Shown here piece by piece: positions 1 to 45,260 of a stretch of 45,260 nt of DNA. The stretch covers positions 1-45,260 of the forward strand of contig CAIJPI010000143.1 of assembly GCA_903822525.1 (NCBI GenBank), read 5' to 3'. The notes under the pieces are model-generated. The model was not told the origin of the DNA and ran no database searches. It saw only the letters and a list, made by a program, of their open reading frames with translations. A program made the position numbers and the translations under genes. This DNA is from an uncultured Bacteroidales bacterium. Its GTDB lineage: Bacteria > Bacteroidota > Bacteroidia > Bacteroidales > UBA4417. Numbering within the stretch: the first letter of the stretch is position 1; each line of letters begins with the position of its first letter.

Positions 1-660
1 ACTCCGCTCAGCATGACAAAGAAAATGACAAAGGAAATAGAAAATGGGAAAAATAGCCATAATGCTCGTCTCCATTAAGCCCCAACGGGGTTTGGGGTCA
101 CCCGTAAAACTCAAAAGTGAAAAACGAATCTTTAACAATCTGCATGATTATGAGATACCAGTAAAAATGTTAAAATAACTTCCTCATTTCAAATTAAAAA
201 TGCGAGCGAAATTGACACATCTGAGGCAAAAATACATTTCGTCCCTACGGGACTTAGGCCAGTGTGGTTACTAATTATTCTACCAATATCCAGTCCCGCT
301 GGGACTGTCCCGTAGGGACAATATGTTGGTAGAAAGTATATTACAAGTCAGAAAAAAAGTCCCGTAGGGACGATATGTATAATTTAAAGACACGTTCATT
401 AGATAAATTTATCAGAAATGTTGTTGCTTTTAATGCGAAAATTTGATTTGTTTTCGGGGAAGTTATTTTGAAAGATTCACCTGTGTAAAAACAAATAAAA
501 ACAGCACAACAAATGCTCAAAAATGTGATAACACAATTGTATGTAAGCTTGAAAAGTGAAATTATCCAACAGTTAACAATCAGCGTCCCCGCGTAAACCT
601 TAGCGCCTTTGCGTTAGAAAAACAAAAAACAGAATAAAACAAATACTAAACAAATACAGC
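1..660. other. Repeat-rich intergenic region upstream of a T9SS cargo gene
   Basis: No open frame here looks like a gene. The stretch holds several pieces that look like dispersed intergenic repeats. The first bases read like a fragment of a repeat (ACTCCGCTCAGCATGACAAA), and ATGACAAAG recurs 14 bp later. A CCCCAACGGGG-type inverted motif lies near 80-100. A mirror-symmetric palindrome occupies 231-381. A stretch near 585-617 (TTAGCGCCTTTGCG) resembles the tandem GCCTTTGCG-type repeats I recall from intergenic DNA of this phylum and of cyanobacteria; that likeness is from memory, not a search. The promoter of the gene at 661 should lie in the last 100-150 bases, but I cannot point to a convincing TAnnTTTG element. 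Confidence 0.6.
231..381. repeat. 151-bp mirror-symmetric palindrome with four GTCCCNNNGGGAC cores
   Basis: Four copies of the 13-bp hairpin core GTCCC-NNN-GGGAC lie at 241-253, 293-305, 307-319 and 359-371. They are placed with exact mirror symmetry around base 306: each pair of coordinates sums to 612 and both half-elements have a 52-bp core-to-core spacing. The outer arms (231-253 against 359-381) match at about 21 of 23 positions as an inverted repeat. The inner arms (279-305 against 307-333) share the core and a TTGGTAGAA tail. The connecting segments (254-270 and 342-358) no longer match. The whole could fold as a large cruciform or as four successive hairpins. Confidence 0.8.
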
Positions 661-2157
661 ATGAAAAAAGCAATCTTCATTCTCAGCATACTTGTACTGG
701 CTCTTGTCTCGCAGGCACAGGTTATTTACAACAACAACGCCCGTATAGTCAGTGAAACTGGCAGCTACTGGGTAGTCGACAACGGCAACTTTGCACTTAC
801 CAGCGACGATGCCACCAACCTGGCTCAGTTTGCCAACCTAACCATTACCAGTAATTCTTCTCTTACACTGGGAACAGTTGGAACACCCGCTTACCTTACC
901 GTTAGCGGTACACTTGCCAACAACTCGGGTGACGACGGACTGGTAATTCCTTCGGGCAGTTCGCTGATTGAAAGCAGCGCAGCAGCAGCCACCGTTAGCC
1001 GTGCAATTCCCGGCAGCGAATGGCACCTGATTTCGGCACCTACCTCCAATGCCAAAGCCGGAATGTTTGACGGTATGTATTTGCAGAAGCATACTGAATC
1101 AACAAACTTGTACACCGACATTACCTCGGTTGATGAAAATCTTACCCCGGCCAGAGGTTATGCACTATGGGCCGATGCCGGATTTACGGCCACGTATGCG
1201 GGGCCTTTAAATGCCGGAGATGAAAGCTTCGCTACAACACATGCAGGTGAAGGCTGGAACCTTATCGGTAATCCATATCCATCGTCAATCGACTGGGATT
1301 TAGCATACGCTCCCAATAGCAGTAAAATTGATGCTGCCATATATATGCATGTAAACGCGTCAACCTGGGCCAGTTATTTAAGTGGTATACAAGTTAATGT
1401 TGCGACCAGATTTATATCACCCGAACAGGGATTCTTTGTTAAAGCAAATGCCGGTGGTACAATAACCTTCACCAATGAAATGCGGGTTCACAATGCAACT
1501 ACTTTCTTTAAAAACGCCGAAGTTGTTCCAAACCTGATCCGCCTCGAAGTATCCGGAAACGGGTACAAGGACGAAGCAGTATTCCGGTTCCTGGAAGAAG
1601 CCAGTGCCGAATTCGACGGGCAGTACGATGCACATAAACTGTTTGGTGATGTGCCTGAGGCTCCGCAGATTTATACCCTGGGCAGCACCGAGCTTTCCAT
1701 CAACAGCATGCCCGTAACATCGGTTGTACCTGTTGGCGTAAAGGCAGGTACCAGCGGAACATTTGTAATAGCCGCCACCGAAGTAAACGATATGCAGTTT
1801 GCCACACTCGAAGATACCCGAACCGGTATTTTTACTGACCTGAGTCAGAAATCCTATGCTTTCAGTTTTACGGCAGGGGAAGATGAAATGAGGTTCAGGC
1901 TGCATTTCAGTGCTTTAGGCATTCCAGATGAAAAACCATCCGAAATAATTGTTTACAGCCAGGCTAAAAAAGTTTTTGTTAAGCAGGGCGAAAACCGTCA
2001 GGGTGATATATTTATCTATAACCTGTCAGGACAGAAAATAAGGTCAAAACTTTCGGCTTCAGGATTAAACGAATTCGGTCTGCAGAGTACGGGTATTTAT
2101 ATTGTTAAAGTGATTTCGAAGGACGTAACCTGCATTAAAAAGGTATATGTGGAATAA
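661..2157 (+). CDS. T9SS type A sorting domain-containing secreted protein
   Basis: Exported protein of 498 residues with no enzymatic motif that I recognise. Residues 1-20 form a signal peptide (basic MKK, a hydrophobic stretch, cleavage near SQAQ). The middle is an Asn/Ser/Thr/Gly-rich beta-type region with the motif GWNLIGNPYPSSIDW near 200, which I associate with many Bacteroidota surface proteins. The last ~75 residues have the pattern of the type IX secretion C-terminal sorting domain: a VYSQAKKVFV strand, IYNLSGQKI, then GIYIVKV and a final KKVYVE. The established role of that domain is to carry cargo across the outer membrane by the PorSS machinery and attach it to the surface. A small PID-CTERM-like gene follows 67 bp later. 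Function of the mature protein is unknown, possibly adhesion. Confidence 0.8.
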   Translation: MKKAIFILSILVLALVSQAQVIYNNNARIVSETGSYWVVDNGNFALTSDDATNLAQFANLTITSNSSLTLGTVGTPAYLTVSGTLANNSGDDGLVIPSGSSLIESSAAAATVSRAIPGSEWHLISAPTSNAKAGMFDGMYLQKHTESTNLYTDITSVDENLTPARGYALWADAGFTATYAGPLNAGDESFATTHAGEGWNLIGNPYPSSIDWDLAYAPNSSKIDAAIYMHVNASTWASYLSGIQVNVATRFISPEQGFFVKANAGGTITFTNEMRVHNATTFFKNAEVVPNLIRLEVSGNGYKDEAVFRFLEEASAEFDGQYDAHKLFGDVPEAPQIYTLGSTELSINSMPVTSVVPVGVKAGTSGTFVIAATEVNDMQFATLEDTRTGIFTDLSQKSYAFSFTAGEDEMRFRLHFSALGIPDEKPSEIIVYSQAKKVFVKQGENRQGDIFIYNLSGQKIRSKLSASGLNEFGLQSTGIYIVKVISKDVTCIKKVYVE

Positions 2158-2224
2158 CCTTTCAGAATATGGAAGTAATTGAGAAAGCCTTCACATCTAT
2201 TATAAAATAGTAAAAGACATCGTT

Positions 2225-2470
2225 ATGAAAAAAATACTTAGTACAATCCTATTGGCAACCTTAATTTTTGTTTTGCCTTTCGGCCTGAGAGCCCAGAGTC
2301 CTCCTCATCCTAACACCGGCAATGCACCTTCGGGTGCGAATACAGCCGTTGGAAGTCAACAGAGCAGCGCTCCGGTTGGCAGTGGCAATTATGTGCTCTT
2401 AGTGCTTGCCCTGGCGTATGCCGGGCGCAAAATGCACAAACGCGAAACTGAGGATTCTGTTATGCTTTGA
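2225..2470 (+). CDS. Small exported PID-CTERM-like membrane-anchored protein
   Basis: Only 81 residues. It begins with a clear signal peptide (MKKILSTILLATLIF, cleavage near GLRAQS). A short Pro/Gly/Ser/Asn-rich linker follows (residues 25-55), then the motif APVGSGNYVLLVLALAYAGR and a basic tail with KMHKRE. This layout of signal peptide, low-complexity linker, AP[IV]xxG, short hydrophobic helix and basic end matches the Bacteroidota PID-CTERM type of very short proteins (usually APIDGG then a hydrophobic segment). Here the consensus PID is PVG, so membership is a judgement. It lies 67 bp after the T9SS cargo gene in the same direction and may be co-transcribed. The role of such proteins is unknown to me. 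Confidence 0.65.
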   Translation: MKKILSTILLATLIFVLPFGLRAQSPPHPNTGNAPSGANTAVGSQQSSAPVGSGNYVLLVLALAYAGRKMHKRETEDSVML

Positions 2471-2840
2471 GTGGATAAAAAACATATTTAAAAATCCTTG
2501 ATTGGTATGCGTTGTATTCTATGACGTGTTGCTCATTCTTCCCATTGGCGTGCGTCTTATTTCCTGATGCATGCCATATTTTTTCGACCCCCAGGATGCA
2601 CATGGATCGCGGTGCACAAGCAGGATACATGGAATGTGGTGCTCGCGCTGGAGACTGGCGCATGCATCGGAGGCGCGCAAACCAGAGGCGTTATTTTAAT
2701 ACAAATAATGGAGTATAGAATTCCCTGACCCATTTCATGTTCAGATCATTTCTTTTTATACTATATTTGAAAACTGTATTAATAATCAAAAACCAGAAGA
2801 ATAGGAATTCCCCTCTTTTCCCGGTTCCAAGTCTCTCCCT
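2471..2840. other. Gene-free region with a GC-richer imperfect direct repeat
   Basis: No convincing gene. An open frame at 2512-2718 has an implausible Cys/Met/His-rich composition, no start signal and no recognisable similarity. Around 2592-2680 the DNA becomes visibly richer in G and C than its surroundings and contains an imperfect direct repeat: CAGGATGCACATGGATCGCG at 2592 and CAGGATACATGGAATGTGG at 2621 (29-bp offset), each followed by a GGTGC-type end. GCATGCAT (2660-2667) is a local palindrome. The last ~100 bases before 2841 are AT-rich and should contain the promoter of the following lipoprotein gene. Confidence 0.5.
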
Positions 2841-4280
2841 ATGAAAAAAAGATTTTTCAGCATCAGCTTGTTTATACTATGCCTACTCTCGCTTTCTATT
2901 CAGTGCAGCAGGAACAGTGATGAAGCATATCGTTATAAATTCAGTTTTATCACTGAGCAATTCAAGCCTTTGAATTATATTGAAAATTCTTCAATAACCG
3001 GCCTGGCTCCCGAAGTGTTGAAAGTGGTATGCCAGCGCCTGAACATACCCTTCGAAGTGAAGGTGCTTCCATGGAACGAAGGCTATAGTCTTGTTCAACA
3101 GACTGATAATGCAGTGCTGTTTTCAACCATACTCAACAGCGAGCGAAAAGACCTGTTCAAATGGGCTGGTCCTATTGCCACACTCGACTGGCTATTTTAT
3201 GCTACACCTCAGAATCATATCAATCTGAATGCGCTGGAAGATGCTAAGCTTGCAGGCAGAATAGGGGTAATCGCAGACTATTCCATTGAGCAGTTCCTGG
3301 TCGGACAGGGATTTACCAACCTGGTGTATTGTACTGACAACATTGATGCATTCGACAAACTGCTGAAAGGTGAGATAGACCTGTTCCCATCCGACAGAAT
3401 TACTGCGGAGGCAGCGCTTAACTCATTGAACAAAACTATATACGCCGTTTCGGAGAAGCTGACCATCCGCACTGATATGGTATATTTTGCATTTAATAAA
3501 AAAGTGCCCGACGATGTGGTAGCTGATTTTCAGCAACAAATTGATATACTGAAAGAAGACGGAACCCTGAAAGGACTATACCGTAAGTTTATGTCCTCTT
3601 CGGATATGCCGGGTACCCTCCAATTATACACCGAACAGTATCCTCCCATCACTTTTCGCGATAATACCGGTGAAATAACAGGCTTCGGAACCGACCTCGT
3701 AAAAGAGCTAATGAAAAGGAACCAGCAGTTTTTTGATATAAAACTCTCTTCCTGGAGCAATGGTTACGAACTCGCCTTGCATAATCCCAATTTCTGCCTG
3801 TTTACAATGGATCGTACGGCCCTGCGCGAAAACCTGTTTCAATGGGTAGGCCCTATTGGAACCAATACAACCTGGTTTTATACCAAAACAGGTTCAGGAA
3901 TTACTATATCCACATTGGAAGAAGCAAAGAATTTGCAAGCTGTCGGCACGGTAAGCTCATGGTTTTCGGATCAGTACCTGCGCGAACTCGGGTTTACAAA
4001 CCTGGTGTCGGGTAGTGAGCCCGGCGTTTTGGCTACGAAACTGATGAACGGTGAAATTGATGCCTTTGTATGTTCGGGTATTACTTTCCCTGTTATTCTG
4101 AAAGAATTGGGTTACGAGTACAACCAGGTGGTACCTTCTTATGCATTGATGTCGTCAGACTATTATATTGCCTTTTCGAAATCGACTCCAGCTGCTTTTG
4201 TTAACCAGTGGCAGTCAACGTTGGAACTTCTAAAACAGGATGGAACCTATGAAGCTATTTCGAGGAAGTGGCTGCCTTGA
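2841..4280 (+). CDS. Lipoprotein with two tandem family-3 solute-binding domains
   Basis: A 479-residue exported lipoprotein. The signal peptide ends in a lipobox at LSIQC (Cys22). Two homologous halves follow (about 30-250 and 258-479). Each has the SBP_bac_3 pattern: an opening FKPLNYIENSSITGLAPEVL or YPPITFRDNTGEITGFGTDL, then a WNEGY or WSNGY motif, a KWAGPI or QWVGPIG motif, GFTNLV, MNGEIDAF or LKGEIDLF, and an ending LK[EQ]DGT followed by [RK]K[FW]. This is an internal duplication of one binding module. The family binds amino acids and similar solutes for ABC importers or sensor kinases. No permease, ATPase or kinase gene is adjacent, so the partner is unknown. The nearest gene (4539) is convergent, with a terminator between. 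Confidence 0.8.
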   Translation: MKKRFFSISLFILCLLSLSIQCSRNSDEAYRYKFSFITEQFKPLNYIENSSITGLAPEVLKVVCQRLNIPFEVKVLPWNEGYSLVQQTDNAVLFSTILNSERKDLFKWAGPIATLDWLFYATPQNHINLNALEDAKLAGRIGVIADYSIEQFLVGQGFTNLVYCTDNIDAFDKLLKGEIDLFPSDRITAEAALNSLNKTIYAVSEKLTIRTDMVYFAFNKKVPDDVVADFQQQIDILKEDGTLKGLYRKFMSSSDMPGTLQLYTEQYPPITFRDNTGEITGFGTDLVKELMKRNQQFFDIKLSSWSNGYELALHNPNFCLFTMDRTALRENLFQWVGPIGTNTTWFYTKTGSGITISTLEEAKNLQAVGTVSSWFSDQYLRELGFTNLVSGSEPGVLATKLMNGEIDAFVCSGITFPVILKELGYEYNQVVPSYALMSSDYYIAFSKSTPAAFVNQWQSTLELLKQDGTYEAISRKWLP

Positions 4281-4426
4281 CAAGCGAGTTAATGAAGTAA
4301 AATACCTGTAAATCAATTATAAAAGATTGAATTTTCCGGATATGAACTGGTTTTATTCATTTTTGCTATGCGGCCTGGATCTGTAAGTTTGCTGAGTCAA
4401 ACAACAGCTATTACGTGGCCCATTGA

Positions 4427-4456
4427 AGCGCGGTGCTAGTGTTGGAAACTCGCGCT
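4427..4456. repeat. Short inverted repeat AGCGCG/CGCGCT
   Basis: AGCGCG at 4427-4432 is repeated as CGCGCT at 4451-4456 with an 18-base loop containing GGTGCTAGTGTTGG. The surrounding block (about 4420-4470) is GC-richer than its flanks and reads like a fragment of a dispersed intergenic repeat rather than a gene. It sits between convergent genes, just before the terminator at 4479. Confidence 0.35.
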
Positions 4457-4478
4457 AACTGTGCTCTAAGAATTATAA

Positions 4479-4509
4479 AAAAACCCTGCAGGGGGACCAC
4501 AGGGTTTTT
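4479..4509. terminator. Bidirectional intrinsic terminator between convergent genes
   Basis: Perfect 10-bp stem AAAAACCCTG (4479-4488) / CAGGGTTTTT (4500-4509) with an 11-base loop. It has a T-run on the plus strand and, read on the minus strand, also ends in a T-run. It can end both the binding-lipoprotein transcript and the dcw operon, whose last gene stops at 4539. Confidence 0.85.
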
Positions 4510-4538
4510 CGCAAAAGAAAATGTTTGAGTATTTTAGA

Positions 4539-4991
4539 TTAAGGGAGTAATTTCTTTATAATTTCAGAAATCATTTTATTATCAGCTTTGCCGGCAACTA
4601 ATTTGCTGGCTATGCCCATCACTTTACCCATATCCTTGCTGCTGCTTGCTCCGGTATCAGTAATTACTTTCTGAACTATGGCAAGTAAATCGGCTTCACT
4701 CATTTGCTCAGGAAGATATTTCTCGATGATGGAGGCCTGGAATATTTCAGGTTCGGCCAGGTCGGGACGCCCCTGTGTCTTGTATATTTCGGCACTTTCG
4801 CGGCGCTGTTTTACCAGGCGCTGAAGCATCTTTAACTCCACACTGTCGGGAATAACTCCTCCGCTAACGTCCTTGCCTGTTTTTTCGAGCAGCAAAGCAG
4901 CTTTAATGGATCGTAAGGCCTCAAGTTTATCCTTGTCCTTATTGATCATTGCCTGCTTTATATCCTCATTAATCAGTTTTTCAAGTTCCAT
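4539..4991 (-). CDS. yqeY: GatB/YqeY domain-containing protein
   Basis: 150 residues, the usual size of free-standing YqeY proteins. It starts MELEKLINEDIKQAM, has the conserved L[RE]xI[KR]AA segment near 27-32 (LRSIKAALL), the KQRRESAEIY motif near 80 and the EKYLPEQMSE motif near 110. It ends in a small helical domain with KDMGKVMG. The fold is related to the tail of the GatB amidotransferase subunit. A role in tRNA-dependent amidation is proposed for the domain, but that of the stand-alone protein is not settled. It is the last gene of the dcw operon, 12 bp after ftsZ, a placement that as I recall is common in Bacteroidota. Confidence 0.9.
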   Translation of the reverse strand: MELEKLINEDIKQAMINKDKDKLEALRSIKAALLLEKTGKDVSGGVIPDSVELKMLQRLVKQRRESAEIYKTQGRPDLAEPEIFQASIIEKYLPEQMSEADLLAIVQKVITDTGASSSKDMGKVMGIASKLVAGKADNKMISEIIKKLLP

Positions 4992-5003
4992 GTTTCTTCC
5001 TGT

Positions 5004-6566
5004 TTAGTCAACGTTATCGTGCAGGAATGAGTTGTTTTCCCTGAGGCCGGTTTTGTTGTTGCTGTCGGTGCCTAACGTATAACGTGAAACAGAGCTTTCG
5101 TTCAGCTGGCTTGCATCCGGTAAGTCGACATTGCGCCGCATATAAGCCGGAACTCTTTCCATTTCTTCCACATTGGAAGTGCTCATGGGTTTGTGACTCA
5201 GATTTTTAAGCTTGCTGATACGATCCTGGCGCTGGTCCTCCTGCTCTGTATTCTGTCTTTCAACATGAGTAGGAACGTAGACTGTTGCTTTTATTTCAGG
5301 CATCTGCACCGGCATTACGATTTCCAGTTCAGGCTCCTGGTGAAAAAAGGATTTAATAGTAACAGGTTCCTGATTTTGATTGCTTGTTTCCAGAATGGAT
5401 TCAGATATATCCGGAGCACTTTCAGTAAAAAGTGAAACAGGTACAGTATTTATATTTAATTCAGAGATAATGCGTATCGGTTCTTCTGCAACTCTGAGCG
5501 GTTTCAGGGGTTCGATAAGTTGAACTTCGTTGATCGGTTCCACCTTAACTGCCTGTGGTGCATACAGCGTGTTCTGGCCTTCGTTAAGATTATATTTGGT
5601 AACAACAGGCTTGTTAAATCCTGTTGCGATAAGGGTTATCGAGATTTCATCATCCAGGTTATCGTCAACACCGTCGCCCCATATTACATTGGCTTCCTCG
5701 CCGGTACGCGATGTGATATAGCCAGTGATTTCGTTAAGTTCCTCGAGCGAAATTTCATTTTTTCCTGAGGTAATGTAGAGTAAAACGTTCGAAGCGCCTA
5801 CAATATCGGTATCATCGAGCAAAGGAGAGTTTAAAGCCATTTCAACAGCTTTAACAGCACGGTCGGGACCGCTGGCAATACCTGCACCCATAATTGCTTT
5901 TCCGCTGCCTTGCATTACGGTTTTTACATCTTCGAAATCGACATTGATACGGCCTGTAACAGTGATGATTTCAGCAATGCCTTTGGCTGCAATTGCTAAT
6001 ACATTGTCGGCTTTACCGAACGCCTGGCTAAGTTTCATATCGCCCTGCATATCCAGTAACTTATCGTTACAGATAATAAGGGTAGTATCAACATATTTTT
6101 TCAGTTCTTCGATTCCGGCATTAGCCTGCAATTCGCGTTTGCGCCCTTCGAAATTGAAAGGTTTGGTTATAATGCCAACTGTAAGGATGCCAAGCTCACG
6201 TGCAATCTGAGCGATAACAGGCGCAGCGCCGGTTCCTGTTCCTCCACCCATACCTGCGGTGATAAACAGCATAGAAGTATTGTGTGAAATAAGCTCCCTG
6301 ATCTCATCAGCAATCTGTATTGCAGCATCGCGACCTACCGAAGGATTTGCTCCTGCACCCAAACCTGTACTCCCCAGCCTGATCTTATTCGGAACGTCAC
6401 ATTTATTAAGTGATTGGGCATCCGTATTGCAAATATAGAAATCAACACCCTTGATACCTTGCTTGTGCATGTATGCAACAGCGTTGCTTCCACCTCCTCC
6501 GACACCTATTACTTTTATGATTGGAGCCTGTTCCTCAGGCTGATCGAATTTTAACATATCAGTCAT
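5004..6566 (-). CDS. ftsZ: Cell division protein FtsZ
   Basis: Tubulin-like GTPase that polymerises into the Z ring at midcell. 520 residues, longer than the ~385 of Escherichia coli because of a long variable tail. Visible motifs: the glycine-rich loop VGGGGSNAV near 22-30, NTDAQSL near 47, the tubulin signature GGGTGTGAAP at about 107-116, and the T7-loop region INVDFEDVKTVM near 207. Residues ~320-465 form a Glu/Pro-rich linker. The FtsA/ZipA-binding peptide is recognisable as VPAYMRR at 472-478, with 42 further residues after it. The start at 6566 is supported by a purine-rich AGGGGGAG site four bases upstream, unusual in this window. An in-frame ATG three codons later is the alternative. 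Confidence 0.97.
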   Translation of the reverse strand: MTDMLKFDQPEEQAPIIKVIGVGGGGSNAVAYMHKQGIKGVDFYICNTDAQSLNKCDVPNKIRLGSTGLGAGANPSVGRDAAIQIADEIRELISHNTSMLFITAGMGGGTGTGAAPVIAQIARELGILTVGIITKPFNFEGRKRELQANAGIEELKKYVDTTLIICNDKLLDMQGDMKLSQAFGKADNVLAIAAKGIAEIITVTGRINVDFEDVKTVMQGSGKAIMGAGIASGPDRAVKAVEMALNSPLLDDTDIVGASNVLLYITSGKNEISLEELNEITGYITSRTGEEANVIWGDGVDDNLDDEISITLIATGFNKPVVTKYNLNEGQNTLYAPQAVKVEPINEVQLIEPLKPLRVAEEPIRIISELNINTVPVSLFTESAPDISESILETSNQNQEPVTIKSFFHQEPELEIVMPVQMPEIKATVYVPTHVERQNTEQEDQRQDRISKLKNLSHKPMSTSNVEEMERVPAYMRRNVDLPDASQLNESSVSRYTLGTDSNNKTGLRENNSFLHDNVD

Positions 6567-6570
6567 TTTT

Positions 6571-6578
6571 CTCCCCCT
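6571..6578 (-). promoter_or_regulatory. Strong Shine-Dalgarno-like site of ftsZ
   Basis: On the minus strand AGGGGGAG stands four bases before the ftsZ ATG. Most genes here lack such a site, so this one may give ftsZ a higher translation rate than its operon neighbours. The 83-bp ftsA-ftsZ gap is the largest in the operon. Confidence 0.6.
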
Positions 6579-6649
6579 AAAATTAAATGTTTAATATACT
6601 TGTTGTTTTTCGTTACTTACTTTTTTACTAACAAAATACTTGTTAATTA

Positions 6650-7927
6650 CTAACTTATCCCATCGCCAAAAAAACGGTCGAGCCACTCTGATACCTTGTT
6701 ATGTTTGGCAACAGTTGGTTTTTCCGGCACACCAGGTTCTTCGGGCAATGTCACATCATTTTTAATACGCGAAATGTCGGCACGTTGCATTCCCAGCAGC
6801 ACCAGGCCAAGGCCAGTCGAATACATGGGGCTGGTCATTTCTTCGGCTGAATTGCTGGCCAGGTGTTCGTTAGGGAAACCTATGCGGGTATCCATTCCGG
6901 TTATAAACTGCGTTAGCTGTTCGATATGCTTGAGCATAGCGCCGCCACCGGTTAACACAATACCTGCAATTAGTCTTTTCTCTAAGCCGGTACTTTTAAT
7001 CTCCTGGTAAACGGCCTCTATAATTTCTTCCATACGGGCCTGTATAATCTTGGCAAGGTTTTTCAGCGTAATTTCTTTGGGTGCTCTTCCCCTTAGGCCC
7101 GGTATGGCAACTACTTCTTCAGCACGGTTTTCGCTGGCGAGGGCCGAACCGAATTTTACTTTCAGATCTTCAGCATGTTTTTTAATAATGCTGCATCCTG
7201 CTTTAATGTCTTCGGTAATTATTTCGCCTCCGAAAGGGATCACGGCAGTATGCCTGATAATTCCGTCCAGAAAAATGGCCACATCTGTTGTTCCACCTCC
7301 AATATCTACCAAAACCACCCCGGCTTCTTTCTCGTCAGTACTCAGCACGGCTTCGGCTGACGCGAGGGGTTGCAGAATCATATGCTGTAGGTTGTAGCCC
7401 GATTTTTCGATGCATTTCATTATATTCTGAGCAGCCGAAGTCTGAGCGGTAACAATATGGAAGCTGGCTCCCATCTGATGTCCCAGCATGCCTTTCGGAT
7501 CCTTAACCCCGCTTTCGCCATCAATTATAAATTCCTGAGGCAGAACATCAATGATCTTTTCGCCGGGGTTCATGGCAATATTATAAATGCTGGAGGTAAA
7601 GCGGTCAATATCTTCCTGGCTGATTTCGGTATCAGGGTTAGCTCGTATGGTACTGGCCCTGTGCTGTATACTCCGTATATGCTGCCCGGCAATTCCTACA
7701 TTCACTGTACGAATGGTTACTTTTGAATGAACCTGGGCTTCATTGATGGCAGTTTGAATGGAATTTACAGTGTTCTCGATATTGGTTATCACACCACGGC
7801 GTACGCCTATGGATTCGGTATGACCATATCCCAAAACCTCAATTTTGCCAAACTCGTTGCGGCGTCCCGCAATAGCAGCAATTTTAGTGGTTCCTATATC
7901 TAATCCGACTACGATTTCAGTTTGCAT
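6650..7927 (-). CDS. ftsA: Cell division protein FtsA
   Basis: Actin-like ATPase that tethers FtsZ filaments to the inner membrane and recruits later division proteins. From the ATG at 7927 the protein has 425 residues, close to the family's usual 420. Motifs: phosphate-1 VGLDIGTTKIAAIAG at the N-terminus, the SHS2 domain that inserts after it, phosphate-2 VVLVDIGGGTTDVAIF near 200, and the adenosine motif GIVLTGGGAMLKHI near 330. The C-terminus KVSEWLDRFFGDGIS is the amphipathic membrane-targeting helix. A longer frame beginning at a TTG (7954) would overlap ftsQ. I prefer the ATG at 7927, 10 bp after the ftsQ stop, because the homologous region begins right after it. Confidence 0.96.
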   Translation of the reverse strand: MQTEIVVGLDIGTTKIAAIAGRRNEFGKIEVLGYGHTESIGVRRGVITNIENTVNSIQTAINEAQVHSKVTIRTVNVGIAGQHIRSIQHRASTIRANPDTEISQEDIDRFTSSIYNIAMNPGEKIIDVLPQEFIIDGESGVKDPKGMLGHQMGASFHIVTAQTSAAQNIMKCIEKSGYNLQHMILQPLASAEAVLSTDEKEAGVVLVDIGGGTTDVAIFLDGIIRHTAVIPFGGEIITEDIKAGCSIIKKHAEDLKVKFGSALASENRAEEVVAIPGLRGRAPKEITLKNLAKIIQARMEEIIEAVYQEIKSTGLEKRLIAGIVLTGGGAMLKHIEQLTQFITGMDTRIGFPNEHLASNSAEEMTSPMYSTGLGLVLLGMQRADISRIKNDVTLPEEPGVPEKPTVAKHNKVSEWLDRFFGDGIS

Positions 7928-7937
7928 AGTTTTAAAT

Positions 7938-8738
7938 TTATTTTGTGCACACAACTTGATTTTTATATTCCAGATTTAACTTACGGTACTTGTTCCATCC
8001 GGTTTTAACAAGACCATATTTATAAAAATATTTCAGGTTTTCGAATTTTTCGGCTGCATCGGTAGTATCCCCGAAGTTGATAATATGCGAACCCGCTTTG
8101 GTTACCAGTTGTATTTTGCCGTTTGTAGTTATATACACCTGCTCAATAAGCGCATTGAGGATACTGTCGGGCATTATCAGTTCAGCCATAAGATGCAGAT
8201 CGTACAGGCTTTGTAATCTGGCGCGCAGCACATGGTTCGAGTCAGGTACCGAAAAAATATTCCTGCCATCGCTCAACGGGCTTTCAATCTGACCTGTGGC
8301 TATCAGAGCTTTATAAGGATACAAAGGGTCAAGAGGCATGATCCGTCCTTTATGGTCAATATAATGCTGCTGTCCGTCAGGTGTAAAATAACGGATTACC
8401 GGCACACACTGGTCGGCTTTAATAATCAGATCGCCTTCAACGGTGAGTAGTACATCCGAGTTTTCGAGATAGGGATTTTTTTGTACAAAATCAGTTATTC
8501 CGGCTATATCAACATCGTTAATGGTTTTTGTTTGCAGCTTGCCAAATTTTTTGGTGATTTCAGCTATCAGGTCATGCCCGCTCATTAAAGGCTGTGAGCC
8601 CACATAATCGATGTTACAACTTATGCTTCGGCACTGTTTAACGGCGTGCATGGCATTGGCAAAACTCATCATGACTACAACACCTGCTGCTATTGCAATC
8701 CATAAGGTAATGAGTAATATTTTTACCAATAGCTTCAT
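7938..8738 (-). CDS. ftsQ: Cell division protein FtsQ
   Basis: Bitopic inner-membrane protein of the divisome, 266 residues from the ATG at 8738. One N-terminal membrane helix (LLVKILLITLWIAIAAGVVV) follows a very short cytoplasmic stretch. The periplasmic part carries a POTRA-like region (about 45-115, with NPYLENSDVLLTVEGDLIIK) and the beta domain with DHKGRIMPLDP near 150. Sequence conservation of FtsQ is low, so the call rests partly on position between murC and ftsA. The frame is open further upstream to 8801, but the ATG at 8738 begins one base after the murC stop (TAG-T-ATG), which fits tight operon packing. Confidence 0.9.
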   Translation of the reverse strand: MKLLVKILLITLWIAIAAGVVVMMSFANAMHAVKQCRSISCNIDYVGSQPLMSGHDLIAEITKKFGKLQTKTINDVDIAGITDFVQKNPYLENSDVLLTVEGDLIIKADQCVPVIRYFTPDGQQHYIDHKGRIMPLDPLYPYKALIATGQIESPLSDGRNIFSVPDSNHVLRARLQSLYDLHLMAELIMPDSILNALIEQVYITTNGKIQLVTKAGSHIINFGDTTDAAEKFENLKYFYKYGLVKTGWNKYRKLNLEYKNQVVCTK

Positions 8739-8739
8739 A

Positions 8740-10113
8740 CTAATTGTTTTTATGGCCGGTGAAAAAATTTTCAATAGGTTCAACCAGGGTGTCGATATCA
8801 CCGGCGCCCATGGTTAACAGTATTTCAGTATGCCGGCCCTTGAAAAAACCGGGAATATCATCTTTCTGAACCAGATGTTTATTGCCGTGGTTCATTAACG
8901 AAAGGAGCATTTGTGAATCAATACCCGGTATCGGGAGTTCGCGTGCAGGATAAACAGGAAGCAGAAGGATTTCATCGAGCAGCGACAGACTCTCAGCAAA
9001 TTCAACTGCAAAATCGCGGGTTCTGGTGAAAAGGTGCGGTTGAAAAATACCCGTTATTTTCCGTCCCGGAAACATATCCCTGGCTGAGCCGATGCATGCT
9101 TTTAACTCGGCAGGATGATGAGCATAATCGTCGATATATACGAGGCTGGTTTCATTAAGCCTGATATCGAAGCGGCGTTTTACACCTTTAAAAGTGGCAA
9201 GAGCCATGCTTAATTCGTCAGGAGTAACTCCACATTGCATTGCTGCAGCTAATGCGGCAACAGCATTTTCAACATTGTATAAACCTGGAATCCCAAGAAC
9301 TAAGTTGTCGATTTTGCCATTCGGATAGTGAAAATCAAAATGATACAGGCTGTTTTCGAGACTCAGATTTGTAGCATAGTAATCAGCTTCTTCGTTAACC
9401 GCATAAGTATACACATGGCTGTCAGCCGGCATTTGAAGTTGCAGGTCAAGACCCTTTTTAATTATAAGTGATCCTTGTGTTACAATATTACCGGTAAAAC
9501 TGCTGAAAGCCTCATGTATGGCCTCATGATTTCCATAAATATCGAGGTGGTCGGAATCTGTACTTGTAATAATAGCAATATAAGGGTAGAGATGAAGAAA
9601 CGACCTGTCGTATTCATCGGCTTCGGCTACCAGGTAAGGTGATGTTTCGGAAAGCAGAAGGTTATTGTCGTAATTCCGCGATATGCCCCCGAGAAAAGCC
9701 TGGCAGCCCACATGTGATTGCTGCATAAGGTAAGAAACCAGGGTTGATGTAGTGGTCTTGCCATGAGTGCCGGCACAGGCTATGGTTTTGTATTCCGATG
9801 ATAGCATACCCAGTACTTCTGCTCTTTTCATCATACGAATGCCGCTTTTCTGAAGATACTGGAATTCGGTATTTTGAACAGGTATGGCAGGGGTATATAC
9901 TACCAGGCCTGTTTCAGCAGGTATTAATGTAAGATCTTCATGATAATGAATAAACATGCCTTCTTTCTCAAGTTGTGAAGTAAGGGCGGTACAGGAGCGG
10001 TCATATCCATGTACCTCATAGCCTTTAGCGATAAAATAGCGCGCCAGGGCACTCATGCCTATGCCTCCGATTCCGAGGAAATAAATTATATGTTCATTTA
10101 CTTTTAAAGGCAT
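8740..10113 (-). CDS. murC: UDP-N-acetylmuramate--L-alanine ligase (MurC)
   Basis: Cytoplasmic ATP-dependent ligase that adds L-alanine to UDP-N-acetylmuramic acid, the first step of the peptide stem. 457 residues, typical length. It shows the N-terminal Rossmann motif FLGIGGIGMSALARYF, the Mur ligase P-loop CAGTHGKTTTSTLVSYL near 114, EADEYDRSFL near 170, the central-domain HLDIYGN near 195, and the C-terminal DDYAHHPAE motif near 327. The last segment DIPGFFKGR and ILLTMGAGDID is the usual end. Thirteen bases separate it from murG. Confidence 0.97.
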   Translation of the reverse strand: MPLKVNEHIIYFLGIGGIGMSALARYFIAKGYEVHGYDRSCTALTSQLEKEGMFIHYHEDLTLIPAETGLVVYTPAIPVQNTEFQYLQKSGIRMMKRAEVLGMLSSEYKTIACAGTHGKTTTSTLVSYLMQQSHVGCQAFLGGISRNYDNNLLLSETSPYLVAEADEYDRSFLHLYPYIAIITSTDSDHLDIYGNHEAIHEAFSSFTGNIVTQGSLIIKKGLDLQLQMPADSHVYTYAVNEEADYYATNLSLENSLYHFDFHYPNGKIDNLVLGIPGLYNVENAVAALAAAMQCGVTPDELSMALATFKGVKRRFDIRLNETSLVYIDDYAHHPAELKACIGSARDMFPGRKITGIFQPHLFTRTRDFAVEFAESLSLLDEILLLPVYPARELPIPGIDSQMLLSLMNHGNKHLVQKDDIPGFFKGRHTEILLTMGAGDIDTLVEPIENFFTGHKNN

Positions 10114-10126
10114 AAACTGGGCAATG

Positions 10127-11248
10127 TTATTTTTTTGTTTTTAATGCTAGTCCGAATACCAGTTCGGCGATCTTTCCTGCTGAATTGTGCATGGCCATGG
10201 AACTTATATTTGTGCAAAGTGTGTTTTGTGCCGGGGTGTCGGATGCCAGCGATAAGATGGCGCTGATTAAGCCGGCATGAGCTTCCGAATCTTTCACCAT
10301 CACAGCTGCTCCGCGTGAAGTAAGTGCAAGGGCATTCTTTGTCTGGTGATCTTCGGCAACATTAGGCGAAGGCACCAGGATTGAAGGTTTGCCGGTAATA
10401 CACAATTCGGAAATGGCGATGGCTCCTGCTCTCGAAACTACTATATCTGCAGCAGCGTAAGCCATATCCATTTCTTTGATAAAAGGCATTGTGATAATCC
10501 CATTTTCCTTACATCCGGTTACAGCCTGTGATGCCTGTTCAGCATAAGGTTTTCCTGTTTGCCAGATAAGTTGAATGCCTGCCGACGATAATTCTTCCAG
10601 GCCGGCATGTATGCTCTGGTTGATTGTCTTCGCCCCAAGGCTGCCGCCTACAACGAGTAAAGTGATACTGTCGGGCTGAAGATTAAAATGAAGCAGTGCT
10701 TCAGCTTTTGTTTTGTTGTTGAATTCTATATCATTCCTTACCGGGTTTCCTGTCAGCCGGATTTTGGAGGCAGGAAAGAATTTTTCCATACCCTCGTATG
10801 CCACGCATATATAATCGGCTTTTGAGGCCAGCATTTTATTGGTTATTCCCGGAAATGAATTCTGTTCCTGTATAACAGCCGGTATGCCTAACCAGGAAGC
10901 CATACGGAGGGTGGGACCGGAAGCATATCCGCCGGTGCCAATCACTACATCAGGTTTAAAAGTTTTAATGATTTTCCGTGCACGGTAAAGGCTTGAGATA
11001 ACTTTAAACGGGAACATAAGGATGCCGGTAGTGAGCCTGCGCTGCAATCCGCTTATCCACAATCCTTCGATCGGATAACCGGCAGCAGGAACTTTCTCCA
11101 TTTCCATACGGCCTTTTGCACCCACAAACATAATGGCAGCATCAGGAGCCGTGGCTTTTATTGCATTTGCAATTGCCACCGCCGGGAAAATATGTCCCCC
11201 GGTTCCGCCTCCGCTGAGTATTACACGTATGGGATTAGTCTGCTGCAT
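10127..11248 (-). CDS. murG: Undecaprenyldiphospho-muramoylpentapeptide beta-N-acetylglucosaminyltransferase (MurG)
   Basis: Peripheral membrane GT-B glycosyltransferase that adds GlcNAc to lipid I to make lipid II. 373 residues. It starts with the glycine-rich loop LSGGGTGGHIFPAVAIA, followed by VGAKGRMEMEKVPAAGYPI, VIGTGGYASGP near 105, QEQNSFPGITNKML near 128, the second-domain loop VVGGSLGAKTIN near 200, and the UDP-GlcNAc-binding segment VSRAGAIAISELCITGKPSILVP (about 270-290; residues split here only for description). Its start overlaps the end of ftsW by 14 bp, suggesting translational coupling. Confidence 0.97.
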   Translation of the reverse strand: MQQTNPIRVILSGGGTGGHIFPAVAIANAIKATAPDAAIMFVGAKGRMEMEKVPAAGYPIEGLWISGLQRRLTTGILMFPFKVISSLYRARKIIKTFKPDVVIGTGGYASGPTLRMASWLGIPAVIQEQNSFPGITNKMLASKADYICVAYEGMEKFFPASKIRLTGNPVRNDIEFNNKTKAEALLHFNLQPDSITLLVVGGSLGAKTINQSIHAGLEELSSAGIQLIWQTGKPYAEQASQAVTGCKENGIITMPFIKEMDMAYAAADIVVSRAGAIAISELCITGKPSILVPSPNVAEDHQTKNALALTSRGAAVMVKDSEAHAGLISAILSLASDTPAQNTLCTNISSMAMHNSAGKIAELVFGLALKTKK

Positions 11249-12410
11249 GTTCTGTTTCAGTTGCTAATTCGGTTGGTTCATCCGCTTCGTCCATTTCTTT
11301 GCTGACACTCAGTATAATTCCAATTGCAATACTGGTAAACCAGATACTGGTTCCTCCCATGCTTACCAGGGGCAGTGGCTGACCGGTTACCGGTACCAGG
11401 TGAACGGCAACGGCCATGTTTGCAAAAGCCTGTATAATCAGGCTGATGGTCACCCCGATGGCCAGCAATGCCCCGAAATTTCCGGGGGCTTTTATCGCAA
11501 TACGGATTCCCCGATACAGAAGAATCAGGTACATAAGAACTACAATTAAAGCACCTATGGCACCATATTCTTCGATGATGATGGCAAAAATAAAATCGTT
11601 GAAAGGGTTGGGCAGAAAATTTTTCTGCATGCTGTTGCCAGGTAGTTTGCCAACAATACCTCCGTTAGCAATGGCAATTTTTGCCTGTTCAACCTGGTAG
11701 TTTTCATCGCTGTCACCTCTGCCTCCGAAATTTTCGATACGGTTTTGCCATGTTCCCAAACGCCCGCTCGACTTGGGCGATACCATCAGGAAAGTAATGA
11801 AAAGAGCCAGGGCTGCAATACCTATTCCGGCAAGCGCGAGCAGGTATCTGAATTTCACACCCCCTATGAACATCAAAACGATACAGGTAACAAAAAGAAT
11901 AGCTGCTGTTGAAAGATTGGCAGGTAAAATAAGACCGCAAATGATCAGAACGGGCAGGAGTATGGGTATGAAAGCACTTTTCAGGTCCTTGATATTTTCC
12001 TGTTTTTTGGCAAGCATGCGGGCAACAAACATGATAAGTGCCAGTTTAGCAAGATCCGAAGGCTGAAACATGATATTGACACCCGGCAATGTGGTCCAGC
12101 GTGCTGCTTCGTTACGCACTTCCCCGAAAACAAGTGTATAAAAAAGAAGGGGTGCTGCCACAATAACCGCCAGCATGGATATTTTGGCATAATAAACATA
12201 CTTTATTTTATGCGCTGCATACATAAGTACAAATCCAAAAATAAGAATGCCCAGATGCTTGAGCAGGTAATACTCAGTATTTCCCTGTTTGAACCTGTAG
12301 GCCAGCGTTGTGGTTGAGCTGTAAACAGCCAGCACAGAGAATACCGAGAGGATAATCACCACTCCCCATATAACTTTATCCCCACGAATTTTCGGAACTA
12401 TCTGCACCAT
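11235..12410 (-). CDS. ftsW: Lipid II polymerase FtsW (SEDS family)
   Basis: Polytopic inner-membrane peptidoglycan glycosyltransferase of the divisome, partner of FtsI. 391 residues with about ten hydrophobic segments. Family marks: an ARWTTLPGVNIMFQPSD segment near 105 (the R-W and QPS-[ED] pattern of SEDS proteins), KQENIKDLKSAFIP, the extracellular loop GQPLPLVSMGGTSIW near 345, and a charged C-terminal tail. In this operon it lies between murD and murG, and with ftsI supplies the paired polymerase and transpeptidase. Division-type FtsW rather than RodA is inferred from the cluster. Confidence 0.95.
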   Translation of the reverse strand: MVQIVPKIRGDKVIWGVVIILSVFSVLAVYSSTTTLAYRFKQGNTEYYLLKHLGILIFGFVLMYAAHKIKYVYYAKISMLAVIVAAPLLFYTLVFGEVRNEAARWTTLPGVNIMFQPSDLAKLALIMFVARMLAKKQENIKDLKSAFIPILLPVLIICGLILPANLSTAAILFVTCIVLMFIGGVKFRYLLALAGIGIAALALFITFLMVSPKSSGRLGTWQNRIENFGGRGDSDENYQVEQAKIAIANGGIVGKLPGNSMQKNFLPNPFNDFIFAIIIEEYGAIGALIVVLMYLILLYRGIRIAIKAPGNFGALLAIGVTISLIIQAFANMAVAVHLVPVTGQPLPLVSMGGTSIWFTSIAIGIILSVSKEMDEADEPTELATETEHAAD

Positions 12411-12431
12411 TTTTGTGTTGCTCTAAAATAT

Positions 12432-13772
12432 TTAAAGATCTCTTACGGCTTGTTTGAACTTATCGCCCCGCTCTTCATAATTTTCGAATAAGTCGAAACT
12501 GGCACATGCTGGTGATAGCAGCACGGTATCTCCCTTTTTACCAATCGTATAAGCTGTATTAACAGCCTGTTCAGCTGATTGGGTTTCGTATATGGCTTCG
12601 ACTTTACTGCCAAAAAGTTCAATTATTTTTTTATTGTCGATCCCAAGGCAGATAATGGCTTTCACTTTTTGTGCCACCAGTTCCTCGAGTTTGCTGTAAT
12701 CGTTGCCCTTGTCAATTCCTCCGGCTATCCATATCACAGGCGATTCAACCGTTTCGAGCGCATACCATGTGCTGTTAACATTGGTTGCCTTGGAGTCATT
12801 GATAAAATCAATGCCATGGATACGTGCAACAAACTCGAGCCTGTGCGGTACATTCTCAAATGCACTCATCGACTGGCGGATGCTTTCCTTACGGATACCA
12901 ATCAGGTTCGTGGCAATTGAGGCGGCCATGGTGTTGTACACGTTGTGTTTGCCTTGTAGGGCGAGTTCTTCCAATGTCATGGTAAAGGGGTTATTATTTA
13001 TGTTTATATGTATATTTTTTTCAAAACAATACGCATTCGTTGAAGTAATTCCTGGCTGACAACTTGTGGTATAAATGCGGGCTCCCAGTTTGCGGTTGCC
13101 AACTTCTGCTGCACTTACACTGTCATCCAGGCAATAGATAAAGGCATCTTCCCGGGTCTGATTCTGAGCAATTCTGAATTTCGAGTCCACATAGTTTTCA
13201 AATTTGTGATCATACCGGTCGAGGTGATCAGGAGTGATGTTGGTAAGAATGGCTATGTCGGCTTTAAACCTGAACATACTGTCGAGCTGAAAAGAGCTGA
13301 TCTCAAGCACATACCAGTCGAATGTATGCAGCGCTACCTGTAGTGCGAAACTCTCACCAACGTTTCCGGCCAGTCCTACGTTCATACCTGCATTTTTCAT
13401 GATATGGTATATCAGTAGGGTGGTGGTGGTCTTGCCATTGGATCCCGTGATGCATATTTTACGTGCATCAGTGTACCTGGAAGCAAATTCTATCTCCGAA
13501 ACCACCGGTATATGTGCAGCTTTTATTTTTTGTATTAAGGGTGCAGTAGGAGGTATTCCCGGGCTGATTATTACTTCATCGGCATCAAGGATATTTTCCT
13601 CTGTATGCCTGCCTTCTTCGAATGCTATTTCAAAATGAGAAAGAACGTCTTTGTATTTTTCTTTTATTTTTCCGGAATCGGACAACCAAATCCTGAATCC
13701 CTGTTTCTTAGCCAGCACTGCTGCTCCTGTTCCGCTTTCGCCTGCTCCCAGTATGGCTATTTTTTTATTCAT
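12432..13772 (-). CDS. murD: UDP-N-acetylmuramoylalanine--D-glutamate ligase (MurD)
   Basis: Cytoplasmic ligase adding D-glutamate to UDP-MurNAc-L-Ala. 446 residues. The N-terminal domain has ILGAGESGTGAAVLAKKQG. The P-loop ITGSNGKTTTTLLIYH is near 110, LEISSFQLD near 155, and TNITPDHLDRYDHKFENY near 180. The C-terminal domain has NDSKATN near 315, AGGIDKGNDYS near 343 and LSPACASFDLFENYEERGDKF at the end (the last in its usual place). It sits 11 bp after mraY and 21 bp before ftsW. Confidence 0.97.
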   Translation of the reverse strand: MNKKIAILGAGESGTGAAVLAKKQGFRIWLSDSGKIKEKYKDVLSHFEIAFEEGRHTEENILDADEVIISPGIPPTAPLIQKIKAAHIPVVSEIEFASRYTDARKICITGSNGKTTTTLLIYHIMKNAGMNVGLAGNVGESFALQVALHTFDWYVLEISSFQLDSMFRFKADIAILTNITPDHLDRYDHKFENYVDSKFRIAQNQTREDAFIYCLDDSVSAAEVGNRKLGARIYTTSCQPGITSTNAYCFEKNIHININNNPFTMTLEELALQGKHNVYNTMAASIATNLIGIRKESIRQSMSAFENVPHRLEFVARIHGIDFINDSKATNVNSTWYALETVESPVIWIAGGIDKGNDYSKLEELVAQKVKAIICLGIDNKKIIELFGSKVEAIYETQSAEQAVNTAYTIGKKGDTVLLSPACASFDLFENYEERGDKFKQAVRDL

Positions 13773-13783
13773 CTTCCGGGTCT

Positions 13784-15040
13784 TTACCTGATCTTCAGCG
13801 TAATTATCGAAATCAGCGCCAGGGCTATCCCAATGATAAGGAACCGCATCACAATCTTTGGTTCAGGGTAGCCTTTCTTCTGGTAATGATGGTGCAGAGG
13901 GGCCATCAGGAAAACCCTTTTCCCTTCGCCTGTTCTTTTTCGCGTGTATTTGAAATATGCGACCTGTATGACCACCGAAAGATTCTCCGCGATAAAAATG
14001 CCGCACAATACAGGTATTAGTAATTCCTTGCGTATCATTATGGCAAATGCTGCGATAATACCACCCAAAGCCAGGCTCCCGGTATCGCCCATAAATACCT
14101 GTGCAGGATACGAATTGTACCAGAGAAATCCGACACATGCCCCCACCAATGCACTTATAAACACTACAAGTTCACCGGTATTCGGGATATACATGATATT
14201 CAGATAATCGGAGAATACTATATTGCCGCTCACCCATGCCAGTAGTCCCAGCGTAATAGCTATTACGGCTGAGGTCCCGGTCGCCAGCCCGTCCATTCCA
14301 TCGGTAAGGTTGGCCCCGTTCGATATAGCGGTTATAATCAGAATCACCATGGGGATAAAAATCAGCCAGGCATAATTCCTGTAATCGTCGCCAACCCATT
14401 TTAAGAGGATGGCATAATCAAATTCATTGTTCTTTAAGAATGGTATTGTGGTTTTAGTCGACTTAACCGGTGTAGCCCTGAATTTCTTATTATGATCTTT
14501 TACCTGTTCAAATGCAGTTAATGTCCCTGCTTTGATTTCAGTTTTCTTCTCAGGGAAACGTTCACGTATTACTATGCCCGGGTTGAAATAAAGTACTGAT
14601 CCTATTACAAGGCCTGCAACAATCTGCCCCAGGATTTTAAACTTACCTGCCAGCCCTTCTTTGTTTTTCCTGAAGACTTTAATATAATCGTCCAGGAAAC
14701 CTATCAGTCCCAGCCAAACAGTAACGAAAAGCATCAGAAGAATATAGATATTCAGGATTTTTGCAAAAAGTAAAGTTGGAATCAGTATAGCTCCCAGTAT
14801 GATAAGCCCTCCCATGGTAGGAGTTCCGGTTTTTGCCATTTGCCCTTCGAGTCCAAGTTCTCTTACCGTTTCGCCAATCTGTTTTGTGCGCAGGTAGTTA
14901 ATAATCCGTTTCCCGTAAATAAGTGAGATAAAAAGCGAAAATATCGTGGCCATTCCGGCACGGAACGAGATGTATTGAAACAACCCGGCTCCGGGAACAT
15001 TGTACGCTTTATCCAGGAATGAAAAAAGATAATACAGCAT
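13784..15040 (-). CDS. mraY: Phospho-N-acetylmuramoyl-pentapeptide-transferase (MraY)
   Basis: Integral inner-membrane enzyme that transfers phospho-MurNAc-pentapeptide to undecaprenyl phosphate, forming lipid I. 418 residues against about 360 in Escherichia coli. The extra length is an inserted loop at roughly 165-225 (from the [12 protein letters not shown] region to [10 protein letters not shown]), which I know from Bacteroidota MraY proteins. Motifs seen: [11 protein letters not shown] near 73, the Asp pair FLDDYIKV near 115, [12 protein letters not shown] near 248, [12 protein letters not shown] near 315, and the final [19 protein letters not shown]. About ten membrane segments. Placed between murE and murD. 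Confidence 0.97.
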
Positions 15041-15078
15041 ATGGCGTTATTTTTCGGTTTTTACTAGTTATTTTTTAG

Positions 15079-16530
15079 TTAAAGCAAGTATTTCTTCAGA
15101 ATTTCCTTGTCATCGAAAGCCTGTTTCACACCCTTTATCTCCTGGTATTTTTCGTGACCTTTTCCTGCAACCAGAATCACATCATTGTCGCGCGACATAG
15201 CACAGGCAATCCTGATGGCGTCGTGCCTGTCGGTGATATTCTGCACATTGCGGGCATACTCTTTTTCAACTCCACTAAGCATTTCGGCTATAATAACTTC
15301 AGCATCTTCACTTCGGGGATTGTCGGAAGTAAGTATTACCCTGTCGCTCAGGCGGGCTGCAATTCGTGCCATCACCGGGCGCTTTGCTTTGTCCCTGTCG
15401 CCTCCGCATCCAACTACAGTTATCAGCATTTCGTTGCCTTTACGGAGTTGGTTTATGGTTTCCAGAACATTCTGTAAAGCATCGGGGGTATGCGCATAAT
15501 CCACAATTCCAATAATTCCCTGTGGAGATTTTATATAGTCGAAACGGCCCTCAACACTTTCGAGATTGCTCAATATGGTGAGTACTTCCAGCGGATCCTG
15601 CTCCAGCAATACGCTGGCAGCGTAAACGGCAATCAGGTTGTATCCGTTAAATTTTCCAACCAGGCGGCACCATATTTCGTGTCCGGCAAGGTCAAGATGC
15701 AGGCCATCGAGCGGTGCTTCAATAATCCGGCCCTTGAAATCAGCCATCTTCTGAAGACTGTAGGTATGCTTTCCGGCTTTTGAGTTCTGTAACATGACCA
15801 GCCCGTTACGGTCGTCAATATTGGTCAGGGCAAAGGATGTGGAAGGCAAAGTATCGAAGAAGCGTTTTTTTGCTTTCAGATACTCGTCAAATGTTTTATG
15901 GAAATCTAAATGATCGTGTGTTATATTGGAGAAAATACCCCCGGCAAAAGTCAGTCCTGCAATCCGGTTCTGAACTACAGCATGCGAACTAACCTCCATA
16001 AAGCAGTAGCTGCATTCTCTCTCAACCATAAGGCTCAGCAACTGGTTCAGCTTTATAGCATCGGGTGTGGTGTGAGTGGAAGCAATAATTTCATCATCAA
16101 CCCTGTTCAGTATGGTTGAAAGTAAGCCTGTATGATAACCGAGTTCCCTGAAAAGGTTGAACAGCAGCGTAACCGTGGTTGTTTTTCCGTTGGTGCCGGT
16201 TATTCCGACCAGCTTTAGCTTTTCCGAGGGGTTGCCAAACCAGTTCGAAGCAATGACTCCGGCAGCAAAACTGCTGTCGTCCACCAGAATGTAAGCAACT
16301 TTGGGATTTGTATTTTCCGGAATGTTTTCGCAAAGGATGGCAAGTGCGCCCTTTTCAATAACCTGTTCAATGTAGTCGTGCCCGTCGACACGTATGCCTT
16401 TCACGGCAAAAAACATGCTTCCTGGAATTGCTTCACGCGAATCAAAGCAGATACCGGTGATGCTGACATCAGCAGCACCCAGTACTTTCTTTGTGTTTAC
16501 GTTGCGAAGCAGTTCAGGCAGTGTCTTCAT
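15079..16530 (-). CDS. murE: UDP-MurNAc-tripeptide synthetase, meso-DAP type (MurE)
   Basis: Cytoplasmic ligase adding the third residue of the peptide stem. 483 residues. The P-loop is GITGTNGKTTTVTLLF near 109, HTTPDAIKLNQLL near 152, EVSSHAVVQNRIAG near 178, and ITHDHLDFHKTFDEY near 203. The C-terminal domain carries DNPRSED, the established marker for meso-diaminopimelate rather than lysine specificity, so this organism's peptidoglycan should be DAP-type. murF, the next enzyme, is not in this window. 38 bp upstream of mraY. Confidence 0.96.
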   Translation of the reverse strand: MKTLPELLRNVNTKKVLGAADVSITGICFDSREAIPGSMFFAVKGIRVDGHDYIEQVIEKGALAILCENIPENTNPKVAYILVDDSSFAAGVIASNWFGNPSEKLKLVGITGTNGKTTTVTLLFNLFRELGYHTGLLSTILNRVDDEIIASTHTTPDAIKLNQLLSLMVERECSYCFMEVSSHAVVQNRIAGLTFAGGIFSNITHDHLDFHKTFDEYLKAKKRFFDTLPSTSFALTNIDDRNGLVMLQNSKAGKHTYSLQKMADFKGRIIEAPLDGLHLDLAGHEIWCRLVGKFNGYNLIAVYAASVLLEQDPLEVLTILSNLESVEGRFDYIKSPQGIIGIVDYAHTPDALQNVLETINQLRKGNEMLITVVGCGGDRDKAKRPVMARIAARLSDRVILTSDNPRSEDAEVIIAEMLSGVEKEYARNVQNITDRHDAIRIACAMSRDNDVILVAGKGHEKYQEIKGVKQAFDDKEILKKYLL

Positions 16531-16562
16531 ATTGAATGGTATAGTACTATTAGTTAAAAGTC

Positions 16563-18665
16563 TTAGTTCTTTAATCCCAGGCTAAGCATAACCGGTGAAC
16601 CGGGGAGTATCCTGCTTCCCGGAGCCAGCGACTGCTGTTTTACAAGCCCCACGCCAGTTATCGTTACGGTAAGTCCCAGTTTTTCGAGCAGGTAAACAGC
16701 ATCTCTGGCGCCCATCCCAACCACACTGGGCAGGGTTTCCTGATTCTCGGCAACAGCGGCAAACCTGATACCTGAGCTATCGGAGACCTGTGTGCCCCAT
16801 TCGCCAACCGGGCCTATATCCGCCTTGTAACCCAGCCATTGGCTCAGGTAGCGGATATCCTGTGTGTAGCCGGCTTTCAAAGGATTAGTGCGAAGAGTAT
16901 TTGTTGTATCAACCCAGTTCATGCCTACATCAGGGTCAGTAGCGTAAATGCGGTCGGCAATTTCGCGGAATACAGGTGCTGAAATAGTTCCGCCATAATA
17001 ACCGCCAACTGAAGGATTGTTAATTACAACGATGCATGAGTATTTTGGGTTATCGGCCGGGAAGTATCCGACAAATGATCCTTTGTAGTTTGTTTTGTTG
17101 TAACCGCCGCTGTTTTGCGCTACCTGGGCTGTTCCTGTTTTACCGGCAACTTTATAAATAGGATTTTTAAGGGCTGAGCCGGTTCCATGATCCACCACAG
17201 CCTCAAGCATAATCCTGGCCATGTCAATGGCCTCTTTTGATGCAATCTTTGGGTTTATAACCTGGGTTTTGAATGTCTTGACAGGCATTCCTGCATTGCG
17301 GACTTCTTTAACAAAATGAGGCTTAACCATAACACCCTCATTGGCTACTGCATTATAAAATGTAAGGATTTGAAGAGGGGTAAGAGCCACTTCGTATCCT
17401 ATCGACATCCATGGAAGCGACGAATTCGACCATAGGCCGTCTTTAGTCCCAAGAATTTGCGGCCGGCCTTCTCCTTTTATCTCAAGCCCGAGTTTCTTAT
17501 TTACACTGAAGCTGTGCAATCGATCGACAAAAGCTTGTGGGTTTGCAGCATAAGCCCTGTAGATAATTTTTGAAATGCCAACATTCGACGATTTCTCAAA
17601 AGCTTGCTGTACGGTCATAACTCCTCCACCCAGGTGAGAGTCTTTCATTGTGCGCCGGCCATACTGGGTTGTGCCGCCGGTTACATCAACTATATCGGTA
17701 AGTTTGGCTTTCCCGTCTTCGAAAGCAGCAAGTAAGGAGAAGAGTTTAAAGGTTGATCCGGGTTCGGTGCTTTCGCCAATGGCATAGTTGTACAACTCTT
17801 CGTAGGTGCCGTCTTTAGTCCGGCCCAGATTGGCAATAGCCCTGACTTCACCTGTTTTAACTTCCATCAGGATTGCGCAACCATGGTCAGCCTGGTTTAC
17901 TTCAAGCTGTCTTAAGAGTGCTTCCTCTGCTACATCCTGTATATTGATATCGATGGTTGTAATAATATCGGCTCCGTTAACAGGGTCAATTTCATTGCTC
18001 CTGTTCATAGGGCGCCAGTTCCCATCAGGAATGCGTTGGTAAAGCTTCTTGCCTGCCATACCCTGCATCTCGCTGTTGAAAGCACTTTCGATGCCTACAT
18101 TATTTGAATTTCCGTCCTTAAACCAGCCTAATGTGCGGTACCCCAAATGATCGTAAGGATAAACCCTTTTATTCTGAACCGTTGTAATTAAGCCACCACT
18201 GTTTTTGCCAATCCTGAAAATCGGGAATTTCCTAAGTGCTTTGAGCTGATCGAAATTGGCTTTCCGCTTGATTAGCAGGTAACGATTCTTGTTGATGCGT
18301 CCCTTTACCAGCAGCGATTTGTATTCCTGTCGGGTTTTATCATGGAAATACGTCGACAGGCTGATAGCCAGCGAATCTACATTGTTTTCGAAAGTGGTAT
18401 CTGCAATAAGCGGTGAAGCTGCGTCCATGCGGACTTCGAACAGCGGAACAGACGTAGCCAGCATTTCGCCGTTAACATCATAAATATTTCCTCTGTTTGG
18501 TTCAATATTAAAATATTTGAGCGAAAGCTTCTCGGCTTTAGCCTTCCACATTTCACCTTCCACCAGTTGAATATAAAGGATCTTAGCGAGAATAGCCAGG
18601 CCTACGACAAACATAAAGCCATAAACCAGGTACACACGCGTAAGTATTGATTTCCTTGAATCCAT
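16563..18665 (-). CDS. ftsI: Division-specific peptidoglycan transpeptidase with PASTA domain (FtsI/PBP3)
   Basis: Class B penicillin-binding protein, 700 residues, anchored by one N-terminal helix (about 10-32) with the catalytic domain in the periplasm. After the dimerisation domain (about 55-200) comes the transpeptidase: active-site Ser304 in STFK, the SSN triad element near 367 and KTG at 509-511. The tail (about 640-697) is a PASTA domain (LPSVVGMGARDAVYLLEKLG start), and the protein is longer than the ~590 residues of the Escherichia coli enzyme partly because of it. It cross-links septal peptidoglycan made by FtsW. It follows ftsL by 18 bp. Confidence 0.95.
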   Translation of the reverse strand: MDSRKSILTRVYLVYGFMFVVGLAILAKILYIQLVEGEMWKAKAEKLSLKYFNIEPNRGNIYDVNGEMLATSVPLFEVRMDAASPLIADTTFENNVDSLAISLSTYFHDKTRQEYKSLLVKGRINKNRYLLIKRKANFDQLKALRKFPIFRIGKNSGGLITTVQNKRVYPYDHLGYRTLGWFKDGNSNNVGIESAFNSEMQGMAGKKLYQRIPDGNWRPMNRSNEIDPVNGADIITTIDINIQDVAEEALLRQLEVNQADHGCAILMEVKTGEVRAIANLGRTKDGTYEELYNYAIGESTEPGSTFKLFSLLAAFEDGKAKLTDIVDVTGGTTQYGRRTMKDSHLGGGVMTVQQAFEKSSNVGISKIIYRAYAANPQAFVDRLHSFSVNKKLGLEIKGEGRPQILGTKDGLWSNSSLPWMSIGYEVALTPLQILTFYNAVANEGVMVKPHFVKEVRNAGMPVKTFKTQVINPKIASKEAIDMARIMLEAVVDHGTGSALKNPIYKVAGKTGTAQVAQNSGGYNKTNYKGSFVGYFPADNPKYSCIVVINNPSVGGYYGGTISAPVFREIADRIYATDPDVGMNWVDTTNTLRTNPLKAGYTQDIRYLSQWLGYKADIGPVGEWGTQVSDSSGIRFAAVAENQETLPSVVGMGARDAVYLLEKLGLTVTITGVGLVKQQSLAPGSRILPGSPVMLSLGLKN

Positions 18666-18683
18666 CGGGTTTTTTTATTCTCT

Positions 18684-19121
18684 TTAGTTTTTAATCTGCT
18701 GGTCAATCAGGATTTTACGGGGCGGGCTTTTCGACTCTTTCAAACCCCTGTTCAGTAGTCTTTTGGCAATCTCGGTCTGACGTGTGGTTTGCATCAGTTT
18801 CGACTTAGTGTTGATATATTCGAAACGTTGCTCCTCAATCTGTTTTTTTGTCTTGCTGATACTTATAATGGAACGGTTGGCATAATTTGAATTAAAAATG
18901 TAAAGCATTCCAATGCCTGTCAGGAATAACAGGAAAGGCAGAAGCCTGATTACTTTGTCGCGAACCAGGAAGGAACCTTCGAGTATGCTTTTTATCTTGT
19001 TTCCCGAAGGATTCTCTTTCTTATTGCGTTTCTTAGCTGGCTCAGCCTGAGCCGGCTGGGTTTTTGGCTCGTTTGCAACTTCTTCTGCAACTGTATTTAT
19101 TGTATTGCGGGTTTCGTTCAT
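18684..19121 (-). CDS. ftsL: FtsL-like division protein
   Basis: 145 residues with an N-terminal cytoplasmic part rich in Lys, Glu, Pro and Ala, a single membrane helix (about 58-78, containing LLPFLLFLTGIGMLYIF), and a short periplasmic coiled-coil-like segment (SKTKKQIEEQRFEYINTKSK). This is the FtsL layout, and the gene lies in the usual slot between rsmH and ftsI. The sequence itself is too variable for a call without context. It overlaps rsmH by four bases (ATGA), so translation is probably coupled. Confidence 0.85.
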   Translation of the reverse strand: MNETRNTINTVAEEVANEPKTQPAQAEPAKKRNKKENPSGNKIKSILEGSFLVRDKVIRLLPFLLFLTGIGMLYIFNSNYANRSIISISKTKKQIEEQRFEYINTKSKLMQTTRQTEIAKRLLNRGLKESKSPPRKILIDQQIKN

Positions 19122-20017
19122 ACTACTGGTTTTTGAGCGATTCGCAATTTTGCACTCCTCGAACGAGGATTGCTTTTCAATTCAGCATCAGCCGGAGTTA
19201 TAGGCTTGCGAGTTATTACTTTTAACGGGGTGATAATATTTCCAAAAAAATCTTTTTCCGGTATGCCTTCAAAATTTCCGGTTTTCATATAGTTTTTAAC
19301 AAGGCGGTCTTCGAGCGAATGATAGGAGATAACCACCAGCCTTCCGCCCGGTTTCAATGCATCAGCACATTGTTTCAGCATAGCCTGAAGGGCACCCATC
19401 TCATCATTAATTTCGATACGGATAGCCTGAAAAACCTGCGCCAGGTATTTGCTTTCGTAATTGGCAGGAATACACTGTTTTATTGCTTCTTTCAGTTCGC
19501 TGGTTGTGGTGATAGGATTTGTTCGTGACTGAGTAATGGCTGATGCAAGCTGCCTGGCATTTGATATTTCTCCGAACAGTTTGAATACAGAGCACAGCTT
19601 TTCTTCAGGATATGTATTCACCATATGGGCAGCTGTAACGCCTTGGTTACGTGCCATCCGCATATCGAGCGGACCTTCGAAACGGGTGGCGAATCCGCGT
19701 CCCGGAGTGTCGATCTGGTGCGATGAAATGCCCAGATCAGCTAATATGCCATCCAGTGGAAATGCTTTGTGAAGACGAAGGAAGTTTTTAAGGTAGCGGA
19801 AGTTTTCATTTACCAGAGTGAAGCGCTCATCCTCAAAGGTATTCTGAAGTGCATCTTCATCCTGATCAAAAGCAATCAGACGCCCGCCTGCATCCAGTTT
19901 ATTTAATATCTCACGCGAATGCCCTCCCCCACCGAAAGTAACATCAGCATAAATCCCTGACGGATTGATGCCGAGGCCTTCAATACACTCATGCAATAAT
20001 GCGGGTTGGTGGTACAT
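19118..20017 (-). CDS. rsmH: 16S rRNA (cytosine(1402)-N(4))-methyltransferase RsmH
   Basis: SAM-dependent methyltransferase (old name MraW) acting on C1402 of 16S rRNA. 299 residues. It begins MYHQPALLHECIEGL, with the SAM-binding loop DVTFGGGGHSREIL near 25, FDQDEDAL near 50, ADLGISSHQIDTPGRGF near 95, DMRMARNQG near 117, the family motif ARQLASAI near 152, FQAIRIEINDE near 195, VVISYHSLEDRLVK near 228 and the basic end NPRSRSAKLR. Second gene of the dcw operon, seven bases after mraZ. Confidence 0.97.
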   Translation of the reverse strand: MYHQPALLHECIEGLGINPSGIYADVTFGGGGHSREILNKLDAGGRLIAFDQDEDALQNTFEDERFTLVNENFRYLKNFLRLHKAFPLDGILADLGISSHQIDTPGRGFATRFEGPLDMRMARNQGVTAAHMVNTYPEEKLCSVFKLFGEISNARQLASAITQSRTNPITTTSELKEAIKQCIPANYESKYLAQVFQAIRIEINDEMGALQAMLKQCADALKPGGRLVVISYHSLEDRLVKNYMKTGNFEGIPEKDFFGNIITPLKVITRKPITPADAELKSNPRSRSAKLRIAQKPVV

Positions 20018-20024
20018 CCGGGTT

Positions 20025-20489
20025 TCATTCGTTGAGGTTAATATTCCCTAATATCTCCTCTGCTAGGTCGGGGAAATTAGTCTGGGTGCTGCTCACTACT
20101 GCTTCGTAGCTTGCTTGATCCCAAATTTCAATGCAATCCATTTTGGCTGTAACCACAATATCACCCGTAATTCCTGCAAAAACAGCAAGGTCGCGTGGAA
20201 TAAGTAACCTGCCGGTGCCGTCAATTTCGAGTTCTTTTAACCCGGCATTGTAAGCCCTGATAAAATCGTTGTGTTTCTTGTTAAACCGGTTCAGCTTACT
20301 GATTATCTTCCGGTTGAGCTCATCCCAGTTGGTTTTGGGGTAAAGTTCAAGGCAGGTGCTGAAAATGCTGCGTTTTACTACAAACCCTTCATTCAATGAG
20401 GCATTTACCTGGTTCTTCAATGCAACCGGAAGCATAAATCTTCCTTTTGCATCAACCCGGCATATGTGTTCTCCTTGTAAGGGTATCAT
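20025..20489 (-). CDS. mraZ: Transcriptional regulator / division protein MraZ
   Basis: 154 residues with two tandem SpoVT/AbrB-like MraZ domains. The first (about 4-55) includes HICRVDAKGRFMLPVALK. The second (about 80-125) includes ELEIDGTGRLLIPRDL. MraZ is known in several bacteria to bind repeats in front of its own operon and repress it. It is the first gene of the operon here. The ATG at 20489 is preceded by AGGAG with very short spacing, and the likely binding repeats lie 36-66 bp upstream. Confidence 0.95.
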   Translation of the reverse strand: MIPLQGEHICRVDAKGRFMLPVALKNQVNASLNEGFVVKRSIFSTCLELYPKTNWDELNRKIISKLNRFNKKHNDFIRAYNAGLKELEIDGTGRLLIPRDLAVFAGITGDIVVTAKMDCIEIWDQASYEAVVSSTQTNFPDLAEEILGNINLNE

Positions 20490-20524
20490 GGCTCCTGTTA
20501 TTTATGCGGTAAATTTACAGTGGA

Positions 20525-20555
20525 TTTCCCACTTTTAACCACATTTTACCACTTT
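20525..20555 (-). promoter_or_regulatory. Probable MraZ operator: three GTGG boxes at 10-bp spacing
   Basis: On the minus strand three direct repeats, AGTGGTAAAA, TGTGGTTAAA and AGTGGGAAAT, follow one another with exactly 10-bp periodicity (plus-strand CCAC at 20529-20532, 20539-20542 and 20549-20552). They lie immediately upstream of mraZ. Known MraZ sites are repeats with a GTGG/TGGGA core and about one helical turn spacing (TGGGAN in enterobacteria, AAAGTG in mollicutes), so these boxes fit well. The TAAATTTA just downstream (about 20511-20518) could be a weak -7 element overlapped by the repressor. Confidence 0.75.
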
Positions 20556-20740
20556 TTTTTATTAACAACACACAGAATGCCTATTAATAAAGGGATTCAG
20601 GAAAAAAATATCTTGAAATAGCTGATAACTAAGGATAGTTAGTTAATTATTCTGTATCAGTAATACCTTTATGCATTATTGAGCATGATTTTTTAATAAA
20701 TTGTTAGATATTGTATATTATATATGTCCCCGGAATTCCT

Positions 20741-20748
20741 TAATTTTG
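20741..20748 (+). promoter_or_regulatory. Putative -7 element of the acyltransferase pair
   Basis: TAATTTTG matches the Bacteroidota primary-sigma -7 consensus TAnnTTTG and lies 41 bp before the ATG at 20790. No good -33 TTG is found 19-21 bp upstream, so only half of the promoter is supported. Confidence 0.4.
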
Positions 20749-20789
20749 CATTACCGTCAATTACATAATTCCCGTTGTTTAATCATAGT

Positions 20790-21653
20790 ATGGAAGATCA
20801 GCCTGTTAGCAGTCAGAATGGAAAGCCTTTTCTTGATCTTGAGAGTGTACTTGCAAATAAAAATCCGCGATTACTCAGAATTTTGCCACGCTTCATATTG
20901 AATTACCTGAAAAAAGTGATTCATCAGGATGATCTTAACGAAATAGTCAGGGTAAACCACGACAAGGAAGGTCTTGATTTTTTAGAGGCTTGCCTTACAG
21001 GATTTGGAGTTAATATAGTTTTTCACGGTCTTGAGAATATTCCTGCCAAAGGTCGGTGGACTGTCGCCTCGAATCACCCACTGGGCGGTCTCGACGGAAT
21101 GGCGCTGATGTGGGTTGTTGGTAAAGTAAGGAAGGATATTGTCTTTCCGGTAAATGACCTGCTCATGAATATCCCTAACCTGACCGGCCTATTTATACCT
21201 ATCAATAAAGTGGGTTCAAACGCAAGCAATGTCCGGATTATTGACAACACTTTTGCATCCGACAAAGCCATGTTGTATTTTCCGGCAGGATTATGTTCGC
21301 GCAAACAGAAAAATACCATTTGCGATCTCGAATGGAAGAAGAGTTTTATTACCCGGTCGAGGTCGCATAAAAGAGATATTATTCCTTGTTTTATAAATGG
21401 TCGGAATTCAGGCTGGTTTTATAATCTGGCCCGTATCAGGGCTTTTCTCGGAATAAAGGCGAATATAGAGATGCTGTACCTGGTGGATGAAATGTTCAGG
21501 CAGCGCGATAAAAAAATTGTGATTACTTTTGGGAAACCAATTTCTTATACTATCTTTGATAAAAAGAAAACAGATTTAGCCTGGGCGCAGAAACTGAAAA
21601 ATCATGTGTATGATCTGGGTAAAAACAAGGAAAACTCGTTTATAGCTGATTAA
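20790..21653 (+). CDS. Lyso-aminolipid O-acyltransferase (PlsC/OlsA/GlsA-like)
   Basis: 287 residues from the ATG at 20790; the frame also contains a TTG 15 bases upstream. It has the PlsC-type acyltransferase core: SNHPLGGLDGMALM near 94-107, FPVNDLLMNIP near 122, the IPINKVGSNASN region, and YFPAGLCSRK near 168, where family members have FPEG. The His-Asp motif reads NHPLGGLD, giving HX5D instead of the textbook HX4D. The gene is followed after 12 bp by an OlsB/GlsB-type N-acyltransferase. In Bacteroides, such an adjacent pair (GlsA/GlsB) makes glycine lipids: GlsB N-acylates glycine and GlsA adds the second acyl chain. That role is inferred here from family and neighbourhood. A general lysophosphatidate acyltransferase is the alternative. 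Confidence 0.75.
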   Translation: MEDQPVSSQNGKPFLDLESVLANKNPRLLRILPRFILNYLKKVIHQDDLNEIVRVNHDKEGLDFLEACLTGFGVNIVFHGLENIPAKGRWTVASNHPLGGLDGMALMWVVGKVRKDIVFPVNDLLMNIPNLTGLFIPINKVGSNASNVRIIDNTFASDKAMLYFPAGLCSRKQKNTICDLEWKKSFITRSRSHKRDIIPCFINGRNSGWFYNLARIRAFLGIKANIEMLYLVDEMFRQRDKKIVITFGKPISYTIFDKKKTDLAWAQKLKNHVYDLGKNKENSFIAD

Positions 21654-21665
21654 AATTTGAATGCA

Positions 21666-22589
21666 ATGCAGGAGATAATTGACGCAATTGATAAAAATTT
21701 AATAGAGAAAGAACTCACTCCCGAAAGGTTTGTAAAACCTACAAATAGCGGGAATAATGAGATTTATATTGTGTCGTACCATAATGCTCCCAACGTTACA
21801 CGGGAAATAGGCCGCTTACGTGAAATCACATTTCGCGATGCAGGCGGAGGCACTGGCTTGGACTGCGACCTCGATGAATTCGATACCGACCACGAAAATC
21901 CGTTTCATCAGCTCCTGGTATGGGATCCTCGCGAAAAAGAAATAATCGGTGGGTACAGGTTTATACATGGGAAAACCCTCACGAAGAATATAAATGGCGT
22001 TATCAATACGCCAACCAGTGAGCTTTTTCAAATGTCGGATCAGTTTATTGAAAACTATCTTCCTTATACCATTGAACTGGGACGTTCGTTTGTTCAGCCC
22101 AATTATCAGCCTACAGTGAATCTGCGTAAAGGGATGTATGCCCTCGATAATATCTGGAACGGGTTAGGTGCCATTCTGATTCAAAATCCTGATGTGAGGT
22201 ATTATTTTGGAAAAATAACCATGTATCCTCATTTTAATGTTGAAGCACGGGATCTGATTCTTTATTTCATGAAGAAATATTTCGGCGATAAAAACAGTAT
22301 GGTTTATCCTCATGAACCCCTTTCAATAAACACTAATGAAGACTTTTTAGCAGCTCAGTTCAATGAGGGCTCTTACGAAAAAGATTATAAAATCCTGGTT
22401 CAGCTGGTACGTCAAAGGAATGAAAATGTACCCCCGCTGGTAAATGCCTATATGAATTTGTCCTCTACCATGCTTTACTTTGGAACCTCACTAAACCCGG
22501 GATTTGGAAATGTTGAGGAATCAGGTATTCTGATAACCCTCGAAGATATATACGATATCAAAAAGGACAGGCACATGAGTATGCCATAA
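21666..22589 (+). CDS. GNAT-fold N-acyltransferase (OlsB/GlsB-like, hemolysin-type)
   Basis: 307 residues from the first in-frame ATG (21666); a TTG at 21657 is the only longer start. It has the acetyltransferase-5 pattern: REIGRLREITFRDAGGG near 45, CDLDEFDTDH, LVWDPREKEIIGGYRF near 86, IELGRSFVQPNYQ near 138, LWNGLG-like IWNGLGAIL near 165, and YYFGKITMYPHFN near 180. Family members use acyl-carrier-protein-bound acyl groups to N-acylate ornithine (OlsB) or glycine (GlsB). The preceding gene is the matching O-acyltransferase, so the two probably form one aminolipid pathway. Which amino acid is used cannot be read from the sequence. Confidence 0.78.
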   Translation: MQEIIDAIDKNLIEKELTPERFVKPTNSGNNEIYIVSYHNAPNVTREIGRLREITFRDAGGGTGLDCDLDEFDTDHENPFHQLLVWDPREKEIIGGYRFIHGKTLTKNINGVINTPTSELFQMSDQFIENYLPYTIELGRSFVQPNYQPTVNLRKGMYALDNIWNGLGAILIQNPDVRYYFGKITMYPHFNVEARDLILYFMKKYFGDKNSMVYPHEPLSINTNEDFLAAQFNEGSYEKDYKILVQLVRQRNENVPPLVNAYMNLSSTMLYFGTSLNPGFGNVEESGILITLEDIYDIKKDRHMSMP

Positions 22590-22624
22590 TAAGTTGATCG
22601 GAACAGTTTGTAAGCAGCAATTTA

Positions 22625-22666
22625 CTGGAATCTGGAATCTGGAAACTGGCACCCGGCACTTGGCAC
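22625..22666. repeat. Heptanucleotide tandem repeat (6 units)
   Basis: Six contiguous 7-bp units: CTGGAAT, CTGGAAT, CTGGAAA, CTGGCAC, CCGGCAC, TTGGCAC. The unit drifts from CTGGAAT to YTGGCAC while the register is kept. It is followed by a T-run (22669-22676). It lies between the N-acyltransferase gene and engB, outside any frame that I believe is coding. Confidence 0.8.
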
Positions 22667-22722
22667 ATTTTTTTTAACACATTTCTTCTTCTTTTTATCC
22701 CAATACCCATAACCCATTTAGT

Positions 22723-23346
22723 ATGAACAACCGCAGGGCAGCTTTTATGATAAGTGCCGCCGATGTAACAGGCTGTCCGCAGCCACGGTTACCTGAATAC
22801 GCATTCTTCGGTCGTTCGAATGTTGGCAAATCCTCGCTTATTAACATGATAACCGGGGTTAAATCCCTGGCGCGCACCTCTTCAACTCCTGGTAAAACGC
22901 AGTTGCTGAATTATTATATGGTTGATGAAGATACCTGGTACCTGGTTGATCTTCCCGGCTATGGCTATGCCAAGGTCTCAAAAAAATCGCGGCGTAACTG
23001 GGAAAAGATCATCCGCGAATACCTGGTGCAACGCGAATCGTTGGTATATACTTTTGTACTGGTCGATACGCGGCATGAACCTCAGAAAAGCGACCTCGAC
23101 CTAATAAACTGGATGGGGGAGCAGGGGTTGCCATTTTGCCTTGTGTTTACAAAAGCCGACAAAATTTCACGAAATGCTGTTCGCAAGAATGTGGAAGAAT
23201 ATAAAAAAGTGCTGTCAGAAAAATGGGAGGAACTTCCGCCTGTTTTTATCACTTCATCAAATTCAGGCGAAGGGAAAAGCGAAATAAATGCTTTTATAGC
23301 TCTTTCCAATACCGAGCATGCTGCACTGATTCCACAGAAACCATAA
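22723..23346 (+). CDS. engB: Ribosome biogenesis GTPase EngB (YihA/YsxC)
   Basis: 207 residues, usual size. Single TRAFAC-class GTPase domain: G1 GRSNVGKSS starting at residue 30, a Thr-containing G2 near SSTPGKTQ (57-62), G3 DLPGYGYAKVS near 76, G4 TKADK near 145, and G5-like TSSNSGEG near 185. EngB acts in large ribosomal subunit assembly. It has a 133-bp upstream gap with a heptanucleotide repeat and is convergent with the biotin carrier gene. Confidence 0.95.
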   Translation: MNNRRAAFMISAADVTGCPQPRLPEYAFFGRSNVGKSSLINMITGVKSLARTSSTPGKTQLLNYYMVDEDTWYLVDLPGYGYAKVSKKSRRNWEKIIREYLVQRESLVYTFVLVDTRHEPQKSDLDLINWMGEQGLPFCLVFTKADKISRNAVRKNVEEYKKVLSEKWEELPPVFITSSNSGEGKSEINAFIALSNTEHAALIPQKP

Positions 23347-23413
23347 TTTCACAGTTCTTGTTTCTTATTCCGCAGCCGGGCCCCAAAAGGATCTTTTGAC
23401 GCAAGCATAAAAA

Positions 23414-23468
23414 AATGGTTTTCAACAGTTTATTCCCTTTTAAAGGAGAAAAACCATTGAAAACCATT
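23414..23468. repeat. Nested inverted repeat between convergent genes
   Basis: Perfect 12-bp arms AATGGTTTTCAA (23414-23425) and TTGAAAACCATT (23457-23468), with an inner CCTTT-T-AAAGG palindrome in the loop (about 23436-23446). It lies between the engB stop and the biotin-carrier stop, which converge. It may work as a transcription barrier, but a clean T-run is missing on both sides. Confidence 0.6.
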
Positions 23469-23490
23469 AAGTTTTCCGGTTCGTAAAAGC

Positions 23491-23874
23491 TTATTTATAC
23501 AGTATCAGAACCTGGTTTTTGGGAACCATATCGCCTTCCTTTATATAAATCTCAGCAATTGTTCTGTTCTCATCCGCAAAAATGCTGTTGATCATTTTCA
23601 TTGCTTCCAGGTCAATCAGCTTATCGCCTTCTTTAACCTTTTTTCCTTTGGATGTGTATATCTTTTTGATAGTTCCCGGGATAAATGAGAGCACTTTTTT
23701 AGGGTCGACCGGCTCATAAGGCTTCCTGTTCAGAAACTTTTTAGTCAGCCTGGTTTTGTATTTCACATCCTCAATTAATAAGGTTTGAAATACTTCATTT
23801 CCGAAATTTTCGGGTGTCTCATCTGATTTTATATCTTTTAAATTCAGACTCTTTGACTTATCATCTTTTGGCAT
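23491..23874 (-). CDS. Biotin carboxyl carrier protein of an acyl-CoA carboxylase
   Basis: 127 residues from the ATG at 23874 (a TTG two codons upstream is less likely). The C-terminal ~70 residues are a biotinyl/lipoyl domain: IPGTIKKIYTSKGKKVKEGD, then the biotinylation motif EAMKM with Lys93 as the modified residue, and the closing IYIKEGDMVPKNQVLILY. The N-terminal ~55 residues are Lys/Asp-rich, probably a flexible arm. It follows the carboxylase beta gene after 121 bp on the same strand. It should carry CO2 between a biotin carboxylase (not in this window) and the carboxyltransferase encoded next door. Confidence 0.85.
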   Translation of the reverse strand: MPKDDKSKSLNLKDIKSDETPENFGNEVFQTLLIEDVKYKTRLTKKFLNRKPYEPVDPKKVLSFIPGTIKKIYTSKGKKVKEGDKLIDLEAMKMINSIFADENRTIAEIYIKEGDMVPKNQVLILYK

Positions 23875-23995
23875 AATCAAGTTTATTAGTTGGACAACGA
23901 CTGAAAAAAGGATGAGGTGTAAATACTGTTTTATTCCTGTGGAATGTCACCCTGACCGGAATCAGGATCAGCTAACTCTTACACCTTGCATGGAA

Positions 23996-25543
23996 TTAAA
24001 ATGGTGGTATACCATGTTTCTTCAATGGAACATCAACTTTTTTGTCGGCCGAAATAGCAAGAGCATGAATTACCATATCGCGGGTTTCTTCCGGATTGAT
24101 TACAGCATCAACATATCCGTATGCAGCTGCAACAAAAGGATTAGCGAATTTCTCTTTGTATTCCTTGATCTTAAGTTTGCGCATTTCGTCAGGGTTTTCT
24201 GCATCTTTTATCTCATTTCTGAAGATAATATTTGCAGCTCCTTCAGGACCCATAACTGCAATTTCGGCAGTTGGCCAGGCAAAAACAAAGTCAGCACGAA
24301 GATGGCTCGAACACATGGCGATATATCCTCCGCCATAAGCTTTGCGTGTTATAACCGTAATTTTTGGAACCGTTGCTTCGCTATAAGCATACAGTACCTT
24401 GGCTCCGTGACGGATAACACCGGCATGTTCCTGGTCAACACCCGGAAGGTAACCTGGTAAATCAACCAGTGTTACAAGAGGAATGCTGAACGCATCGCAG
24501 TAACGGATAAAACGGGCAGCCTTATCGCTCGAATCCACGTCGAGAACGCCTGCCAGCACCAGCGGTTGATTGGCAACGAAACCAACGGTAAATCCGTTCA
24601 TGCGGGCAAAACCGATAACAATATTCTGAGCAAATAAATCCTGTACCTCCAGGAAATCGGAGTCATCGCAAATGCCGCGGATCACGTCCTTAACGTCATA
24701 AGGTTGCTTAGGATTGGTCGGGAATACTTTATCAAGACTGTACTGGCGAATCCTGGGTGGTTTCTTAGGGAACGGGTCTGCTTTTTTCAGGTTATTCCAT
24801 GGAATGAAACTACAGAGTTTTTTTATCTGCTCGAAACACTCGAGTTCGCTTTCAGCGAAGAAATGCACATTTCCTGTGATTTCGGCCTGAACGCGCGCTC
24901 CGCCTAATTCTTCCATCGATATCTCCTCGCCCAGAACAGTTTTAATAACTTCGGGTCCGGTAATAAACATCTTTGAAATTTTATCCACCACAAAAACAAA
25001 ATCGGTCAAAGCAGGCGAATATACAGCGCCGCCGGCACAAGGGCCCAGGATCACTGAAATCTGAGGAATTACCCCCGATGCCTGTGTATTCCTGTAAAAA
25101 ATTTCACCATAACCGGCCAGTGAGTTAACACCTTCCTGTATACGAGCACCGCCTGAATCATTAATCCCGATAAGAGGAATTTTGAGTTTCATGGCGTGGT
25201 CCATGATCTTAGTAATCTTTTTGGCATGCATATAGCCAAGCGATCCACCTGCAACAGTAAAGTCCTGTGCAAAAATACAAACAGGATAATTGTTGATGGT
25301 TCCGGTACCTGTAATTACACCGTCACCGGGCAGATACTTGTCACTCATTTCAAAATCGCGGCCTGCATGTTCAACAAACAGGTCGTATTCGTGAAATGAT
25401 TTTGCATCCAGCAGGGCAATAATACGTTCGCGGGCTGTCAGCTTGCCGGTGGCTTTTTGTTTCTGGATGGCTTTATCGCCACCGCCACGCAAAGCTTCCT
25501 GCATTCTGCGTTTCAGATCAGAGGATTTGGAGCTTAAGGACAT
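23996..25543 (-). CDS. Acyl-CoA carboxylase carboxyltransferase (beta) subunit, propionyl/methylmalonyl type
   Basis: 515 residues, normal for the PccB/MmdA family. It begins in the usual way (RERIIALLDAKSFHEYD near 38) and contains GGSLGYMHAKKITKIMD near 98, NDSGGARIQEGVNSLAGYGEIF near 125 (oxyanion loop of the crotonase-like N-domain), LGPCAGGAVYSPAL near 165, and in the C-domain DLPGYLPGVDQEHAGVIRHGAKVLYAYSEA and KAYGGGYIAMCSS. It transfers carboxyl between biotin and an acyl-CoA, most likely propionyl-CoA, as part of succinate-propionate metabolism. With only the carrier next to it, it could serve either a carboxylase or a sodium-pumping decarboxylase. No OadB/OadG-type gene is present. 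Confidence 0.9.
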   Translation of the reverse strand: MSLSSKSSDLKRRMQEALRGGGDKAIQKQKATGKLTARERIIALLDAKSFHEYDLFVEHAGRDFEMSDKYLPGDGVITGTGTINNYPVCIFAQDFTVAGGSLGYMHAKKITKIMDHAMKLKIPLIGINDSGGARIQEGVNSLAGYGEIFYRNTQASGVIPQISVILGPCAGGAVYSPALTDFVFVVDKISKMFITGPEVIKTVLGEEISMEELGGARVQAEITGNVHFFAESELECFEQIKKLCSFIPWNNLKKADPFPKKPPRIRQYSLDKVFPTNPKQPYDVKDVIRGICDDSDFLEVQDLFAQNIVIGFARMNGFTVGFVANQPLVLAGVLDVDSSDKAARFIRYCDAFSIPLVTLVDLPGYLPGVDQEHAGVIRHGAKVLYAYSEATVPKITVITRKAYGGGYIAMCSSHLRADFVFAWPTAEIAVMGPEGAANIIFRNEIKDAENPDEMRKLKIKEYKEKFANPFVAAAYGYVDAVINPEETRDMVIHALAISADKKVDVPLKKHGIPPF

Positions 25544-25602
25544 AGGGTTTTATTTTGTGAATAATATGTTTTTCGCCCTGGGGCGGATTGTTCATTCATA
25601 GG

Positions 25603-25610
25603 CAAAGATA
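25603..25610 (-). promoter_or_regulatory. -7 element of the carboxylase genes
   Basis: Minus-strand TATCTTTG, an exact TAnnTTTG match, 60 bp upstream of the carboxylase ATG. The -33 region is not a clear TTG. A TATCTTTG of the same sequence precedes the CHAT gene and the sigma gene at 43043. Confidence 0.55.
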
Positions 25611-25687
25611 CAATCATTTAATCGTTAAATCATGCATGTTTTGTTCATTTTTAGTATTAGGAAGTATGTTGAGTGGTTATAAATACT

Positions 25688-25695
25688 TAATTTTG
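25688..25695 (+). promoter_or_regulatory. Putative -7 element of the MmcQ/YjbR gene
   Basis: TAATTTTG matches TAnnTTTG, 18 bp before the ATG at 25714, implying a very short leader. A TTG at 25669-25671 is 16 bp upstream, shorter than the usual 19-21. Confidence 0.4.
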
Positions 25696-25713
25696 AGTAC
25701 TTAAACATGCATC

Positions 25714-26076
25714 ATGAATATAGAAGAATTACGAGAATATTGTATCAGCAAACCGGCTGTCACCGAAAGTTTTCCCTTCGACGAAGCCACCCTGGTGTTT
25801 AAAGTAGCAGGAAAAATGTTCCTGCTTACTGATCTGGTTGATGCTTTTTCCATGAATATTAAGAATACTCCTGAAAAAGTAATTGAGCTGAAAGAACAGT
25901 ATCCCAGCGTGTTGCCTGGATACCACATGAATAAAATACACTGGATCACCGTAATGATCGATGGGTCGGTTGAGGACAAACTACTCAGGCAATGGATAGA
26001 TGAGTCGTATGCACTTATCGTTGCAGGTTTTACCCGTAAAGAAAAGATGTTATTTGATGAAATGGCCAGCAGATAA
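25714..26076 (+). CDS. MmcQ/YjbR family protein
   Basis: 120 residues, the standard size. It has the family's opening IEELREYCISKPAVTESFPFD, the VFKVAGKMFLL strand near 32, and a C-terminal half with EQYPSVLPGYHMNKIHWITV near 64-83 and the ending LIVAGFTRKEK. The fold is a double-wing (CyaY-like) structure and DNA binding has been proposed, but no biochemical role is established. It is divergent from the carboxylase genes and convergent with the thioredoxin gene. Confidence 0.88.
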   Translation: MNIEELREYCISKPAVTESFPFDEATLVFKVAGKMFLLTDLVDAFSMNIKNTPEKVIELKEQYPSVLPGYHMNKIHWITVMIDGSVEDKLLRQWIDESYALIVAGFTRKEKMLFDEMASR

Positions 26077-26078
26077 GA

Positions 26079-26254
26079 ATGGTTCTGTTTAAGGAAAATG
26101 TGAAAAATCATTTGTGCTTAGTGCAACGTGCTCAGTGCTCAGAGAGTATAATGCAGACAAGCTACAGGATTGATAAATACAAATAAATGATGCTAAGCAC
26201 ATAGCACTATATAACAGAATCAATTCCTGCTACAATATTCTAAAACAGAACCAT
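26079..26254. repeat. Nested inverted-repeat element with heptanucleotide repeats filling a convergent gap
   Basis: Perfect 12-bp outer arms ATGGTTCTGTTT (26079-26090) and AAACAGAACCAT (26243-26254). Inside them are 9-bp arms TGTGCTTAG (26113-26121) and CTAAGCACA (26193-26201). The left inner arm continues as 7-bp units GTGCTTA, GTGCAAC, GTGCTCA, GTGCTCA (26114-26141); the right one has the same heptamer in the other orientation. The element starts 3 bp after one stop codon and ends 5 bp before the other. It is either a dual terminator or a small non-coding mobile or REP-like unit. Confidence 0.7.
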
Positions 26255-26259
26255 AAGAA

Positions 26260-26658
26260 TTACTCCAGAGTGATGTGCTTTGAGAGTGCATTTACCAGCG
26301 CTTCTTTCGATTGAATTCCAATCATTGTTTCTACCGGAACTCCATCTTTAAAAATGATGATTGTTGGTATGGATTGGATGTTGAATTGATTTGCCAGGGA
26401 GCCGTTAGCATCAATATCTACTTTGCCTACTTTAACTTTACCCACTGTTTGGCCTGCAATTTCTTCAATTACCGGTGCCATTGCTTTGCACGGCATACAC
26501 CAGGTAGCCCAGAAATCAACCATAACAATGCCTTTGCCTGTTTCTTCAACAAAGTTGTCGGAAGTAAGTGTGGTTATATTCTTTTGGCCTGGTTTACACG
26601 ATCCTAATATAAGGAGCACCGAAACCATAATAAGCGCGTAAAAAAAAGTTTTTTTCAT
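26260..26658 (-). CDS. Lipoprotein-anchored periplasmic thioredoxin
   Basis: 132 residues from the ATG at 26658. A lipoprotein signal (hydrophobic stretch VSVLLILGSC with the lipid-bearing Cys) precedes a full thioredoxin domain. The active site is WCMPC (Cys54 and Cys57), with VDFWATWC before it, VDIDANGSLANQF after it, and the cis-proline loop QSIPTIIIF. It should act as a thiol-disulfide exchanger on the periplasmic side. The frame is open upstream to 26730, but that stretch has no signal-like sequence. Membrane anchoring distinguishes it from the cytoplasmic TrxA. The electron donor is not evident here. Confidence 0.88.
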   Translation of the reverse strand: MKKTFFYALIMVSVLLILGSCKPGQKNITTLTSDNFVEETGKGIVMVDFWATWCMPCKAMAPVIEEIAGQTVGKVKVGKVDIDANGSLANQFNIQSIPTIIIFKDGVPVETMIGIQSKEALVNALSKHITLE

Positions 26659-26777
26659 AGCAGGAAAATATTGTGTGAAGGTATAGATTTGATTTATATC
26701 AGGTTTACTTCGTGAGGGTAAAGTAAACATTTGTTTGCCGTTTATTGCCCCCTTCGCTTAATCTTCAGAAACAAGGC

Positions 26778-29192
26778 TTACTTTAAAGTTACCAGGGTAA
26801 TGCCTGAGCCTCCTGTTTCGAGCGATGCATCCGAAAATTGTTTCACCTCGGGAATTCCTGAAAGGTAATTGCGGATAATACTTCGCAATACGCCATTTCC
26901 TTTACCGTGAAGGATGCTTACTTCGGAAACATGAAGCATTATAGCTTCGTCAATGTATCGCTGAATGAGTGTTTCCGTTTCGTCAGCACGCTTGCCCCTT
27001 ACATCGATTGTAATCCTGAAATTTGCCATCCTGGCATTCATATCATTAACCATATTCTGGTATGCTTGTCCGCGGTTTACTACCTTCCTGACAGCGGTAT
27101 TGGACTGAAGTACTTCCAGGTTACCGGCACTCACTTTCAAGGTAATAGTGTTAAAAGCCACCGTGATTTCGTCACCGTGAATATCAACCACCTCACCTGA
27201 TTCATGCTGCCCGATCATTCGAACCCGGCTGCCTTTCAAAACAGGGTTACCAGTGGCTTTTTCAACAGGAATTACTGGTTCCTCTGCTTTTTTATCCTCA
27301 GCAGGGATTTCGATAAGCTTTTCAGTGAATTCTTTTATTTCGCTTCTCAACTGCTTGGTTATGAATGCATCAGCCTGTGATTGCTTGATCTCGCGAATCG
27401 TTTTTTCGATAATCTGGTTCGATTTAGTGAGGATAGCTTTGGCATCAGAACTTGCTTTCTCGAGTATGTCCTTTTGTTTACGATCAAGTGAATCTTTAAG
27501 CGTTGTATACTTGTTTATTAGACCGTTGAGCATGTCATCGGCTTGCTGCAGCTGTTTCTCCTTAAGGCTCAGTTCAAGTTTTTCAGCTTCCAGATCCTGC
27601 ATCTGTTTATCGAAGTCGAGTTTTGCATGGCCTACCTTTTCACCTGCTTTTTCCAGTACATCTTTAGGGAAGGATATATTTAAAGCGATTTCGAAAGCAA
27701 AAGAGCTTCCCGGCCTCCCTGTTTTGAGTACGAATAGGGGTTTCATATGCCTGGTATCGTATAGCATGGCTCCGTTCAGAAACCCTGTATGGTTCGATGC
27801 AAGCAGCTTCAGGTTTGCATAATGGGTAGTAACAACACCATAGGCCATTTTCTCATTCAGCGATTCGAGTACCGCTTCGGCAATGGCACCTCCCGATTGG
27901 GGTTCTGTTCCGGCTCCAAACTCATCAATCAGGAATAGGGTGGAGGGCCCGGCTATTTCGAGCAGGTTTTTAATATTGAGTAAATGACTGCTGTAGGTAC
28001 TCAGGTCGTTTTCTATCGATTGCTGATCGCCAATATCAATAAAGAGGTGATCGAAAATACCTGCTTCGGAAGTGTCGAGAACAGGAATAAGTAATCCACA
28101 CTGCAGCATATACTGCAGTAACCCTACTGTTTTAAGCAGCACTGACTTTCCGCCTGCGTTGGGACCTGATATGATCAGGATCCTGTTGTTCTCATCCAGC
28201 GTAATATCTGAAGGGACAATCTCCCGTTTTTGTTTTTTAAGCGAAAGCATCAGCAGCGGATGCCTGGCTTGAATCCAGCTGAATGCCTGCGTCGGGCGAA
28301 GAACAGGCTTTAATGCTCCTGTTTCAATGGCCAGCAATGCTTTCGATCTCAGAAAATCCAGATGCCCTGTAAAGTCGAGCGACTCTTTCAGAATTTGTAT
28401 ATACGGGCGCAATTCGTCAGCCAGTTCAATCAGTATCCTGATGATCTCACGTCTTTCGGCCAGTTCAAGTTCCCTGATACTGTTACGGAGTTCAAATACT
28501 TCGGTAGGTTCAATAAACGATGTCTGGCCGCTTGCCGATTCATCAATGATAACTCCGCTTATCTTTCTTTTATTGGATGAATTTATGGGTATAACCGCTC
28601 GTCCGTCGCGGATGGTTATTTCGGTATCGGCAGGGACATATTTATCCAGTTTAGCCTGGGTGAGTGCCTGGGCTATTTTTTTGTCAATCATATGGATTGC
28701 CCGCGATAGATCTTTCCTGATCTCCAGCAGGGCAGGAGAAGCATTGTCGCGGATCTTTCCTTCAATATCCATAACCCGGTTTATGCCGTTATTGACAGCC
28801 GGCTCAATGTTATGCCCGCTGATAAGCAAATGTAAACCGGGAAAAATGTTTGCTGATGTTTCGGAGATAAAGGTGACGCATCTGCAGTAAGCCAAATAGG
28901 ATATGCGCAAAAGGATCAGTGACTCTGCCGGAAGATAGGTTCCTGGGATTATGATGTGGTTAAGTTCCTCCTCCAGGTCGAAATATTCGGATGAGGGGTA
29001 CCCAAACACCGTCAGCACCATAGTGCGGAACTCTTCTGTAAGATTGAGTTCATGTGCTATCTTTACAGCATCGTTACTGAAACTGATTTCAGCAACACGT
29101 GATCTCCCTCCTTCACCGAGGCAATAACCGGCAAGCATGCGCCTGATTACATCAAAACCGGTTTTTTCTTCGAAATTGGCAGGTGAAATCAC
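26778..29192 (-). CDS. mutS2: MutS2 family ATPase with Smr domain
   Basis: 804 residues. The N-terminal lever and clamp regions begin with ISPANFEEKTGFD and contain RDGRAVIPINSSNKRKISG near 195 and SGQTSFIEPTEVFELRN near 220. The ABC-type ATPase has Walker A GPNAGGKSVLLK (Lys349) and LFLIDEFGAGTEPQSGGA near 425 as Walker B and signature region. A charged coiled coil covers about 515-625. The last ~80 residues are an Smr domain with DVRGKRADE and LHGKGNGVLR. Family members act on branched DNA or, in some bacteria, on collided ribosomes; this cannot be told from sequence. The start codon is GTG, supported by the conserved N-terminus. Confidence 0.94.
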   Translation of the reverse strand: MISPANFEEKTGFDVIRRMLAGYCLGEGGRSRVAEISFSNDAVKIAHELNLTEEFRTMVLTVFGYPSSEYFDLEEELNHIIIPGTYLPAESLILLRISYLAYCRCVTFISETSANIFPGLHLLISGHNIEPAVNNGINRVMDIEGKIRDNASPALLEIRKDLSRAIHMIDKKIAQALTQAKLDKYVPADTEITIRDGRAVIPINSSNKRKISGVIIDESASGQTSFIEPTEVFELRNSIRELELAERREIIRILIELADELRPYIQILKESLDFTGHLDFLRSKALLAIETGALKPVLRPTQAFSWIQARHPLLMLSLKKQKREIVPSDITLDENNRILIISGPNAGGKSVLLKTVGLLQYMLQCGLLIPVLDTSEAGIFDHLFIDIGDQQSIENDLSTYSSHLLNIKNLLEIAGPSTLFLIDEFGAGTEPQSGGAIAEAVLESLNEKMAYGVVTTHYANLKLLASNHTGFLNGAMLYDTRHMKPLFVLKTGRPGSSFAFEIALNISFPKDVLEKAGEKVGHAKLDFDKQMQDLEAEKLELSLKEKQLQQADDMLNGLINKYTTLKDSLDRKQKDILEKASSDAKAILTKSNQIIEKTIREIKQSQADAFITKQLRSEIKEFTEKLIEIPAEDKKAEEPVIPVEKATGNPVLKGSRVRMIGQHESGEVVDIHGDEITVAFNTITLKVSAGNLEVLQSNTAVRKVVNRGQAYQNMVNDMNARMANFRITIDVRGKRADETETLIQRYIDEAIMLHVSEVSILHGKGNGVLRSIIRNYLSGIPEVKQFSDASLETGGSGITLVTLK

Positions 29193-29205
29193 AATTGTTT
29201 TTCTG

Positions 29206-29213
29206 CAAAAGTA
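29206..29213 (-). promoter_or_regulatory. Putative -7 element of mutS2
   Basis: Minus-strand TACTTTTG fits TAnnTTTG, 13 bp before the GTG start, in the 39-bp gap between the CHAT gene and mutS2. No TTG at the right distance upstream, so only weak support. Confidence 0.3.
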
Positions 29214-29231
29214 AGCAAAATCAATCCATGC

Positions 29232-32200
29232 TTAACTTACAGCCTTTGTGCTTCCTGGTTTTTTTAATAAACCAAACAGTAACAGTAATGCCAGAATAAG
29301 TATCGTGGCTGCCGCGCTATACATCGAAATGAGATTGGATCTCCTGCCGAAGCCTTCCAGCGGACTAATATCACCAACATTCATATAGGCAGCCCAGTAA
29401 TGCGGATGCGATGTAAGTTTGTCGCAATGGTCGAGATATTCGATTTTTGCCAGGCGCAACGCTTCGTTTCGGGGTTTACCCATGCTTATGTATTTATAAA
29501 AATACTCCATGAGCTTCACTCCGGCCCTATCTTCAACAGCCCAGGCTGTCATAACTATACCCGGCACCCCGGCATAAAAAAAATCGCGCGAAAGGCTCAT
29601 GATCCCTTCCCCTTTCATCATTTTCCCTGACCCGGTATTACAGGCACTCAGCACGGCCATATCGGCATGTAATTCCATATTTATAAGCTCTGATGCATTA
29701 AGCATGCCATCATCAAGGGTATCGCCTTTTGGCTTGAAGAAAATTAGTTTTGAATATAAAGGATTTTCATTATTGATAATGGCATGCATGGCCAGGTGTA
29801 AAACCCTGAACCCCGAAGCATCTTTCTTAAAGGAAGTTTCTGTAGCGTCGTGGCCGGTATAGGTGTTTACTTTAAAATAGTCGCGCAGGATTTTGATTTC
29901 AGCAGGCGAATTTTTTAGATCCGAAAGTATACTTCGCAACAATTTTCCATTTTCATCTTTTTGGTCGAGTACCGCGTTGTTTGCTCCATAATCCGGACCG
30001 TAAGCCAGAATCCTGCCGTTATTTTGAGTGCTGTGTAAATTTAATTCATCAAAGAAAGTTGTGGCCGAAGGCGCATAACTCAATGCTGACTCACGGATAA
30101 GATACGGCAATTTCCTGTATGCAGGTTTTGTAGTATCCGGCATGCGGGTGAGCAATACATCGAACGAAAGGAATCCAAGTTCGCCATCCGGAATAATGAT
30201 CAGTTCCTTCCCTTCAATCAGCGGTTGCAACGGCAAAAGCAACATACGGTAAAGTCCATGGGAGGCGTGAACAAATTCCCTGTAATCGGCCCCAGAATAA
30301 TTATTGAATACTTTACTGCTTAACTGATTGCGAACAACTGATAGATTATTTGAAAATGTTGTATCGATCGGGGTCGAAACCAATTGTTTTTTGCCGGAAG
30401 TTATAGCAAACGTATATAGCGTGGAATCAGTAAGGGCGAATTCAATGATAGCCTGCTCAGGTGTAAGTTTCTTCTGTATAGCATCCATCGTGATTACTGA
30501 ATTGTCATACTTCAGATTATAGTAAACCGGATAGTTTTTTTCAATCGACCGGATAAGTTCATCCTGTTTGCGGCTCAGGTCAAATATCCTGCTGTTCCAT
30601 AATTTAATTTTGGCATCATCGGGAACAGCCGAAAGTTTCTGGTCGTGAATCTGCTTGTTGTAGAAATAGATTTCCGATTTCAGGCTTGCATCCTGAGCAA
30701 GAAGGTTTTCGGGAATCCGCCCTATATTTTTTGCTTCTTTATCACGCAGGTGTGAAAGCAGTACTGCTGATTTTCCTTTCTCCGACAAGGCAAAAGCTTT
30801 CTCGAGAGCATCGGAATTATTTGTTCTGCGGTAAAGCTCAATCTGAGCCTGCAAGGCAGTCGAGAAAGTGGTTTTTTCATTTCCCGAGATAAATATCTTG
30901 CTGTCTTCGTCCTGGTATGTCGACCGGAGCATCTCTATCATTTTAACAGAGAGGTTGTATGTTGCGGCACAAGCTTTCAGACATTCAATCTTCGTAGGAT
31001 CCGCTTTATACATCAGGTATAATACCCACGATTTGGCTGTTAAAGGATTTAAGAGGTTTCCATTGAGATTTTCGTTACTGATGGCGGGATTATCAGCCAG
31101 GTTCCGGGAAGTAAATTTTGGAAAGCCCGAATTCAGGGAATGCTGAAAATAGTCTGCTGCCTGAACAAAATCTTTTTTCCAGTAATAGTAGAGCCCTATA
31201 TAATAGTATGCTGTTGAAACATCAATGTTATTCTCGCCGAATGAGTTTTTATATAGTGCTAAGGACTTCTTCAGCAGACCCAGTGCCCCATTGTCCTGAA
31301 CCATCGAAAGGAAATCGCCATACCTTAAATAGGTCAGCGCAGTTTCAGTATTATCTTCACCGAACATTTCAATGCTTTTCTGAAGCGCTTCCTTATAGTA
31401 AGTCTCTGCATTGCTGTTATCGGCCATTTTATACGAAACATTAGCAAGCCCCCGGAGGACTTTAACCGAATTTGGCAATTTATCCCCAATGGATAAGCCT
31501 TTTAGGTAGTATGACTTGGCAGTAAGATAATCTCCTTTTTTTTCGGCTACGAAACCCATGTTGAGGTAAAGCGTAAGCAGGTCAGCCAGATTGCCCGGGG
31601 TTTTTGCTGAAATAATTTCAAGGGACTTGTTAAGATAGCTTTGCGCTTTCTCGTAATCGGCAGTATAAATGTATATTACTCCCATATTCAGGAAGAGCGA
31701 TCCCGCGGTTATAGAATTGGATTGATTTTGTGAAGTATAAAAGTTCTCGGCACGGTGCATGTACTCAATAGCCTTCGAATCGTTGCGAACAATCTGATAA
31801 AACCTGCCCATATTCAGATATAGGGAAGCCAGCTTTGGGCTATCCTGCTTTAATAATTCCTTATTTATTTTCAGTGATTTGAGAAAATATTGCTCTGCAT
31901 CTTCGTAATTCCCGGTCATCGAATATAATATTCCGATATTCTGCAGCGTACTGGCATAATCGGCGCTGCCGGTATGCTTCATTTTCTCGTAAATTCCGAG
32001 CGCTTCCTGGTATTCTTTGAGTGATTCGGTGTACTTGTTCTGAAAAAGAAGTACCGTTCCCATACCATTGTAGGATAGAGCAAGACCGGTATCGGGTTCG
32101 GCCGATCGGATCAGGTAGGTCTTAATATTGCGGTTATACAGTAGTGTAGCCTGTTCAAATTGCCTCCTGTCCGAAAACAGGTTTGCTTTTTTATGAATAA

Positions 32201-32558
32201 GGCCGTTGTATAGGTTGCCGGTTGTATCGAGGCTAGTGCGGGCAATTGTGAGTGAATGTTCGGCGATTTGCATCGCTTCATCAAGTTCTCCTTTGGACCT
32301 GTAACAATCAATCAAACCCGACACGCTTCTGGCCCATTCGGAATATTGTTTGATTCCAAGGCTCTGATCAGCAGCTTTTCTGAAAAAAATAATAGCTGAA
32401 TCGTTGCTTCCGCGGTTTTTTAATTGGCCCGCTATCAAGAAATCGGATTCTGTTTTTTGAGGGGTTCCTTCGCGGTTATTAGTATTGCACGACCACAAGC
32501 CCAGCAGTGGCAATATCATAAAAAGTCTGAAGCAGAATAATGCCAAAGGGCTTTTCAT
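29232..32558 (-). CDS. TPR-CHAT protein: exported caspase-like protease candidate
   Basis: 1108 residues in three parts. (1) A lipoprotein-type signal peptide with GLWSC (Cys24). (2) About nine to ten tetratricopeptide repeats from roughly 35 to 480 (for example LQNIGILYSMTGNYEDAEQY and LYLNMGFVAEKKGDYLTAKS), then a helical linker to ~640. (3) A C-terminal CHAT domain (about 760-1060) with the caspase-like dyad His925 in LHLAMHA and Cys973 in LSACNTGSG, followed by GEGIMSLSRDFFYAGVPG. A membrane helix (about 1076-1098) and a short basic tail end the protein. Signal plus tail helix place the protease in the periplasm, unlike cytoplasmic TPR-CHAT proteins such as Csx29. It has its own promoter (32619-32648). 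A sigma/TPR-anti-sigma pair lies 1.8 kb upstream on the other strand. Substrate unknown. Confidence 0.85.
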   Translation of the reverse strand: MKSPLALFCFRLFMILPLLGLWSCNTNNREGTPQKTESDFLIAGQLKNRGSNDSAIIFFRKAADQSLGIKQYSEWARSVSGLIDCYRSKGELDEAMQIAEHSLTIARTSLDTTGNLYNGLIHKKANLFSDRRQFEQATLLYNRNIKTYLIRSAEPDTGLALSYNGMGTVLLFQNKYTESLKEYQEALGIYEKMKHTGSADYASTLQNIGILYSMTGNYEDAEQYFLKSLKINKELLKQDSPKLASLYLNMGRFYQIVRNDSKAIEYMHRAENFYTSQNQSNSITAGSLFLNMGVIYIYTADYEKAQSYLNKSLEIISAKTPGNLADLLTLYLNMGFVAEKKGDYLTAKSYYLKGLSIGDKLPNSVKVLRGLANVSYKMADNSNAETYYKEALQKSIEMFGEDNTETALTYLRYGDFLSMVQDNGALGLLKKSLALYKNSFGENNIDVSTAYYYIGLYYYWKKDFVQAADYFQHSLNSGFPKFTSRNLADNPAISNENLNGNLLNPLTAKSWVLYLMYKADPTKIECLKACAATYNLSVKMIEMLRSTYQDEDSKIFISGNEKTTFSTALQAQIELYRRTNNSDALEKAFALSEKGKSAVLLSHLRDKEAKNIGRIPENLLAQDASLKSEIYFYNKQIHDQKLSAVPDDAKIKLWNSRIFDLSRKQDELIRSIEKNYPVYYNLKYDNSVITMDAIQKKLTPEQAIIEFALTDSTLYTFAITSGKKQLVSTPIDTTFSNNLSVVRNQLSSKVFNNYSGADYREFVHASHGLYRMLLLPLQPLIEGKELIIIPDGELGFLSFDVLLTRMPDTTKPAYRKLPYLIRESALSYAPSATTFFDELNLHSTQNNGRILAYGPDYGANNAVLDQKDENGKLLRSILSDLKNSPAEIKILRDYFKVNTYTGHDATETSFKKDASGFRVLHLAMHAIINNENPLYSKLIFFKPKGDTLDDGMLNASELINMELHADMAVLSACNTGSGKMMKGEGIMSLSRDFFYAGVPGIVMTAWAVEDRAGVKLMEYFYKYISMGKPRNEALRLAKIEYLDHCDKLTSHPHYWAAYMNVGDISPLEGFGRRSNLISMYSAAATILILALLLLFGLLKKPGSTKAVS

Positions 32559-32618
32559 AGGGAGAAATTTTGAGGCTATCTGCGGGAAGAGTAGTCAGGA
32601 GGACTTACGGGCAAGCAG

Positions 32619-32648
32619 CAAAGATATGCTAAAGTTGACTTTTGCAAA
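32619..32648 (-). promoter_or_regulatory. Promoter of the TPR-CHAT gene
   Basis: On the minus strand TTTG (32648-32645), 18 bases, then TATCTTTG (32626-32619). Both elements fit the Bacteroidota primary-sigma promoter (TTTG, ~19 bp, TAnnTTTG). It lies just after the terminator of the upstream gene and 60 bp before the ATG, so the CHAT gene is probably an independent, vegetatively expressed transcript. Confidence 0.65.
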
Positions 32649-32651
32649 TAA

Positions 32652-32676
32652 AAAAAGGAGCATTCAGCTCCTTTTT
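32652..32676 (-). terminator. Intrinsic terminator of the dockerin/cohesin-like T9SS gene
   Basis: Perfect stem AAAAAGGAGC (32652-32661) / GCTCCTTTTT (32667-32676) with loop ATTCA. Read on the minus strand it ends in a T-rich run, 20 bp after the stop codon of the gene ending at 32697. Confidence 0.85.
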
Positions 32677-32696
32677 ATTTTATGTCATATGTTGGA

Positions 32697-33929
32697 TTAG
32701 TCAGCTTTCAGTATTCTGACAGTTGCGCTTAGTTCATCCGAACTACCCTGTAGACGCATTTTGCATAAATAATAGCCTTGCGAAAGTTGTGATGCGTCGA
32801 GACTTACTTCATGCGTTCCGGCATTCAGATGTCCTGTGGGTATGCTCTTTACCAGTTGTCCGCTTGTGTTGTATACTTCAATTGTAGCATCTCCATCAAC
32901 AGGAGTATAAATACTGAGTGTTGTTGAGACATGGAATGGATTTGGGAAGTTGGAAAGTTTAAGTGCAGGATTGCCGTATTTAATAACAGGGGAAGCAAAA
33001 TGCAGGTCGGTAACCTCTTTATTCGAAGTGTTAATCAGGCTTGTATTTCCATCGAGGTTAATGCTTGCAGTCATACCTTGTTTAAAGTCAGCTTTGCTCA
33101 CTCCATGAATGGTGATAAAGGTTTCTCCTTCAGTAAAGTGTATAGCTGCAGTATTCGGGTTTCCCCATACCAGGCGAATCTGCCCGTCTGCAATATTGTA
33201 CTCAAAGTCATTTCCTTTAAATTCAACCGACTCAACACTGAGCAAATCTGACGGATAGTTAATAATGATTCCGGCACCTGAAATAGATATATCATTCCGG
33301 GTAAGTATCCGTGTTGTAAATGGTTCGCTGCTGCTTACATTAATTACACCATCCTGGGCAACAGGTATTGCTGGAAGGGTATTCACCGTTGGAACAAATG
33401 TGCCACCAACATCTCCCGAGCAGGTTCCGCCCAGGCCATGAGGAATGCCCTCTTTCATATTGGAAATGGTGAAAACTGAAGTTTCAAATTTCCATGGGCC
33501 TACAGGGAAAGGGGTTCCAAGCAGGATATGAGATATAATAAGGTTGTAATCGGTCCAGGTTATCGTGCCGCTGCCATTAACATCCGATGCGAGGAATTGC
33601 AGTGGTGTGAACTGGTAAAGCCCAAAAATATTCAGAAATACCATTATTGCATCGTAATAGGTTACCCCACCACTTGCATTTAATGTTGTGCCGGATAGGC
33701 TGTAATTGCCATTCGGAACATTCGAAAACTGATAAAAACCATTTCCTCCGGTAGTGTAAGTTTGAGTTGAATTTGTCAGGACATTTTTTAAAATAACTTT
33801 TACATTATTAATCGGTCTGATCGAATCATTTTGATACAGAACTTTGCCGCTTACATTCAGTGCATTCAGGTTTTGAACTGATAATATTACAATTAGTAAG
33901 AGCAGAAATGATTTTAAAAAGTTTTTCAT
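32697..33929 (-). CDS. Secreted T9SS protein with dockerin-like and cohesin-like domains
   Basis: 410 residues. Signal peptide 1-23. Next is a carboxypeptidase-regulatory-like beta domain (about 24-85, GKVLYQNDSIRPINNVKVIL). A dockerin-type segment (about 88-140) has one well-kept calcium loop, DVNGSGTITWTDYN, followed by LIISHILLG, and a degenerate partner around GGVTYYDAIM. A beta domain at about 190-305 resembles cohesin (PSDLLSVESVEFKGNDF, then EGETFITIHGVSK). The type IX sorting domain fills the last ~80 residues (LSNFPNPFHVSTTLSI, IEVYNTSGQLVKS, LSQGYYLCKMRL, TVRILKAD). The protein should be exported to the surface; the dockerin-like and cohesin-like parts suggest assembly with itself or others. 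No catalytic domain is visible. The cohesin call is the least certain. Confidence 0.75.
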   Translation of the reverse strand: MKNFLKSFLLLLIVILSVQNLNALNVSGKVLYQNDSIRPINNVKVILKNVLTNSTQTYTTGGNGFYQFSNVPNGNYSLSGTTLNASGGVTYYDAIMVFLNIFGLYQFTPLQFLASDVNGSGTITWTDYNLIISHILLGTPFPVGPWKFETSVFTISNMKEGIPHGLGGTCSGDVGGTFVPTVNTLPAIPVAQDGVINVSSSEPFTTRILTRNDISISGAGIIINYPSDLLSVESVEFKGNDFEYNIADGQIRLVWGNPNTAAIHFTEGETFITIHGVSKADFKQGMTASINLDGNTSLINTSNKEVTDLHFASPVIKYGNPALKLSNFPNPFHVSTTLSIYTPVDGDATIEVYNTSGQLVKSIPTGHLNAGTHEVSLDASQLSQGYYLCKMRLQGSSDELSATVRILKAD

Positions 33930-34325
33930 GGCGTTGGAGAATAAATTTAGTATAAATCGTTTACAACTTTGATTGCTTGTTTGTTACGTACTTTTTCCGG
34001 CCTGACTCTCTGAATCTTAAATAGCATATCACACGCATTCTATCGATACGATATATGACTTTATCCACTTTTTTCAAAAAGGTAATATGGATTTATTAAA
34101 ATAGTTGTTGAAAAATTCAAATTTGTGTGATATTTGCAAACAAATCCGTCAAAAAACTTTGCGATTTCTGAGGTCATTTTATCGCAGAATGTAAAAATTG
34201 TTTAAAAATAATGTTTTATATAAAACGTTATAAAACAGCTTGTTGCGGGTTATTTGTATTTTTTATTAAAAAAAAATTCAAAAATGGTATTACCTTTTTT
34301 AAAAATTCGGATAATATAGCAAGTG
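33930..34325. other. AT-rich divergent promoter region between the T9SS gene and the ECF sigma operon
   Basis: About 400 bases without a gene, strongly AT-rich. It holds a widely spaced perfect 12-bp inverted repeat, AAAAAGGTAATA (34076-34087) and TATTACCTTTTT (34288-34299). The right copy contains the near-palindrome GGTATTACC and lies only 26 bp before the sigma-factor ATG. A smaller inverted repeat TGCGAT (34160-34165) / ATCGCA (34181-34186) lies between. No clear TTTG/TAnnTTTG promoter is visible for either side, so one or both may be read by an alternative sigma factor. Confidence 0.5.
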
Positions 34326-34916
34326 ATGATCCATTATTCTGATGAAGCCATACTGGAAGGACTGAGATTAAGGAGTGATTACATCATTAATTTCATATAC
34401 AAGGAATTTTTTCCGTTGATTCGATTCCTTGTTAACGAAAACGGAGGGTCCGATGAAGATTCAGAGGATATTTTTCAGGATGGGATAATTATCATTTACA
34501 ATAAAATCAATATTAATCAACTTGTACTTACCAGTTCTTTCAAAACATACATGTATTCGGTTTGCCGGAATCTCTGGCTTCAGAAGCTGAAAAAAAGGAA
34601 GGCAATTTTCGAGAAGCTAACTGATGTGGAAGAGTATATCGAACTTCCTATTGATGTGCTCCAGGAAGCCAGCCTTGAACAAACCGAATTGCACCGGATC
34701 ATTCAGATTCATTTTCTGTCCTTAGAAGAGAATTGCCAGAAACTGCTGAAACTATTTATAAAAAATATTCCGTTGCGCGAAATAGCTTCTATTCTTGGTT
34801 TTAAAACCGAAAAGTATGCTAAAACCCGGAAGTACATGTGTAAAGAAGAACTTAAGAAACGTATCGCTAATGACCCGCGAAGTCAAAAAATTTTAAAAAA
34901 TGACCCTCAAATTTAA
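34326..34916 (+). CDS. ECF-type RNA polymerase sigma factor
   Basis: 196 residues from the ATG at 34326 (a GTG directly before it is an alternative). Sigma region 2 spans about 20-85 (FIYKEFFPLIRFLV, then DSEDIFQDGIIIIYNKI, then SSFKTYMYSVCRNLWLQKLKK-type segment). Region 4 spans about 130-185, with a helix-turn-helix around NIPLREIASILGFKTEKYAKTR. No region 1 or 3, as in ECF factors. The stop overlaps the start of the next gene by 17 bp, the arrangement expected of a sigma and its regulator. Which promoters it reads is unknown; the spaced repeats upstream are candidates. Confidence 0.88.
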   Translation: MIHYSDEAILEGLRLRSDYIINFIYKEFFPLIRFLVNENGGSDEDSEDIFQDGIIIIYNKININQLVLTSSFKTYMYSVCRNLWLQKLKKRKAIFEKLTDVEEYIELPIDVLQEASLEQTELHRIIQIHFLSLEENCQKLLKLFIKNIPLREIASILGFKTEKYAKTRKYMCKEELKKRIANDPRSQKILKNDPQI

Positions 34917-35655
34917 ACATTCTGCCAGCATCGAGCAATATCTTGCTAATGAAATGGCACCTGCCACACGATCCGCTTTCGAGAATGAAGTACGGTCCAA
35001 TCCGGATCTTGCTGAAGAATTGAAGCTTTCGCTAAGTATTGATTCGGCAATTCAAAGGGATGATATACTTGATTTACGGCAGAAACTGATTGCATCAATC
35101 AAAGCTGGAGGAGTTTCGAAAACCGAAACCCCGGTAATATTCATGAGTACCCGGAAATGGTGGTATGCCGCAGCATCTTTCCTTGTTCTGGTGTCCTTTG
35201 CGGCAACATTATATTTTCAGGCTAACCGCAAATTAACCGACGATTCGCTGTTTATGCAATATTATAATGCTGAAAATATTGTGGACCAAACCCGTGGCGA
35301 TCAGAATATTGTTGAAGCCGTAATCAAATTCCAACAAAAGGATTTCAGAGCAGCTTCCGTATTGTTTAAGAACATACTGGATGCCGATCAATCAAACATG
35401 GCTGTTATGTTCTACTACGGCATAGCCAATATTGAAACTAACAATTACAGCAATTCGATCAAGGCTTTTAATACCATCATCAAACAAAACGATAACCTGT
35501 ATATCGAACATGCTGAATGGTACCTGGGATTGTGCTACCTGAAAAATAACCAGAAAGACAAGGCTATCGATCAGTTTATAATTGTTGCCGCTGATACTGA
35601 GAATTTCCACCGCCAGGAAGCGAAAAATATTTTAGAAAAACTGCAGCTTAAATAA
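34900..35655 (+). CDS. Membrane TPR protein, probable non-zinc anti-sigma factor
   Basis: 251 residues. The N-terminal ~75 residues are cytoplasmic and resemble the start of Bacteroidota anti-sigma proteins (IEQYLANEMAPATRSAFENE, then NPDLAEELKL), but contain no His/Cys zinc site. One membrane helix follows (about 84-103, WWYAAASFLVLVSFAATLYF). The C-terminal ~140 residues, on the periplasmic side, form three to four TPR units (KFQQKDFRAASVLFKNIL, MFYYGIANIETNNYSNSIKA, WYLGLCYLKNNQKDKAIDQF). Overlap with the sigma gene and domain order suggest that it holds the sigma at the membrane and senses something through the TPR part. A terminator follows at 35682. Function inferred. Confidence 0.75.
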   Translation: MTLKFKHSASIEQYLANEMAPATRSAFENEVRSNPDLAEELKLSLSIDSAIQRDDILDLRQKLIASIKAGGVSKTETPVIFMSTRKWWYAAASFLVLVSFAATLYFQANRKLTDDSLFMQYYNAENIVDQTRGDQNIVEAVIKFQQKDFRAASVLFKNILDADQSNMAVMFYYGIANIETNNYSNSIKAFNTIIKQNDNLYIEHAEWYLGLCYLKNNQKDKAIDQFIIVAADTENFHRQEAKNILEKLQLK

Positions 35656-35681
35656 TTTTTTTACCGATTCTCCTATTGAAG

Positions 35682-35706
35682 AAACCGGCCTCAGCCGGTT
35701 TTTTTA
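35682..35706 (+). terminator. Intrinsic terminator of the sigma/anti-sigma operon
   Basis: Perfect stem AAACCGGC (35682-35689) / GCCGGTTT (35694-35701) with loop CTCA and a T-run to 35706, 26 bp after the anti-sigma stop codon. Confidence 0.9.
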
Positions 35707-35746
35707 TTTTCCCTTGTCCGGATTTTGAAGGATTACCTTAAAACAA

Positions 35747-35776
35747 AAAAACCTGGCTCCATGAGCGCAGGTTTTT
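35747..35776 (-). terminator. Intrinsic terminator of the DHODH-like gene
   Basis: Stem AAAAACCTG (35747-35755) / CAGGTTTTT (35768-35776), extended inside by GCTC / GAGC with loop CAT. It lies 20 bp after the stop of the minus-strand gene at 35797, and being T-flanked on both strands may also back up the previous terminator. Confidence 0.85.
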
Positions 35777-35796
35777 GTATGAATGATAAAACATAT

Positions 35797-36795
35797 CTAT
35801 TTCAGCAACTGATCGGATGCGAGCAGCAGATCAATATACTGTCCGCGTTTATAAACAAAAGGATCTTTCAGGTTTTTCTTCGATAGTTTGCCTTTAAAAT
35901 CAGTTAAGGAACTGTATTTCTTCGATTCCATCCATTCCTCAATTTCGCTTAGCATGGCTGATATATGCTCAGCTTTATTTTTATAGAGGGTGCTTACTAC
36001 CTGCACACAGTCAGCGCCGGCCAGCAGCATCTTGATAACGTCATTTCCCTCGTATATTCCCGTATTGGCACACACCTGGGTTTTCAGGTTGCCATATAAT
36101 AATCCGGCATACCTTAAGGCCAGGCGGTAATCGCCTTCGTGGCTGAGATAATAAGGGGCAATATGTTTAATGTCGTTAACATTGATTTCAGGCTCAAACA
36201 TGCGGTTAAAAATTACTACCCCGTCTACTCCTGCTTTATCGAGCCGGGAGATGAAATTAAGCGGGTTCGAATAAAATGAACTAAGCTTGACGCTTACCGG
36301 AATGCTGATTTTTGATTTAATGCTTTTGATCAGGTCCAGATGAATATCTTCAATCAGCCGCCCATCGGCATCAAAATCGCCGGGGACAAAATAGAAATTC
36401 AGTTCGATGCCATCAACTCCTGTTTTTTCAATAAGGCTTGCATATTCAATCCAGGTGCTGTCGTAAATGCAATTCAGGCTGGCGATAACCGGAATGCTGA
36501 GCGATTCCTTAGCCTTTCGCAAACTTACCAGGTGAGCTTCAGGACCTGCATGCTGTAACTTGGGATACAGGCTGGTCATTTCAGCATGTAATCCGCCCAT
36601 AGCTTCCAGTTGATCATCGAAATGAGCACTTTCGAGGTTTATCTGTTCCTCAAACAAGGTCTTGTAAACTATAGCTGCGGCTCCTGCTTTTTCGAGTTTC
36701 TTCAGCATCTCCAGATCTGCCGACATTCCGCTTGCACCTGCAATAATGGGGTTCTTAAGTGCAATTCCCATATAATTTGTGGCGAGGTTGGTCAT
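35797..36795 (-). CDS. Dihydroorotate dehydrogenase-like flavoprotein
   Basis: 332 residues, a TIM-barrel of the DHODH family. The N-terminus reads LATNYMGIALKNPIIAGASGMS, and the segment GAAAIVYKTLFEEQ matches the FMN-binding lysine region. Further along are SIPVIASLNCI near 108, GIELNFYFVP near 135, SIPVSVKLSSF near 170, GVDGVVIFNRMF near 200, VCANTGIYEGNDVIKMLLAGADCVQVVSTLY (its phosphate-binding end, about 250-280) and the final GRGQYIDLLL-type helix. Proteins of this type are widespread in Bacteroidota beside a separate PyrD, so the substrate may not be dihydroorotate. No pyrimidine gene is adjacent. It is preceded by a good GGAGG ribosome-binding site. Confidence 0.82.
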   Translation of the reverse strand: MTNLATNYMGIALKNPIIAGASGMSADLEMLKKLEKAGAAAIVYKTLFEEQINLESAHFDDQLEAMGGLHAEMTSLYPKLQHAGPEAHLVSLRKAKESLSIPVIASLNCIYDSTWIEYASLIEKTGVDGIELNFYFVPGDFDADGRLIEDIHLDLIKSIKSKISIPVSVKLSSFYSNPLNFISRLDKAGVDGVVIFNRMFEPEINVNDIKHIAPYYLSHEGDYRLALRYAGLLYGNLKTQVCANTGIYEGNDVIKMLLAGADCVQVVSTLYKNKAEHISAMLSEIEEWMESKKYSSLTDFKGKLSKKNLKDPFVYKRGQYIDLLLASDQLLK

Positions 36796-40648
<3,853 letters not shown>

Positions 40649-40673
40649 ATCTGGTTTTTCTGAGTACATTTAA

Positions 40674-40710
40674 AGCCGGGTAGCTCTTTAGCAGCCCGGC
40701 TTTTTTTTTT
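40674..40710 (+). terminator. Intrinsic terminator of the oxidoreductase gene
   Basis: Stem AGCCGGG (40674-40680) / CCCGGCT (40695-40701), inner GCT/AGC pairing, then ten T residues to 40710. 26 bp after the stop codon. Confidence 0.9.
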
Positions 40711-40786
40711 ATCCTACAGTGAATCGAAAATTTAAAGGATAAAACCCAACAAGATGTCTTTCCAATATCATGCTAATTTATCCACC

Positions 40787-41398
40787 ATGAGTGAATTTGA
40801 TGCCAAAGCCCGTGACTGGGATAAAAACCAACGGTATTTCGACAGATCAGAAGCCGTCGCAAATGCAATACTGCAAATTATCCCTTTACATGAAGGAATG
40901 AAAGCCCTCGAATATGGGTCCGGAACTGCATTGTTGAGTTTTGCACTTAAAGATAAATTTTCGGAAATTACCTTAATGGATAATTCGATCGAAATGACTA
41001 AGGTTACGGAGGAGAAGATTGTTGCCCAGCAGGTTACAAATATGAAACCTTTGTTTTTTGATATGGAACATGAGGATTATTCCGGCCGGTTTGATGTTAT
41101 TTATAACCAGATGGTTATGCATCACGTAAACGATATCGACGCCATGCTTTCAAAGTTCTATAATTTACTTTATCCCGGCGGGTACCTTGCTATTGCAGAC
41201 TTATATGCCGAAGATGGTTCATTTCACGGTGAAGGTTTTAACGGACATCTGGGTTTTGAAGTTGAGCAACTCGCAGATCAACTGAAGGCAATTGGATTTG
41301 GCAATATTCAACACAGTCAGGTTTATAGCATTGCGAAAACCGATGAGGAGGGGAATGTAAGTGAGTTTCCTATCTTTCTGCTAACAGCATCGAAATAA
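40787..41398 (+). CDS. Class I SAM-dependent methyltransferase
   Basis: 203 residues from the ATG at 40787; an in-frame ATG at 40754 would add 11 residues. I prefer the later start because the family typically opens with SEFDAKARDWD. Rossmann-type methyltransferase motifs: motif I ALEYGSGTALLSFAL near 44, the acidic end of strand 2 TLMDNSIEMTKV near 66, motif IV-like FDVIYNQMVMHHV near 105, and GGYLAIADLYAEDGSFHG near 130, where the family (UbiE/COQ5-like small methyltransferases) binds the substrate. The substrate is not evident. It stands alone between the oxidoreductase terminator and a convergent operon. Confidence 0.85.
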   Translation: MSEFDAKARDWDKNQRYFDRSEAVANAILQIIPLHEGMKALEYGSGTALLSFALKDKFSEITLMDNSIEMTKVTEEKIVAQQVTNMKPLFFDMEHEDYSGRFDVIYNQMVMHHVNDIDAMLSKFYNLLYPGGYLAIADLYAEDGSFHGEGFNGHLGFEVEQLADQLKAIGFGNIQHSQVYSIAKTDEEGNVSEFPIFLLTASK

Positions 41399-41440
41399 AA
41401 AGGTTGTTCCTGAAATTGTTTACAAGGAGTGAGATTCCCC

Positions 41441-41998
41441 TTATTGCTTAATGGGCTCGGCATTTTGCTGCTGTCCGTATCTATGCCGGTATCCCTTACC
41501 CTTACTGTTTCCCTTACCGTTTCCATTGCCTTTGCCTTTGTTTTCGCACCCATACAGCTCAGCATAAATCTGTGAAAGCTTTTGGGTTTGTTCCGGAGTG
41601 CAGACTTTTTTAAGGTCGAGGAATTGTTTAACGTTGGCCATTTGTAGATTTTTCTGTTCAGATACTACTTCATCTACGAGTTTTTCTACCTGCTTGATAT
41701 CCGTATTATCTTTCGATAGTTCATCAAGAAGTTCTGTTTTCTTTTCCTTTATGGCTACAACTAATGATTCGTTCGATAGCTGGCAGGTAGCATTTATCTT
41801 ATTTACTTTAATGGATTGGTCAGGTGTTAAAGATAATTCCTGTTTGAGGGCTATCCCGTGTTTAAACCCGGAATCGGGCATCGGTTCGCCTGCCGGTTTC
41901 CGCATATAAATGAAATATGTAGCCAATGCTGTGATATTTATCAGCACCAGGAAGATAAGTATCCAGAAAACAATGCGGTTATTGTTGAAAATATTCAT
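41441..41998 (-). CDS. Spy/CpxP-like periplasmic heavy-metal-sensor-type protein
   Basis: 185 residues. One N-terminal membrane helix (about 9-31, no obvious cleavage) is followed by a helical periplasmic domain of the Spy/CpxP/metal-resistance type: LKQELSLTPDQSIKVNKI near 52-68, a coiled-coil-like middle (KEKKTELLDELSKDNTD), and FLDLKKVCTPEQTQKLSQIY near 126, a second LTPEQ-like motif. The C-terminal ~30 residues are Gly/Lys/Asn-rich and end in Arg/His/Tyr/Gln. It is the third gene of an ECF sigma operon, 11 bp after the anti-sigma gene. Related proteins act as chaperones or metal sensors feeding back on the stress regulator. Confidence 0.82.
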   Translation of the reverse strand: MNIFNNNRIVFWILIFLVLINITALATYFIYMRKPAGEPMPDSGFKHGIALKQELSLTPDQSIKVNKINATCQLSNESLVVAIKEKKTELLDELSKDNTDIKQVEKLVDEVVSEQKNLQMANVKQFLDLKKVCTPEQTQKLSQIYAELYGCENKGKGNGNGKGNSKGKGYRHRYGQQQNAEPIKQ

Positions 41999-42009
41999 GG
42001 TATTTGGTA

Positions 42010-42459
42010 TTATTCAGTAAAGTAAAAGAGATCGTCAGTCATAAATTCAGGTACGTTCAGATCGGTTCTGACAGCCTCAATCATTTCATCATTTTGGGTG
42101 TATTGCGAATGTGTATCTGCAAAATCGGAGCCTATAAAGAACCCAATGGCCAGGGATGCTGCAAGTCCGATACTTAAAATAGCAGGCTTTAAAATCCTGC
42201 CAATAACAGAGCCGGCTGATTTTTGCTTTTTCTCCAACCGGGATTCTATTCCCTGCATGATTCGGGTTTCAGCAAATGGAAGAGGTTCGATGGATTTCTG
42301 TTCATCCATCAACGCAATCATATTTCTGAATTCAGCCAAAATCCGGTTGCATTCGGCGCACTCACTAATGTGATGATCCATATGCTGAAGTTGGACAGGC
42401 GGTAATTCATTCTCCAGGTAGGAAAATAAATCTTTTTGCAGTATTTCGCAGTGTTTCAT
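42010..42459 (-). CDS. Zinc-finger (zf-HC2) anti-sigma factor
   Basis: 149 residues. The N-terminal ~45 residues form the zinc-binding anti-sigma domain: Cys4, then His30-x3-Cys34-x2-Cys37 in the segment HHISECAECNR. A linker follows, then one membrane helix (about 87-110, with ILSIGLAASLAIGFFIG) and a short periplasmic end. Anti-sigmas of this type hold an ECF factor at the membrane. The ATG overlaps the stop of the sigma gene by four bases, the classic coupling. Confidence 0.9.
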   Translation of the reverse strand: MKHCEILQKDLFSYLENELPPVQLQHMDHHISECAECNRILAEFRNMIALMDEQKSIEPLPFAETRIMQGIESRLEKKQKSAGSVIGRILKPAILSIGLAASLAIGFFIGSDFADTHSQYTQNDEMIEAVRTDLNVPEFMTDDLFYFTE

Positions 42460-43043
42460 AGTTTTTTATTTGAATATTCCGAGAACTGTACGATCAGCAT
42501 TTTTTGCAGATTTTGTTTTGCCCTTTGCAGCAGGGATTCAACACTGGCCAGGCTGAGGTTCATGATTTCGGCAATTTCCTTGTACGACAATTCTTTAAAT
42601 TTACTCAGGATAAAAGCCGTTTTTTGGTTTTCTGACAAGCTGTTTATAGCCTTATCGAGAATTTGCTTCCGTTCGTTATTATCATACGGGTTGTCATTTT
42701 CGGAAGGTTCAAAAAGCTTTGTTCCTGCATTGCCATCTGCTTTGTAAAAAAAAGTTTCAAACTGTCTCACCAGTTGTTTACGCTTGTTTTTACGGATAAA
42801 ATTTAACGATTTATTGACTGTAATCTTGTAAATCCAGGTCGATAACGAAGATGTACTCTTAAACTGTCCAACGGATTCAAGAATTTCGATACACACATCC
42901 TGGGCAAGGTCTTCGGCATCATCCATGTTGTGTACAAAATGAAAGGCGGTTGTTATAACCTGCTTATGATACTTTTTTACCAGGAATTGAATGACCGGTT
43001 TGTCATTATTTAAGATGCCGGTAATTAATTCCTGGTCAGTCAT
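42456..43043 (-). CDS. ECF-type RNA polymerase sigma factor
   Basis: 195 residues, typical of the group. Region 2 spans about 20-90 (FLVKKYHKQVITTAFHFV, then NMDDAEDLAQDVCIEIL, then SSLSTWIYKITVNKSLNFI), and region 4 about 130-180 (SENQKTAFILSKFKELSYKE, then IAEIMNLSLASVESLLQRAK). The linker is short and acidic. It heads the operon sigma, zf-HC2 anti-sigma, Spy-like protein. It is preceded by a good primary-sigma promoter (43130-43160), so basal expression probably does not depend on itself. Confidence 0.92.
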   Translation of the reverse strand: MTDQELITGILNNDKPVIQFLVKKYHKQVITTAFHFVHNMDDAEDLAQDVCIEILESVGQFKSTSSLSTWIYKITVNKSLNFIRKNKRKQLVRQFETFFYKADGNAGTKLFEPSENDNPYDNNERKQILDKAINSLSENQKTAFILSKFKELSYKEIAEIMNLSLASVESLLQRAKQNLQKMLIVQFSEYSNKKL

Positions 43044-43129
43044 TAATGCGGGGTAGAAATAGAGGTTAAAAATTAAATGATGACAAATAGTTGTTTTAAA
43101 ATCTGGTTTAAATCATCATAATCTGTATT

Positions 43130-43160
43130 CAAAGATATAATTTTCAACCTCTGTTTCCAA
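43130..43160 (-). promoter_or_regulatory. Promoter of the ECF sigma operon
   Basis: Minus strand TTG (43160-43158), 20 bases, then TATCTTTG (43137-43130), a near-ideal fit to the Bacteroidota primary-sigma promoter. It implies a leader of about 80 nt before the sigma ATG and lies just after the stop of the upstream small-protein gene. Confidence 0.7.
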
Positions 43161-43168
43161 CTAAAATG

Positions 43169-43522
43169 TTAGCGCCTGCAACAATTGCCGCGTCCCTGGC
43201 CCCGACACTGACCATTTCTGTACTGGTTGCCCTTCCCATTTCTGCAATTATTCCCTGTTTTCTTACCGACATTAGCGCGGTTATCGCAAATGCCATCGTT
43301 GTTTTTGTCGACAAAATTGTCACCGCGTTTATTGCCTGAGCGGGATTCAAAATTATCGCAAACGCCATTGCTGTCTTTGTCAACAAATTTGCCGTATGTT
43401 GAAGTAACGGTATTTTGTTGTTGGTCCGGTTGATTCGTTGTTGAAGTGTTTTGAGCCTTCGCCTGAACGGCAAAAATCATCATGATTAAAGTTGCCAGAA
43501 AGAGTTTTCCTTTGTTTTTCAT
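43169..43522 (-). CDS. Small exported protein with calcium-loop-like repeats and a Cys/Gly/Arg-rich end
   Basis: 117 residues. Signal peptide (cleavage near QAKAQN, about 24), then a Gln/Thr/Asn-rich stretch. Two near-identical repeats follow, FVDKDSNGVCDN (residues 46-57) and FVDKNNDGICDN (70-81). Each has the D-x-[DN]-x-[DN]-G layout of an EF-hand- or dockerin-like calcium loop plus one cysteine. The last ~30 residues are Arg/Gly/Asn-rich with four cysteines, including a CC pair near the end. I know no function. It lies upstream of the sigma operon in the same direction and has an inverted repeat in its own upstream DNA, so it may belong to the regulon. A second open frame across the same DNA lacks a signal peptide. 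Confidence 0.7.
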   Translation of the reverse strand: MKNKGKLFLATLIMMIFAVQAKAQNTSTTNQPDQQQNTVTSTYGKFVDKDSNGVCDNFESRSGNKRGDNFVDKNNDGICDNRANVGKKTGNNCRNGKGNQYRNGQCRGQGRGNCCRR

Positions 43523-43577
43523 ACTGTTTGTGTTTAATGAACGTTTCGATTAATAGATAGACACACAACAAATAGAA

Positions 43578-43594
43578 AACCAGCGGTACTGGTT
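43578..43594. promoter_or_regulatory. Inverted repeat AACCAG-N5-CTGGTT upstream of the small-protein gene
   Basis: Perfect 6-bp arms, AACCAG (43578-43583) and CTGGTT (43589-43594), five-base spacer, 56-72 bp upstream of the ATG at 43522. Position and symmetry fit a regulator site. No TAnnTTTG element is found near it. Confidence 0.4.
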
Positions 43595-43821
43595 AAAATT
43601 TTGTTTCCTGTTACAACGTATTTTTCAGAACTGCAAAAAGTGTGTCTGGTACAAAATAGCTGATTGTATAGTTTACTATTTGATTGTCCGAATTAAATCA
43701 GACTCATTTCAGTATTGCATGATATATTTAGATGTTTCTTTAACATCGCTGTATAATAAATTAAATATTTCTTAGAATTTTTTGATTGTCTCTCTTTTCA
43801 ATAACAGAAACAGCTGCAAAA

Positions 43822-44718
43822 TTAAAATCTCAACTTTTCTGTCATCAAGCCAAACCGAAGTACATCCATTCGATGGCCGAAATACATATTATAATAATCG
43901 GAGCCATGATAATACTGGACAAACAGCCCGATATCCTCCAGGAACTTTGGATGATAATAAAAGGTTAAACTCAGGTTAAGTCTTTCAGCTGAAATCGGGT
44001 TCAAATCATTCACATCGCCAAACATCCAGGTAGCTTCGCCTTTTAAGGAAATATCGGCATTGTTCTTTTTACTTCTGCTTTCTTTGGATGGTAGCTTGAA
44101 AATAGAGATCGCGTTATGCCAGCGATACATGCTGTAAATCCCATTGAGCTCGTCGCTTCCCAAGTTCTGGGGATGAATTTCGACTGATGTTTTGAAAAAC
44201 TGGTGCGCGTTAAAACGGGTATTAAAATGTGTTTTGATAAATCCTGTTTCAAAATAATTTCTTGAAAAATCGCCTGTTAATAAATTTACTTCACCGTTTT
44301 CCAGGAAGAAATCGCCATCCTGCCCATTGGAGTGATGCGCGAAGCGGCCATATAAACTCAGATTTCGGGAATTCCCGAACCCGGTAAGCATATAATAAAC
44401 AGTTACCTGAGGGATATAACCAGGCGTGCGGACAGGATAGGATCTTTCATGGTACATCCGGATGATAATCTGTGGGGTGAGAACACCCATTAAGCGCGAA
44501 TTTTTACTTTTTCTGATATAAAAGTTCGGCATTAAATTCCCTTCAAAAATTAAGGGCTCGATAGTGCCGATATCAGTCGGGAAAGTGATATAGCTGCTTC
44601 CCTGATTAACCTGCGAGATTACAGTAAGGCTTATCCCATGTAAAGGTTCACTTTCCTGCCCAAAACCACGAAAGATCAAAATCATTAAAAACAGAACGAA
44701 AACCGGTTTCCTTTTCAT
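43822..44718 (-). CDS. OMPLA-like outer-membrane phospholipase A
   Basis: 298 residues. A signal peptide (cleavage near RGFGQE, about 20) precedes a beta-barrel-like sequence with alternating polar and aromatic strands. It carries the OMPLA active-site pattern RFAHHSNGQ: His128 and Ser130 correspond to the His-x-Ser dyad of PldA (HQSNG in Escherichia coli). A downstream SRNYFETG resembles the SRSWN segment that supplies the third catalytic residue; here Asn154 is the candidate. The end, YYHGSDYYNMYF then RFGLM, parallels the PldA C-terminal strands. OMPLA hydrolyses phospholipids that have strayed into the outer leaflet under envelope damage. It follows the DUF2141 gene after 8 bp. Confidence 0.65.
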   Translation of the reverse strand: MKRKPVFVLFLMILIFRGFGQESEPLHGISLTVISQVNQGSSYITFPTDIGTIEPLIFEGNLMPNFYIRKSKNSRLMGVLTPQIIIRMYHERSYPVRTPGYIPQVTVYYMLTGFGNSRNLSLYGRFAHHSNGQDGDFFLENGEVNLLTGDFSRNYFETGFIKTHFNTRFNAHQFFKTSVEIHPQNLGSDELNGIYSMYRWHNAISIFKLPSKESRSKKNNADISLKGEATWMFGDVNDLNPISAERLNLSLTFYYHPKFLEDIGLFVQYYHGSDYYNMYFGHRMDVLRFGLMTEKLRF

Positions 44719-44726
44719 TTTATCAT

Positions 44727-45176
44727 TTATAAATAAATGATTTTAATTTTTATCGCTTTATCGCTTTGTAAATCGAATGATGCCTTCGAAAATGAAGGCC
44801 TGTTGGATAAGCCGATGGATTGGTAATTGGAAAATCCGATTCCTTCTTTTGGTAAAATCATTCCCTTTTTAATTTTTCCATCATTGTTTTCATCATGAAG
44901 GATATTAACAGCATATTTTCCAGCCGGTAAATTGCCAAATAATACGGTTGACGTACCTTTCACAATTTTGCCGGTAAGTTTTTTAAGGTGCTTTTTATAG
45001 TGCTCGTCAGGAAAAGCATCTTCCCTGTTGTACAATGAAAAAAGCACAGTGCCGCTTGAATTGCGTAATTCCTTTACCTCAATTGTTAAATTGTATATTT
45101 CTTTTTTTTGATTGTGGAAGGATGAGAGGAGCAGGACGATTATAGTTAATTGTAGAAGATTGAGTGAGGTTTTCAT
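44727..45176 (-). CDS. DUF2141 domain-containing exported protein
   Basis: 149 residues. Signal peptide (about 1-22), then a DUF2141 domain: YNLTIEVKELRNSSGTVLF near 28, LYNREDAFPDEHYKK near 48, the FGNLPAGKYAVNILHDENNDGK signature near 80-102, and GIGFSNYQ near 112. The HDENNDGK segment is a calcium-loop-like acidic stretch. No function is established for the family. It is the first gene of a pair with the OMPLA-like gene, so the two are likely co-expressed. Confidence 0.85.
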   Translation of the reverse strand: MKTSLNLLQLTIIVLLLSSFHNQKKEIYNLTIEVKELRNSSGTVLFSLYNREDAFPDEHYKKHLKKLTGKIVKGTSTVLFGNLPAGKYAVNILHDENNDGKIKKGMILPKEGIGFSNYQSIGLSNRPSFSKASFDLQSDKAIKIKIIYL

Positions 45177-45209
45177 TATTAGGAGGATTAAGAATGGTGG
45201 ATTTGTGAG

Positions 45210-45260
45210 GACGGGAGTCGGAAGTCGGGAGACGGGAGTGGGGAGTCGGAAGTCGGAAGT
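45210..45260. repeat. Heptanucleotide tandem repeat running off the window end
   Basis: At least seven contiguous 7-bp units of the form G-[TA]-[CG]-GG-[GA]-A: GACGGGA, GTCGGAA, GTCGGGA, GACGGGA, GTGGGGA, GTCGGAA, GTCGGAA, and the start of another. It lies upstream of the DUF2141 gene. The true length is unknown because the window ends inside it. Confidence 0.85.

Follow-up and report, generated by a model that had tools for sequence, protein, structure and literature searches.

Does the TPR-CHAT protease encoded in a 45,260-nt stretch of DNA from an uncultured Bacteroidales bacterium (contig CAIJPI010000143.1, assembly GCA_903822525.1; the window, hereafter) act on the ECF sigma factor and the membrane-bound TPR protein that are encoded close by on the other strand? 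An earlier note, made from the letters alone, had proposed that the protease cuts the TPR protein, as an anti-sigma factor, on the periplasmic side and thereby frees the sigma factor. CHAT and the genes for the sigma factor (SIG) and the TPR protein (ASIG) were all found where that note had placed them (Table 1). Within the genus of the window, the block is flanked by the same MutS2/thioredoxin and dehydrogenase genes. In two genomes of this genus (G002 and G011) CHAT lies apart from SIG-ASIG; loss of the gene is ruled out in both, as it is located elsewhere in the genome.

Table 1 Features of the locus, with positions in the window
Feature	Position	Strand	Description or basis
TPR-CHAT protease gene	29232..32558	-	1108 aa; signal/lipobox N-terminus, TPRs ~39-480, caspase-like ~700-1065, C-terminal TM
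CHAT C-terminal TM helix and basic, predicted cytoplasmic tail	29274..29330	-	hydropathy, charge, AF2 helix
Asp1010 codon, predicted second S1 acid	29529..29531	-	start of helix 1010-1025; covariation
Catalytic Cys973 codon	29640..29642	-	invariant in alignments A5 and A8
Catalytic His925 codon	29784..29786	-	invariant in alignments A5 and A8
Codon of Glu887 (helix alpha-1), predicted acid of the S1 pocket	29898..29900	-	top covarying CHAT column; held-out set; reciprocal test
Putative primary-sigma-type CHAT promoter, TTTG ... TATCTTTG	32619..32648	-	sequence; downstream of hairpin
Terminator-like hairpin	32652-32676		between CHAT and T9SS genes
T9SS-sorted surface/secreted protein gene	32697..33929	-	CarboxypepD_reg/SdrD_B-like, dockerin-like, Por_Secre_tail
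TATTACCTTTT-N10-GGATAA motif upstream of T9SS gene	34061..34087	-	promoter-like
TATTACCTTTT-N10-GGATAA motif directly upstream of SIG	34288..34314	+	promoter-like
SIG, ECF sigma factor gene	34326..34916	+	TIGR02937
ASIG, predicted TPR anti-sigma gene	34900..35655	+	residues 1-80 cytoplasmic, anti-sigma-like; TM 84-107; linker; periplasmic TPRs 135-249
Arg132-Gly133 codons, predicted scissile bond (P1-P1')	35293..35298	+	one of 3 invariant A7 residues; covariation

SIG belongs to the sigma70-ECF proteins, matching TIGR02937 at 6e-15 with 55.3 bits (cut-off 42.9), and its reading frame shares 17 nt with that of ASIG, so that the claimed overlap of an ECF sigma gene with the gene for a membrane TPR protein holds. 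The start of SIG is probably the ATG at 34326, since relatives begin with MIHYSDEA, which would make the GTG at 34323 one codon too early. In ASIG, a charged, helical N-terminus is followed by a single TM helix and three to four TPRs. That its N-terminus is anti-sigma-like, as had been claimed, is borne out by the NCBIfam model 'antisigma' (NF052375), which matches 22 of 35 ASIG family members with a best E-value of 2e-10, reaching only E=0.026 for ASIG of the window itself. Foldseek of the ASIG model returned TPR proteins only and gave no structural match to an anti-sigma fold for the N-terminus. With this N-terminus, the overlap with a sigma gene and a single TM helix, ASIG has the features of a membrane anti-sigma factor and is predicted to bind SIG. 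At one locus (L045), SIG and ASIG are naturally fused and an R-A site is kept.

CHAT is a member of family PF12770 (E=1e-54, 186 bits, curated cut-off 24), including the His-Cys dyad, and its TPRs precede the CHAT domain. In keeping with the intact dyad reported earlier, His925 and Cys973 are unchanged in an alignment of 34 diverse CHAT relatives. The N-terminus reads MKSPLALFCFRLFMILPLLGLWSC, with Cys24 invariant in nine close homologs, which agrees with the lipoprotein signal proposed for it. The C-terminal membrane helix was likewise recovered: it spans residues ~1072-1098 in the AF2 model, is found in 78/80 CHAT-selected loci and is followed by a basic tail. The mean net charge beside this helix is +4.3 after and +0.5 before it (106 CHATs), and the tail is positive in 99 of the 106. 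Around the TM helix of ASIG the charge is +2.75 before vs +0.27 after (71/77). From these charge distributions, the CHAT domain is predicted to be periplasmic, as are the TPRs of ASIG, which would place them in the common compartment that the earlier note had assumed. The best structural matches of the CHAT model are Csx29 (Z ~30), separase (Z ~26) and DdvA (Z ~21). When the sequences of solved structures were searched, the alignment of close CHAT relatives gave no meaningful match; the wider one recovered DdvA (E=1e-5) and Csx29. Defence-system models matched the locus with a generic TPR hit only.

The three genes belong together far beyond this one contig. CHAT served as the only criterion for picking 33 loci with 4 kb or more of sequence on their flanks; SIG lies within 4 kb in 29 of them and ASIG in 27, and four of the 33 have no sigma factor nearby. 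Conversely, when loci were picked by ASIG alone (n=40), SIG adjoined in 37 and CHAT was present within ~10 kb in 32. At the genome level, CHAT occurs in 38/41 ASIG-positive vs 46/157 ASIG-negative genomes. Culturable bacteria that possess the module include Marinifilum, Prolixibacter and Labilibaculum. CHAT stands tail-to-tail with ASIG-SIG in 26 cases, head-to-head in nine, between SIG and ASIG in seven and co-directionally in four. Since several gene orders exist, housekeeping synteny is excluded as the sole cause. We thus state with confidence that the association of CHAT, SIG and ASIG is real, phylum-wide in the Bacteroidota and far beyond chance; co-occurrence within ~10 kb, the check named in the earlier note, is conserved over many families and gene orders in both search directions.

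Where might CHAT cut? ASIG Arg132 is near-invariant, lies between the membrane helix and the TPRs, is followed by a small residue and is constant in 35 diverse ASIGs (alignment A7). In CHAT-positive genomes, position 132 is Arg in 123 and Met in nine of 138 cases, and Met or Leu replaces Arg in about a dozen relatives altogether. CHAT-less genomes have Arg in 0/6 cases, a weak control because the sigma gene adjoins ASIG in only three of the six. In 122 ASIG-CHAT pairs, Arg vs Met at ASIG 132 is followed most closely by CHAT column 887 (p=2e-10), which is Glu in 98 of 99 Arg-type partners and acidic in one of nine Met-type partners. In the reciprocal test, CHAT 887 is tracked best by ASIG 132 (p=1e-13; next column 3e-7). 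Held-out loci follow the same rule, with Glu887 in 8/8 cases with Arg and in 0/4 with Met or Leu. Position 1010 ranks third among the CHAT columns and is Asp in 99/99 Arg-type partners (four Asp, four Glu and one Pro in the Met type). Note that the p-values overstate independence: on the best CHAT tree the Met/Leu sites fall into no more than about seven groups, and few of these are on well-supported branches; an independent-pair test on this tree had too few supported switches for significance. Exceptions to the pairing rule are L226 (Met with Glu887), L270 (Leu with Asp), L227 (Arg with Arg in a short CHAT), L195 and L239. Some of these sit in paralog-rich genomes, in which it is uncertain which ASIG belongs to which CHAT. 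Residues 131-134 of ASIG form a loop between short helices, and a structural role for Arg132 is therefore possible. The reciprocal covariation is the strongest evidence for the proposed switch.

According to PMC4626109, gingipain-R, MALT1 and separase have two S1 acid positions. By AF2 secondary structure, Glu887 lies in helix alpha-1 and Asp1010 at the beginning of the helix that follows the catalytic Cys. Both are thus in the helices expected for the P1-Arg-binding acids of Arg-specific clan CD proteases, and together they would form a predicted pocket. A simple offset would make Asp1010 the counterpart of the separase S1 Asp, but this was rejected: both the alignment and the comparison published for Craspase favour CHAT 1014, which corresponds by offset and weak alignment to the separase Asp as placed in PMC9729208. 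Residue 1014, 41 residues past the catalytic Cys, is not acidic. As the alignment favours 1014, we claim the pocket region and not the exact residue.

The exact motif TATTACCTTTT-N10-GGATAA occurs only twice in the 4.1 Mb genome, before SIG and before the T9SS gene, and was absent before the CHAT gene of the window in this genome-wide exact search. The motif, in some cases with a substitution, precedes SIG in all 18 copies compared, while in the tail-to-tail families neither SIG nor CHAT had it upstream. The SIG transcript would be nearly leaderless. The T9SS gene and a terminator had been viewed as separating CHAT from the sigma factor. The gene is present, as is a terminator-like hairpin, but the T9SS gene is no mere intruder. 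It carries the SIG-type motif and recurs beside CHAT in related loci, and its product is therefore probably the output of the switch. A pair of elements at 32619..32648 that resembles the -33/-7 type of Bacteroidota promoters can be read upstream of CHAT; the separate primary-sigma promoter attributed to this gene is accordingly retained as a prediction.

Overall, the locus probably encodes a sigma switch that spans the inner membrane and is gated by a protease: a predicted cut of ASIG after Arg132 would free SIG. SIG would be held by the cytoplasmic N-terminus of ASIG, with the ASIG TPRs facing the periplasm. CHAT, expressed from its own putative housekeeping-type promoter, would be tethered to the inner-membrane face at both ends, by its signal/lipobox and its C-terminal TM helix, exposing TPRs and protease to the periplasm, where the TPRs may sense some envelope signal. 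We infer that the CHAT domain then cuts the ASIG linker between TM helix and TPRs after Arg132 and before Gly133, with an S1 pocket made up of Glu887 and Asp1010. What remains on the ASIG helix, a short stub, may pass to an M50 intramembrane protease, of which the genome encodes one, and SIG would be released. From the two copies of one promoter, SIG could then transcribe both the operon in which it lies and the divergent T9SS gene, the output being more switch and a T9SS-exported surface protein. The protease-triggered switch of the earlier note is thus supported, with cleavage and binding as predictions, and none of the computable outcomes set beforehand as refuting it, which concerned co-occurrence and topology, came out against it. 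New beyond that reading are the candidate scissile bond Arg132-Gly133, the reciprocal covariation and the common promoter-like motif.

In principle, CHAT and ASIG could instead sense the signal as a complex: CHAT would bind to the TPRs of ASIG, a conformational change would free SIG without a cut, and Arg and Glu would form a salt bridge for binding. In favour of this, the two proteins both contain TPRs and are predicted to lie on one side of the membrane, and such a charge pair would likewise be expected to covary. We nevertheless consider this unlikely: the catalytic His and Cys are unchanged in every relative aligned, the covarying residues fall on modelled S1 pocket positions of clan CD proteases, and Arg is exchanged for Met and Leu with the small residue after the site retained.

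It is very unlikely, in our judgement, that CHAT cuts another substrate, e.g., the T9SS protein or a target in the envelope, while the neighbourhood merely reflects stress co-regulation and a DegS-like protease cuts ASIG. The SIG motif before the intervening T9SS gene, the occasional distance of CHAT from SIG-ASIG and the four CHAT loci without a sigma factor would fit such a scenario, but the CHAT pocket residues specifically track a residue of the ASIG linker, and the CHAT gene is without the motif and therefore not simply a regulon member. Inherited housekeeping synteny, with Arg as a structural residue of the TPR cap and no functional link, is already disfavoured and hardly credible: the shared flanks within the genus of the window agree with it, whereas the association recurs in at least four gene orders and many families in both search directions, and Arg to Met/Leu changes coincide with loss of CHAT Glu887.

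If the protease-gated switch is correct, function, substrate and scissile residue could be assigned to many signal-peptide-bearing CHAT proteins of the Bacteroidota, and the Met/Leu lineages would be natural specificity swaps. It seems reasonably likely that the locus represents a phylum-wide, CRISPR-free family of switches, each pairing a periplasmic separase-like protease with a membrane TPR anti-sigma factor, with up to several copies per genome and co-evolved Arg- and Met/Leu-reading lineages that are perhaps insulated parallel channels. The many CHAT copies in some genomes point to a multiplication of the scheme into parallel sensors.

Among known systems, ECF54 sigma factors have CHAT-domain genes in their conserved neighbourhood; however, they are described without an anti-sigma factor, and the example is from Geodermatophilus and not from the Bacteroidota (PMC8999054). 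The RseA-DegS-RseP cascade resembles the proposed pathway in a periplasmic cut of a membrane anti-sigma factor followed by an intramembrane cut. It differs in that a serine protease acts first there and a CHAT cysteine protease would do so here, and in the TPRs of ASIG. Separase shares helical repeats of the TPR type, the caspase-like fold and Arg at P1, but cuts ExxR sites, whereas ASIG is without a conserved P4 Glu and Arg would be read by 887 and probably 1010.

The DdvA-DdvS pair of Myxococcus xanthus (PDB 8rot, 8rw5; Sci Adv 2024, eadp1053, by its title as given in PMC12288465) combines a transmembrane anti-sigma factor containing a CHAT region with an ECF sigma factor. There, CHAT is part of the anti-sigma factor itself, the chain being named CHAT domain-containing protein and transmembrane anti-sigma factor. 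Its active site is reportedly incomplete, and self-cleavage is said to have been proposed. In the window and its relatives, protease and anti-sigma factor are separate genes, which excludes a single polypeptide of the DdvA type; moreover, the dyad is intact and the predicted substrate site covaries with the pocket.

In type III-E CRISPR Craspase, the TPR-CHAT protease Csx29 cuts Csx30, an inhibitor that holds an ECF sigma factor (CASP-sigma/RpoE), near Met427 or after Leu407 (PMC10028731, PMC9729208). As a precedent this stands with regard to the TPR-CHAT fold, the CHAT model being closest to Csx29 over ~500 residues, and to the sigma-holding inhibitor, but not as the sole closest one, as DdvA is also close. 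Csx29 is cytoplasmic, RNA-activated and associated with Cas7-11, whereas the proteins of the window are membrane-anchored and predicted to face the periplasm; Csx30 is unlike ASIG, and its sites differ from the mainly Arg site proposed here. A search of the genome for a RAMP protein gave no match, and a type III-E CRISPR identity (RAMP/Cas7-11) was rejected on this ground. The locus, with its predicted cut, is probably a CRISPR-free relative of the type III-E protease switch. RNA-triggered Craspase would then be a single branch within a wider set of sigma switches under CHAT control.

Inspection of open reading frames placed the genes for the TPR-CHAT protease (CHAT), the ECF sigma factor (SIG) and the overlapping membrane TPR protein (ASIG) where the earlier note had them. 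The CHAT domain of the window protein scores 186 bits against a cut-off of 24, and SIG lies above the TIGR02937 cut-off. The window ASIG by itself matches an anti-sigma model marginally (E=0.026), while the NCBIfam anti-sigma model recognizes 22 of 35 ASIG family members, the best at 2e-10. Carboxypeptidase-regulatory-like, dockerin-like and sorting domains were identified in the T9SS protein. The host genome encodes one full CHAT gene plus a fragment and one M50 intramembrane protease; no RAMP protein was found in it. A second sigma factor (G000:C257:25356-25919), 47% identical to SIG, is conserved genus-wide with neither ASIG nor CHAT nearby.

Genes of the TPR-CHAT locus in the window
Feature	Position	Strand	Basis
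TPR-CHAT gene	29232-32558	-	ORF
T9SS-sorted protein gene	32697-33929	-	ORF
ECF sigma gene SIG	34326-34916	+	ORF
Membrane TPR protein gene ASIG	34900-35655	+	ORF; 17-nt overlap with SIG

Within the genus, the block is embedded in conserved housekeeping synteny, which alone is little proof of association. Beyond the genus, CHAT and the same sigma factor are still found together, in different arrangements. A scan for CHAT only, using one genome per species, yielded 80 loci. In the subset with at least 4 kb of flank on each side, SIG was present within 4 kb in 29 of 33 loci and ASIG in 27 of 33. CHAT was oriented tail-to-tail with ASIG-SIG in 26 cases and head-to-head, as in the window, in nine; it lay between SIG and ASIG in seven and was co-directional in four. 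In the reverse test, 40 loci were picked by ASIG alone in a phylum-wide draw; SIG adjoined in 37 and CHAT was encoded within about 10 kb in 32. Related CHATs occurred in 38 of 41 ASIG-positive genomes versus 46 of 157 others. The co-occurrence of sigma, TPR anti-sigma and CHAT within about 10 kb, which the earlier note wished to see checked, was thus borne out from both starting points. In a small comparison, SIG accompanied five of seven CHATs with a C-terminal transmembrane helix (TM) and one of 11 without.

TM-less CHATs adjoin SIG-ASIG in loci L079, L089 and L090, two of them in one strand-continuous row, and may represent an alternative architecture of this switch. Among genus members, the SIG-ASIG pair is duplicated in tandem in L034, L036, L037 and L038. 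Locus L040 has an additional ASIG but only one SIG. One genome from a different family (L045:3146-4489, plus strand) has SIG and ASIG fused in a single 448-aa frame that retains an Arg-Ala site in the linker. CHAT is gone from L039, L041, L053 and L054 (two genus members), where unrelated genes occupy its place and the T9SS gene, SIG and ASIG are still there. CHAT proteins are greatly expanded in genomes G525, G578 and G257, which contain 33, 31 and 22 CHAT matches, each along with several ASIGs. In Prolixibacteraceae and relatives (L110, L114, L129, L138, L142, L146), ASIG reaches about 500 aa with apparently repeated anti-sigma-like N-terminal segments.

The net charge beside the ASIG TM is +2.75 N-terminally and +0.27 C-terminally (this direction in 71/77), which would place the ASIG TPRs outside. 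Charge at the CHAT C-terminal helix is +4.3 after versus +0.5 before it (99/106 this way), so that the protease is predicted to lie outside and to end in the inner membrane. Together with the lipobox Cys24 of CHAT, which does not vary among nine close homologs, this topology assigns the TPR parts of both proteins to the periplasm. The shared compartment proposed earlier is therefore also that predicted by the charge rule.

Only three residues are invariant in 35 diverse ASIGs: two TPR residues and the candidate cleavage site Arg132, which lies in the linker from TM to TPR1. Residues 131-134 form a loop flanked by two helices in the AlphaFold2 model, and the residue after 132 is Ser or Gly in 102/122 sequences and otherwise small or polar. 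Among 138 ASIGs from CHAT-positive genomes, column 132 is R in 123, M in nine and K in four. ASIGs were matched to the closest CHAT of the respective locus, and all CHAT columns were tested against site type (111 pairs). Glu887 came top (p=2e-10, to be read, like the p-values below, as a ranking because the Met/Leu groups are few and often poorly supported), with E in 98/99 CHATs paired with Arg-type sites and an acidic residue in one of nine paired with Met-type sites. Column 1009 ranked second, next to the third, Asp1010, which is D in 99/99 Arg-type partners and D, E and P in four, four and one of the Met-type. Twenty more loci were fetched to check the Glu887 prediction; where column 887 was readable, Glu was present in 8/8 Arg-type and 0/4 Met/Leu-type loci (L, L, S, D). 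Read in reverse (122 pairs), ASIG 132 best separates Glu887 CHATs from others (p=1e-13; next column 3e-7). On a CHAT tree computed with the covarying columns left out, Met/Leu sites fall into about seven groups, and Glu887 is lost in five; branch support was often low, and pairs were too few for a strict independent-pair test.

Published comparisons of clan CD proteases assign the binding of P1-Arg to a pair of acidic positions, the first within or close to helix alpha-1 (gingipain Asp163, MALT1 Asp365, a separase Glu) and the second in the helix that follows the catalytic Cys (C. elegans separase Asp1082, MALT1 Glu500) (PMC4626109). In the CHAT model, a helix, a strand and the His strand follow one another, with Glu887 in this helix; the helix following Cys973 begins at Asp1010. 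A weak sequence alignment with Craspase matches the non-acidic window position 1014 to the separase S1 Asp; reading of Arg by CHAT would thus depend on 887 and perhaps 1010. Craspase has Lys in place of this Asp (PMC9729208), and Csx30 cleavage takes place after Leu407 or in the region of Met427 (PMC9729208; PMC10028731); the change from Arg to Met/Leu sites with loss of the predicted pocket acid follows the same logic. Covariation and modeled pocket positions point to proteolysis of ASIG by CHAT, the step that the earlier note had proposed. The full mechanism, in which periplasmic CHAT would cut ASIG after Arg132 and M50 intramembrane proteolysis would then free SIG, has strong computational support and we regard it as probable; our confidence in the functional association of CHAT, SIG and ASIG is higher still.

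The motif TATTACCTTTTT-N9-GGATAA or a close variant lies upstream of 18/18 SIG copies compared, with its end about 12 nt from the start codon, and an inverted copy lies ahead of the T9SS gene, the proposed output of the switch. With two mismatches allowed, the window contains two matches versus 0.03 expected, and the only exact matches in the 4.1 Mb genome are those before SIG and the T9SS gene. This distribution fits an autoregulated sigma factor with a very small regulon; conceivably, the motif is an operator instead. The distance from the -10-like GGATAA to the SIG start (window 34309-34326) is similarly short in most orthologs, and a transcript from GGATAA would consequently be almost leaderless. 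The CHAT gene is preceded by a terminator-like hairpin and by a primary-sigma-type promoter of its own. Both features had been raised as a caution and are present; a separate promoter is as expected for a sensor needed before the signal.

The literature search in open-licence papers returned no published description of this Bacteroidota module. CHAT genes have previously been noted beside ECF54 sigmas, which were described there as having no anti-sigma (PMC8999054). The structures nearest to the CHAT model are Csx29, separase and DdvA, the latter being the nearest solved structure by sequence (E=1e-5). The window module would work like Csx29/Csx30, although it is not type III-E, and in place and purpose it is similar to DdvA-DdvS, except that protease and anti-sigma are separate.
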